Part shown: in pieces, positions 1-38,267 of the stretch
How positions within the stretch are numbered: the first letter of the stretch is position 1
How the letters are laid out: each line of letters opens with the position of its first letter
NCBI GenBank assembly: GCA_031287415.1
Contig: JAITSY010000031.1
Span: 1 to 38,267, forward strand
Length of the DNA stretch: 38,267 nucleotides
Source of the DNA: Candidatus Methanorbis basalitermitum
Lineage (GTDB): Archaea > Halobacteriota > Methanomicrobia > Methanomicrobiales > Methanocorpusculaceae
Direction of reading: 5' to 3'
Program-made: the position numbers and the translations under genes
The notes under the pieces: model-generated
What the model saw: the letters and a program-made list of their open reading frames with translations, nothing else
What the model was told of the DNA's origin: nothing
Databases searched by the model: none

Positions 1-115
1 TCATTGTTCCCAATACTTCTGATGTTTTTACATTTACCTCGCCCCTTTTTTCAAGTAGGCCGAGAGAGAAAGTAGGTTAACCTAAGATATACATCTTAGT
101 TAGTTATGGTATCAT

Positions 116-144
116 TCCAAAGAAAAAAATACCATAAAATAAAG
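116..144 (-). terminator. T-rich terminator after tRNA-Leu
   Basis: Directly downstream of the tRNA 3' end, the minus strand reads as runs of T broken by a few other bases (TTTATTTTATGG, then seven T). Oligo-T tracts like this are the usual archaeal termination signal. A small inverted repeat (TAAGAT/ATCTTA, 84-99) lies just beyond. The rest of 1-115 holds no gene that I can support. Confidence 0.5.
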
Positions 145-229
145 TGCGAAGGAAGGGATTCGAACCCCAGAACTCCTATGAGACCAGACCCTGAATCTGG
201 CGCCGTTGACCTGGCTTGGCTACCTTCGC
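145..229 (-). tRNA. tRNA-Leu (anticodon CAG)
   Basis: On the minus strand this 85-nt stretch folds as a class II tRNA. The acceptor stem GCGAAGG (223-229) pairs with CCTTCGC (146-152). The anticodon stem CCAGA/TCTGG encloses the loop TTCAGGG, giving anticodon CAG for leucine CUG codons. There is a long variable arm (TCTCATAGGAG) and a T arm with GGTTCGAATCC. The discriminator base at 145 is A, as expected for leucine, and the 3' CCA is not encoded. No intron is visible. Confidence 0.95.
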
Positions 230-311
230 AACAAAACCGAAAACACCCTTCAATCAGGAGTTTTTCCGTGTTTTATTACATTTGTGCTTCTGATACATAA
301 ACATAGGCATC

Positions 312-1154
312 TTATCTCCCTGCGGGAACCCGCCCGTACATCTTCTTCCATCGCTCCGTCAGTACATACTGAGGGTTCGCCTCCCGCAACAGCCCTGCAA
401 TAATCATTGCATCATCCGGCAGATGATACGTACAGATAGCAACCTTTGGCACACACTGCTGAAGTGTTTCTTTTGCACCCTTGAGCATCTGCCGCTCCGC
501 CCCCTCAATATCAGCCTTCAAAAAATCCACGCGGGACAGCTCTTCCGCCCCCACAAACGCATCCACCGTCGTCACTTGCACCTGGACTTTCCGGCCCTGA
601 TGCGGCAACACCATCGACGATCCAATTAGTGTGTCCGCAAGGACCGTAAACTCTGCAGTTCCCTCCTTCGCCCCCAGGGCCATCGGCACCACTGTTATCC
701 GTTCCCGAAGCACCGGATTCAGATCCAGTGTCTGTGCAAACATCACCCGTGCCTCCGCAATCGGCTCAAACGCAAATACCCGTGCCCCTCGATACGCTGC
801 AAGAAGAGAAAACACCCCCATATGTGCCCCGCAGTCAAACACTACATCCCCAGGACTCACCCGCACATCCCCCCACTCATATGGCCCTTCATCTACATAC
901 CAGAGCCTCCCATGAATTCCAGGCAGCAGAATATCTCCGATCTCCATCGCGTAATACGCCTCCTCCCGCGTCGTCTGCCCTGACACCGACAGCCGCGGCA
1001 GACATAATGACCCGATACGGAGACAATCTTCTCGAGCCGAATAAAACTTCTGGAAAAACAGCTTGTATTGATGCCAGTAGAAATCCTCCGTCCGGTCGTT
1101 CCTCGTCAACGCATATCGCAACAGGGCTGGCAAAGACATCAAGTCCAACCACAT
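312..1154 (-). CDS. FkbM-family SAM-dependent methyltransferase
   Basis: A 280-residue protein of the FkbM methyltransferase family, whose members transfer methyl groups from SAM, often onto sugars or lipids of surface glycans. What is seen: a class I Rossmann motif I (VVFDCGAHMGVFSLLA, about residues 104-119), an acidic loop FAFEP (127-131) that would hold the SAM ribose, and a DFLKADIEGAE block near residue 215 typical of FkbM proteins. The first 90 residues are less conserved. The ATG at 1154 follows a GGAGGT ribosome-binding site about 8 nt upstream. It ends about 80 bp upstream of the tRNA-Leu gene. Upstream on the same strand are remnants and an intact copy of a flippase-like membrane protein, which fits a role in envelope glycan modification. 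The substrate cannot be read from the sequence. Confidence 0.82.
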   Translation of the reverse strand: MWLDLMSLPALLRYALTRNDRTEDFYWHQYKLFFQKFYSAREDCLRIGSLCLPRLSVSGQTTREEAYYAMEIGDILLPGIHGRLWYVDEGPYEWGDVRVSPGDVVFDCGAHMGVFSLLAAYRGARVFAFEPIAEARVMFAQTLDLNPVLRERITVVPMALGAKEGTAEFTVLADTLIGSSMVLPHQGRKVQVQVTTVDAFVGAEELSRVDFLKADIEGAERQMLKGAKETLQQCVPKVAICTYHLPDDAMIIAGLLREANPQYVLTERWKKMYGRVPAGR

Positions 1155-1215
1155 CAGACCGAACCTCCGCCGCAGTCCGCCGTCACCGCCTCATTTGCCG
1201 CTGCGCTCCGGACAA

Positions 1216-1252
1216 GTTGCACGTGCACACATCTATCAGAGGCGTGCAGCAT
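1216..1252 (+). repeat. interspersed palindromic repeat, copy 1
   Basis: GTTGCACGTGCAC followed by CTATCAGAGGCGTGCAGCAT. This is the same motif pair found at eight further places in the window. The copy abuts the broken end of the flippase-like remnant (1247-1363), and its bases overlap the last readable codons there. Confidence 0.75.
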
Positions 1253-1363
1253 CAGAAAACTCGCAATAAAGCCGACCAGATGATTCGAATAATACAGAAT
1301 CAGCCACAGCAGTACCACAAACACGCTCGCCACAAACCCGTCCCTCACCAGGCCAGCAAACAT
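1247..1363 (-). pseudogene. C-terminal remnant of a second flippase-like membrane protein
   Basis: On the minus strand about 39 codons read as AGLVRDGFVASVFVVLLWLI followed by LYYSNHLVGFIASFLML. This matches the last membrane helix of the intact neighbour (1559-2602), where the text is SMVGVFVLLWRLIMYYFN followed by VVVGLIASLQIV. The rest of the protein is missing. The remnant runs straight into palindromic repeat copy 1. Between here and 1558 the minus strand has only short frames separated by stops, one reading about 40 residues (roughly 1410-1535) that I cannot assign. The likely history is a tandem duplicate that was truncated. Confidence 0.65.
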
Positions 1364-1558
1364 CTCAAATATCAGACACTGTCGGTTTGCCGAATCATCA
1401 ATCTGCACTGTCAACTTTGTAATCCTCTCACAACCCCATTTTTTCGTGAAAAATTCACCACCGCTTCTTTTGCCTCCTGTCCATTGGTCACCGGAAAATC
1501 AGCAAGGCAGGCAAAACCGTGCTGCGTTACCACTTCCCACTTAATTTAAAGAGAGAGT

Positions 1559-2602
1559 TCACTCCTGCCCTTTCTGCCTGGGTGCAGACGCAGCCTCCCG
1601 CCGGACGATCTGCAGACTTGCAATCAACCCGACAACCACATTAAAGTAGTACATAATCAGCCGCCACAGCAACACGAACACACCAACCATTGATGCCGGC
1701 AAAATCAGCGAATAAAACGCCGCCACGCTCACTTCGGCAACCCCCACACCACCCGGTGTCAGAGGAATCATCATAATCATCGCAATCAACAGCTGGATGA
1801 TGAACGAAATCAAAAACATCGGTTCACGACCAAGTCCCATCATCAACACCGACGCAATAATAAACTCCGATCCCCAGAAGGCAACCGTCATCAACAAACC
1901 GAAAACCAGCCCCAACTTCGATCGTCCTGCAAAGTGGCCGATCGTTACATAAAACCGGTCGATGCTCTTATCAATCGACGCCATCAGCCGATGGCTCCGC
2001 TGCGAATCCCAGCAGAGGGTAAACACCCTAGAACACTTCGTCACAATCCATTTTGTCCACCGCGGCCGCTTCACAAAAACCGCAAACAGCAGCAGAGCAC
2101 CGACAAAAAAGGCCGTTGCCAGATAGACAACCCCTATATACACCAAGGGGAAGTGCAAATCCCCGAACATCGTATCCAGCAGGCACACGCCGATTATCGT
2201 CCCAATTCCGAGCACGATACCGTCGAACACCCGTTCCATCAAAACAACCACTGTTGCATCCGCCGTCGGTACACCCGCCTTATATAACTCATACACCCGT
2301 ACCGCCTCACCTCCGACCTGCGATGGCGTTACTGCAGCAACCAGCATATTCGAACAGACCAAATTAAACGAATGGACAAACGGCACACGGTAACCGACCG
2401 ACCAGCACATCAACTTTATGCGCATCACCCAGAACACAATTGACAACACGTGCAGAAGAAGCCCAAGAAGAATAAACCAGGGATTGCATTTTTCCAATGC
2501 AATAAGCGTATCAGCATCAAACGTCAAAAGAAGCATCATAACAAGTGCAGCGACACTGATGCCGACTGATAGAAACAGCCATTTCTTTTGCGTTTTATTC
2601 AT
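1559..2602 (-). CDS. flippase-like integral membrane protein (LPG synthase TM / UPF0104 family)
   Basis: A polytopic membrane protein of about 347 residues with roughly seven to eight hydrophobic segments. It belongs to the UPF0104 family, which is related to the membrane part of bacterial lysylphosphatidylglycerol synthase; archaeal relatives include AglD-type proteins and putative lipid-linked sugar flippases. Family-like features are the VAAVTPSQVGGEAVRVYEL block near residue 85, the PLTPGGVGVAE block in the C-terminal third, and a final helix followed by a basic tail. I chose the ATG at 2602 (MNKTQKKWLFL), where the first helix begins; an in-frame TTG at 2641 would add 13 residues. A truncated paralogue lies just downstream. 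With the FkbM methyltransferase it suggests a small envelope-glycan locus. The transported or modified substrate is unknown. Confidence 0.8.
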   Translation of the reverse strand: MNKTQKKWLFLSVGISVAALVMMLLLTFDADTLIALEKCNPWFILLGLLLHVLSIVFWVMRIKLMCWSVGYRVPFVHSFNLVCSNMLVAAVTPSQVGGEAVRVYELYKAGVPTADATVVVLMERVFDGIVLGIGTIIGVCLLDTMFGDLHFPLVYIGVVYLATAFFVGALLLFAVFVKRPRWTKWIVTKCSRVFTLCWDSQRSHRLMASIDKSIDRFYVTIGHFAGRSKLGLVFGLLMTVAFWGSEFIIASVLMMGLGREPMFLISFIIQLLIAMIMMIPLTPGGVGVAEVSVAAFYSLILPASMVGVFVLLWRLIMYYFNVVVGLIASLQIVRREAASAPRQKGQE

Positions 2603-2740
2603 GGCAAACCCCAAGATTCTTATAGCATTGGACGTCAGCAAATAAATAGTTTTGGGAGTTTATCCTATAGATTCAGCGTCTATCGAGACGTAGAAAAAAC
2701 CCAAGCCTCATCGATCCGCATACACCAACGACGACATTCA

Positions 2741-2758
2741 TTTGCTGCAAAACCTTTG
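2741..2758 (-). repeat. partial copy of the TTTGCAGCAAA hairpin repeat
   Basis: The minus strand reads CAAAGGTTTTGCAGCAAA. This resembles the right half of the short hairpin repeat at 8698-8724 and 17131-17162. It lies in the gene-free stretch 2643-2907 and does not form a full hairpin. Confidence 0.35.
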
Positions 2759-2841
2759 TTTTTGTATCCCGATCTGCCCACTACAGGCAGGTGAGGTTTC
2801 GTTGCCAGATGATCCACATTCCCACAAATCGATTCGGAATT

Positions 2842-2886
2842 ATCAGTTTGAATGGAAACAATTCTTCAAATCAGGAATATAACAGT
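2842..2886 (+). repeat. 45-bp dispersed AT-rich repeat, copy 1
   Basis: Begins ATCAGTTTGAATGGAAACA and ends GGAATATAACAGT. It matches 18528-18572 at about 40 of 45 positions. Both copies are intergenic. The end of the unit (GAAATATAACAGT) also recurs after fusA near 12026-12038. Function unknown. Confidence 0.65.
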
Positions 2887-2907
2887 CTATATCCTTCCCA
2901 ATACATT

Positions 2908-3306
2908 TTAGGCGCGTTTCACATACCGATGCAGCAGGATATCCCCAGTATCAAGAATCTCCCCGCCATTTTCATACAATTCAAACCCGAGATGATATAC
3001 TACCAGATCCGCACCGATCCGTTTCGCCAGATCCATCATCGGCATCATCATCTCGCAGCCAGGTCGGATCGCATACAGCACTGCCGCTCCTGCATAATAG
3101 GGAAGTCTTGGCACAAACACATCATCCACCACCGCAGGAACCAATCCAGTTGGATAGGGGTGCAGATCCGTACAAAGAACAGAAACCCCCGCATTCTGCA
3201 CTATCTCTGCCGCCGCCGTCCTACCGCCGAAACCAATCTCAACTGCTGAACGATAATGATCCCGGATGTACTCACCGACAGCCCTCTCAATCCGACATGC
3301 TGCCAC
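2908..3306 (-). CDS. UPF0146 family protein
   Basis: A 132-residue protein that matches the archaeal UPF0146 family. It has a small Rossmann-like fold with a methyltransferase-like glycine turn, AVEIGFGGRT (about 21-30), then a strand and acidic turn, VLCTDLHPYP (43-52), and the hallmark VVDDVFVP...YAGAAVLYAIRP (59-82). No catalytic role is established for the family. The GTG at 3306 gives a normal family length. It is divergent from archaemetzincin with only 45 bp between the two starts, so the promoters must overlap in AT-rich DNA (3307-3351). The downstream stretch 2643-2907 holds only repeats. Confidence 0.8.
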   Translation of the reverse strand: MAACRIERAVGEYIRDHYRSAVEIGFGGRTAAAEIVQNAGVSVLCTDLHPYPTGLVPAVVDDVFVPRLPYYAGAAVLYAIRPGCEMMMPMMDLAKRIGADLVVYHLGFELYENGGEILDTGDILLHRYVKRA

Positions 3307-3351
3307 AATAATTCCCTATAGTAGTGTTCAATATGTTTATGTCCCGTCACA

Positions 3352-3975
3352 ATGAAATTATCTACTCATATGGGAGTACACGTTCTTTGGGACAGGAGAG
3401 TTCCAATTGGCCTGAGCAGACCAATCACAGAGGAACTCGCAGGTGTTCTTGAAATGCGCGTATCCCGCATAGACAACGATATTTTCCCTCTTGAGGGCTT
3501 CGATCCCCTTCGCCAGCAGTGTGACGCCGTAAAAATTCTCACGAAACTTGACATCTTTCGCCGCCGTTATCCCCAGCTTTTCAAACCCAACGATGTAGAC
3601 ATCGACTTCTACAACAAATTCAATCACCTCCATGAAAAAGTCCTGCTGATAACACCTGCCGACCTCTTTGAACCGCTTGCCGACTTCGTCTTCGGCCTCG
3701 CATATCCGGCCCTTGGCGTTGCCGTTGTCTCCCCGGTCCGTCTCAACAATGAATACTACGGCCGCCACCCGGACGATGATGCCCTCATTGACCGCGTCGT
3801 CAAAGAAGGGGCTCATGAAATCGCCCATCTTTTCGGCCTCGAACACTGCGGCAACCCAGGGTGCATCATGTACTGTCCGCGAAACCTCAACGACCTCGAC
3901 TGCAAACGCAAATACTTCTGCGGCAAATGTAGACTCCATCTGAATGGCCAGATCGAGGGAGACCTGTTCCGATGA
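3352..3975 (+). CDS. amzA: archaemetzincin (zinc metalloprotease)
   Basis: A 207-residue zinc protease of the archaemetzincin family. The signature HEIAHLFGLEHC lies at 155-166, giving the three zinc histidines 155, 159 and 165 and the general base Glu156. It is followed by C171-x-M173 and then C190-x2-C193; this CxM and CxxC arrangement marks the family, which binds a second structural zinc. The physiological substrate in archaea is not known. The family usually starts at a GVHVLWD-like strand, so the ATG at 3370 is an alternative start. No clear ribosome-binding site precedes either ATG; a TATA-like ATATGTTTAT lies near 3330. Its stop overlaps the start of the Cas1-like gene by 4 nt, so the two are almost certainly co-translated. 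Confidence 0.9.
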   Translation: MKLSTHMGVHVLWDRRVPIGLSRPITEELAGVLEMRVSRIDNDIFPLEGFDPLRQQCDAVKILTKLDIFRRRYPQLFKPNDVDIDFYNKFNHLHEKVLLITPADLFEPLADFVFGLAYPALGVAVVSPVRLNNEYYGRHPDDDALIDRVVKEGAHEIAHLFGLEHCGNPGCIMYCPRNLNDLDCKRKYFCGKCRLHLNGQIEGDLFR

Positions 3976-4922
3976 CTTCGCAAATTCCCTGGGTCACTGT
4001 CTGGGGCTACGGAGCAGACATTCGTGCAACCACGCGAACCCTCATCATCCGCGAAGGGGCATCCAAAACAGCCTATCCTCTTTCTTCTGTCTGCCATCTG
4101 CTCATCGCGGGCGGCCACACTTTTGCAACTGCAGCAGTACCGCACCTGCTTGCCAACAACATCACGGTCTCTTTCTTCGATGTCCATGGAAATCCCGTCG
4201 GTGGCATTCACCCACCTGGCTCTGATGCATGCCCTCTCCGAGCTGCACAGAAAAACATCCCCGTCCACCGGTTTGCGATGTCCGTTATCCTCTCATCCCT
4301 GAAATCGCGGCTCATGTTCCTCAATAAACTTGGATCCAGCTACGAAAACGGCCTTTACTACAAAGGAGAATTTGAGATTCTCGCCGACACCTCCCGCGAA
4401 CTTGAGTTCCTCATCACCCTCCCTGAACTCGCCCGCGTTTTTTCGCTCACGCGAACCATGTACTATGAGATTCTCTCTCGCGTCGTTCCACCGGAACTTG
4501 GCTATCTCCGCAGAGGAAAACCACCCTATACCGACCCAGTAAACGCTCTGTTCGCCCACGGATACGCCATCCTCTATGCAAGTATTGCCGTTGCAGTTGT
4601 TGGTGCAGGACTTGACCCTGAAATAGGTGCCTTTTACGGCAGTGTCGTCCCAACTGGAAAGAGCCGCGGCGCATGCATCATGGATATCATGGAGCCCGCC
4701 ATGACGCCGATGGTTGATCGCATCGTTGTGGAAATGGCAAGAGATGATCTTCTTCAACAGCAGTACGAGATCAGCTCCCGCTGTATTCTCTCCGAGAAGC
4801 TGATGAAGGAGTTCAACTGCCGCCTTGCCGTCTCCATCAATCCTGACACCATTAACAACATCGTCCGTGCATACGCTGACGCTGTTTCCAGCGGCAGCAC
4901 CCCCTGCATGCCGGTGTTCTGA
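3972..4922 (+). CDS. cas1: stand-alone Cas1-family protein, probably catalytically altered
   Basis: A 316-residue homologue of the CRISPR integrase Cas1. The N-terminal beta domain is recognisable (WGYGADIRATTRTLIIREG, then PLSSVCHLLIAGG and FFDVHGNPVG). The C-terminal helical domain has the hallmark block YTDPVNALFAHGYAILYA (186-203) and GLDPEIGAFYG (213-223), then ACIMDIMEPAMTPMVDR (234-250). In Cas1 the metal is held by a Glu in the helix before this block, by a His in the G-x-x-H turn and by an acid in the D-x-x-E motif. By eye the His is Tyr222 and the Glu position is Phe157 or Ser158, while Asp238 and Glu241 remain. No cas2, effector genes, CRISPR array or casposon DNA polymerase lie in the window. 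It overlaps amzA by 4 nt. It may be a DNA-binding or structural relic rather than an integrase. Confidence 0.85.
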   Translation: MTSQIPWVTVWGYGADIRATTRTLIIREGASKTAYPLSSVCHLLIAGGHTFATAAVPHLLANNITVSFFDVHGNPVGGIHPPGSDACPLRAAQKNIPVHRFAMSVILSSLKSRLMFLNKLGSSYENGLYYKGEFEILADTSRELEFLITLPELARVFSLTRTMYYEILSRVVPPELGYLRRGKPPYTDPVNALFAHGYAILYASIAVAVVGAGLDPEIGAFYGSVVPTGKSRGACIMDIMEPAMTPMVDRIVVEMARDDLLQQQYEISSRCILSEKLMKEFNCRLAVSINPDTINNIVRAYADAVSSGSTPCMPVF

Positions 4923-4936
4923 AGTTGTGAGGGAGC

Positions 4937-4980
4937 AGTGTGCAGCGTTGCAAGGCAGCGGGTTCCGCTGCCATGCAACT
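4937..4980 (+). repeat. interspersed palindromic repeat, copy 2
   Basis: GTGTGCAGCGTTGCAAGGCAG followed by CGGGTTCCGCTGCCATGCAACT. It forms a hairpin with arms GTTGCAAGGCAGCGG and CCGCTGCCATGCAAC (one mismatch) and a two-base loop. It begins 15 nt after the Cas1-like stop codon. A CTCTTTTTTG tract at 5001-5010 could terminate the amzA-cas1 transcript. Confidence 0.8.
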
Positions 4981-5132
4981 TCGGGATGCTTCCACCCCCA
5001 CTCTTTTTTGCACAACAAGTACAAAAGATACATCTATACGCATAACCCAATCGTACTCCAAAGATACGTCTTGCGGGAGATGCCCTCCACTCTGCGGCTC
5101 CGCCGGACAAAAAATATCTGGAGATTCAAAAA

Positions 5133-6305
5133 ATGCTGCTGCTTGCCCTTGCGGGAAAACCAAACTGTGGAAAATCGACATTTTTTAAGTCGCTTACCCT
5201 TGCGAACGTTGAGATTGCCAACTACCCATTTACCACCATCGATGCGAACAGGGGTATTGCCTATGTGCGATCCCCCTGCCCCTGCAAAAACCTCGGACTG
5301 GACAATTGCCACGCCTGTGTTGACGGTGCCAGGTTCATTCCAGTCGAACTCTTAGACGTTGCCGGTCTTGTACCCGGCGCACACCTCGGCCGCGGTCTCG
5401 GCAACCAGTTCCTCGACAATCTCCGTGAGGCTGACGCCATTATTCAGGTTGTCGATGCCTCCGGCAGTACCGATGCCGAAGGAAATCCGGTGGATATCGG
5501 TACCAACGATCCTCGTGGGGATGTCGAGTTCCTCCGCCACGAGTTTTCCATGTGGATGGCCGGAATCGTTGACAAACACCTCGCAAAACTCGTCCGGCAG
5601 GCACAAGGAAATGGACAGATTTTAATCGATCTGCTTGCCAGCGCACTGACAGGTCTTCGGATCAATGCAATCCAAATCCGCGAAGCCGTTGACGAAACAG
5701 GTATCAGCCTTGCCAAGGCTACGCCTGAGGACATTGAGAAGATGTGCGAAATTCTGCTCCGTGTCTCAAAGCAGATGATCATCGCCGCAAACAAAGCCGA
5801 TCAGGCCCCTGCAGAAAATCTCGCCTTCCTTCAGGAACTTGGCGCCGTTCCAACCATCGCTGCCGGAGAACTCGCCCTTAAATCCGCAGTACAGGCGAAA
5901 ATACTCCACTATCTCCCGGGTGATGCGGCCTTCACGCCAGTCAAAGACGCAAGACTCTCCACCCTCCAGGCCAAGGCTCTTACCATGATCGCTGGGAGCA
6001 TGAAAAAGTTCGGCGGAACTGGTGTGCAGGCAACCCTCAACAAAGTCGTCTTTGACAAAATCGGCATGATTGTTGTCTATCCGGTTGAGGATGACAACAA
6101 ATGCTGCAACGCAAAAGGTGTTGTTCTGCCGGATGCCTTCCTCATGCCGAAGGGATCCACTCCCAAAGAACTGGCCTACCGCATCCACACTGACATTGGC
6201 GATGGATTCTTGTATGCCGTTGATGCCCGCACTAAGATGCGGATCAAAGACAACACTGAACTCAGGTCCGGCGATATCATCCGGATTGTCAGCACCGCAA
6301 AATGA
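5133..6305 (+). CDS. Obg/YchF-like GTPase with C-terminal TGS domain
   Basis: A 390-residue P-loop GTPase related to archaeal Obg/YchF proteins (MJ1332 type), thought to act on ribosomes or RNA. G1 is GKPNCGKST (8-16). G2 is in the FTTIDANRG segment (31-39). G3 is [12 protein letters not shown], near residue 75. G4 is NKAD, near 217, which is the guanine-specific form rather than the altered motif of bacterial ATP-preferring YchF. The C-terminal about 80 residues form a TGS domain (IVVYPVEDD through [12 protein letters not shown]). An insertion after G2 carries a Cys-rich stretch ([14 protein letters not shown], about residues 50-63), which could bind metal. The ATG at 5133 has GGAG about 10 nt upstream, and the length fits the family. 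It is probably its own transcription unit, starting downstream of repeat copy 2. Confidence 0.88.
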
Positions 6306-6306
6306 C

Positions 6307-6322
6307 GGTAATCTATATTACC
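6307..6322 (+). promoter_or_regulatory. palindrome overlapping a TATA-like box upstream of the 6348 gene
   Basis: GGTAATCTATATTACC is a perfect 6-bp inverted repeat with a CTAT spacer. It contains a TATA-like TCTATATT about 30 nt before the ATG at 6348, a spacing that suits a nearly leaderless transcript. A symmetric site over a TATA box could be an operator; this is an inference from position and symmetry only. Confidence 0.35.
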
Positions 6323-6347
6323 TGTTAGATGCAGAAATATAGTAACT

Positions 6348-6665
6348 ATGGGAAGTGAGGTGTACCAGGCACAGGTTCTTCGGGCGTTTTTCGAGACCAT
6401 CACAGGAACCGATAGGAATCTGACCAGGATCTACATGTGCGTCATTTCTCTTGCCAAACTCCGAGGTGAGGCTCCAGAAAAGCTGCGATTCCTAATGGAA
6501 CAGATGCGGGCAGGCAAAGAAAAACGTGAGCTTTCTATCGATATTCTTGATTATATGGCAGAAGCAGCCAACTCCCTTGAACCATGGGCAGGTCAGTCTG
6601 CTTTCGGCATCATCACACCAATAACCTCCGAGGACTTTGGTGGAATCTCCTTGGATTCCTATTAA
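6348..6665 (+). CDS. conserved-looking small protein of unknown function
   Basis: A 105-residue soluble protein that I do not recognise. It looks mainly helical (YQAQVLRAFFETITG, then IYMCVISLAKLRGEAPEKLR and DILDYMAEAANSL), with no Cys motif, membrane segment or nucleotide-binding motif. Codon use resembles the neighbouring genes and the frame is open throughout. A TATA-like element within a palindrome lies 30 nt upstream, and a T-rich tract (AAATTTTTTCG) follows the stop, both of which support a real monocistronic gene. No Shine-Dalgarno site is seen. It does not look like a toxin or antitoxin, but that cannot be excluded. Confidence 0.6.
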   Translation: MGSEVYQAQVLRAFFETITGTDRNLTRIYMCVISLAKLRGEAPEKLRFLMEQMRAGKEKRELSIDILDYMAEAANSLEPWAGQSAFGIITPITSEDFGGISLDSY

Positions 6666-6698
6666 ATTTTTTCGAAATTGTGCCATTCCGTGAAAGAA

Positions 6699-6764
6699 TT
6701 GCATGGCAGCGGAACCCGGCTGCCATGCAATGCACGGTACACCTCTGTCAGAGGCGTGCAGCAT
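6699..6764 (+). repeat. interspersed palindromic repeat, copy 3
   Basis: This is the fullest copy. A first hairpin (TTGCATGGCAGCGGAACCC with GGCTGCCATGCAA) is followed by TGCACGGTACACCTCTGTCA and GAGGCGTGCAGCATTA, the second dyad. It lies between the small unknown gene and the end of queC, in the convergent gap 6666-6828, where no gene is seen. Confidence 0.85.
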
Positions 6765-6807
6765 TAGCATCTGTCGGGATGCAGATGCCATCTACTGTTA
6801 CTGTTTC

Positions 6808-6830
6808 AGCCATTATCTGAGATGATGGCT
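6808..6830. terminator. hairpin at the end of queC
   Basis: AGCCATTATCT and AGATGATGGCT form an 11-bp near-perfect inverted repeat (one G-T pair) that overlaps the queC stop codon at 6829-6831. It may stabilise or end the que transcript. No strong T tract follows on the minus strand, so the role is uncertain. Confidence 0.3.
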
Positions 6831-7509
6831 AAAAAGAGAATTCAGCGGGAAAGTAGGGGAGAGGATCCTCAACATCCGTCTCCGCAAACGCCTTCAACCG
6901 TGCCAGACACGAACTGCACACACCGCAGGCCGTGTCCTCCGTGTCGTAACAGGACCATGTGTCCTCATAAGGCACATGCAGCCGCAGGCCTCTCCGGAGA
7001 AGATCTGTTTTATTCATCGACACAAACGGTGTCAGCAGCTGAATATCTTTTTTCGTCTGCGTCCCGATAGTGATCACCTGCTGCATCGCCTCAATAAACT
7101 GCGGCGTACAGTCCGGATACCCAATATGATCGCCTGACTGTACACCGATGCACACTGCGTCGCCACCTCGCGCTTCGCAGTAAGACGTCGCAATTGCAAT
7201 CAGGTTTGCGTTCCGGAACGGCACATACGTATTCGGATGATCCGCTCGTCCGCGGGTTCCCGCCTCCACCGGAATGTGCCTATCCGTCAGGCTGCTTGAC
7301 CCGAACTTCGTAAAGTAGTCAAGAGAGACCTCCACAAAATCCGCTGCATCCAGATGCTCTGCAATGATCTTCGCACACTCCAGTTCCTTCCTTTGCGTCC
7401 TCTGGCCGTACTTCAGATGCAGCGCCAGAATCTCATAGCCCATATCCTTTACCACATACGCTAAGGTCGTCGAGTCCATCCCACCAGAGAGCAGGCACAC
7501 CGCCTTCAT
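6829..7509 (-). CDS. queC: 7-cyano-7-deazaguanine synthase
   Basis: QueC uses ATP and ammonia to convert 7-carboxy-7-deazaguanine to preQ0, the precursor that archaea insert into tRNA and convert to archaeosine. The PP-loop ATP-binding motif [12 protein letters not shown] (6-17) is at the N-terminus. The C-terminus has a zinc-binding cluster, [17 protein letters not shown]. The length of 226 residues is typical. I set the start at the ATG at 7509, because the reaction domain begins there ([10 protein letters not shown]) and the ATG overlaps the queE stop by 4 nt (ATGA), a sign of translational coupling; the frame is open farther upstream only because it lies over queE. It is the last gene of the queD-queE-queC operon. 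Confidence 0.95.
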
Positions 7510-8123
7510 GAAATATTCACCATCTTGTGCAGCTGCAGCTGAAACCGAACCGGCAGCTTTTGGGTGATAATTGCCTCTATCAGCCATTTCACATCCATCC
7601 CGTAAACAGATGTGATATAGACGGGGGCCCGCAATTCCGGATGCGCCGCAAGAACTCCAGCCATATATCGGTAATCCGCCTCATCACCTATCACAAACTT
7701 CACCGCATCAGAATCCCGAAGGGATCCAAGCAGCGACAGATCGCTCGTCTCTCCCGACGATGGGCACTTCACATCCATGCAGACCGACGCATACTCAAAC
7801 ACCTTGGAAAACGGAATGGTCCCATTCGTCTCAATATCCACAAAAATTCCTGCTTTGCGGGTAGTGGCAATCAAAGGCAGCAGTTCCTCCATCTGCAGAA
7901 GCGGTTCGCCGCCAGTGATGCAGACATACGGCATACCCGATGCCACAACCACCTCCTTCATCTCCCCGGCTGTCATCTCTGCATCGACTGAGCCGCTCCG
8001 CGCGTAGCGCGTGTCGCACCACAAGCAACGGAGATTGCAGCCGGCAAGCCGCACAAACATACAGGGCATCCCCTGCCGCAGGCCTTCACCCTGCAGACTC
8101 ACAAACGTCTCCGCAATTCTCAC
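7506..8123 (-). CDS. queE: 7-carboxy-7-deazaguanine synthase (radical SAM)
   Basis: A 205-residue radical SAM enzyme that turns 6-carboxy-tetrahydropterin into 7-carboxy-7-deazaguanine. The substrate-loop sequence [21 protein letters not shown] opens the protein, followed by the cluster motif CNLRCLWC (C-x3-C-x2-C, about residues 29-36) and the SAM-binding ITGGEPLLQ (about 69-77). QueE proteins are small radical SAM enzymes, and this length fits. It overlaps queD upstream by 4 nt and queC downstream by 4 nt, so the three are one tightly coupled operon. Confidence 0.95.
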
Positions 8124-8527
8124 TCAGGGCCAACCTCCGCGTAGCAGCCACCCGACTCCCAGACCCGGATCTTTGTCACATGAGCATCCAGGTCATGCTC
8201 GCGGCAGAACGCGTTCAGGCGACGACGGATATCCTCTGCGAGAATCTCGCTCGTCGGATCACCATCGGTCAGCACCGGTGTCTGAAAAGGCATGAGGATT
8301 GCAGCCATCGGATCCTCACGATTCAGGATGACCTGGTGATCATACACCATTATCACCTGTTTGATAAGATTATAGTCAAGCAGAATCTTCGACTCCGCGT
8401 CGATTGTCCCCTCCATCCACACATCAGCCTTCCAGCGATGACCGTGCAGCCGGAGGCATTTGCCACGATAGTGCATCAGCCGATGGGATGCGTCAAAGTG
8501 TGTCTCCTTAAAGACCCTAGTCGTCAT
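8120..8527 (-). CDS. queD: 6-carboxy-tetrahydropterin synthase
   Basis: A 135-residue member of the 6-pyruvoyl-tetrahydropterin synthase/QueD family, acting first in the cluster on dihydroneopterin triphosphate. Zinc ligands are His15 (FDASHRL) and the two histidines of the CLRLHGHRW motif (about residues 24-32), whose Cys is the catalytic residue. WESGGCYAEV near the end is the conserved Glu-containing strand. A role in the archaeosine pathway rather than in pterin cofactor synthesis is inferred from the overlap with queE and queC. It starts at the ATG at 8527, divergent from the ribosomal operon. Confidence 0.93.
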   Translation of the reverse strand: MTTRVFKETHFDASHRLMHYRGKCLRLHGHRWKADVWMEGTIDAESKILLDYNLIKQVIMVYDHQVILNREDPMAAILMPFQTPVLTDGDPTSEILAEDIRRRLNAFCREHDLDAHVTKIRVWESGGCYAEVGPE

Positions 8528-8632
8528 AACTGATTACACATTATCTCTCGTGAACTATAATGATAGAGGTCATCTTGCCCCCGTTCCCATTAAGATTATT
8601 AGGCCAGCCTGCTCATAAGTGTAGGAACATAC

Positions 8633-8746
8633 GTGGGTAAGATACTCGACAGAGACTTGGTCCCGCGCATTCACAATATTCCAGCAGAGGAATACCAGCA
8701 AAGCCTTTTGCTTTGCAGCAAATCTACTGTAACAGAGGTAATTTAA
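8633..8746 (+). CDS. possible 37-residue leader ORF coupled to rpsL
   Basis: A GTG-initiated frame reads [20 protein letters not shown] and continues to a TAA whose last base is the A of the rpsL ATG (TAATG). That exact junction suggests translational coupling. The second half of the frame ([10 protein letters not shown]) is made of the short hairpin repeat at 8698-8724. No family is recognised. It may be a real small protein, a regulatory leader peptide, the decayed end of an upstream gene, or chance. Confidence 0.3.
8698..8724 (+). repeat. short hairpin repeat (GCAAAGC...GCTTTGC), copy A
   Basis: GCAAAGC, loop CTTTT, GCTTTGC, followed by AGCAAATC. It is nearly identical to the minus strand of 17131-17162. 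It lies 22 nt before the rpsL start and just upstream of its ribosome-binding site, so it could form a hairpin in the leader of the ribosomal protein mRNA. Confidence 0.6.
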
Positions 8747-9174
8747 TGGGCCAGGGAAAATTCGCAGCAAGAAAGCTTGTCCGCTCTGCCAAGAAATTCC
8801 GGTGGAGCGATCCTGCTTATGCGCGCAGAGCGCTGAGGCTGAAGCTAAAAGCAGATCCGCTTGAAGGTGCACCGATAGGGCGTGCAATCGTCTTGGAGAA
8901 AGTCGGTGTTGAGGCAAAACAGCCAAACTCCGCAATCAGAAAATGTGTTCGGGTTCAGCTGATCAAAAACGGCCGTCAGGTTACTGCATTCGCAGTTGGT
9001 GATGGTGCAATCAACTTCATCGATGAACACGATGAAGTCACCATCTGCGGTATCGGCGGTCGTGCAGGACGTTCCATGGGCGATATTCCTGGAGTCCGCT
9101 TCGTAGTTACCGGCGTCAATGGTGTCACTCTCAACGAACTTGTCATCGGGCGCAAGGAGAAAGCACGGAGATAA
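8746..9174 (+). CDS. rpsL: 30S ribosomal protein uS12
   Basis: Ribosomal protein S12 of 142 residues, the archaeal length. It lines the decoding centre of the small subunit. The conserved [19 protein letters not shown] loop and [10 protein letters not shown] segment are present; in bacteria these loops carry streptomycin-resistance sites. The ATG at 8746 begins [14 protein letters not shown] as in archaeal homologues and has GAGGT about 5 nt upstream. It is followed 5 nt later by rpsG, and then fusA, the archaeal str-type operon. The promoter is unclear: the 218 bp separating it from queD hold a hairpin repeat and a possible leader ORF. Confidence 0.97.
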
Positions 9175-9179
9175 ATAGT

Positions 9180-9767
9180 ATGGCTGAAAGACAAGTAGCA
9201 ACCAGCAGAATCCCGCTATTTAACAAGTGGGACACCAGCGAGATCGTGGTGAAGGATGCAGGGCTCATCCGCTACATCACTGTAACCTCCACCGAGGTTC
9301 CAAGCAGTTGCGGAAGACTCACCCAACAGCAGTTTACCAAGAGCCAGATGGCAATTGTCGAGCGGCTTATCAATCGTCTGATGCAGACGGAGACCAACAC
9401 CGGCAAAAAACAGCTGTGTACCCGTATCGTCATGGACGCATTCGACGAGATCCATGTAAAGACCAAGCAGAACCCGCTTCAAATTCTCGTTGACGCCGTT
9501 GCCAATGCTGGTCCCCGCGAAGAGACCGTCCGTTTGAAGTACGGAGGTATCAACGTCCCGAAATCCGTGGACTCCGCCCCAACCCGTCGTGTCAACACTG
9601 CACTCCGCTACATTGCCATGGCAACTTGGAAAGGTTCCCACAAGACCAAGAAGCCGGCACACCTTGTGCTTGCCAATGAATTAATCATGGCATCAAAGGG
9701 AGATGCAAAGTGCTTCTCGGTCGGAAAAAAGGAAGAAATTGAGCGGATTGCGAAGTCTGCACGGTAA
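9180..9767 (+). CDS. rpsG: 30S ribosomal protein uS7
   Basis: Ribosomal protein S7 of 195 residues, a primary 16S rRNA-binding protein that nucleates the head of the small subunit. Archaeal features are the N-terminal extension ([20 protein letters not shown]) and the C-terminal [20 protein letters not shown] helix region ending in basic residues. The central ...[19 protein letters not shown] and [11 protein letters not shown] blocks are typical. It starts at the ATG 5 nt after rpsL and is followed 35 nt later by fusA. Confidence 0.97.
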
Positions 9768-9802
9768 ACAAATATCGAATCTTTTTTAGTAAAGGTGTTT
9801 TA

Positions 9803-12001
9803 ATGTCACGCGGAAAGAAGATGGTTGAAAGAATTACGGAGCTCATGAACGATCCAGAGCACATCCGCAACATCGGTATCGTTGCACACATTGACCACGG
9901 AAAGACCACCCTCTCAGATAATCTCCTCTCCGGCGCAGGAATGATCAGCGAGGAGCTTTCCGGCAAAGTCTGCTGGATGGACTCCGACGAAGAGGAACAG
10001 GCACGGGGAATCACCATTGATGCATCCAACGTATCCATGGTCCACATGGTCGGCGACCACGAATATCTCATCAACATGATTGATACACCCGGTCACGTCG
10101 ATTTTGGAGGAGATGTTACCCGTGCAATGCGTGCCGTTGACGGTGCTGTTGTCGTTGTGGATGCAGTCGAGGGCCCGATGCCGCAAACCGAGACAGTATT
10201 GCGCCAAGCGCTCAAAGAAGGTGTGCATCCGGTTCTGTTCATCAACAAGGTTGACCGGCTTATCAACGAACTGAAGGTTGACCCGCAGGAAATGATGATC
10301 CGCCTTGGCAAGGTTATTGACAAGGTCAACAAGCTCATCAAAGGGATGAACGAGGAGATCTACACCAACGGCGGGTGGAAACTTGATGCTCTGAAAGGAA
10401 ACGTTGCGTTCGGGTCTGCCCTCTACAACTGGGCAATCTCAATCCCGTACATGAAGAAATCCGGTGTGAGCCTGCAGACGGTCATCGACAAATGCAACGA
10501 GGGTGATGCAAAGTACCTCGCAAAGGCATCCCCACTGCATGCAGTGCTGCTTGATATGGTGGTTACGTTCCTGCCAAATCCGCTGCAGGCACAGGGCAAG
10601 AGATGCCACATTATCTGGCACGGCGACACCCAGGCTGAAGTTGGAAAGGCTATGTATGCCTGTGACGCAAAGGGTCCTGTTGCCATGATGATTACCGATA
10701 TCTCCTTCGACAAACACGCAGGCGAGATTGCAACCGGTAGACTATTCTCCGGAACGCTGACACGTGGCCAGGAGCTGTACGTTTCTGGTACCGCCGGCAA
10801 GCCGAACAGACTCCAGCTGGTTGGTATCTTCATGGGTCCGACCCGGGTTGATGTGGACAGAATTGTTGCAGGGAACATTGCCGCGGTATCCGGCTTAAAT
10901 GATGCAATCGTCGGTTCGACTGTTTCTTCCCTGAAAGAGATGACGCCGTTCGAATCTCTAAAGCATTATTCCGAGCCGGTTATGACTGTTGCTGTGGAGG
11001 CCAAGAACATGAAGGATCTGCCGAAGCTGATTGAGGTTCTGCGCCAGGTTGCCAAAGAAGATCCGACTGTCCGCGTCAACATCAATGAGGAGACCGGCGA
11101 GCACCTTATCGCCGGTATGGGCGAACTGCATCTTGAGGTTATTACCGGCCGTATCAAGAGAGACAAAGGTGTGGATATCGTTACCTCCCCGCCAATCGTT
11201 GTGTACCGTGAGACCGTTTCAAAAACGCTTGACGGAACCGTCGAAGGCAAGTCCCCGAACAGGCACAATAGATTTTTACTGTCCGTTGAGCCGATGCCAC
11301 GGGCAATCCTTGATGCAATCCAGGCCAACGAGATTTCCATGAACATGGACAACATCGCCCGCCGGGATGCACTTGCTGCACTTGGCATGGACAAGGATGA
11401 GGCAAAGAACGTGAAGGATATCTATGGTTCCAACATGTTCGTCGACTGCACGAAAGGCATTCAATACCTCAATGAAACCATGGAGTTAATCACCGATGGT
11501 CTGCATGAAGCACTTGATGGCGGACCGCTTTCGGATGAGCAGGTGCAGAATATCCTGATTAAGCTCCACGATGTGAAACTTCACGAGGACGCAATCCACC
11601 GTGGTCCGGGACAAGTTATCCCAGCGGTCCGCGGCGGTCTGAAGGCTGCTCTCCTGATGGCGGGTGACACGCTTCTGGAGCCAATGCAGAAGATCCAGAT
11701 CACGGTCCCGCAGGATCAGATGGGTGCGGCAATTTCCCAGATTCAGGGACGCCGCGGCCAACTGTCCGCAACCGAGGCCGAAGGCGATCAGATTGTGGTT
11801 CACGGCGAGGCACCAGTTGCAGAGCTGTTTGGTTTTGCAGGTGACATCCGGTCTGCAACCGAGGGACGTGCTATGTGGTCCACCGAATTCGCAGGATTTG
11901 CACCGGTCCCTCAGGGGATGCTCTCAGAGATTGTGATGAGCATCCGCAAGAGAAAGGGTCTTAAAGAACAGATTCCAACACCGAAGGACTATCTCGATTA
12001 A
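9803..12001 (+). CDS. fusA: translation elongation factor aEF-2
   Basis: A 732-residue GTPase that drives ribosomal translocation. G1 is AHIDHGKTT (28-36), the switch region holds RGITID, G3 is DTPGH (94-98) and G4 is NKVD (148-151). Domains II to V follow at normal length. The diphthamide site is DAIHRGPGQ with His599 as the expected modified residue, which marks it as archaeal or eukaryotic rather than bacterial EF-G. The ATG at 9803 has AAAGGTG about 7 nt upstream. In many Euryarchaeota tuf (aEF-1A) and rps10 follow in this operon. Here the operon ends with a long inverted repeat, and the next gene is convergent purD. Confidence 0.98.
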
Positions 12002-12007
12002 TTTTTT

Positions 12008-12100
12008 GACTTATCTGTTTTAAGGGGAAATATAACAGTCGATATCAACCGAGAACTAAAAAATAAATATATAATACCACTTAAAACAGATAAGTCCATT
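12008..12100. repeat. inverted repeat between convergent fusA and purD
   Basis: GACTTATCTGTTTTAAG (12008-12024) is matched in reverse by CTTAAAACAGATAAGTC (12081-12097), a 17-bp perfect stem that extends a few bases with mismatches. The 56-nt middle is AT-rich. It sits between two convergent genes and could act as a two-way transcription end, or be a small mobile-element-like unit: a related TACCACTAAAACTGATAAGG occurs at about 18605-18624. Confidence 0.6.
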
Positions 12101-12146
12101 ATCATATATATAGATTACTCTTCTAAAGCACAATTCCGAATTTTTT

Positions 12147-13445
12147 TCATCCACGCAACTCCTTCATGTGCGCAGTTCTCTTTGCAAATAGGGTTTCCGT
12201 TCCGATGTCGCCTCTGTGGCGGACGTTGCCGGACACGCCGCGGCATGCTGCCTCAGCTGCTGCCTCAGCATCGCCAAGGCTAGCACCAATGCCCACAAAC
12301 GCCAGCGTCCGCGATGTCTGTGTCTTTAAGACACCCCCCTCCTCGACCACATTGGCATAGTAGAGAGTGGTGTTTTCGTGGGACCCAAGCGTGATTGGAT
12401 CACCTGCATGCGGATGCTCGGGGTAATCCTTTGGCACGATATACTTGCAAACCGTAGCCATAGATTTAAATGACACGTCTGTTGGCGCAAGAGTTCCTGC
12501 AACGATGTGTTCTACAATCGTCACGAAATCGGACTCAAGCAGTGTTAGAACATTCATTGCCTCGGGATCGCCGAATCGTGCGTTGAACTCAATTACCTTC
12601 GGACCCAAGGCCGTATTCATGAACTGTCCGTACAAAATCCCCTTGTACGGACAGCCCTCCTCTACAAGCGCCGCAACGGTTTCCTGCATGATGGCAAGTG
12701 CCGCTGCGAAATCAGCCTCGGTTACAAACGGGAACATCTTGCTGGCAAGCGTATAGGACCCCATGCCACCAGTGTTCGGGCCTTTGTCTCCTTCAAACGC
12801 ACGCTTGTGATCCTGCACAAGCGGCATAGGGACAAGAGTTTTTCCATCCACAAATGCCATCAGCGTAAACTCCTCGCCAAGCAGCCGCTCTTCAAGAAGG
12901 ATCATCTGATCTTTCAGTGTCATCACATATGCAATCGCACCCTCGCGATCAACCTGCTCACCCATCACCCTCACGCCTTTACCTCCAGTAAGGCCCACCG
13001 GCTTTACGGCAAGATCGCCGAAATAGTTTCGGATGTACTCAGCCGCCTCTTCGGGAGTTGTGCAGAGCTTATATGTTGGACAACCGCCGATTGCGTACTT
13101 CTGCATCAGATTTCTGCAGAATCCCTTGTCTGTCTCAATCCGCGCCGTAGCTCTCAAAGGACCAACACAGCCTATCCCTGCATTGGCAAGCGCATCCGAG
13201 ACACCTGCTGCGAGCGAAGCTTCCGGACCCACAATCGCATATTGAACATTGTGCTGTTTTGCAAATGCAAGAACCGCGTCAACATCCGTCTCTGGGTGAA
13301 TCAGCACGTCGCGGCAGAGTTTTGTGATTCCGGGATTTTTCTTGGCCATTATGCAGTACAATTCCGTTTTCGCGTTTTTCAACAGCGCAGTAACGATAGC
13401 GTGTTCCCGTCCACTGCCTCCCACAACGAGTATCCGTATGTTCAT
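12147..13445 (-). CDS. purD: phosphoribosylamine-glycine ligase (GAR synthetase)
   Basis: PurD joins phosphoribosylamine and glycine using ATP in purine synthesis. The protein of 432 residues has the N-terminal [11 protein letters not shown] turn, the [13 protein letters not shown] block, and ATP-grasp features, including [15 protein letters not shown], the [20 protein letters not shown] signature and the metal site [13 protein letters not shown] chose the ATG at 13445, because the ribosome-binding site AGGAG is 5 to 6 nt upstream; the in-frame ATG at 13451 would abut it. It lies downstream of pyrE on the same strand (27 bp apart), pairing a purine with a pyrimidine gene. Confidence 0.95.
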
Positions 13446-13472
13446 ATCCATCTCCTGTCCAGCAAAAAGTAG

Positions 13473-14000
13473 TCAGTACTGAAAGACGCAGCGATTTAAC
13501 AGCTCCGTTGCCCCGACTAGCGGATGAAAGGCTACTCCTTCTGCTGCAAGCAGCGCCGCAGCCCCGCCATCGCGGTCGACAACTGCCACCACCGAGTCAA
13601 CGACAGCTCCTGCTTTGCGCAGTTCGCCGATGCCATACTTCGATGATCGGCCAGAGGTTGTTACATCCTCAATTACGAGGACATGTTTTCCTGAAACATC
13701 ACCAATAATCATCTCGCTTTTTCCGTGATCCTTTTCTACAGCGCGGATAATTGCACAGGGTTTGCCGCTTGCGAGCGACACGGAAACCGCAAGCGGCACA
13801 CCGCCAACGGCAACGCCGGCAACCACATCGAAGCTGTAGCGCTTGGTAACCTCTTTTGCGATCTCGCCAAGCAGTGCCGGCTGCATAACCGCCGTCTTAA
13901 CATCGATGTAGTATTTGCTTTTTTCACCGGAAGCCAGCGTAAAATCCCCGAACACCACAACATTATATTGAATTAATAGATCTAATACCGAATTTGCCAT
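13473..14000 (-). CDS. pyrE: orotate phosphoribosyltransferase
   Basis: PyrE joins orotate to PRPP to make OMP in pyrimidine synthesis. It is 175 residues, the short archaeal form. Seen: LASGEKSKYYIDVK (22-35), which contacts orotate and PRPP; the flexible catalytic loop region with AVEKDHGKSE (87-96); and the PRPP-binding signature VLVIEDVTTSGRS (107-119). The ATG at 14000 fits the family. A palindrome at 14020-14035 lies just upstream of the start, and purD follows as a probable co-transcribed gene. Confidence 0.94.
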   Translation of the reverse strand: MANSVLDLLIQYNVVVFGDFTLASGEKSKYYIDVKTAVMQPALLGEIAKEVTKRYSFDVVAGVAVGGVPLAVSVSLASGKPCAIIRAVEKDHGKSEMIIGDVSGKHVLVIEDVTTSGRSSKYGIGELRKAGAVVDSVVAVVDRDGGAAALLAAEGVAFHPLVGATELLNRCVFQY

Positions 14001-14019
14001 GATTCCTATAATACTCCTG

Positions 14020-14035
14020 ATACAACATATTGTAT
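14020..14035. promoter_or_regulatory. palindrome upstream of pyrE
   Basis: ATACAACATATTGTAT is a 6-bp inverted repeat with a CATA spacer, centred 28 nt before the pyrE ATG, and AT-rich enough to overlap the promoter. It is a candidate operator by position and symmetry only. The remaining gap to carS (14036-14250) holds no gene, only repeat copy 4 and unremarkable sequence. Confidence 0.3.
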
Positions 14036-14159
14036 TATTTGCCCTGTTACAGTTTCAGTGTTGTGCACCAGCCTTGCCAAGGAGTGAGACACAGGGCTCC
14101 GCAGAATGAAATACGGGATGGCATTGCCAAGCGGCTTATGTTAGATGTACGGCGTGACT

Positions 14160-14178
14160 TCTATCAGAGGTGTGCAGC
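14160..14178 (+). repeat. interspersed palindromic repeat, copy 4 (partial)
   Basis: TCTATCAGAGGTGTGCAGC, the second module only. The flanks have drifted so that no first-module hairpin can be seen. Confidence 0.6.
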
Positions 14179-14250
14179 TTGTGATTGTTTTTTTCTCGGT
14201 GTTTTCGTGGATGAGTTTAGCCAAGGCTTATCGCATGCAGAAAAATAGTG

Positions 14251-14805
14251 TTACCACGGAACCTGCTTGATTCCAATTAGGTACCCAATGATGTTTGCTC
14301 CACGATGGAGGAGCGGGGTCCAGATGAGGATTGCAATAAAGATCCAGACGCTGATATACTCAAACACCCACGACCAGGCAAAAACTGCAAGAAGCGCGAG
14401 CGAGCCTGCCACGAGATCGTACATGTCTGCAATCGGCCATTTTTCTCCCCGATCTTTTCCAGCTCGGCGTTTAAAGAAACTTTTTACCAGATCACCAAGC
14501 AGTGCACCCGCAGCCAGTGCTGCCACAGTTATAAGAGTGTGCCGCGGCAAGTCCCAATCGAAAGTTTCCGCAAGGGAGATCTGCAACAGTCCAAAGAGTA
14601 CGCCTACAGCAATACCTCCGGCCAACCCACGCCATGTTTTTCCATTTCCCAAGTATCTACGTCCGTTTTTTGAGCATTTTCCAAAATCAACCGAAATTCC
14701 CCCGCCAAACGGCACTGCACCCGCATTTGCCACGTATGCCGGCACCATAATCCAAAAAGCAGACACAACGGTCATCAAAACTTCAAAAATCATCTCCTCA
14801 ATCAT
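14251..14805 (-). CDS. carS: CDP-archaeol synthase
   Basis: CarS is a membrane enzyme that activates unsaturated archaeol (digeranylgeranylglyceryl phosphate) with CTP, giving CDP-archaeol for polar head-group attachment. The 184-residue protein has about five membrane segments. The family signature is clear: VPAYVANAGAVPFGGGISVD (21-40), then FGKCSKNGRRYLGNGKTWRG with the conserved G-K-T-W-R-G, and GDLVKSFFKRRAGKDRGE in the cytoplasmic loop, with PIADMYD after it. The ATG at 14805 has a GGTGAT site upstream. It is divergent from the Tes-like gene, another lipid enzyme. Confidence 0.92.
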   Translation of the reverse strand: MIEEMIFEVLMTVVSAFWIMVPAYVANAGAVPFGGGISVDFGKCSKNGRRYLGNGKTWRGLAGGIAVGVLFGLLQISLAETFDWDLPRHTLITVAALAAGALLGDLVKSFFKRRAGKDRGEKWPIADMYDLVAGSLALLAVFAWSWVFEYISVWIFIAILIWTPLLHRGANIIGYLIGIKQVPW

Positions 14806-14821
14806 CAGATCACCCTATCCA

Positions 14822-14895
14822 TAGTTTATTTAATGGAGAGCAGAAAGATATAATGACTTACATTTTGGAGGGGACTCCGCCATACCTAAGGAGAT
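14822..14895. promoter_or_regulatory. divergent promoter region carS / tes-like
   Basis: A TATA-like TTAAATAAAC (minus strand, about 14824-14833) lies about 20 nt before carS. A second, AGATATAATG (14847-14856), faces the Tes-like gene about 50 nt upstream of its ATG. AAGGAGAT at 14888-14895 is its ribosome-binding site. A shared 100-bp region could coordinate the two lipid genes; this is inferred from position. Confidence 0.4.
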
Positions 14896-14905
14896 ACGCG
14901 AGTCG

Positions 14906-16402
14906 ATGCAAATCATCAGAGAAACAAAGAGCATGTGTCCTGTCTGCGGCAAACTGCTTCCCGCAACAGTCACGGAAGAGGGGGGGGCTGTCTGGCTTTG
15001 CAGAATCTGCCCTGATCACGGCAAAATAAAATCTCTCTACTGGTCAGACGCGGAGATGTACTACCGGTTCGAACAGTATGATCGAGAGGGGCGCGGCGTC
15101 TATAATCCGAGCTGCGACACTCCCGGCGAATGCACGCAGCGCTGCGGCCTGTGCGCTCATCACAAATCAGGCACCCTTCTTGCAAACATTGATGTCACCA
15201 ACCGGTGCAACCTGAAATGCGAGTTCTGCTTCGCAAACGCGCATGCCTGCGGATATGTATATGAGCCGACGTTTAACGAGATCGTCTCCATGTTCCAGCT
15301 CCTCAGAAGTGAGGAGCCGGTTCCCTGCCCAGCAGTGCAGCTTGCTGGCGGCGAACCGACCCTGCGGGATGATCTGATCGAGATCATCAAGAAGGCTAAA
15401 GAACTTGGATTTTCTCAGGTGCAGGTTGCCTCAAACGGGGTTAAGTTCGCCCAAGATCCTGAATTTGCCAAACAGCTCCGCGATGCCGGCCTTTCTACAG
15501 TTTATCTGCACTTTGACGGCGTCACCGGAGATACAAACTCACTTTTGGAAAAAACCAGTCTTCCTGCAATTGAAAACTGCCGCAAAACGGGTCTTGGTAT
15601 TGTGCTGGTGCCGACAATCATCAACGGCAAAAACGATCACGAGATCGGTGCCATCATCAAATTCGCCGCAAAGAACATCGATGTGATCCGCGGCATCAAC
15701 TTCCAGCCAGTTGCATTTACCGGTGCTGCAAAGAATGACGATATTGAGCGCGAACGGGTCACCGTGCCAGACCTTACCAAACGTATTGAGACACAGACCA
15801 ACGGCGCACTCAGGCAGTCCGACTTCTATCCAGTTCCCTCAATGATGACGATCTGCGATCTAATCGAGGCCTACACTGGCAAGGCGCAGGTCATGTTCTG
15901 TGCCCATCCGCACTGCGGTGCGGCAACCTACGGCTTTGTCAATGAGAAAGGCGACCTTGTTCCGATCAATCGGTTCATCGATGTGGACAAATTCCTTTCT
16001 GAAGTTGCAAGGATGACTGAAAAATTCCGGAGTGCCGGAAAGACTGGCAAATATCTTGCCATGGTCACGAGCATCAACAACATGAGAAAGATCATCGAAA
16101 AGGGCGAAATTGACGGCATCAAGATGGATATGAACAAGATGATCTACGATGCGCTCATCAAGCATGACTACAGTAGTATCGGCCAATTTCACAAGAATGC
16201 GCTGTTCATCGGAATGATGCACTTCATGGACAGTTTCAACTACGATACCGATCGTGTCGAGCGGTGCTGCATCCACTACGCGACACCCGACGGCCGCTTG
16301 ATCCCGTTCTGCACGTACAACAGTGGGCCGGTCTACCGCGAGCAGGTCTGGAAGAAGTACGCAAAGCCAATGCCGACGAGAACTCGGGAAACAAAGGCAT
16401 GA
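14906..16402 (+). CDS. tes: radical SAM protein, tetraether lipid synthase (Tes)-like
   Basis: A 498-residue radical SAM protein of the MJ0619 type. The N-terminus carries a rubredoxin-like knuckle (Cys11, Cys14, Cys32, Cys35). A second cysteine group follows (70, 76, 80, 83). Next is the cluster motif CNLKCEFC (101-108) and the SAM-binding LAGGEPTLRDD. Members of this family were shown to couple two archaeol chains into macrocyclic or tetraether lipids; MJ0619 was earlier linked to methylation of methanopterin precursors. The neighbouring CDP-archaeol synthase supports the lipid role, but several paralogues share this architecture. The ATG at 14906 is placed by AAGGAGAT about 10 nt upstream. 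The family assignment is firm; the exact reaction is inferred. Confidence 0.8.
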   Translation: MQIIRETKSMCPVCGKLLPATVTEEGGAVWLCRICPDHGKIKSLYWSDAEMYYRFEQYDREGRGVYNPSCDTPGECTQRCGLCAHHKSGTLLANIDVTNRCNLKCEFCFANAHACGYVYEPTFNEIVSMFQLLRSEEPVPCPAVQLAGGEPTLRDDLIEIIKKAKELGFSQVQVASNGVKFAQDPEFAKQLRDAGLSTVYLHFDGVTGDTNSLLEKTSLPAIENCRKTGLGIVLVPTIINGKNDHEIGAIIKFAAKNIDVIRGINFQPVAFTGAAKNDDIERERVTVPDLTKRIETQTNGALRQSDFYPVPSMMTICDLIEAYTGKAQVMFCAHPHCGAATYGFVNEKGDLVPINRFIDVDKFLSEVARMTEKFRSAGKTGKYLAMVTSINNMRKIIEKGEIDGIKMDMNKMIYDALIKHDYSSIGQFHKNALFIGMMHFMDSFNYDTDRVERCCIHYATPDGRLIPFCTYNSGPVYREQVWKKYAKPMPTRTRETKA

Positions 16403-16474
16403 CTTCTTTTTCACTACTTCTTATTTATAGTATTCTATCTCTGTATCTCATCTTCATCCTGGTTCTTGATGCAA

Positions 16475-16520
16475 GGTTGCACGTGCAACCACGCACACCG
16501 CTATCAGAGGTGTGCAGCAT
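16475..16520 (+). repeat. interspersed palindromic repeat, copy 5
   Basis: GGTTGCACGTGCAACC is a perfect palindrome, followed by CACGCACACCGCTATCAG and AGGTGTGCAGCAT, the second module. It sits in the 282-bp gap (16403-16684) between two convergent genes. The rest of the gap has a T-rich stretch after the Tes-like gene and no gene. Confidence 0.8.
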
Positions 16521-16684
16521 AAACTGCAACCGTGGTCACGGTTTCGCGAGTGTCGCCCAGCTCCGCTATCTCGGCACGCAGGCGAGGTTCTGCTGTCTTG
16601 CTGATTGATAAAGCGGGAGGGGCTTCGGCCAGAGGCAGGAATTTGCGGAAGCTGGAAAGGGTTGTTGTGCCTGGATTTTTCGTC

Positions 16685-17197
16685 TCAGGTGCTTGTACGC
16701 GGGAGGTGGCTTGGTCGTTCTGGGGCATCGTAGCCGTTTCGCAGCTGTCGCAACTGATCGAGCAGTTCTTCAATGGAAGTACACGCGGTGGTTTCTGTCT
16801 CCAGCATCAGGTTCACTCGGTTTCCACGTGGTCCGTTGCGGGAATCGGTACGCAGGCAAAAGACCGATTTTTGGAGGGCAACAGCATAGCCGATCTCATA
16901 TGCGGTACCGGAGTCAGCGTCTGCACCGTCAATGACGGCGACGACGATGGACGAACTTTGGAGACCCCGGATAACTCCCGCATAGGTAGTTTCAGGCTGG
17001 GTCATATCTGAATCCTGATCCTCCTGCGGCAGAAAAACCGTCCATCCGTTATCTACAAGAATATCGCGAGTTTTGCGGTTAAATTCCAGTTCTGCCTGTG
17101 TAAACAGAGGAGCGGCGAAGTAGATCCAGGGATTTGCTGCAAAGCCAAAGGCTTTGCAGCAGCCCCGCAACGGTAGCTGTCCGATAATATCAGGCAT
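16685..17197 (-). CDS. nucleoside 2-deoxyribosyltransferase-like protein
   Basis: The protein matches the nucleoside 2-deoxyribosyltransferase family, which cleaves or swaps N-glycosidic bonds. Seen: the opening strand WIYFAAPLFTQAELEFNRKT, a FLPQEDQD turn, and the catalytic region VVAVIDGADADSGTAYEIGYAVAL, with Asp residues and the Glu nucleophile in the G-T-A-x-E-x-G-x-A motif. Family members usually start a few residues before IYFAAPLF. Here the codons just before it (CCKAFGFAAN) come from a hairpin repeat at 17131-17162. I use the first upstream ATG (17197), which has no clear ribosome-binding site; an upstream frame to 17308 is repeat DNA. It may have acquired a new start, or be poorly expressed. 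Its C-terminus (after EELLDQLRQL) is not family-like and may be drifting. Confidence 0.65.
   Translation of the reverse strand: MPDIIGQLPLRGCCKAFGFAANPWIYFAAPLFTQAELEFNRKTRDILVDNGWTVFLPQEDQDSDMTQPETTYAGVIRGLQSSSIVVAVIDGADADSGTAYEIGYAVALQKSVFCLRTDSRNGPRGNRVNLMLETETTACTSIEELLDQLRQLRNGYDAPERPSHLPRTST
17131..17162 (-). repeat. short hairpin repeat, copy B
   Basis: TGCTGCAAAGCC (17135-17146), loop AAA, then its exact reverse complement (17150-17161): a perfect 12-bp stem. It is almost identical to copy A before rpsL. It is read in frame as the N-terminus of the deoxyribosyltransferase-like gene. Confidence 0.75.
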
Positions 17198-17258
17198 GTA
17201 CGTACTTCTGTAATTCGTGCTGCGATGTCTTAAATGTAGGGATGATAGCTCTTTAGGG

Positions 17259-17372
17259 GGTTGCATGGCAACGGAATCCGCTGCAATGCACGTGCACGCC
17301 ACCGACAACGTACGGTCACAAGCCCTGGTTGCGCAGATGGGTCGGCATAACCTCTATCAGAGGCATGCGGCA
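17259..17372 (+). repeat. interspersed palindromic repeat, copy 6 (interrupted)
   Basis: GGTTGCATGGCAACGGAATC with CGCTGCAATGCACGTGCACGC form the first part. About 50 nt of other sequence follow, and then CTCTATCAGAGGCATGCGGCA, the second module. It separates the deoxyribosyltransferase-like gene from the surface-protein pseudogene. Confidence 0.7.
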
Positions 17373-17386
17373 AAAGAAATGCAGGG

Positions 17387-18520
17387 TTATTTTCTTCTCC
17401 AGATCAGTACTACTGTCACCAACAGCCCGACGATCATCCCTAGCAACGACACTGGAGCCAGGATCAGCGTCTGGGGAGACTGTTGGCGGTGCAATGATAA
17501 TCGCAGGTGGTACGACGATCTGCATCGCAGCCGGTGCCGTGGGAGCCGGTGTCACTGTTCCACCCTCGGGATCCATTTGACATACAGGGTCATATCCACC
17601 CGAATGGGGTCACTAAAGTCCCAGGCCTTCGTGCAGGCTTTATCTGTATACCAGCCGCCAAAACAGTATCCAGCTTTCACGGGATCGGTGGGTCTCTCGA
17701 CAGCGTCGCCGGCGAAGAGGCCGACCGCCGTGGCGATTTCGTTGCCGCCAAAGGTAGAGAAGATCACACGGAATGCATTGTCCATGTTACTGCCCCAACT
17801 TCACAACAGGGATGGTGGTGTAGGCGTGAGCGTTGGTGTGTGGGTGGAGGGGTATCAGAAATCTACAGCGTCGGCGAATTTCCGCTGACATAGATCAAAT
17901 ATTTACCCGTCATCGAGAGCGTGAAGCAGTTCGGGTAGTTCGTGGCTGCACCGTTAAACAGCTGTACGACAACAGTGCTATTAGTCGTGGATCCACTCTG
18001 AATATTCTGTGCTCCACCCGGACCCGTAAGCTCAGAGGGAATGCTAATAAAGTTGCCGGATACAAGATGGGTGCCGCTCTCTTTGTAAACAAGCAATCAA
18101 ATGTAGGTATATGTTGGGACACTGCATCCTTCCAGTTTGAGGATGAAACGGCCATTGTTCTGAATCGTAAGCTTGCCACCAGCAACCGTGAACATGCCGG
18201 AATTCGAGTCGTAAGTCGCCGATACCAGGTAGATTTTGTGATCGGCCCTATCGGACGTCGTGAGGATGATATTCTTCCTCATGCCAATAGCCGCAACCGC
18301 CCCCTGGATCTTCCCCTGCCTGCACCAACTTGATGGTGTTGGCAGAATGGTCTGCAGGTACGGCGGTGGGTGCATTTTGCTGCTCGGGCAGAGTCATGAC
18401 GATGATCGTATCAGTCATAACCTCAGGCAGTACAGAAACCACACCTCCAATCAAAAGAAAGCAGCAGAAGAAGAAATGTCTGACAGGCTGGAAGAGTGCC
18501 GTATCATGTCAATTATATTA
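17387..18520 (-). pseudogene. degraded cell-surface protein
   Basis: On the minus strand, pieces of one exported protein are spread over several frames. First comes a signal-peptide-like stretch RHFFFCCFLLIGGVVSVLP (about 18410-18470). Then a beta-rich repeat region (NIILTTSDRADHKIYLVSA; GGKLTIQNNGRFILKLEG), which is cut by an in-frame TGA at 18097-18099 and continues to TGKYLIYVSG. After a Thr/Pro-rich linker there is an InlB/Listeria-Bacteroides-type repeat (KAGYCFGGWYTDKAC then LYVKW, about 17555-17690). Last is an intact membrane anchor, LAPVSLLGMIVGLLVTVVLI, followed by WRRK and a stop at 17387. At least four frame changes and one nonsense codon rule out a functional gene. It was probably a large envelope or adhesion protein. 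Confidence 0.8.
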
Positions 18521-18834
18521 CGGAACGATCAGTTTGAATAGAAACAGTTCTTCAAATCTGAAATATAATAGTTCATACAAATATATATATATATATATAT
18601 ATTTTACCACTAAAACTGATAAGGCCGTTTCGATATTCAGTATACTTGATCAGTCAAATCCATAAAGATCTGCCAAACCAATAGATTATTATAATACATC
18701 ATCATAAAATATCATCTATTATTCATAACTTGCAACCAACAACGTACAACTCACGTTAATTCAGCTGTGCACAGTCATTGTTTTCGAGCGTCTCGCCCTT
18801 ATCCCCAGATTTCATGGAGAGATGATGCCCAAAA
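18521..18834. other. AT-rich gene-free stretch with repeats
   Basis: Upstream of the surface-protein remnant this stretch holds the second 45-bp repeat, an (AT)n run at 18580-18602 and a TACCACTAAAACTGATAAGG segment related to the inverted repeat after fusA. I see no gene here. It includes the 3' flank of the DUF362 gene. Confidence 0.6.
18528..18572 (+). repeat. 45-bp dispersed AT-rich repeat, copy 2
   Basis: Begins ATCAGTTTGAATAGAAACA and ends GAAATATAATAGT, matching 2842-2886 with about five differences and no gaps. It is followed directly by the (AT)n run. Confidence 0.65.
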
Positions 18835-19938
18835 TTAGACATCCCTGATCCGGTACTCGGACCTGCCAAGCCCCATCTCTTCGGCATAGGAGATCTGCAG
18901 TTCGGGCTGTGTTCCCGGCAAAACTTGGGTGAACAGCCCCTCGCCTTCGTGGTGATGATCCGAGAGCAGGCTCCCAAAGATGCCATCAGCATTGTTGAGC
19001 AGATCGTAGCAGGCTTTGTCAAGCGCTACCGGATCGCGGGACGCAAGGATGCCGATGTCGAGCACAATCGGGATGTCGTTCCATGGCATGCAGTCGCAGT
19101 GCGGGGTGATGTTTGTCAGGAAACTGATGTAGAATGCTTTTCCGGGTTTACCGGCGACAGCCCCTGCCGCATATTCAACCATCCGTTCAACGAATACTAT
19201 GCCGTCATCCTTCCAGTCTATGTCGATTGCATGCTTTGGGCAGGTATTCATGCACATCAAGCAGCCGATGCAATGTTCAAGATCGATCACGATCTCTGGG
19301 CCACTGAGGCTGATACAGAACACAGGACAGGCATTGATGCAGGCACCACATGTAATACAGTCATCTTTTTTGACAAATGGCAGGGCGGTGTGCTGCTCGC
19401 GTTTCCCCTCGCTTGCCGCACACCCCATGCCAAGGTTTTTGAGAGCACCGCCAAATCCCGCGACCTCATGGCCCTTGAAGTGGGAGATGACTACGATGCT
19501 GTCTGCTGCGGCAATGTCTGCGGCAATCTTGACCGTGCTGAAGTGTTTACCATACACCTCAACCTCTTTGAGATTCGTGCCCTTCAAGCCATCGGCAATG
19601 AGGATAGGGCACTCGGTTACCGGATAACAAAATCCATGCGAAAGTGCGGTCTCCACATGATCGATGGCATTGCGGCGGCCACCGAGAGACAGTGTATTGG
19701 TATCGGTTAAAAACGGTTTGGCACCGACTTCTTTGATACTCCGCACAATACAGGCGAGGTACAGGGCATTGACAAGTACATCGCACCCGCGCTCCCCGAA
19801 ATCTATCTTGATGGCGGTCAGGTCACCGGGCGATATCACGGTATCAAGGCTTGCAGCAGTACACAGGGCTTGAATTTTGTTTTCCATATTGCGTTTGGCA
19901 GAAAGTGCCCCCATACGGGCAATGTAGACATCCTCCAT
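18835..19938 (-). CDS. DUF362 protein with two 4Fe-4S clusters
   Basis: A 367-residue protein with an N-terminal DUF362 domain (KIDFGERGCDVLV, then VVISHFKGHEVAGFGGALKNLGMGCA) and a bacterial-type ferredoxin insert. The two cluster motifs are CITCGACINACP and CIGCLMCMNTCP, each C-x2-C-x2-C-x3-C-P, enough for two 4Fe-4S clusters. A C-terminal segment (VLDIGILASRDPVALDKACYDLL) completes the domain. Members are common in methanogens and are presumed to be electron-transfer or maturation proteins, but no reaction is established. I chose the ATG at 19938 (MEDVYIARMGAL), because the frame upstream of it lacks domain similarity and runs into the divergent helicase promoter. Cytoplasmic location is inferred from the lack of a signal peptide. 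Confidence 0.82.
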   Translation of the reverse strand: MEDVYIARMGALSAKRNMENKIQALCTAASLDTVISPGDLTAIKIDFGERGCDVLVNALYLACIVRSIKEVGAKPFLTDTNTLSLGGRRNAIDHVETALSHGFCYPVTECPILIADGLKGTNLKEVEVYGKHFSTVKIAADIAAADSIVVISHFKGHEVAGFGGALKNLGMGCAASEGKREQHTALPFVKKDDCITCGACINACPVFCISLSGPEIVIDLEHCIGCLMCMNTCPKHAIDIDWKDDGIVFVERMVEYAAGAVAGKPGKAFYISFLTNITPHCDCMPWNDIPIVLDIGILASRDPVALDKACYDLLNNADGIFGSLLSDHHHEGEGLFTQVLPGTQPELQISYAEEMGLGRSEYRIRDV

Positions 19939-19990
19939 ACAGTGTCGTAAGTTGGCAGTATTAGGGAATAGGGCTTGCGGCCTGACACCA

Positions 19991-20028
19991 ACTATACTAT
20001 TAACCCAAGAGAACCTACTATATTGCGA
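19991..20028 (+). promoter_or_regulatory. TATA-like element upstream of the DEAD-box helicase
   Basis: ACTATACTATTA (about 19991-20002) lies about 27-35 nt before the ATG at 20029, which fits a short or missing leader. The shared gap with the DUF362 gene (19939-20028) must hold both promoters. Confidence 0.35.
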
Positions 20029-21843
20029 ATGGAGGATATGAAAACATTCACAGAGTTTCCAATCTCTGAAGAGCTTCTTCGGGCGATTGAAGACATGGGA
20101 TTTGAGGAACCAACGCCGATTCAGGCAATGGCAATTCCGCAGATTCTTGCGGGGCACGACGTCACCGGGCAGGCTCAGACGGGTACGGGGAAAACGGCTG
20201 CGTTCGGGATTCCAATTATCGAGGGGCTTGATCCAAATAACAAATTGGTGCAGGCGTTAGTGCTCTCACCGACAAGGGAGCTTGCAATACAGACAGCCGA
20301 AGAGTTTTCTCGGCTGATGAAATACAAACAGGGACTTAGCGTGGTTCCAATCTACGGTGGCCAGCCGATTGAACGCCAGTTAAAGGCGTTTCGTGGTTCA
20401 GTGCAAGTGGTTATCGGAACACCCGGACGGGTTATTGATCATCTGAAGCGCGGAACACTGAATCTTGCTTCGGTGAAGATGTTCGTGCTTGATGAAGCGG
20501 ATCAAATGCTGGACATGGGCTTCCGTGAGGATATCGAGGAAATTTTCCATCACACACCGGAGAATCGCCAGACGATCCTGTTCTCTGCTACGATGCCGAC
20601 GCCGATCCTGGATATTGCCCGGCGATTCCAACGTGATCCGCAGTTTGTGAAGATCACGAGCCGCGAACTGACGGTACCGCAGATCGAACAGAGCTACATC
20701 GAGGTTCGTGAGCGCGACAAGCTTGAGGCGCTGTGCCGACTTCTTGACATGCACAATCCAGAACTGGCTCTGGTGTTCTGCAACACGAAAAGAGCGGTGG
20801 ATGATTTGATGAGCCACCTGCAGGTACGCGGATACTTTGTGGAGGCTCTGCACGGGGACATGAAACAGATGCAGCGCGACCGTGTGATGGCGCGGTTCCG
20901 CGGCGGATCGATCGATGTACTGATCGCAACGGATGTTGCTGCCCGTGGCATTGATGTCGATGATGTGGATATGGTGTTTAACTATGATGTTCCGCAGGAC
21001 GTGGAATATTATGTGCATCGCATCGGCAGAACTGGTCGTGCAGGCAGAACCGGCAAGTCGGTGACGTTTGTTGCACCACGGGAAATATATAAGCTCCGCG
21101 ACATTCAGCGGTACGCAAAGATCAAGATCGCAAAGACACCGCTGCCATCACTTGACGATGTTGCGGAGATGAAGTTGCAGACGTTCCTTGCCAAAGTTCG
21201 TGCAGTTATGACCGCAGGAAACCTTGCGAAGTATCTGCCGATGGTTGAGCAGCTGCTGGAGACCGATGATGACTTGGAGATTACGAGCATTGAAGTTGCT
21301 GCCGCCCTTCTGAAGATGCATCTTGACATCGGCAAAAATGCGCTTTCAGAAACAGAGTCTGCCGTTGCCATGCCACAAGACGATGCAGGATCGTTTGAAA
21401 ATACAGGCGCAGAGCCAGGAATGGTGCGGTTCAGAATCACGCTTGGCAAAAACCAGCAAATCCGTCCAAAGGACATCGTCGGCGCATTTGCTGGAGAGTG
21501 CAACATTTCGGGAAGCTGTATCGGCCGAATTGATCTCTACGGCAACTACTCGTTTGTAGAGATCCCTCTGGAGCATGCGGCTGCAGTTCTTGGGACTATG
21601 AGCAAAAAGACTATACGCGGCCAGGAACTGGAAATTCAGACAGCAACCCCTCGGGAGAGGCACGACGAGGAAGGGCGCGATCGCATCCGTTCTTTCCATG
21701 GCGGCGAGCACAGATCCCACAACAGCCCGGGCAGGTACGGCAATCGCGGTGGAAACAACTACCATTCCGGAGAGCATCGCAGCTTTGACCGAAGTGGGCC
21801 GCGCAACAGCGATCGCGGGTTCTACAGCAAGGGTAATTTCTAA
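20029..21843 (+). CDS. deaD: DEAD-box RNA helicase, DeaD/CsdA-like
   Basis: An ATP-dependent RNA helicase of about 604 residues. Motifs in order: Q motif (FPIS...EEPTPIQ), I AQTGTGKT, Ia PTRELAIQ, Ib TPGRV, II DEAD, III SAT, IV ALVFCNTKR, V ATDVAARGIDV and VI HRIGRTGRAG. A DbpA-type RNA-binding domain follows (MVRFRITLGKNQQIRPKDIV to about RGQELEIQ). The tail is rich in Gly, Arg, Ser and His (GNRGGNNYHSGEHRSFDRSG), like the disordered tails of cold-shock helicases. Likely roles are ribosome assembly or mRNA unwinding. The start is either the ATG at 20029 or that at 20038; a GGAGG lies too close to the second to serve it, so a leaderless start at 20029 is favoured. Confidence 0.92.
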   Translation: MEDMKTFTEFPISEELLRAIEDMGFEEPTPIQAMAIPQILAGHDVTGQAQTGTGKTAAFGIPIIEGLDPNNKLVQALVLSPTRELAIQTAEEFSRLMKYKQGLSVVPIYGGQPIERQLKAFRGSVQVVIGTPGRVIDHLKRGTLNLASVKMFVLDEADQMLDMGFREDIEEIFHHTPENRQTILFSATMPTPILDIARRFQRDPQFVKITSRELTVPQIEQSYIEVRERDKLEALCRLLDMHNPELALVFCNTKRAVDDLMSHLQVRGYFVEALHGDMKQMQRDRVMARFRGGSIDVLIATDVAARGIDVDDVDMVFNYDVPQDVEYYVHRIGRTGRAGRTGKSVTFVAPREIYKLRDIQRYAKIKIAKTPLPSLDDVAEMKLQTFLAKVRAVMTAGNLAKYLPMVEQLLETDDDLEITSIEVAAALLKMHLDIGKNALSETESAVAMPQDDAGSFENTGAEPGMVRFRITLGKNQQIRPKDIVGAFAGECNISGSCIGRIDLYGNYSFVEIPLEHAAAVLGTMSKKTIRGQELEIQTATPRERHDEEGRDRIRSFHGGEHRSHNSPGRYGNRGGNNYHSGEHRSFDRSGPRNSDRGFYSKGNF

Positions 21844-21858
21844 ATTTTTTCTTTTTTG
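21844..21858 (+). terminator. T-rich terminator after the helicase
   Basis: ATTTTTTCTTTTTTG follows the stop codon directly. Long T tracts are the usual archaeal termination signal. Confidence 0.55.
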
Positions 21859-22158
21859 CACCAGTGACAATAGGTTCGCATAGATCGTACTCCCTGCTGG
21901 TGCAAGTCCGATTGGTTCTCGGCGAGGTTGGCTCTTTAACTCCATACGTGGCCTTTTCGTGGAGGGAAAAACTGGGTTTGCTTGCCCAGGTCTAAAACAC
22001 CACGTACGGGATGAGCAAGTTCATTTTTGTTAAGCAAGGTATGTGGTTTTGCTTTGCAGCAACCGAGGAGGATCAGGAACAGCTCAACAGCGTTATTCCG
22101 TCTGGTACCATGTGGCACCGACACCCATTTTTGCACAGAACACATCCTTATCAAACGT
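21856..22158. other. gene-free stretch between the helicase and the tyrA remnant
   Basis: I see no gene. TTGCACCAG (21856-21864) and CTGGTGCAA (21897-21905) form a 9-bp inverted repeat around 32 nt. GGTTTTGCTTTGCAGCAA at 22045-22062 is a partial copy of the short hairpin repeat. Short frames on both strands have no recognisable content. Confidence 0.5.
22045..22062 (+). repeat. short hairpin repeat, partial copy C
   Basis: GGTTTTGCTTTGCAGCAA matches the right half of copies A (8698-8724) and B (17131-17162). The left arm is not present. Confidence 0.45.
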
Positions 22159-22867
22159 TTACAGCTCCCCGATGGAATCGGCGAGATCTCTCACCACTGC
22201 ATCACTGTACGGATTTTCCAGCGGGATCGCATAGTACAGCTCTGCGTTTTCCCCGGAGACCCTGCGGGGGAGATGGCGATCTGCATCTGGAATGTGCCGG
22301 ATGCTGCGGCACTTGAGGTTGCAACGGAAAAGCTGCTGCTGATTAGCTCCGCGAAGAATGCAAGGTTCGCCGCATGGGACTGGCCCAAAACATACACAGC
22401 AATCGGATCATGATTCTTGATAGGCATCTGAAGAGTCGTGCAGCCGCTGAAGAGAATCGCAGTCTCCTCAATGACTGAGGGATTACCGCAGTCCGTGACC
22501 ACTCTGTATCGTTCCGTGACCACTGTACCGGGTTGCCCAAACATCGAATGCATCAAGCAAATCCGCATTCCAGAGACAGCCATCTTCCGGAGCACGGGAA
22601 TCACCAACGACGTCGTCGAAAGAATGTCAAACACTATGGCCAGCATGCCCAAGGCAAAGATCTTTTCCATGATATCTACTGCTGCCGTCACCGGCGTTGC
22701 AACGATAATAACTTCCACTGTTCTGCAGGCCACCGCAACCGTCATTACCGGATATAGGTAGCACGTTCCAAATTGCGGACTGCAAATGAGAGGTGATTGT
22801 CACGAGCGACAAAAACGCTGACAACCAGCGGCCCATACCGCCGTTGCCACCAATGACGCAGATCCAT
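22159..22867 (-). pseudogene. tyrA: prephenate dehydrogenase, frameshifted
   Basis: TyrA oxidises prephenate to 4-hydroxyphenylpyruvate for tyrosine synthesis. The gene follows chorismate mutase (ATG at 22867). The NAD-binding turn ICVIGGNGGMGRW is one base out of frame with that ATG. The next part is in another frame (TVEVIIVATPVTAAVDIMEK through MRICLMHSMFGQPGTV and NLAFFAELISSSF). The C-terminus is in a third (AELYYAIPLENPYSDAV... then GEL and TAA at 22159). So there are at least three frame changes across about 700 bp, while the protein text is still easy to read, which points to recent loss. It ends the aro operon. Confidence 0.88.
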
Positions 22868-22869
22868 TT

Positions 22870-23151
22870 TTATTCTGCATGGCGCGGAGCTTTTCCCTGC
22901 ACCTCAACCGACTCATCGATCACCGCACGGGCGATGCGGATGGCAGCAACAGCACTCACACCCACCACAGCTCCAGCATCCACATACCGCTGCACCACAG
23001 CTGTCTCCACCGACGCTACCACAACATCTTCATTAGCTGCGGCTTTTTGTTCACCGATGGTCTGTGCAATACAGTTCCGCCGTCCAACCAGCGCCATAAT
23101 TTCGCGGTCAATTGCGGCAAGTTCTCCTCTCAGACCGCCAAGATCACTCAC
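22870..23151 (-). CDS. aroQ: chorismate mutase, AroQ class
   Basis: A 93-residue all-helical chorismate mutase that converts chorismate to prephenate. The typical first helix is GLRGELAAIDREIMALVGRR, with the conserved Arg and the D-x-x-I-x-x-L pattern, followed by NCIAQTIGEQKAA, with the active-site Lys, and a last helix. It starts with the GTG at 23151, which overlaps the aroC stop by 4 nt (GTGA). It is complete and unfused, whereas the next gene, tyrA, is broken. Confidence 0.88.
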   Translation of the reverse strand: MSDLGGLRGELAAIDREIMALVGRRNCIAQTIGEQKAAANEDVVVASVETAVVQRYVDAGAVVGVSAVAAIRIARAVIDESVEVQGKAPRHAE

Positions 23152-24215
23152 AGATACTCGCCTCTTTTAGCCAGATCCGCAACCACCAATGCGGTCACCG
23201 CCTCAATCACAATTGCACCGCGGTTTGCGATGCAGGGATCGTGGCGTCCCCGCACCAGCAGCTCTGTATCTACGTATTCATACAGGTCCACGGTCTGCTG
23301 TACACGGGCTATCGACGATGTCGGCTTGAATACAACCGAAAAGTCCAGTAGCCGACCGTTTGCCATACCGCCAAGCACACCTCCCGCATTGTTCGTTGTC
23401 GTTACAACAGCTCCGTCCTGCATCCGATAGGCATCGTTGTTTTCCGACCCGCGTACGGTTGCCGCAGAAAATCCGCTACCGAATGCAATTCCTTTCACAC
23501 CCGGAACGGCGAACACGGCTTTAGCAATCTCGCCATCGAGCGTATCAAAAAACGGTTCGCCAAGACCTGTCGGAAGGCCCAAAACCATGCATCGCACAAT
23601 ACCGCCGACACTGTCGCCGTCTGCCTTTGCCGCTAAAATTTCCGCGCGCATTCGTTCGACAAGCTCATCACTCATCGCCCGCAGCGGATTATCACGGGAA
23701 CGGACAAGCTCTGAACCTACATACTCCGCAGTATCAGCAACAGTACCAATGCGGGAGATGTAGGAACCGACGGAAATACCAAGCAGTTCAATCAAGTCCC
23801 GCATCACGGCACCTGCTGCAACAAGCGGTGTCGTCATCCTGCCGGAGAACATCCCACTGCCACAAATGTTATGAGCGGCACCATATTTGCAGAATGCCGG
23901 GTAGTCGGCATGTCCCGGCCGCGGTGTGCGAACAAGACTGCTGTAATCCACACTCTGCATGTTCGTGTTTGCAAAGCTGATTGTCACGGGAGCTCCGGTG
24001 GAAAGGCCATCCACAATACCGGAGATCTCCGGTACATCTGCCTCCATGCGGGGAGTCCCTATGTCCGGTACCGGTTTTCGGAGTGCGAGATCGCCAAGCA
24101 TGCGCTCCGCACGGATGGGAGTCCCCGCGGGAATTCCATCGATCACACAGCCGATACGGCTGTCATGACTGGCACCAAAAAGGGTGAGTCTGACTGCAGT
24201 ACCAATCGTATTCAT
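23148..24215 (-). CDS. aroC: chorismate synthase
   Basis: AroC removes phosphate from EPSP to make chorismate, using reduced flavin. The 355-residue protein has the opening GTAVRLTLFGASHDSRIGCVIDG (family GESHG-like block), the RPGHADYPAFCKYG signature near residue 105, SGRMTTPLVAAGAV, and SGFSAATVRGSENNDAYRM and NNAGGVLGGMANG near the C-terminus. I set the start at the ATG at 24215, which overlaps the aroA stop by 4 nt; the longer frame lies over aroA. Confidence 0.95.
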   Translation of the reverse strand: MNTIGTAVRLTLFGASHDSRIGCVIDGIPAGTPIRAERMLGDLALRKPVPDIGTPRMEADVPEISGIVDGLSTGAPVTISFANTNMQSVDYSSLVRTPRPGHADYPAFCKYGAAHNICGSGMFSGRMTTPLVAAGAVMRDLIELLGISVGSYISRIGTVADTAEYVGSELVRSRDNPLRAMSDELVERMRAEILAAKADGDSVGGIVRCMVLGLPTGLGEPFFDTLDGEIAKAVFAVPGVKGIAFGSGFSAATVRGSENNDAYRMQDGAVVTTTNNAGGVLGGMANGRLLDFSVVFKPTSSIARVQQTVDLYEYVDTELLVRGRHDPCIANRGAIVIEAVTALVVADLAKRGEYL

Positions 24216-25477
24216 ACAATCCTCATATCTGCGCCGAGCACCTGCATGTCGGAGATGAATGCCGGATACGAAACCGCGCAGCATCCAGGATCATCGATCT
24301 CGGTCTTGCCTTCGGCAATAAGCCCAGCTACTGCGGCTGCCATCATAATGCGGTGATCGCCAAAGGAGATAACCTTTGCGCCTGATAGCTGGCAGGGGCC
24401 CCGGATGACACAGCCGTCGTCCGTCTCGGTGATGTCTGCGCCCATGCCTCGCAGGAACCGGGAGGTAGTTGTAATCCTGTTGCTTTCCTTAAACCGGAGA
24501 TGTACCGCACCGTAAAGCCGGGTGGTACCACTGCACTGCGTTGCAAGGACAGCCGCAATGGGGAAGAGATCCGGGAAATTCGACAGATTCACGTTTGTGG
24601 CACGCAATGTTCCTTTTGCAGCACGAATGCTACCATCCCCACGGCGAAAGACCGCAGCGCCGACCTGTGCCAGGAGTTCAACGAACATCTTGTCCCCCTG
24701 TGGATCAGCAGGGTCAAGGTTGGTGACGGCAACATCACCGGTGAGTGCTCCTGCAGCAAAGAGAACCGCCGCTGAAGAATAGTCGCCGCCGACAGTAACA
24801 TTTGCAGGCCGGTAATGTTGACCTGCCGGAACGTGGTAGCCATCATCGGTGGTCAGAACAAAAACCCCATGGTTTTTCATCGCGGAACGGGTCATCTCCA
24901 CGTAGGGCCGCGATGTGAGCGGCGTTGTCAGATGAATTGTCATCTCGTGAATGCTGAGTGGGGCACTTATCAGAAGTGCAGAGATGAACTGGGAGCTGAC
25001 GTCGCCCGGTATATGCACCACTCCTCCCGCAGCAGGTCCAGTAACGGAAAAAGGGGCGAATCCTCCGTCAACTGCGGTAACAGAAACACCAATTTCTACA
25101 AACGCGTCAAGTAAAGGTTTCATCGGCCGCGAACAGAGTGATGTGTCGCCGGTGAAGGAGGTGCCACCTGTTAATTGAGCTGCAATGCCGGCTAACATCC
25201 GGATGGAAGTCCCGGAGTTTTTGCAGTCTATCTCCTGAGCCGGAGGATGCAGGCAACCGCCGTGGATACAGATCCCATCCTGCGTGCATGAGACCTCCGC
25301 ACCCAGAGCTTTGACCGCATCGAGTGTAGCATCGGTATCCTCACCGTGAAGTGGCGAAGATACAACCGATGCACCGTTTGCAAGGGCTGCGAGAATGAGA
25401 GCACGGTGCGTATGGCTCTTCGACGGCGGAGCCGCTACCTCCCCCTGGAGTTCGGATTTGGCAACGACCAGCTTCAT
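24212..25477 (-). CDS. aroA: EPSP synthase (3-phosphoshikimate 1-carboxyvinyltransferase)
   Basis: AroA joins shikimate 3-phosphate and PEP. The 421-residue length is normal. Seen: PPSKSHTHRALILAAL (17-32), which binds phosphate; CKNSGTSIRMLAG, the archaeal form of the GNAGT motif; SSQFISALLISAPL; the central DYSSAAVLFAAGAL; HLRFKESNRITTTS; and FGDHRIMMAAAVAGL near the end. All catalytic blocks are present. The ATG at 25477 overlaps the shikimate kinase stop by 4 nt. Confidence 0.96.
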   Translation of the reverse strand: MKLVVAKSELQGEVAAPPSKSHTHRALILAALANGASVVSSPLHGEDTDATLDAVKALGAEVSCTQDGICIHGGCLHPPAQEIDCKNSGTSIRMLAGIAAQLTGGTSFTGDTSLCSRPMKPLLDAFVEIGVSVTAVDGGFAPFSVTGPAAGGVVHIPGDVSSQFISALLISAPLSIHEMTIHLTTPLTSRPYVEMTRSAMKNHGVFVLTTDDGYHVPAGQHYRPANVTVGGDYSSAAVLFAAGALTGDVAVTNLDPADPQGDKMFVELLAQVGAAVFRRGDGSIRAAKGTLRATNVNLSNFPDLFPIAAVLATQCSGTTRLYGAVHLRFKESNRITTTSRFLRGMGADITETDDGCVIRGPCQLSGAKVISFGDHRIMMAAAVAGLIAEGKTEIDDPGCCAVSYPAFISDMQVLGADMRIV

Positions 25478-26322
25478 GCTACATCGCCGTTCCGGATGTT
25501 TGCCACGATTATGTGCTCTCTTCCAAATGCGTCGAGAAACTCATCAAGTCGGTCCATTGCCACAAGGATGCCTGCTGCGGGCCCAGTCCCAGAAAGCCCT
25601 GCGGTAAGTGCCCCGCAGGCAATCGCCCTGTCTACGACTGCAGGTGTAATGCCGATGGCCCGGCTGGTGCAGCTGCCGTTTGCATACATCGCACCGAAAA
25701 CGTCACCGCCACGGGCACGATTGTATGCCGCGAAGATCTCAGGTGCCAGCTCCTGCATCCGCCCTGTGGGAAACGTGGATTTGCGGATCTGAAACTCCGG
25801 CAGATGGATGACCGCAACACAACCTTCGGGCATCGGAATGCGATGCAGGAGTTCACATTTTTCATTGTCGGTAAATACAAGACCACCGAGCAGGCAGGCA
25901 CAGGCGTCATCGAATGCACCGGTGATGCTGACACCGGCGGCAACTGCCGCGATCGTACCAAGTCGGCCAATTGCAAGAGGGGCAAAGGCGGTCCCAAGAG
26001 CATCGGCGGTCGCTGCAAGGATTGCGTTTGCCGCAGCACTGCTGCTCTTGAGTCCCTGCGAGATTGGGATATTGGAGGTGGTCTTAATTATCGCCCCCTG
26101 CATGCCGGAATTGGGGCATTGCTTGAGCATCTCCGCAACAGAAAATTGCGCAAGTCTTGGGTCTTCGGACTGGTTACCGTCAATTACCACAGAAATCCCG
26201 GGTTCTGGCGTGAGCTGGACCACTGCTTCGGTTTTGAGATCGATGCCGAACGCTGCTCCTTTCCCCATTGCAATGGCGTTGATGACCGAGAGCGCTCCGT
26301 AGGAAACACCATGACCGATCAT
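25474..26322 (-). CDS. aroK: archaeal shikimate kinase (GHMP family)
   Basis: The archaeal shikimate kinase is a GHMP-type kinase unrelated to bacterial AroK. It phosphorylates shikimate with ATP. The 282-residue protein begins GHGVSYGALSVINAIAMGKG, the family opening. The ATP loop is PISQGLKSSSAAANAILAA, which matches the P-x-x-x-G-L-K-S-S-S-A signature. AFDDACACLLGG and GLSGTGPAAG (the C-terminal GHMP motif) follow. I chose the ATG at 26322, which overlaps the AroD-AroE stop by 4 nt; upstream codons belong to that gene. Confidence 0.94.
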   Translation of the reverse strand: MIGHGVSYGALSVINAIAMGKGAAFGIDLKTEAVVQLTPEPGISVVIDGNQSEDPRLAQFSVAEMLKQCPNSGMQGAIIKTTSNIPISQGLKSSSAAANAILAATADALGTAFAPLAIGRLGTIAAVAAGVSITGAFDDACACLLGGLVFTDNEKCELLHRIPMPEGCVAVIHLPEFQIRKSTFPTGRMQELAPEIFAAYNRARGGDVFGAMYANGSCTSRAIGITPAVVDRAIACGALTAGLSGTGPAAGILVAMDRLDEFLDAFGREHIIVANIRNGDVA

Positions 26323-27740
26323 GGCTGTCCCCCGAATGCTTTCGTCATAGCGGTCCGGTCGGCATCTTTCCTTGCCCATAAGGCGAAGGAGGCTGCTGCC
26401 TGCTCGATCAGCATGGATTTTCCGCCAACTGCAACACGCACACCTGCGGACCGGGAGGCAGAAAGAAGTGGTGTTGTCTCCGGTTCATACACCATATCAA
26501 AGACGGCGGTATCGGGAGACAGTATCGATACCGGCACCGGAATTTCTGCAGAAAATCCGCTCATGCCTGCCGGTGTTGCGTTTATGACAAGATCATATTC
26601 CGGCCTTAGTGCATCTAGTGGCACAGCGACCGCGCCAAACTCTGCCGCAAGGACTGCAGCTTTTTCTGTGGTGCGGTTTGTGACAAACAGCTTTGCGCCT
26701 GCACTGATCAGGCAGGCAGCAGCTGCCCTGGCAGCACCACCCGCACCGACAATGAGTGCTCTTTTTCCGGCAGGATCATTACCAAGTGCAGCAAGCGCTG
26801 CGGCAATTCCCACAAGGTCGGTGTTTGTACCGGTGAGGGTGCCGTCTGTTCCAACGCAGATCGTGTTGACTGTTCCTGCAGCATGAGCTTTTGGAGATAG
26901 CTTCGAAAGGTGAGGGATGATTGCCTGTTTGTGTGGGATGGTGACATTTGCTCCAGCAATCCGATAGCAGCGGAACACCGCTGGTACCAGGGGTAGTTCG
27001 TGTTCAGGTACGGGAATTCTGACGTAGCGTCCGCGGATGCCTGCTGCCAGGAACGCTGCATTGTGTATCTGCGGGGAACGGGTGTGCTCCAAGGGCCAGC
27101 CGATGATCGCTGTCGCAAGCGGATCCAAACCGAGCCGAACGGCTTCAACAACCGTTATCTGGCCGAGTGCAGAGGCATCTTCCGGCCGCATGGTACAGTA
27201 GGTCACCATCGAACCAATATCTGTGGCACGAATGCGGGTGATCTCACCCGCAACTCCCATGCCGATCAGGATGAACGGCTCGCCACTTTGTTTGAGAACG
27301 AGGGCAGATTTCCAGATCTCCCAAAGATCGGCTGGACCGCGGACCATGAACGCGGCTTTCGGAATTCCGGAGGCAGAGAGATCTTGAAATATGCTCAGAA
27401 TTTCCTGCATGGCAGGAGTTCTGCCAAAGTCATGGTACGAGCAGATGACGCGATCTCTGGGGAACCTATCCCGCAGGACTGAGGAGGATTCGATGTCCAC
27501 ATATGTTGCACCCGCATCAAGAGCGGCAGCGAAAATTTCACGCCGCTCTCCATCCATTTCAGAGCGGAAGGTTACAATCACCGGTTTTGCAATCGGCAGA
27601 AAGGAGAGGTCCTCCGGAACTGCCAATAAGGCATCAATCCGGACCTCAAACGCTTCGGCGCCGCACATCAGGGCTTGTGCTGCTGCGACTTTTGCGGCAC
27701 CCTGGGTATCTGCAGCGATTACTGCACAGATCAGTGTCAT
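26319..27740 (-). CDS. aroDE: fused 3-dehydroquinate dehydratase / shikimate dehydrogenase
   Basis: A 473-residue bifunctional protein. Residues 1 to about 210 form a type I dehydroquinate dehydratase (AFEVRIDAL, VIVTFRSEMDG, catalytic His in VICSYHDF, Schiff-base Lys in IPKAAFMV). Residues about 212-473 form shikimate dehydrogenase (IIGWPLEHTRSPQIHNAAF; NVTIPHKQAI with the catalytic Lys; TVNTICVG and GTNTDLVGIAAAL; the NADP loop VGAGGAARAAA). These are consecutive steps, so the fusion channels dehydroquinate to shikimate. It overlaps DHQ synthase II upstream and shikimate kinase downstream by 4 nt each. Fusions of these two domains are also known in plants and some bacteria. Confidence 0.95.
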   Translation of the reverse strand: MTLICAVIAADTQGAAKVAAAQALMCGAEAFEVRIDALLAVPEDLSFLPIAKPVIVTFRSEMDGERREIFAAALDAGATYVDIESSSVLRDRFPRDRVICSYHDFGRTPAMQEILSIFQDLSASGIPKAAFMVRGPADLWEIWKSALVLKQSGEPFILIGMGVAGEITRIRATDIGSMVTYCTMRPEDASALGQITVVEAVRLGLDPLATAIIGWPLEHTRSPQIHNAAFLAAGIRGRYVRIPVPEHELPLVPAVFRCYRIAGANVTIPHKQAIIPHLSKLSPKAHAAGTVNTICVGTDGTLTGTNTDLVGIAAALAALGNDPAGKRALIVGAGGAARAAAACLISAGAKLFVTNRTTEKAAVLAAEFGAVAVPLDALRPEYDLVINATPAGMSGFSAEIPVPVSILSPDTAVFDMVYEPETTPLLSASRSAGVRVAVGGKSMLIEQAAASFALWARKDADRTAMTKAFGGQP

Positions 27741-28774
27741 TTCTCGCAGATAGTCCCCACCATTACATGTCCGAAGTGGCGGCTTCCACTTTCAAGCCTG
27801 ACATACACCTCGGATCCCACCGAGAGATCAGCGATCGAGACGGCACCAGATGGTGCGCCGAGACGGATTGTTTCGGCATTCTGCAGAACCACCGAATAAG
27901 TTCTGCCGTCGGCTTCTGCTTCGATGAAGAGCAGGGGGCGCATCTCAATCTTCACGCGACCGACCGAGACAGAGCGGAGCGTGCCGTCGGGTCTGCGGGT
28001 GAGAACCTGGTTACCTGCTGCTATCTCCGAAAGATAGCAGGTTGTACCATCAGGACAGAGGAGATAGGAGTGAACAGAACCTGCATTCACCCGAAATGGC
28101 CGGGAATTCACGTACTCACTTTTAAAGCTCTCCGAACAGACAAAAAAGAGACCCGAGGACTGCGATCCTATCAGCATCCCTTCGCCAGGAACGAGAAGTG
28201 AACAGGTATCGATGCAGACGCGGTCTCCAAGGGATAAGGGAGTGATCTTCGTGACTGTTGCCATCTCGAGGGCTGCGCATGGGAGCTTTGTTTCGCATGC
28301 CTGCGAAAATCCGGAGATGTCCTCTGGATTCTCGGGTGTGATGACCACACCGTCAGTGCCTACTCCCATCGCAGCAAACGCAAGTTTTGCGTCTTCTGGC
28401 GTTTTTACACAGACATAAACCTTCGTTGTAGAGTGTTGGAACCGCGAGATGAGATTCTCCAGCGGGATCACTTTCCAGTCAGACGGGGTGATAACAAGGT
28501 AGGAAACGGTATCTTTGATGTTGTACGCTTCTTCCATGTCTGCTGAGCCGGCAAGGGGAAGGATTGCTCCAATTTTTTCCCCGCTATACGTGAGATATTT
28601 GCCGTCAACAGCAATTCCAGTATATCTGCCGAGGCGGATTGAGGCGGAATCTTCTGGGCGGAGTATGATACAGGTATATCCCGCTGCAAGCGCTGCGGCA
28701 ACTATGGCTCTGCGGTCATCGTAGTCAGAGGGGAGATCGGCACGCACCAGGACCGGAGGAAGTATCAGCCGCAT
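27737..28774 (-). CDS. aroB': 3-dehydroquinate synthase II (archaeal AroB')
   Basis: This archaeal enzyme oxidatively deaminates and cyclises ADTH (2-amino-3,7-dideoxy-D-threo-hept-6-ulosonate) to 3-dehydroquinate, replacing the DAHP route and bacterial AroB. The 345-residue length fits. Recognised blocks are DGVVITPENPEDI, LPCAALEMATVTKITPLSLGDRVCIDTCSLL, GEGMLIGSQSSGLFFVCSES, PFRVNAGSVHSYLLCPDG, and LSEIAAGNQVLT. It follows ADTH synthase by about 7 nt on the minus strand and overlaps the AroD-AroE fusion by 4 nt. Confidence 0.93.
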   Translation of the reverse strand: MRLILPPVLVRADLPSDYDDRRAIVAAALAAGYTCIILRPEDSASIRLGRYTGIAVDGKYLTYSGEKIGAILPLAGSADMEEAYNIKDTVSYLVITPSDWKVIPLENLISRFQHSTTKVYVCVKTPEDAKLAFAAMGVGTDGVVITPENPEDISGFSQACETKLPCAALEMATVTKITPLSLGDRVCIDTCSLLVPGEGMLIGSQSSGLFFVCSESFKSEYVNSRPFRVNAGSVHSYLLCPDGTTCYLSEIAAGNQVLTRRPDGTLRSVSVGRVKIEMRPLLFIEAEADGRTYSVVLQNAETIRLGAPSGAVSIADLSVGSEVYVRLESGSRHFGHVMVGTICEK

Positions 28775-28781
28775 CTGTACC

Positions 28782-29576
28782 TCACCTGTTCAGATGCTTG
28801 GCTGCTTCTTCAATCGAGGAGTCCTGTAATACGATGCAGGATACCGCAGCGGTGATGCCAACGATGTCTTTGTGCTGGAAAATATTTCTTCCCATCGAAA
28901 CACCGCGGGCCCCCGCATTCAGGGAATCGCGGACCATCTGGAGTATCTCAAGATCGGAGTTCATCTTCGGACCGCCGGCGATGACAATCGGAATCAGGGC
29001 GCCCCGCACTACTTCGTGAAAGGTGTCGATGTCACCGGTATAGCTGATCTTGACCAAGTCGGCACCGAGTTCTGTTGCGACACGAACGCAGATTTTGAGT
29101 GCGTCTACGTCAAAGGGATCCTTGATGTTTTCACCGCATGGGTAAACCATTGCAAGGAGCGGCATTCCCCATTGCTGACATTTGCGAGAGACCTCACCGG
29201 CATACCGGATCATATCAGGTTCTGTGTCGGCGCCAAGATTGATGTGGATGGAGACAGCATCCGCCCCTAAGGTTAAAGCCTCTTCAACGGTGGTGACGAT
29301 GACTTTGGAGTTCGGGTCACCACCAAGACCAGTTCCAGCAGAGAGGTGAACGACTAAGCCTATGTCTTTTCCGGAGGTTCGGTGACCGTAGGAGACCATT
29401 CCTTTGTGCATCAGAACAGCAGTCGCTCCGCCAAGAGAGATTTTACTGATCGTGTCGCGCATGGAGATAAGACCAGGAATCGGCCCCATGGAAATTCCGT
29501 GATCCACGGGGACAATGACAATTTTTCCCGAGTTGCGGTCTATTATTCGTTCCATACGGATTTGTTTTCCCAACAT
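28782..29576 (-). CDS. aroA': ADTH synthase (archaeal aromatic pathway, first step)
   Basis: 2-amino-3,7-dideoxy-D-threo-hept-6-ulosonate synthase joins aspartate semialdehyde to a deoxy-ketohexose phosphate to begin aromatic synthesis in methanogens. It is a class I aldolase of 264 residues. It shows the opening IRMERIIDRNSGKIVIVPVDHG, MPLLAMVYPCGE, the Schiff-base Lys in ADLVKISYTGDID, and IVIAGGPKMNS with SMGRNIFQH, the phosphate site. It is the first gene of the operon. The ATG at 29576 is preceded by a 17-bp palindrome and no clear ribosome-binding site. asd, whose product makes the substrate, lies 2 kb away on the same strand. Confidence 0.93.
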   Translation of the reverse strand: MLGKQIRMERIIDRNSGKIVIVPVDHGISMGPIPGLISMRDTISKISLGGATAVLMHKGMVSYGHRTSGKDIGLVVHLSAGTGLGGDPNSKVIVTTVEEALTLGADAVSIHINLGADTEPDMIRYAGEVSRKCQQWGMPLLAMVYPCGENIKDPFDVDALKICVRVATELGADLVKISYTGDIDTFHEVVRGALIPIVIAGGPKMNSDLEILQMVRDSLNAGARGVSMGRNIFQHKDIVGITAAVSCIVLQDSSIEEAAKHLNR

Positions 29577-29578
29577 GA

Positions 29579-29595
29579 GTGCTAATTGTTAGCAC
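29579..29595. promoter_or_regulatory. 17-bp palindrome at the start of the aro operon
   Basis: GTGCTAATTGTTAGCAC: two 7-bp arms around TTG, ending 2 nt before the ATG of ADTH synthase. In RNA it would be a small hairpin at the start codon; in DNA it would suit a dimeric regulator. Its role is inferred from symmetry and position. Confidence 0.45.
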
Positions 29596-29644
29596 GGATG
29601 ACACATCAATCTTCTTGTTCTGATGGAAAAAGGCAGCGATGCGC

Positions 29645-30314
29645 CTACTCGCTGACGATTTCGCCATCACGGATAATGATCCCGCGGTCAGCGTACTCAG
29701 CAACGCGGGGATCATGCGTAACCAGGACTATTGTTCTGCCTCTACAGTTTAAGTCCTATAGTAGTTCCAGGATATGCTCGCTCATTTTCGAGTCGAGATT
29801 GTCCGTCTGTGCGTCGCAGAGCAAAAGCACGGGATAATTTGCCAATGCCAGGACAATTGCAACACGCGGCGGCTGACCGCCAGACAGTTCCAATGGTGTG
29901 TGAGTGTCATCATCTGCTCACCGATCCGACCAGGGCCAGGAGTCTTTTGGACCGTCCGGCGCCACCTCGCTTGCCGTACGTGAGAATCAATGGATATTCG
30001 ACGTTTTCATAGGCGGTCAGAAGACCGATCAGGTTGAACTTCCGGAAGATGAAGCCGATGCCCCGATCACGGCACTGGTCGGTGAGTTCGTCATCGATCA
30101 GTTACTTGACTTTGTGGCCGTCGATGCACAATCTCGTCTACATTTGGCACGTCAAGACAGCCTATCATGTTTATGGAGTGGATTTGCCGAAACCCGACGG
30201 CCCCATGATCGCCACAAACTCGCCCTTCATTATCGAGAAGGTGATGCCGTATAGGGCGTGCACATCGCCTGCCGACATATGATTGATTTTATAGACATCT
30301 CGCTGCTCAATCAC
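29645..30314 (-). pseudogene. ABC-transporter ATPase (LolD/MacB-like), broken
   Basis: In order along the minus strand: an N-terminal strand with Walker [18 protein letters not shown], then a break; the Q-loop region IGFIFRKFNLIGLLTAYENV, where the normal Gln is Arg, then two stop codons; the signature LSGGQ and a Walker-B-like VLLLCDAQTDNLDS; another stop; and the H-loop [20 protein letters not shown] to a final TAG at 29645. At least three disruptions make it non-functional. Such ATPases work with an FtsX-like permease for export of lipoproteins or peptides; no permease is seen here. It lies between the aro operon and the hisH remnant. Confidence 0.85.
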
Positions 30315-30378
30315 GGGGGTTCCTATATGGGTTATTAATTACAGATTGCAGTTCATTGTATTAAATATATTACGGACT

Positions 30379-30845
30379 TATCGGATTTATGGGGAGCATT
30401 TGAGGAAAGGATGGAGAAGCCCTCGCCGATCCGGCGAATTGTGGAAAAGGTGGTTTTGGAAAAGCCGCTTCTTGGGATGGGGCCTGGGATGCAGATGCTG
30501 TTGGAGAGGAGCGAGGAGCACGGGCTGCACGAAGGCCGTGGGCTGGCACTGGGGAAAATGCTGCTTTTTCCGAAGACTTATGGCATGCAGGTTCCGCATA
30601 TGGGGTGGAATACGATCTCGCCAGTTCGACATCCATTGTTTGCGGATATCCCTGATTGGACGGCTGTCTACTTCGTGCATTCCTACTGTATGGAAACCGA
30701 ACCATGGTTTACGATTGCGGAGACGAAGTATATTTTTCCCTGTGCATCGGCAGTTGCAAACGGAAATGCCACTGGCAGCAGTTCCATCTGGAAAAGAGTG
30801 GTTCGGCGGGGTTAGCGATTTTCCGCAATTTTGTGGCGATAATGG
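30379..30845 (+). pseudogene. hisH: imidazole glycerol phosphate synthase glutaminase subunit, broken
   Basis: HisH provides ammonia for histidine synthesis. Only about the last three quarters remain. GAFEERMEKPSPIRRIVEKV, then KPLLGMGPGMQMLLERSEE matches the nucleophile elbow, but the Cys of LGxCxGMQ is replaced by Gly. VPHMGWNTISPVRHPLFADI and VYFVHSYCMETEP follow. The reading then shifts frame for WQQFHLEKSGSAGLAIFRNFV, which corresponds to the QFHPEKSG block. The first roughly 40 residues are absent, and the gene begins in AT-rich DNA. The loss of Cys and of the frame makes it non-functional. Another copy may exist elsewhere. Confidence 0.85.
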
Positions 30846-30989
30846 AGTGGTCCCTCCGACGGTATCCCCCTCTGCAAGTCCGGTCCACGGGAACGGAGCC
30901 TATCTGGACGAAATGGGTGAGATGGAAAGACCACCGAAAAACAAGTGCAGTTCCACGGACGGAAAAAGGGGCTATTTACTCAAGTCCTG

Positions 30990-31079
30990 GCTGCACGTCT
31001 CTGATAGAGGTGTGCAGCGTTGCAGGGCAGCGGGACAAACATCCCAATAGAACTGCAACTGTTCCGCTGCCATGCAACT
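30990..31079 (+). repeat. interspersed palindromic repeat, copy 7
   Basis: CTGCACGTCTCTGATAGAGG and TGTGCAG form one hairpin. Next GTTGCAGGGCAGCGG is matched about 40 nt later by CCGCTGCCATGCAAC, forming a second with a longer loop. It lies in the 326-bp gap 30846-31171, whose remainder holds no gene that I can support. Confidence 0.85.
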
Positions 31080-31171
31080 CACCTGTTTTTTGAGAAGGAC
31101 AGTTTTTGGAAAGCTACACTATCATTGTAATCTTTCTTTCCTAAAAAAGATGAGCGTTGCATCCGCAACAT

Positions 31172-31495
31172 TTACTGTTCGATATGGGCAGCATTTTCGC
31201 ATGCAACCACGCCGCTCTCTGAATCTGTTTTTGCGAGGATGATCTCAATGCAGGAGACTCGGGAAGGACCACAGTCCATTTCAACCAGATCAGTGGAGGT
31301 GGTCACACTCTGTTTGACCACATTTGAAAGAAACTGGTGGATCACAATCTCAACGGTATCAACCGCACGAACGATGGCTTTGCCGCGAGCCTTCACGATC
31401 ACCTCAGAGTTGCCGGCGTTGAATTGCATCACAACAGCAAGAACATAGTTCATCACCGGCTTGTTCCCAATCAGGACAGTGTTATCCATCGTCAT
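31172..31495 (-). CDS. albA: Alba DNA/RNA-binding chromatin protein
   Basis: A protein of about 107 residues of the Alba family, an abundant archaeal nucleoid and RNA-binding protein. It shows [20 protein letters not shown] with the acetylatable-type Lys region of the family, the helix 2 segment [20 protein letters not shown], and CIEIILAK as the last strand. I chose the ATG at 31495; a TTG at 31510 would add five residues and an ATG at 31489 would remove two. It lies alone, downstream of asd on the same strand but separated by a T-rich terminator. Confidence 0.9.
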
Positions 31496-31548
31496 AGTAT
31501 CATTTGGCAATTATCAGATATCATATCATCGTATGGCAGAGCGGTGGA

Positions 31549-31584
31549 GAAAAATTTTGGAAAAAAACACACACACAATTTTTC
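31549..31584 (-). terminator. T-rich terminator after asd
   Basis: On the minus strand the sequence after the asd stop reads AAAAATTGTGTGTGTGTTTT, then TTTCC and AAAATTTTTC. The long T and GT tracts suit an archaeal terminator. They separate asd from alba. Confidence 0.45.
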
Positions 31585-31606
31585 CCTATAATCCCCAAAT
31601 CCTGCA

Positions 31607-32626
31607 TCAGAAGTACTTTTTTGTGTGCAGCAGCTCTGCATTCAAAACCGATGCTCCTGCAGCTCCCCGGATCGTATTGTGGCCCATGGCAACAAACCGG
31701 ATACCGTCACGGACCCGACCGACCGAGACTGTCATGCCGTTGCCGCGACTGCGATCGAGGCGCGGCTGCGGCCGATCCTCCTCAGCATAATACTGAATCG
31801 TCTTCTCCGGTTGAGTAGGAAGGCCCGAAAACTGCGGCTGCCAAGTCTTGAATGCCTCGATGACAGCCGCAGGAGTTGCCATTGCATCAATCCAGACATT
31901 CAACGTGTGGCCGTCGATCACCGGAACGCGGTTGCAGGAGGCAGAAACTGTAAACGGAGCATTCGTGATTTTCGCACCATCAAATGTGCCGAGGATCTTG
32001 TTTGCCTCCCAGGACATCTTCTCCTCTTCTGATCTGATAAATGGAATCACATTGTCATATATGTCGAACGCCGGAACACCGTCAAAACTTGCCCCCGAAA
32101 TCGCCTGTAGGGTTGCTACGTTGATGTTTGTAAAGGGGAACATCATCAGTGGAGCAAGGGCCGTTGCAAGCATAATTGTCGAACAGTTCGGGTTCGTCAC
32201 GATGAAGCCGTCACGGTCGTGATTCTTTTTTTGCACATCGACGAGCGCCGCATGCCCAGGGTTGACTTCTGCAATCATCAGCGGAACATCTGTTTCCATT
32301 CGATGGGAGCTCGCGTTGCTGAAAACACCTACACCCACATCCGCAATACCGGACTCAAGCATTGTCGCGATGTCGGCCGGAAGTGCAGAGAACACAATAT
32401 CGCAGTCCTTGACGGCAGCAACCGTGGTCGGTGAAACAACAAAATCGCTGACTGATTCCGGGAATGGAGAATCAAGCCGCCAATTGACAACCGATTCGTA
32501 GGTTTTGCCTGCGGAGCGGTCCGACGCAGTAAGGGTTGTTAGGGAAAACCACGGATGGTTTGCAAGAAACTGGACAAAACGCTGGCCGACAGCGCCCGTC
32601 GATCCAAGAATACCAACATGAATCAT
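31607..32626 (-). CDS. asd: aspartate-semialdehyde dehydrogenase
   Basis: Asd reduces aspartyl phosphate to aspartate semialdehyde, for lysine, threonine and methionine and, in methanogens, for ADTH synthesis in the aromatic pathway. The 339-residue protein has the NADP loop GILGSTGAVGQRFV (5-18), the catalytic Cys in VTNPNCSTIML (near 148), and the base His in SCNRVPVIDGHTLNVWI. It is the archaeal/fungal-type enzyme by length and motifs. Its ATG at 32626 overlaps the stop of a small zinc-ribbon ORF by 4 nt (ATGA), which suggests coupling. A TATA-like CATATAAATATCCC lies inside that ORF, but only a few bases before the ATG. Confidence 0.95.
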   Translation of the reverse strand: MIHVGILGSTGAVGQRFVQFLANHPWFSLTTLTASDRSAGKTYESVVNWRLDSPFPESVSDFVVSPTTVAAVKDCDIVFSALPADIATMLESGIADVGVGVFSNASSHRMETDVPLMIAEVNPGHAALVDVQKKNHDRDGFIVTNPNCSTIMLATALAPLMMFPFTNINVATLQAISGASFDGVPAFDIYDNVIPFIRSEEEKMSWEANKILGTFDGAKITNAPFTVSASCNRVPVIDGHTLNVWIDAMATPAAVIEAFKTWQPQFSGLPTQPEKTIQYYAEEDRPQPRLDRSRGNGMTVSVGRVRDGIRFVAMGHNTIRGAAGASVLNAELLHTKKYF

Positions 32627-32784
32627 GGGATATTTATATGCTTTGCCGGATATTCATGCTTTGCTGAGATTACAGCCATTGACCCAGAGGATTCGCAGTC
32701 AATCATCCGCCAAAACTGTCGTCCCGGGATATCTCATCCAAGAATGACAGCTCGCAGGACTCCCCAGCCACATTTTGGGCACAT
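32623..32784 (-). pseudogene. small zinc-ribbon-like ORF with an internal stop
   Basis: On the minus strand an ATG at 32784 reads MCPKCGWGVLRAVILG, then TGA (32734-32736), then in the same frame DIPGRQFWRMIDCESSGSMAVI and so on to a TGA at 32623 that overlaps the asd ATG by 4 nt. CPKC and the later C-E-S-S look like the two knuckles of a zinc ribbon with one Cys replaced by Ser. The TGA may have arisen from a Trp codon TGG. The open frame and the exact overlap argue that it was a real gene ahead of asd. Confidence 0.55.
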
Positions 32785-32798
32785 AAGGGTGGATTAGC

Positions 32799-32860
32799 TG
32801 CGCGCTTCTGATAGCGGTGTGCCGTGCATTGCAGGGCAGCTGGTTCCGTGGTCATACAAC
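32799..32860 (+). repeat. interspersed palindromic repeat, copy 8
   Basis: CTGCGCGCTTCTGATAGCGG then TGTGCCGTGCATTGCAGGGC and AGCTGGTTCCGTGGTCATAC. Both modules are recognisable but have more differences than copies 3 and 7. It lies between the zinc-ribbon remnant and the end of the AddA-like gene. Confidence 0.65.
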
Positions 32861-32900
32861 CGAAAATGCTGCATCGGATGTTCCAATGGATGCCTGAATC

Positions 32901-35639
32901 TTATCGGACCGGAGAGATTCCGTTACCTTGCGGGTCCTCCTCCGGAGCAGATGTATCTCCATCAGGGACGGCGGGCCTTATGCAAACAATTGGAATTTCC
33001 ACACACAGGCCATCATCCGTGGTAACCGTACATGAAGGACCCCTCTCCTTTGGCAGAAGATATGCAGCTATCCAGGCGGCCCGAGTGTTTTTTGGCGGGA
33101 AACATTTACCCTTCACGTACGAGAGCACCAGATGATCCCGTGCCCGTGTCATCGCAACATAAAACAGCCGTTTTTTTTCTGCAATTTCCTTTGCCTCCCG
33201 AACCTCCCTGGTAAACATCTTCACAAATGTATCTGAGGCCTGCTCCCCCATACCGTGCATTCGGATCGAAAGTCCCACTCCAAATTTTTTGTCAAGTACA
33301 AGACCCGTCCCAGGCGAGGACTTGTTTTTCTCAAGATTTGCCAGAACCACAACTGGAAACTCAAGCCCCTTTGACGCATGCACCGTCATAATCTGTACCG
33401 CGTTTTCATCCAGCAGATCGATTTGCGCCTCCTCTTCCTCAATCATTTCACCCGCACCTGTCTCAAGCATCCGTACAAACTCTGGCAGCGGCATCGCATG
33501 CTTCCTGGTCTGTACTCTTGCAAGTCCTATCAGTTTCTCCAGGTTTGCAAGTATGAACCGGCCAGTCGGTACGCCACCGTACACCGCATGCATGCCCGAC
33601 TCGCGAAGAATCCTCCGCAGCAGTTCCGGTACCGGTTCCCGCATTGCAAAACCCTGCCACCTGCGGAGCTGCGCTAGAGCAGGGGCAAGGCGTGATGCAG
33701 GATTTTCCTTCGCATGTCGGCTGATACGGCCGTAGTAACTGCCGCTGCCGGCAATGCAGAGCTCCGCATCTGAGATGCCAAAGTAGGGAGACCGCAGAAC
33801 CCCATAGAGAGCAATATCATCACTGATGCCTGCAACAACCGACAAAAGCAGCGTCATGTCGGCCACCTCCTGCGACCGGTAAAAGCCTTGGCTCTTGTAG
33901 ATGTTGTAGGGGATCTTCGACTCCTGCAAGGCCCGTTCGATCATCACCTGGCTGTTCCGTGTCTCAAGAAGAATCGCAACATCCCCGAACCGCACACACC
34001 GCATGCCGCATGCATCCCGTATCTCTATTCCAGCATCAATCATCTCCCGAATTTTTGCAGCGATCGTCCGCGCCTCAAGCAGAGCGTCGGACACCACACC
34101 ATCGGGGACAGTTTCCAGAATCCGGATCGTACCTACATCATCAATCCGTGATCCAGATACCAAGATAGGATCATAGGATACATCCCATTCCGTGGCTGTT
34201 TCAGCAAACAGCCGTGAGAACAGCGTATTCACAATGCCTAAAATCTCTTTGGTGCTGCGGAAACTGACGTCAAGCGCCACTGGCTCTGTGCCGCATCCCA
34301 TACAAATGCGCTTCTGCATCGCATTTACCCCACATATGTCGGCGTTGCGGAACGCATAAATTGACTGTTTCGGATCGCCGACAACGAAAATAGCATCGTT
34401 TGAGGGGGTAAGTGATCCGAGTATCTGCCAGATGATCGCTGATTGTGCCGGATCGGTATCTTGTACCTCATCCACAAGAATATAGGTGAAGCGCCGCCGA
34501 AGCACCTGCTGCACTGCAGGATTCTTCACAAGCAGTGCGGTCATACGGATCAGATCCTCAAAATCTAGCACGCCCCGTTGCTGCTTTTGCCGCTGATACT
34601 GGCGGAACACTTCCCGGGTCACGCGACCGAGAGCTGCAATCACCCGTACACTTTCCCTGGTAAAGGCATCATCCGCACGAGGAATGCGGCCCCATCCCTT
34701 GGGAACAGCATCTACGGCACGCCGGAAATCTGCAAACGCCTTCCGCAACCGGGCAAGATCTGTACCGAACACAGATCGACTGCCAAGCCGCGCACCGGTT
34801 GAAGCCCCGTTCGCCTCCTGCACCAGAGAGACTGCAGCATAAAACGTCTCTTCCTTCGCATCCGGGGCAAATTGCTGGAGAGCAGGAAGAATCTTCCGGA
34901 GATACTTCACGCCCGAATCATCCCCTTCGCCATAACAGTGGGCGAGATCGATCAGATCGGCTATTGCCGCAGCTGCCATTCCATCTGCAAAAAACATTTC
35001 TTGTTGCTTTCGGACCGCAGAAAGCATCTGGCCCCGCCACTGTGCAACACAGTCCTCCTCCTCCTCTAAAGTCTTTGGGAATCGATCAGAGAACTCAGGA
35101 TACTGCGGTAAAAGTTCGGCAACAACCGCCTCGGGCACGGTAAGATCTGCACACAACAGTGAAGCATCCTGGTATAGGGATTCCGGCGGCCGAACGAAGA
35201 CATTTTTGATGAGGGTTGTTGTCAGCACATGCTTCTCCATCACATCAAGAATCTCAAAACCAGGAACGACCCCAGCATCCAGCGCAAACTCCCGCAGAAC
35301 TGTTGAGCAAAATCCATGAAACGTGGTAATTGATGCCCGGAAGAGCTCATCCAGAATGCCTGCCCAAAACTGATATTCTTCTTCGGATTCTGCTTTTTCG
35401 GCAAGGTTGCGGATATCTGACCGGATGCGTTCCCGCATCTCTGTTGCGGCTTTTTCGGTGAACGTCAGGGCAAGAATATTTGAAACACTCACAGATCCGC
35501 GTCGTTCTCGCCAGTACGAAAGAAGCAGCTGGTAGCGCTGGCTCAAAATAAAGGTCTTGCCGGTCCCGGCACCTGCCGTAACGCAGAGGCTCTTTCCCAT
35601 CACCAGTGCATCTCTCTGCCGTTTGGTCAGCTCGGGCAT
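32901..35639 (-). CDS. UvrD/Rep-family helicase, AddA-like, without a nuclease domain
   Basis: A 912-residue superfamily 1 DNA helicase. Motifs: Q-like LTKRQRDALV, I TAGAGTGKT, Ia ILALTFTEKAA, II VDEVQDTDPAQ, III VGDPKQSIYAFR, IV VSFRSTKEIL, V TVHASKGLEFPVVVL and VI YVAMTRARDHLVLS. The arrangement resembles the AddA/RecB helicase part. The protein ends about 60 residues after motif VI, whereas AddA continues about 250 residues into a nuclease domain. The ATG at 35639 overlaps the stop of the AddB-like gene by 1 nt (TGATG), so the pair is translationally coupled and probably forms one complex that resects broken DNA ends. Whether the C-terminus was truncated or is normal for this lineage is not clear. 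Confidence 0.88.
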   Translation of the reverse strand: MPELTKRQRDALVMGKSLCVTAGAGTGKTFILSQRYQLLLSYWRERRGSVSVSNILALTFTEKAATEMRERIRSDIRNLAEKAESEEEYQFWAGILDELFRASITTFHGFCSTVLREFALDAGVVPGFEILDVMEKHVLTTTLIKNVFVRPPESLYQDASLLCADLTVPEAVVAELLPQYPEFSDRFPKTLEEEEDCVAQWRGQMLSAVRKQQEMFFADGMAAAAIADLIDLAHCYGEGDDSGVKYLRKILPALQQFAPDAKEETFYAAVSLVQEANGASTGARLGSRSVFGTDLARLRKAFADFRRAVDAVPKGWGRIPRADDAFTRESVRVIAALGRVTREVFRQYQRQKQQRGVLDFEDLIRMTALLVKNPAVQQVLRRRFTYILVDEVQDTDPAQSAIIWQILGSLTPSNDAIFVVGDPKQSIYAFRNADICGVNAMQKRICMGCGTEPVALDVSFRSTKEILGIVNTLFSRLFAETATEWDVSYDPILVSGSRIDDVGTIRILETVPDGVVSDALLEARTIAAKIREMIDAGIEIRDACGMRCVRFGDVAILLETRNSQVMIERALQESKIPYNIYKSQGFYRSQEVADMTLLLSVVAGISDDIALYGVLRSPYFGISDAELCIAGSGSYYGRISRHAKENPASRLAPALAQLRRWQGFAMREPVPELLRRILRESGMHAVYGGVPTGRFILANLEKLIGLARVQTRKHAMPLPEFVRMLETGAGEMIEEEEAQIDLLDENAVQIMTVHASKGLEFPVVVLANLEKNKSSPGTGLVLDKKFGVGLSIRMHGMGEQASDTFVKMFTREVREAKEIAEKKRLFYVAMTRARDHLVLSYVKGKCFPPKNTRAAWIAAYLLPKERGPSCTVTTDDGLCVEIPIVCIRPAVPDGDTSAPEEDPQGNGISPVR

Positions 35640-38267
35640 CAGGCATTGCCTCTGACAAGCGATCTGAGTTTGTTGAATCGGCAGATACATCGCTCGCGGC
35701 AGGTCTCGCAGATAGCTTTTTCGTAGGACGGAGAGCAAACGCCGTTCTGCATGCCTTGCCGGTATTGGGCGGCGTACGCAAGTGCATCTGAGACAAAACA
35801 GTCGCCGTCCACAACCAGCGGATGTATTTCTGCAACGGCACCGGCCGATATCTGATAGTAGGTCCCCCCGGCTAGCTTCCAGTCAGGATGCAGATGCTCC
35901 ATTGCCAAAAGATATAATGGAAGCTGCAGTGATTTGCCAGATTTTATCTCGGCTGGCTTTTTTATGCGACCGGTCTTGTAGTCGGTGACAAAAAATCTCC
36001 CCCCAACTAGCCGTATCCGGTCGATACGCCCCTCCAGCCGGATCTCACTACCGTTTGGAAGTAGAAGGCCCGGAAGGTTCGCCATAGTGAATGAATACTC
36101 AAGCAGCTCTTTGGGAGAGATGCTGCCAGAAGCTGCCAATTCAATTTCGTGATCGATCACCTCGGCGAGCCGCCCGGGATACTCTGGTGTTCCAATGTAC
36201 CGGTTCCGCAGACTCTGCCACTTCGGCGTCTCAAGACTGATTTTGGCAAACTCCTCATTAGCAATTTTCAGCAGGTCTGCAACTGCTGCATCCCGTACTT
36301 CCGGGGTCGGCGGGAAGTACGGCGATTCAGTTATCAGGCGATACATCGTCGTGTGGATAACGTTCCCAAGCTCTGACCGCCCGTCACTTTCGGGATCAGG
36401 ATGTGGCACCAGCCGCAGATGCAGCTCGGCATACCATCGGAACGGGCATGCGGCATACGTTTCCAGATTGGTTGCAGAAAAGCAGGCCTCCTCCCCGTAC
36501 TGCCCAATAAACTGCTCCCGCAACGGATGGAACGCAAACACCGCATCGTACTCGGTTACGGGTGGCCCTGCGCGATCCAAGATTTCTATGCTGATTCTCT
36601 GCACCACACTATCCATAGCTGCACGCCTCATGTGGAGGTGTGCAGTGGTTGCACGTGGAACACGTGCAACGCTGCAAGCGTCCCGCTGCCCTGCAACTTC
36701 CAACAGCCGGGAACAGTCAAGTCCCTCCTCCAACCGCCCCTCCGCAATCAAATGCCCTGCGCGCACCGCAAGACACGATGCAGAGTGGCGGAGTTCTTCC
36801 CCTTCCCACTCGGTTACAGGCAGATTAAACATCTGCAACCATGCGGATGGTATTTTGATCGTACCTTCGTCACTTGCAGGAGAGGACAGATGGATAGACT
36901 CGGTTGCTGCAAGAAGCACTGAAAGAAACGCGTAGCGCTCGTCTCGCAGTGCATCCTCATAGGTCTGGGTCTTTGCCTCAAGAGTCTCTGCCATCGTCAG
37001 AAACGGCAGCCGTGGGTGCACGCGGGGAAGAACATCTGCGGTGAGTCCAGCAAGGAAAACATGGGCTATCTTATGATGAACGATCTCCCGGAAGCCAAGA
37101 ATTTTCACCATATCCTCGTCACGGTAGGCGTGCTGCGAACTGCTCTGTGGTGACTTGACAAACGCAAACAGCATCGAATAGAACTGGCCCAAGGAGATGC
37201 GGTCCGGTCGCATCAAGGTTCCGGCTGCGTCAATGCTGGCAAGAACCGCAAAAAAATTGCGGACCGCTACTGTGTCTTCGGGTGATCGGCACCGGCGACG
37301 ATAACCGAGTGTTTTCAGCGTTCGGCGCAACAACAGGACAAACTCTGACACAGTTTGTCTGCTGCTACCAAACGGTGCAAGAAGGGAAAACACACTCTCT
37401 AACTTCTGGTGCATCGCATCGATCTTTTCAATCTTTGCAGCAAGGTCTGCTTTTTCGGGAACAGGGGTGCTGGAATTTTCAAGACCTGCAGATAATTTCG
37501 CTCTGAACACCAGCGGATACTCCAGCCACTGCCATTCACCTCCGGTGATCCCCGCCGAACGCGAAAGCCAGGTGAGATCACGGGGTGAAATGTACAGTTT
37601 TTCCCCCAAAAAATTGGGGTAGGAGAAAAGTGTGGTCATGCCCTCAATGGTATAGTTTCCAACAACAGTCTTCAGAAGAGAGAGCATGGCGACAACCGGC
37701 TGACTGCGAAATTGGGGATGTCCAATTGAACTGGTGAACCTCAGGGGCTGGCCAGCCGCGGAAAAATCTGGGGACAATTCTGCGGCAAGTTCGGCATACC
37801 GCAAAACCTCCGGAGTGAGCACCGCGATATCGCAGGGCCTGACACCAGTTTCGATGAGACGGCATATCTCTTCCGCAATCGCGGAAAATTCCTTTATTCT
37901 GTCAGGGAATATTCCAATCTTTTGAATCGGCAGATCGAGGGGGAGGGAAAGAGTGTTGAAAAGACTCTCCGCAAACGCGGCCCGTGTCTGTTTCGTCCCA
38001 CTGTTTTCCTTTGATGCATCTGCAGGTTTTTCCAAAAATATTTTGGCATTGTTTGCATATGGAACAAATTCAGATACCCGCACTACCTGGTCCCTGACGG
38101 CGTCCAACAGCTCCGCCTCCAGTTTTTTTGGGGAAAAAATGCCATAAATAATGACGGTTTTTACGGAAAATATTCCATTTCGAACCGCATTCGCTGCAAG
38201 CCTGAGAATCTTGGTCTGATCCGCCATTTGTTCCCTTTCACAAAATGCATCGTATTCGGCAAATACT
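35639..38267 (-). CDS. AddB-like nuclease/inactivated helicase, partial at window edge
   Basis: The reading frame is open to the right edge, so the N-terminus lies outside; the ATG at 38227 is unlikely to be the true start because upstream codons (VFAEYDAFCEREQ) are also in frame. At least 875 residues are present. The middle is UvrD-like without catalytic motifs, as in AddB. The C-terminal PD-(D/E)XK nuclease shows ELGNVIHTTMY, GRIDRIRLVGGRFFVTDYKTGR with the active-site Asp and the D-Y-K-T-G motif, and QLPLYLLAME. A 4Fe-4S staple is indicated by Cys in YAACPFRWY and by CETCRERCIC near the end, with the C-x2-C-x5-C spacing of AddB. A repeat copy (36620-36698) is read in frame as about 27 extra residues. 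Confidence 0.87.
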   Translation of the reverse strand, partial: VFAEYDAFCEREQMADQTKILRLAANAVRNGIFSVKTVIIYGIFSPKKLEAELLDAVRDQVVRVSEFVPYANNAKIFLEKPADASKENSGTKQTRAAFAESLFNTLSLPLDLPIQKIGIFPDRIKEFSAIAEEICRLIETGVRPCDIAVLTPEVLRYAELAAELSPDFSAAGQPLRFTSSIGHPQFRSQPVVAMLSLLKTVVGNYTIEGMTTLFSYPNFLGEKLYISPRDLTWLSRSAGITGGEWQWLEYPLVFRAKLSAGLENSSTPVPEKADLAAKIEKIDAMHQKLESVFSLLAPFGSSRQTVSEFVLLLRRTLKTLGYRRRCRSPEDTVAVRNFFAVLASIDAAGTLMRPDRISLGQFYSMLFAFVKSPQSSSQHAYRDEDMVKILGFREIVHHKIAHVFLAGLTADVLPRVHPRLPFLTMAETLEAKTQTYEDALRDERYAFLSVLLAATESIHLSSPASDEGTIKIPSAWLQMFNLPVTEWEGEELRHSASCLAVRAGHLIAEGRLEEGLDCSRLLEVAGQRDACSVARVPRATTAHLHMRRAAMDSVVQRISIEILDRAGPPVTEYDAVFAFHPLREQFIGQYGEEACFSATNLETYAACPFRWYAELHLRLVPHPDPESDGRSELGNVIHTTMYRLITESPYFPPTPEVRDAAVADLLKIANEEFAKISLETPKWQSLRNRYIGTPEYPGRLAEVIDHEIELAASGSISPKELLEYSFTMANLPGLLLPNGSEIRLEGRIDRIRLVGGRFFVTDYKTGRIKKPAEIKSGKSLQLPLYLLAMEHLHPDWKLAGGTYYQISAGAVAEIHPLVVDGDCFVSDALAYAAQYRQGMQNGVCSPSYEKAICETCRERCICRFNKLRSLVRGNA
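36620..36698 (-). repeat. interspersed palindromic repeat, copy 9, in frame inside the AddB-like gene
   Basis: CTGCACGCCTC/GAGGTGTGCAG (36620-36646) and a perfect GTTGCACGTG, GAA, CACGTGCAAC (36649-36671) form two hairpins, followed by GCAAGCGTCCCGCTGCCCTG and CAAC. In the coding strand it reads about VAGQRDACSVARVPRATTAH and LHMRRAA. No stop or frameshift results. Confidence 0.8.

Follow-up and report, generated by a model that had tools for sequence, protein, structure and literature searches.

A palindromic element of 81 nt lies in frame inside an AddB-like gene of Candidatus Methanorbis basalitermitum, between the helicase-like part of the protein and its nuclease domain. Very probably it is one of a few in-frame copies that are tolerated in proteins while the family to which it belongs, a mobile palindrome, has spread through the genome. 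The host genome comprises 1.16 Mb on 33 contigs and is 74% complete, and the window, i.e. the whole stretch of 38,267 nt analysed here, is one entire contig of it. The gene and the parts of the element are located as follows:

35639..38227, minus strand: AddB-like gene, 862 codons, N-terminus off the contig (Pfam PDDEXK_1, six orthologues, 3u44 profile match)
35678..36481, minus strand: PD-(D/E)XK nuclease domain of AddB with Fe-S cysteines, motifs intact (Pfam and alignment columns)
36618..36698, plus strand: 81-nt element, three-hairpin variant, 27 codons in frame, antisense to the AddB-like gene (family-defined ends, orthologue DNA gap, fold)
36618..36645, plus strand: hairpin 1, the left-end module GCTGCACGCCTC-ATGTG-GAGGTGTGCAG, 11-12 bp (fold; homologous to the 143 left ends)
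36648..36670, plus strand: hairpin 2, GTTGCACGTG-GAA-CACGTGCAAC, 10 bp, an optional internal module (fold; in ~15 other copies)
36671..36698, plus strand: third, weaker hairpin and right end (...CTGCAACT) (fold, family ends)

The profile of Bacillus subtilis AddB (3u44) matches the gene with an E of 2.6e-38 and PDDEXK_1 covers residues 583-850 (E=4e-33), while GRIDR, DYKTG and the cysteines C594, C843 and C849 occupy invariant or nearly invariant alignment columns. Its nearest named relatives come from MAGs of Methanocorpusculum and Methanocalculaceae. The insert begins at codon 510, position 3, and ends at codon 537, position 2. Six congeners have orthologues (58-66% identical) that delimit it precisely: exactly 81 nt are absent in five of them in protein and DNA alignments (G001, G004, G008, G017, G021), and in the sixth, G019, tblastn matches to residues 2-511 and 542-861 lie on DNA pieces only 9 nt apart. 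The filled site reads TATCCATA-element-TCCAACAG and in the empty site of a congener GACAGA is joined directly to TCCGGAAG; from this comparison, there is no target-site duplication. The ends of the copy, as defined separately from the other family members, coincide with the orthologue alignment gap. Folded as single-stranded DNA, the copy, whose extra module is GTTGCACGTGGAACACGTGCAAC, reaches -28.6 kcal/mol (z=-4.7), with 0 of 200 shuffles as good.

The initial annotation had placed a palindromic repeat with two nearly perfect hairpins in frame just ahead of the nuclease domain of this gene and had predicted a clean gap in its orthologues. All of this was borne out: the exact span is 36618-36698 (27 codons), the insert follows residue 510 and the domain begins at 583, the two stems have 11-12 and 10 bp in the fold, and 27 residues are missing in six of six congeners. 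As these show a gap of exactly 27 codons and no comparable peptide, the objection that orthologues without the repeat might carry a similar peptide falls away. In the 3u44 profile alignment, a length difference occurs near the insert, before the first Fe-S cysteine region, which suggests that this part of AddB is a tolerant linker. An AlphaFold model of the C-terminal half, based on a three-sequence alignment, had a mean pLDDT of 39 and was left out of account.

The AddB copy belongs to a large family. Matching the consensus 21-mer of the left end (<=3 mismatches) against the whole 1.16-Mb genome yielded at least 143 left ends versus 0 for the reversed pattern used as control, and element copies are present on 32 of the 33 contigs. 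They run from GCTGCAC to GCAACT, giving the termini an imperfect symmetry (GCTGCA...TGCAAC). The commonest complete form has 65 nt and two tandem hairpins; in longer forms, of 81-188 nt, hairpin modules have been gained or swapped internally, and left hairpins of ~27 nt also stand alone. The 62-nt consensus had no match at E 1e-3 in 231 other genomes of the order, the AddB copy as query had none in 24 congeners apart from one of 20 nt, and the family is apparently species-specific. A chance repeat or an ordinary protein loop is ruled out by the copy number and the exact gap in orthologues. The window has no match to an Rfam family, and a phage origin was likewise discarded, the exact 21-nt left end occurring in no viral contig.

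Insertion sites share a degenerate preference on the left, GSAWWW: among 134 left ends, 77 have G at -6, 115 have C or G at -5, and 61 have A/T in all of the last three positions (binomial p < 1e-14 each). The AddB site fits this motif in part. The consensus has no stops in five of its six frames, which would be unremarkable in a short GC-rich repeat. By a crude proxy, the elements avoid long open frames, with the midpoints of 26 of 154 falling within such frames versus ~87 expected from coverage. About eight further copies lie in the window, in agreement with the label "copy 9" that the AddB copy had been given:

32797..32861, plus strand: 65-nt two-hairpin form, inside the AddA remnant (repeat match, translation)
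30990..31079, plus strand: 90-nt modular form (repeat match, family ends)
17259..17371, minus strand: 113-nt modular form (repeat match, family ends)
16484..16518, minus strand: partial copy (repeat match)
14155..14178, minus strand: partial copy, left end (repeat match)
6697..6762, minus strand: 66-nt two-hairpin form (repeat match, family ends)
4938..4980, plus strand: right-end module with degenerate left end (repeat match)
1218..1250, minus strand: left-end hairpin (repeat match)

A census that is a lower bound, with 154 element clusters scanned across 392 kb of DNA around copies, revealed three more proteins with insertions. In an Orn/Lys/Arg decarboxylase (contig C10), an insert of 111 nt, exactly 37 codons, lies between the Pfam domains OKR_DC_1 and OKR_DC_1_C; it is absent in 11 aligned congener orthologues, and in others the same alignment gap flanks it. 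Hypoxanthine phosphoribosyltransferase (HPRT, contig C2) contains a solo hairpin of 27 nt, corresponding to exactly 9 codons, and the empty site in relatives is intact, with GGAG running directly into ATTACATCGG. In the helicase Hel308 (contig C26), a copy of 143 nt occupies the variable C-terminal linker after the last domain, and the protein is ~56 residues longer than its relatives. Behind this linker follows an end of the QKTLLDF type that is conserved in seven congeners and that we take to be a PIP-box-like motif. Since 143 is no multiple of three, other indels in the hypervariable linker must have kept the frame. The remaining three of the four insertions (AddB, decarboxylase, HPRT) have lengths exactly divisible by three and clean empty sites, none of which has a target-site duplication, and the decarboxylase, HPRT and Hel308 genes look intact despite their inserts.

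The element runs antisense in AddB and the decarboxylase, where it is read in different frames, and sense in HPRT and Hel308, which have the left-end frame LHASD.GV in common. With both orientations and different frames in use, the inserted peptides have no common sequence, and their positions, which domain and profile alignments place in linkers or loops, further argue that the elements are tolerated selfish DNA and provide no useful peptide. A functional peptide was rejected as the insertions share neither frame nor orientation. Inspected by eye, several further frames that are open across elements were classed as antisense or intergenic and set aside.

More copies are found at the edges of genes. 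Copy L078 (G000:C19:32935-33066) immediately follows a stop codon at the start of a DNA methyltransferase-like frame (NPPY motif) and has probably broken this gene. At L099 (G000:C13:70124-70600), two copies flank and extend a branched-chain aminotransferase-like fragment, which might be a truncated gene whose tail is encoded by an element. The element L136 (G000:C13:30410-30523) terminates in ATGCAACT; a PAPS-reductase-domain gene follows immediately in the same frame, and the element could thus supply its start codon (MQL...).

The neighbourhood of AddB has undergone another change, which affects its partner AddA:

32901..35639, minus strand: AddA-like helicase gene, truncated, without the C-terminal nuclease domain of congeners (domain search, orthologue comparison)
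32630..32900, minus strand: decayed AddA nuclease remnant (stop, frameshift) holding the element copy 32797-32861 (translation, orthologue comparison)

In six of six congeners, AddA has ~1100 residues with a C-terminal PD-(D/E)XK nuclease domain; here it ends ~180 residues early, a truncation absent in those six. Remnants of the lost domain, QNVAGESCELSF and GRQFWRMIDCESSG, are preserved in shifted frames around the element copy, and the next gene after the remnant is aspartate-semialdehyde-dehydrogenase-like. As the nuclease motifs of AddB are kept, the pair would be left with AddB as its sole nuclease.

This raises the question of whether AddAB is a decaying pseudogene pair, in which the insert would be one more lesion that left the frame open. 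We consider this unlikely. The lost AddA nuclease, with its remnant containing a stop, frameshifts and an element copy, is in line with such decay, and so is the rate of AddB, which is faster than in congeners: a relative-rate test gave 86 vs 52 lineage-specific substitutions (p=0.004) and four triples agree, which indicates a moderate acceleration in this lineage. On the other hand, all 862 AddB codons are open with every nuclease and Fe-S motif present, the AddA helicase retains ~912 open codons at 70% identity, and the codon-position differences of AddB downstream of the insert (0.21/0.18/0.52) point to purifying selection over the long term. The insertions in three intact-looking genes elsewhere in the genome speak against decay as well. 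A relaxed constraint on AddAB is plausible, given that AddB is fast, the control decarboxylase is not (36 vs 32, not significant) and the AddA helicase is weakly so (96 vs 82). Relaxed constraint may help explain why the insert in AddB was tolerated; for those in the decarboxylase, HPRT and Hel308 it is unneeded.

It is far less probable that the element has been domesticated, i.e. that its peptide or its mRNA hairpins function in AddB and are maintained. In favour of this, the AddB copy has almost perfect stems, and of its differences from the subfamily consensus (6 of 81 positions, 7%) four are confined to one hairpin loop. However, this divergence is typical of the family, complete 65-nt copies differing from their consensus at 4-14 of 65 positions (median 7). 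The insert is absent in all congeners, and other proteins use different frames and orientations. Moreover, the stems of 15 copies contained one compensatory cell in 17 pairs and the covariation energy was about zero (+0.35); stems without compensatory change indicate that the hairpins look inherited and not selected. A selected RNA structure was dismissed for the same lack of covariation across the family. The proposal that the near-perfect hairpins may mark a recent or maintained insertion thus gained no support, with divergence ordinary for the family and essentially no compensatory stem change.

An assembly or binning artefact, a repeat misjoined inside AddB, comes to mind in a fragmented, 74%-complete metagenome assembly with a multicopy repeat, but is scarcely credible considering that both flanks lie in one reading frame with 60-70% identity to orthologues, that the AddB copy is unique (the best other copy has 93% over 59 nt), that the pattern recurs in three other genes, two of them with exact-codon lengths, and that elements occur on almost every contig.

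We thus favour the spread of a mobile palindrome with occasional tolerance in proteins. The 81-nt stretch would be a single copy of a mobile element that is palindromic, modular and non-autonomous and that reached its present number of at least 143 left ends after the split from the sequenced congeners; species restriction, precise ends and empty sites all point to mobility as the cause of this spread. Insertion seems to be precise, with GCTGCAC...GCAACT joined to an uninterrupted site and no target-site duplication. Most copies are intergenic, presumably because in-gene copies are normally purged by selection, and survivors within proteins would be those with a length that is a multiple of three, an open frame and a flexible linker as target. 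In AddB, the 27 residues added after the helicase-like part and ahead of the nuclease domain are probably a neutral or mildly harmful spacer, the tolerance of which might partly stem from relaxed constraint on AddAB after the loss of the AddA nuclease. A putative mobilising enzyme is likely to exist. Y1 transposases (PF01797) were found neither in the 74%-complete genome nor in 18 congeners (control genomes were positive), the same incomplete genome had no IS110 transposase, and no autonomous element with shared terminal repeats was seen in the 392 kb of DNA around copies, where long left-right end pairs that might represent one span only 0.5-3 kb.

The best-known examples of palindromes captured in frame by proteins come from Rickettsia and Wolbachia, where Rickettsia palindromic elements (RPEs) and their Wolbachia counterparts of ~100-150 bp are dispersed both in intergenic regions and in frame within unrelated proteins; nearly half of the first-reported RPEs lie in proteins, and RPE-4 is listed in a recB-family exonuclease (PMC2229807, PMC10969869, PMC3767692). 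The resemblance to RPEs noted for the AddB copy alone was reinforced by its three counterparts in other proteins of the genome. Like RPEs, the archaeal elements are palindromic, dispersed in many copies, traversed by open frames and located between genes as well as in frame in several unrelated genes with empty sites in relatives (AddB, decarboxylase, HPRT, Hel308). In contrast to RPEs, they reside in an archaeon, are GC-rich, vary from 27 to 188 nt with shuffled modules, and only a handful of 154 copies are in proteins. By description, they may be regarded as functionally RPE-like, a likeness that includes no recognised sequence relation; the host being a Methanocorpusculum-type archaeon, we do not claim membership in the Rickettsia palindromic elements proper. 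Palindromic repeats with coding potential that are fused into protein genes were reported from Methanocaldococcus jannaschii (Suyama et al. 2005, cited in PMC2229807). Judging from that citation, they share with our elements the archaeal host and the fusion into protein genes, so protein-coding palindromes would already be known in archaea and ours would be a second case.

Other families of short repeats offer partial parallels. REP, REPIN and BIME sequences are similar in the many short palindromes per genome, the paired hairpins, the mosaic structure and the mostly extragenic location. REP and REPIN systems with RAYT differ by their Y1 transposase and by the GTAG/CGTC tag, absent from 134 left and 103 right flanks here, where the degenerate GSAWWW appears on the left. 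The elements also resemble prokaryotic MITEs in being short, non-autonomous and multicopy with imperfect terminal symmetry. However, target-site duplication is typical of MITEs, and the three clean empty sites had none, nor was a parent insertion sequence found.

Taken further, the data could hint at a previously undescribed family of archaeal palindromes with forms from 27 to ~190 nt, and precise GSAWWW-type insertion without target duplication through some putative enzyme, a family whose in-frame capture would lengthen core repair and metabolic proteins in one, perhaps host-restricted, methanogen lineage; we put this forward tentatively, as a possibility that is rather less likely than not to apply in full. 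A Rickettsia-like, host-restricted lifestyle of this species is an attractive idea because methanogens of this genus include endosymbionts of anaerobic ciliates. With four or more insertions placed, of which three have exact boundaries, in a genus that has many relatives with empty sites, both the movement without target duplication and a possible gain to the proteins are testable now. The case also presents AddAB as a pair in which one nuclease domain was lost and the other subunit has an inserted linker.

Two more repeats were observed in the window. An AT-rich direct repeat of 57 nt (2835-2891 and 18521-18577, 84% identical) is apparently unrelated to the palindromes, and a 27-nt inverted repeat (12008-12096) with 89% complementary arms and 35 nt between them is located just after a gene of the elongation-factor-2 type.
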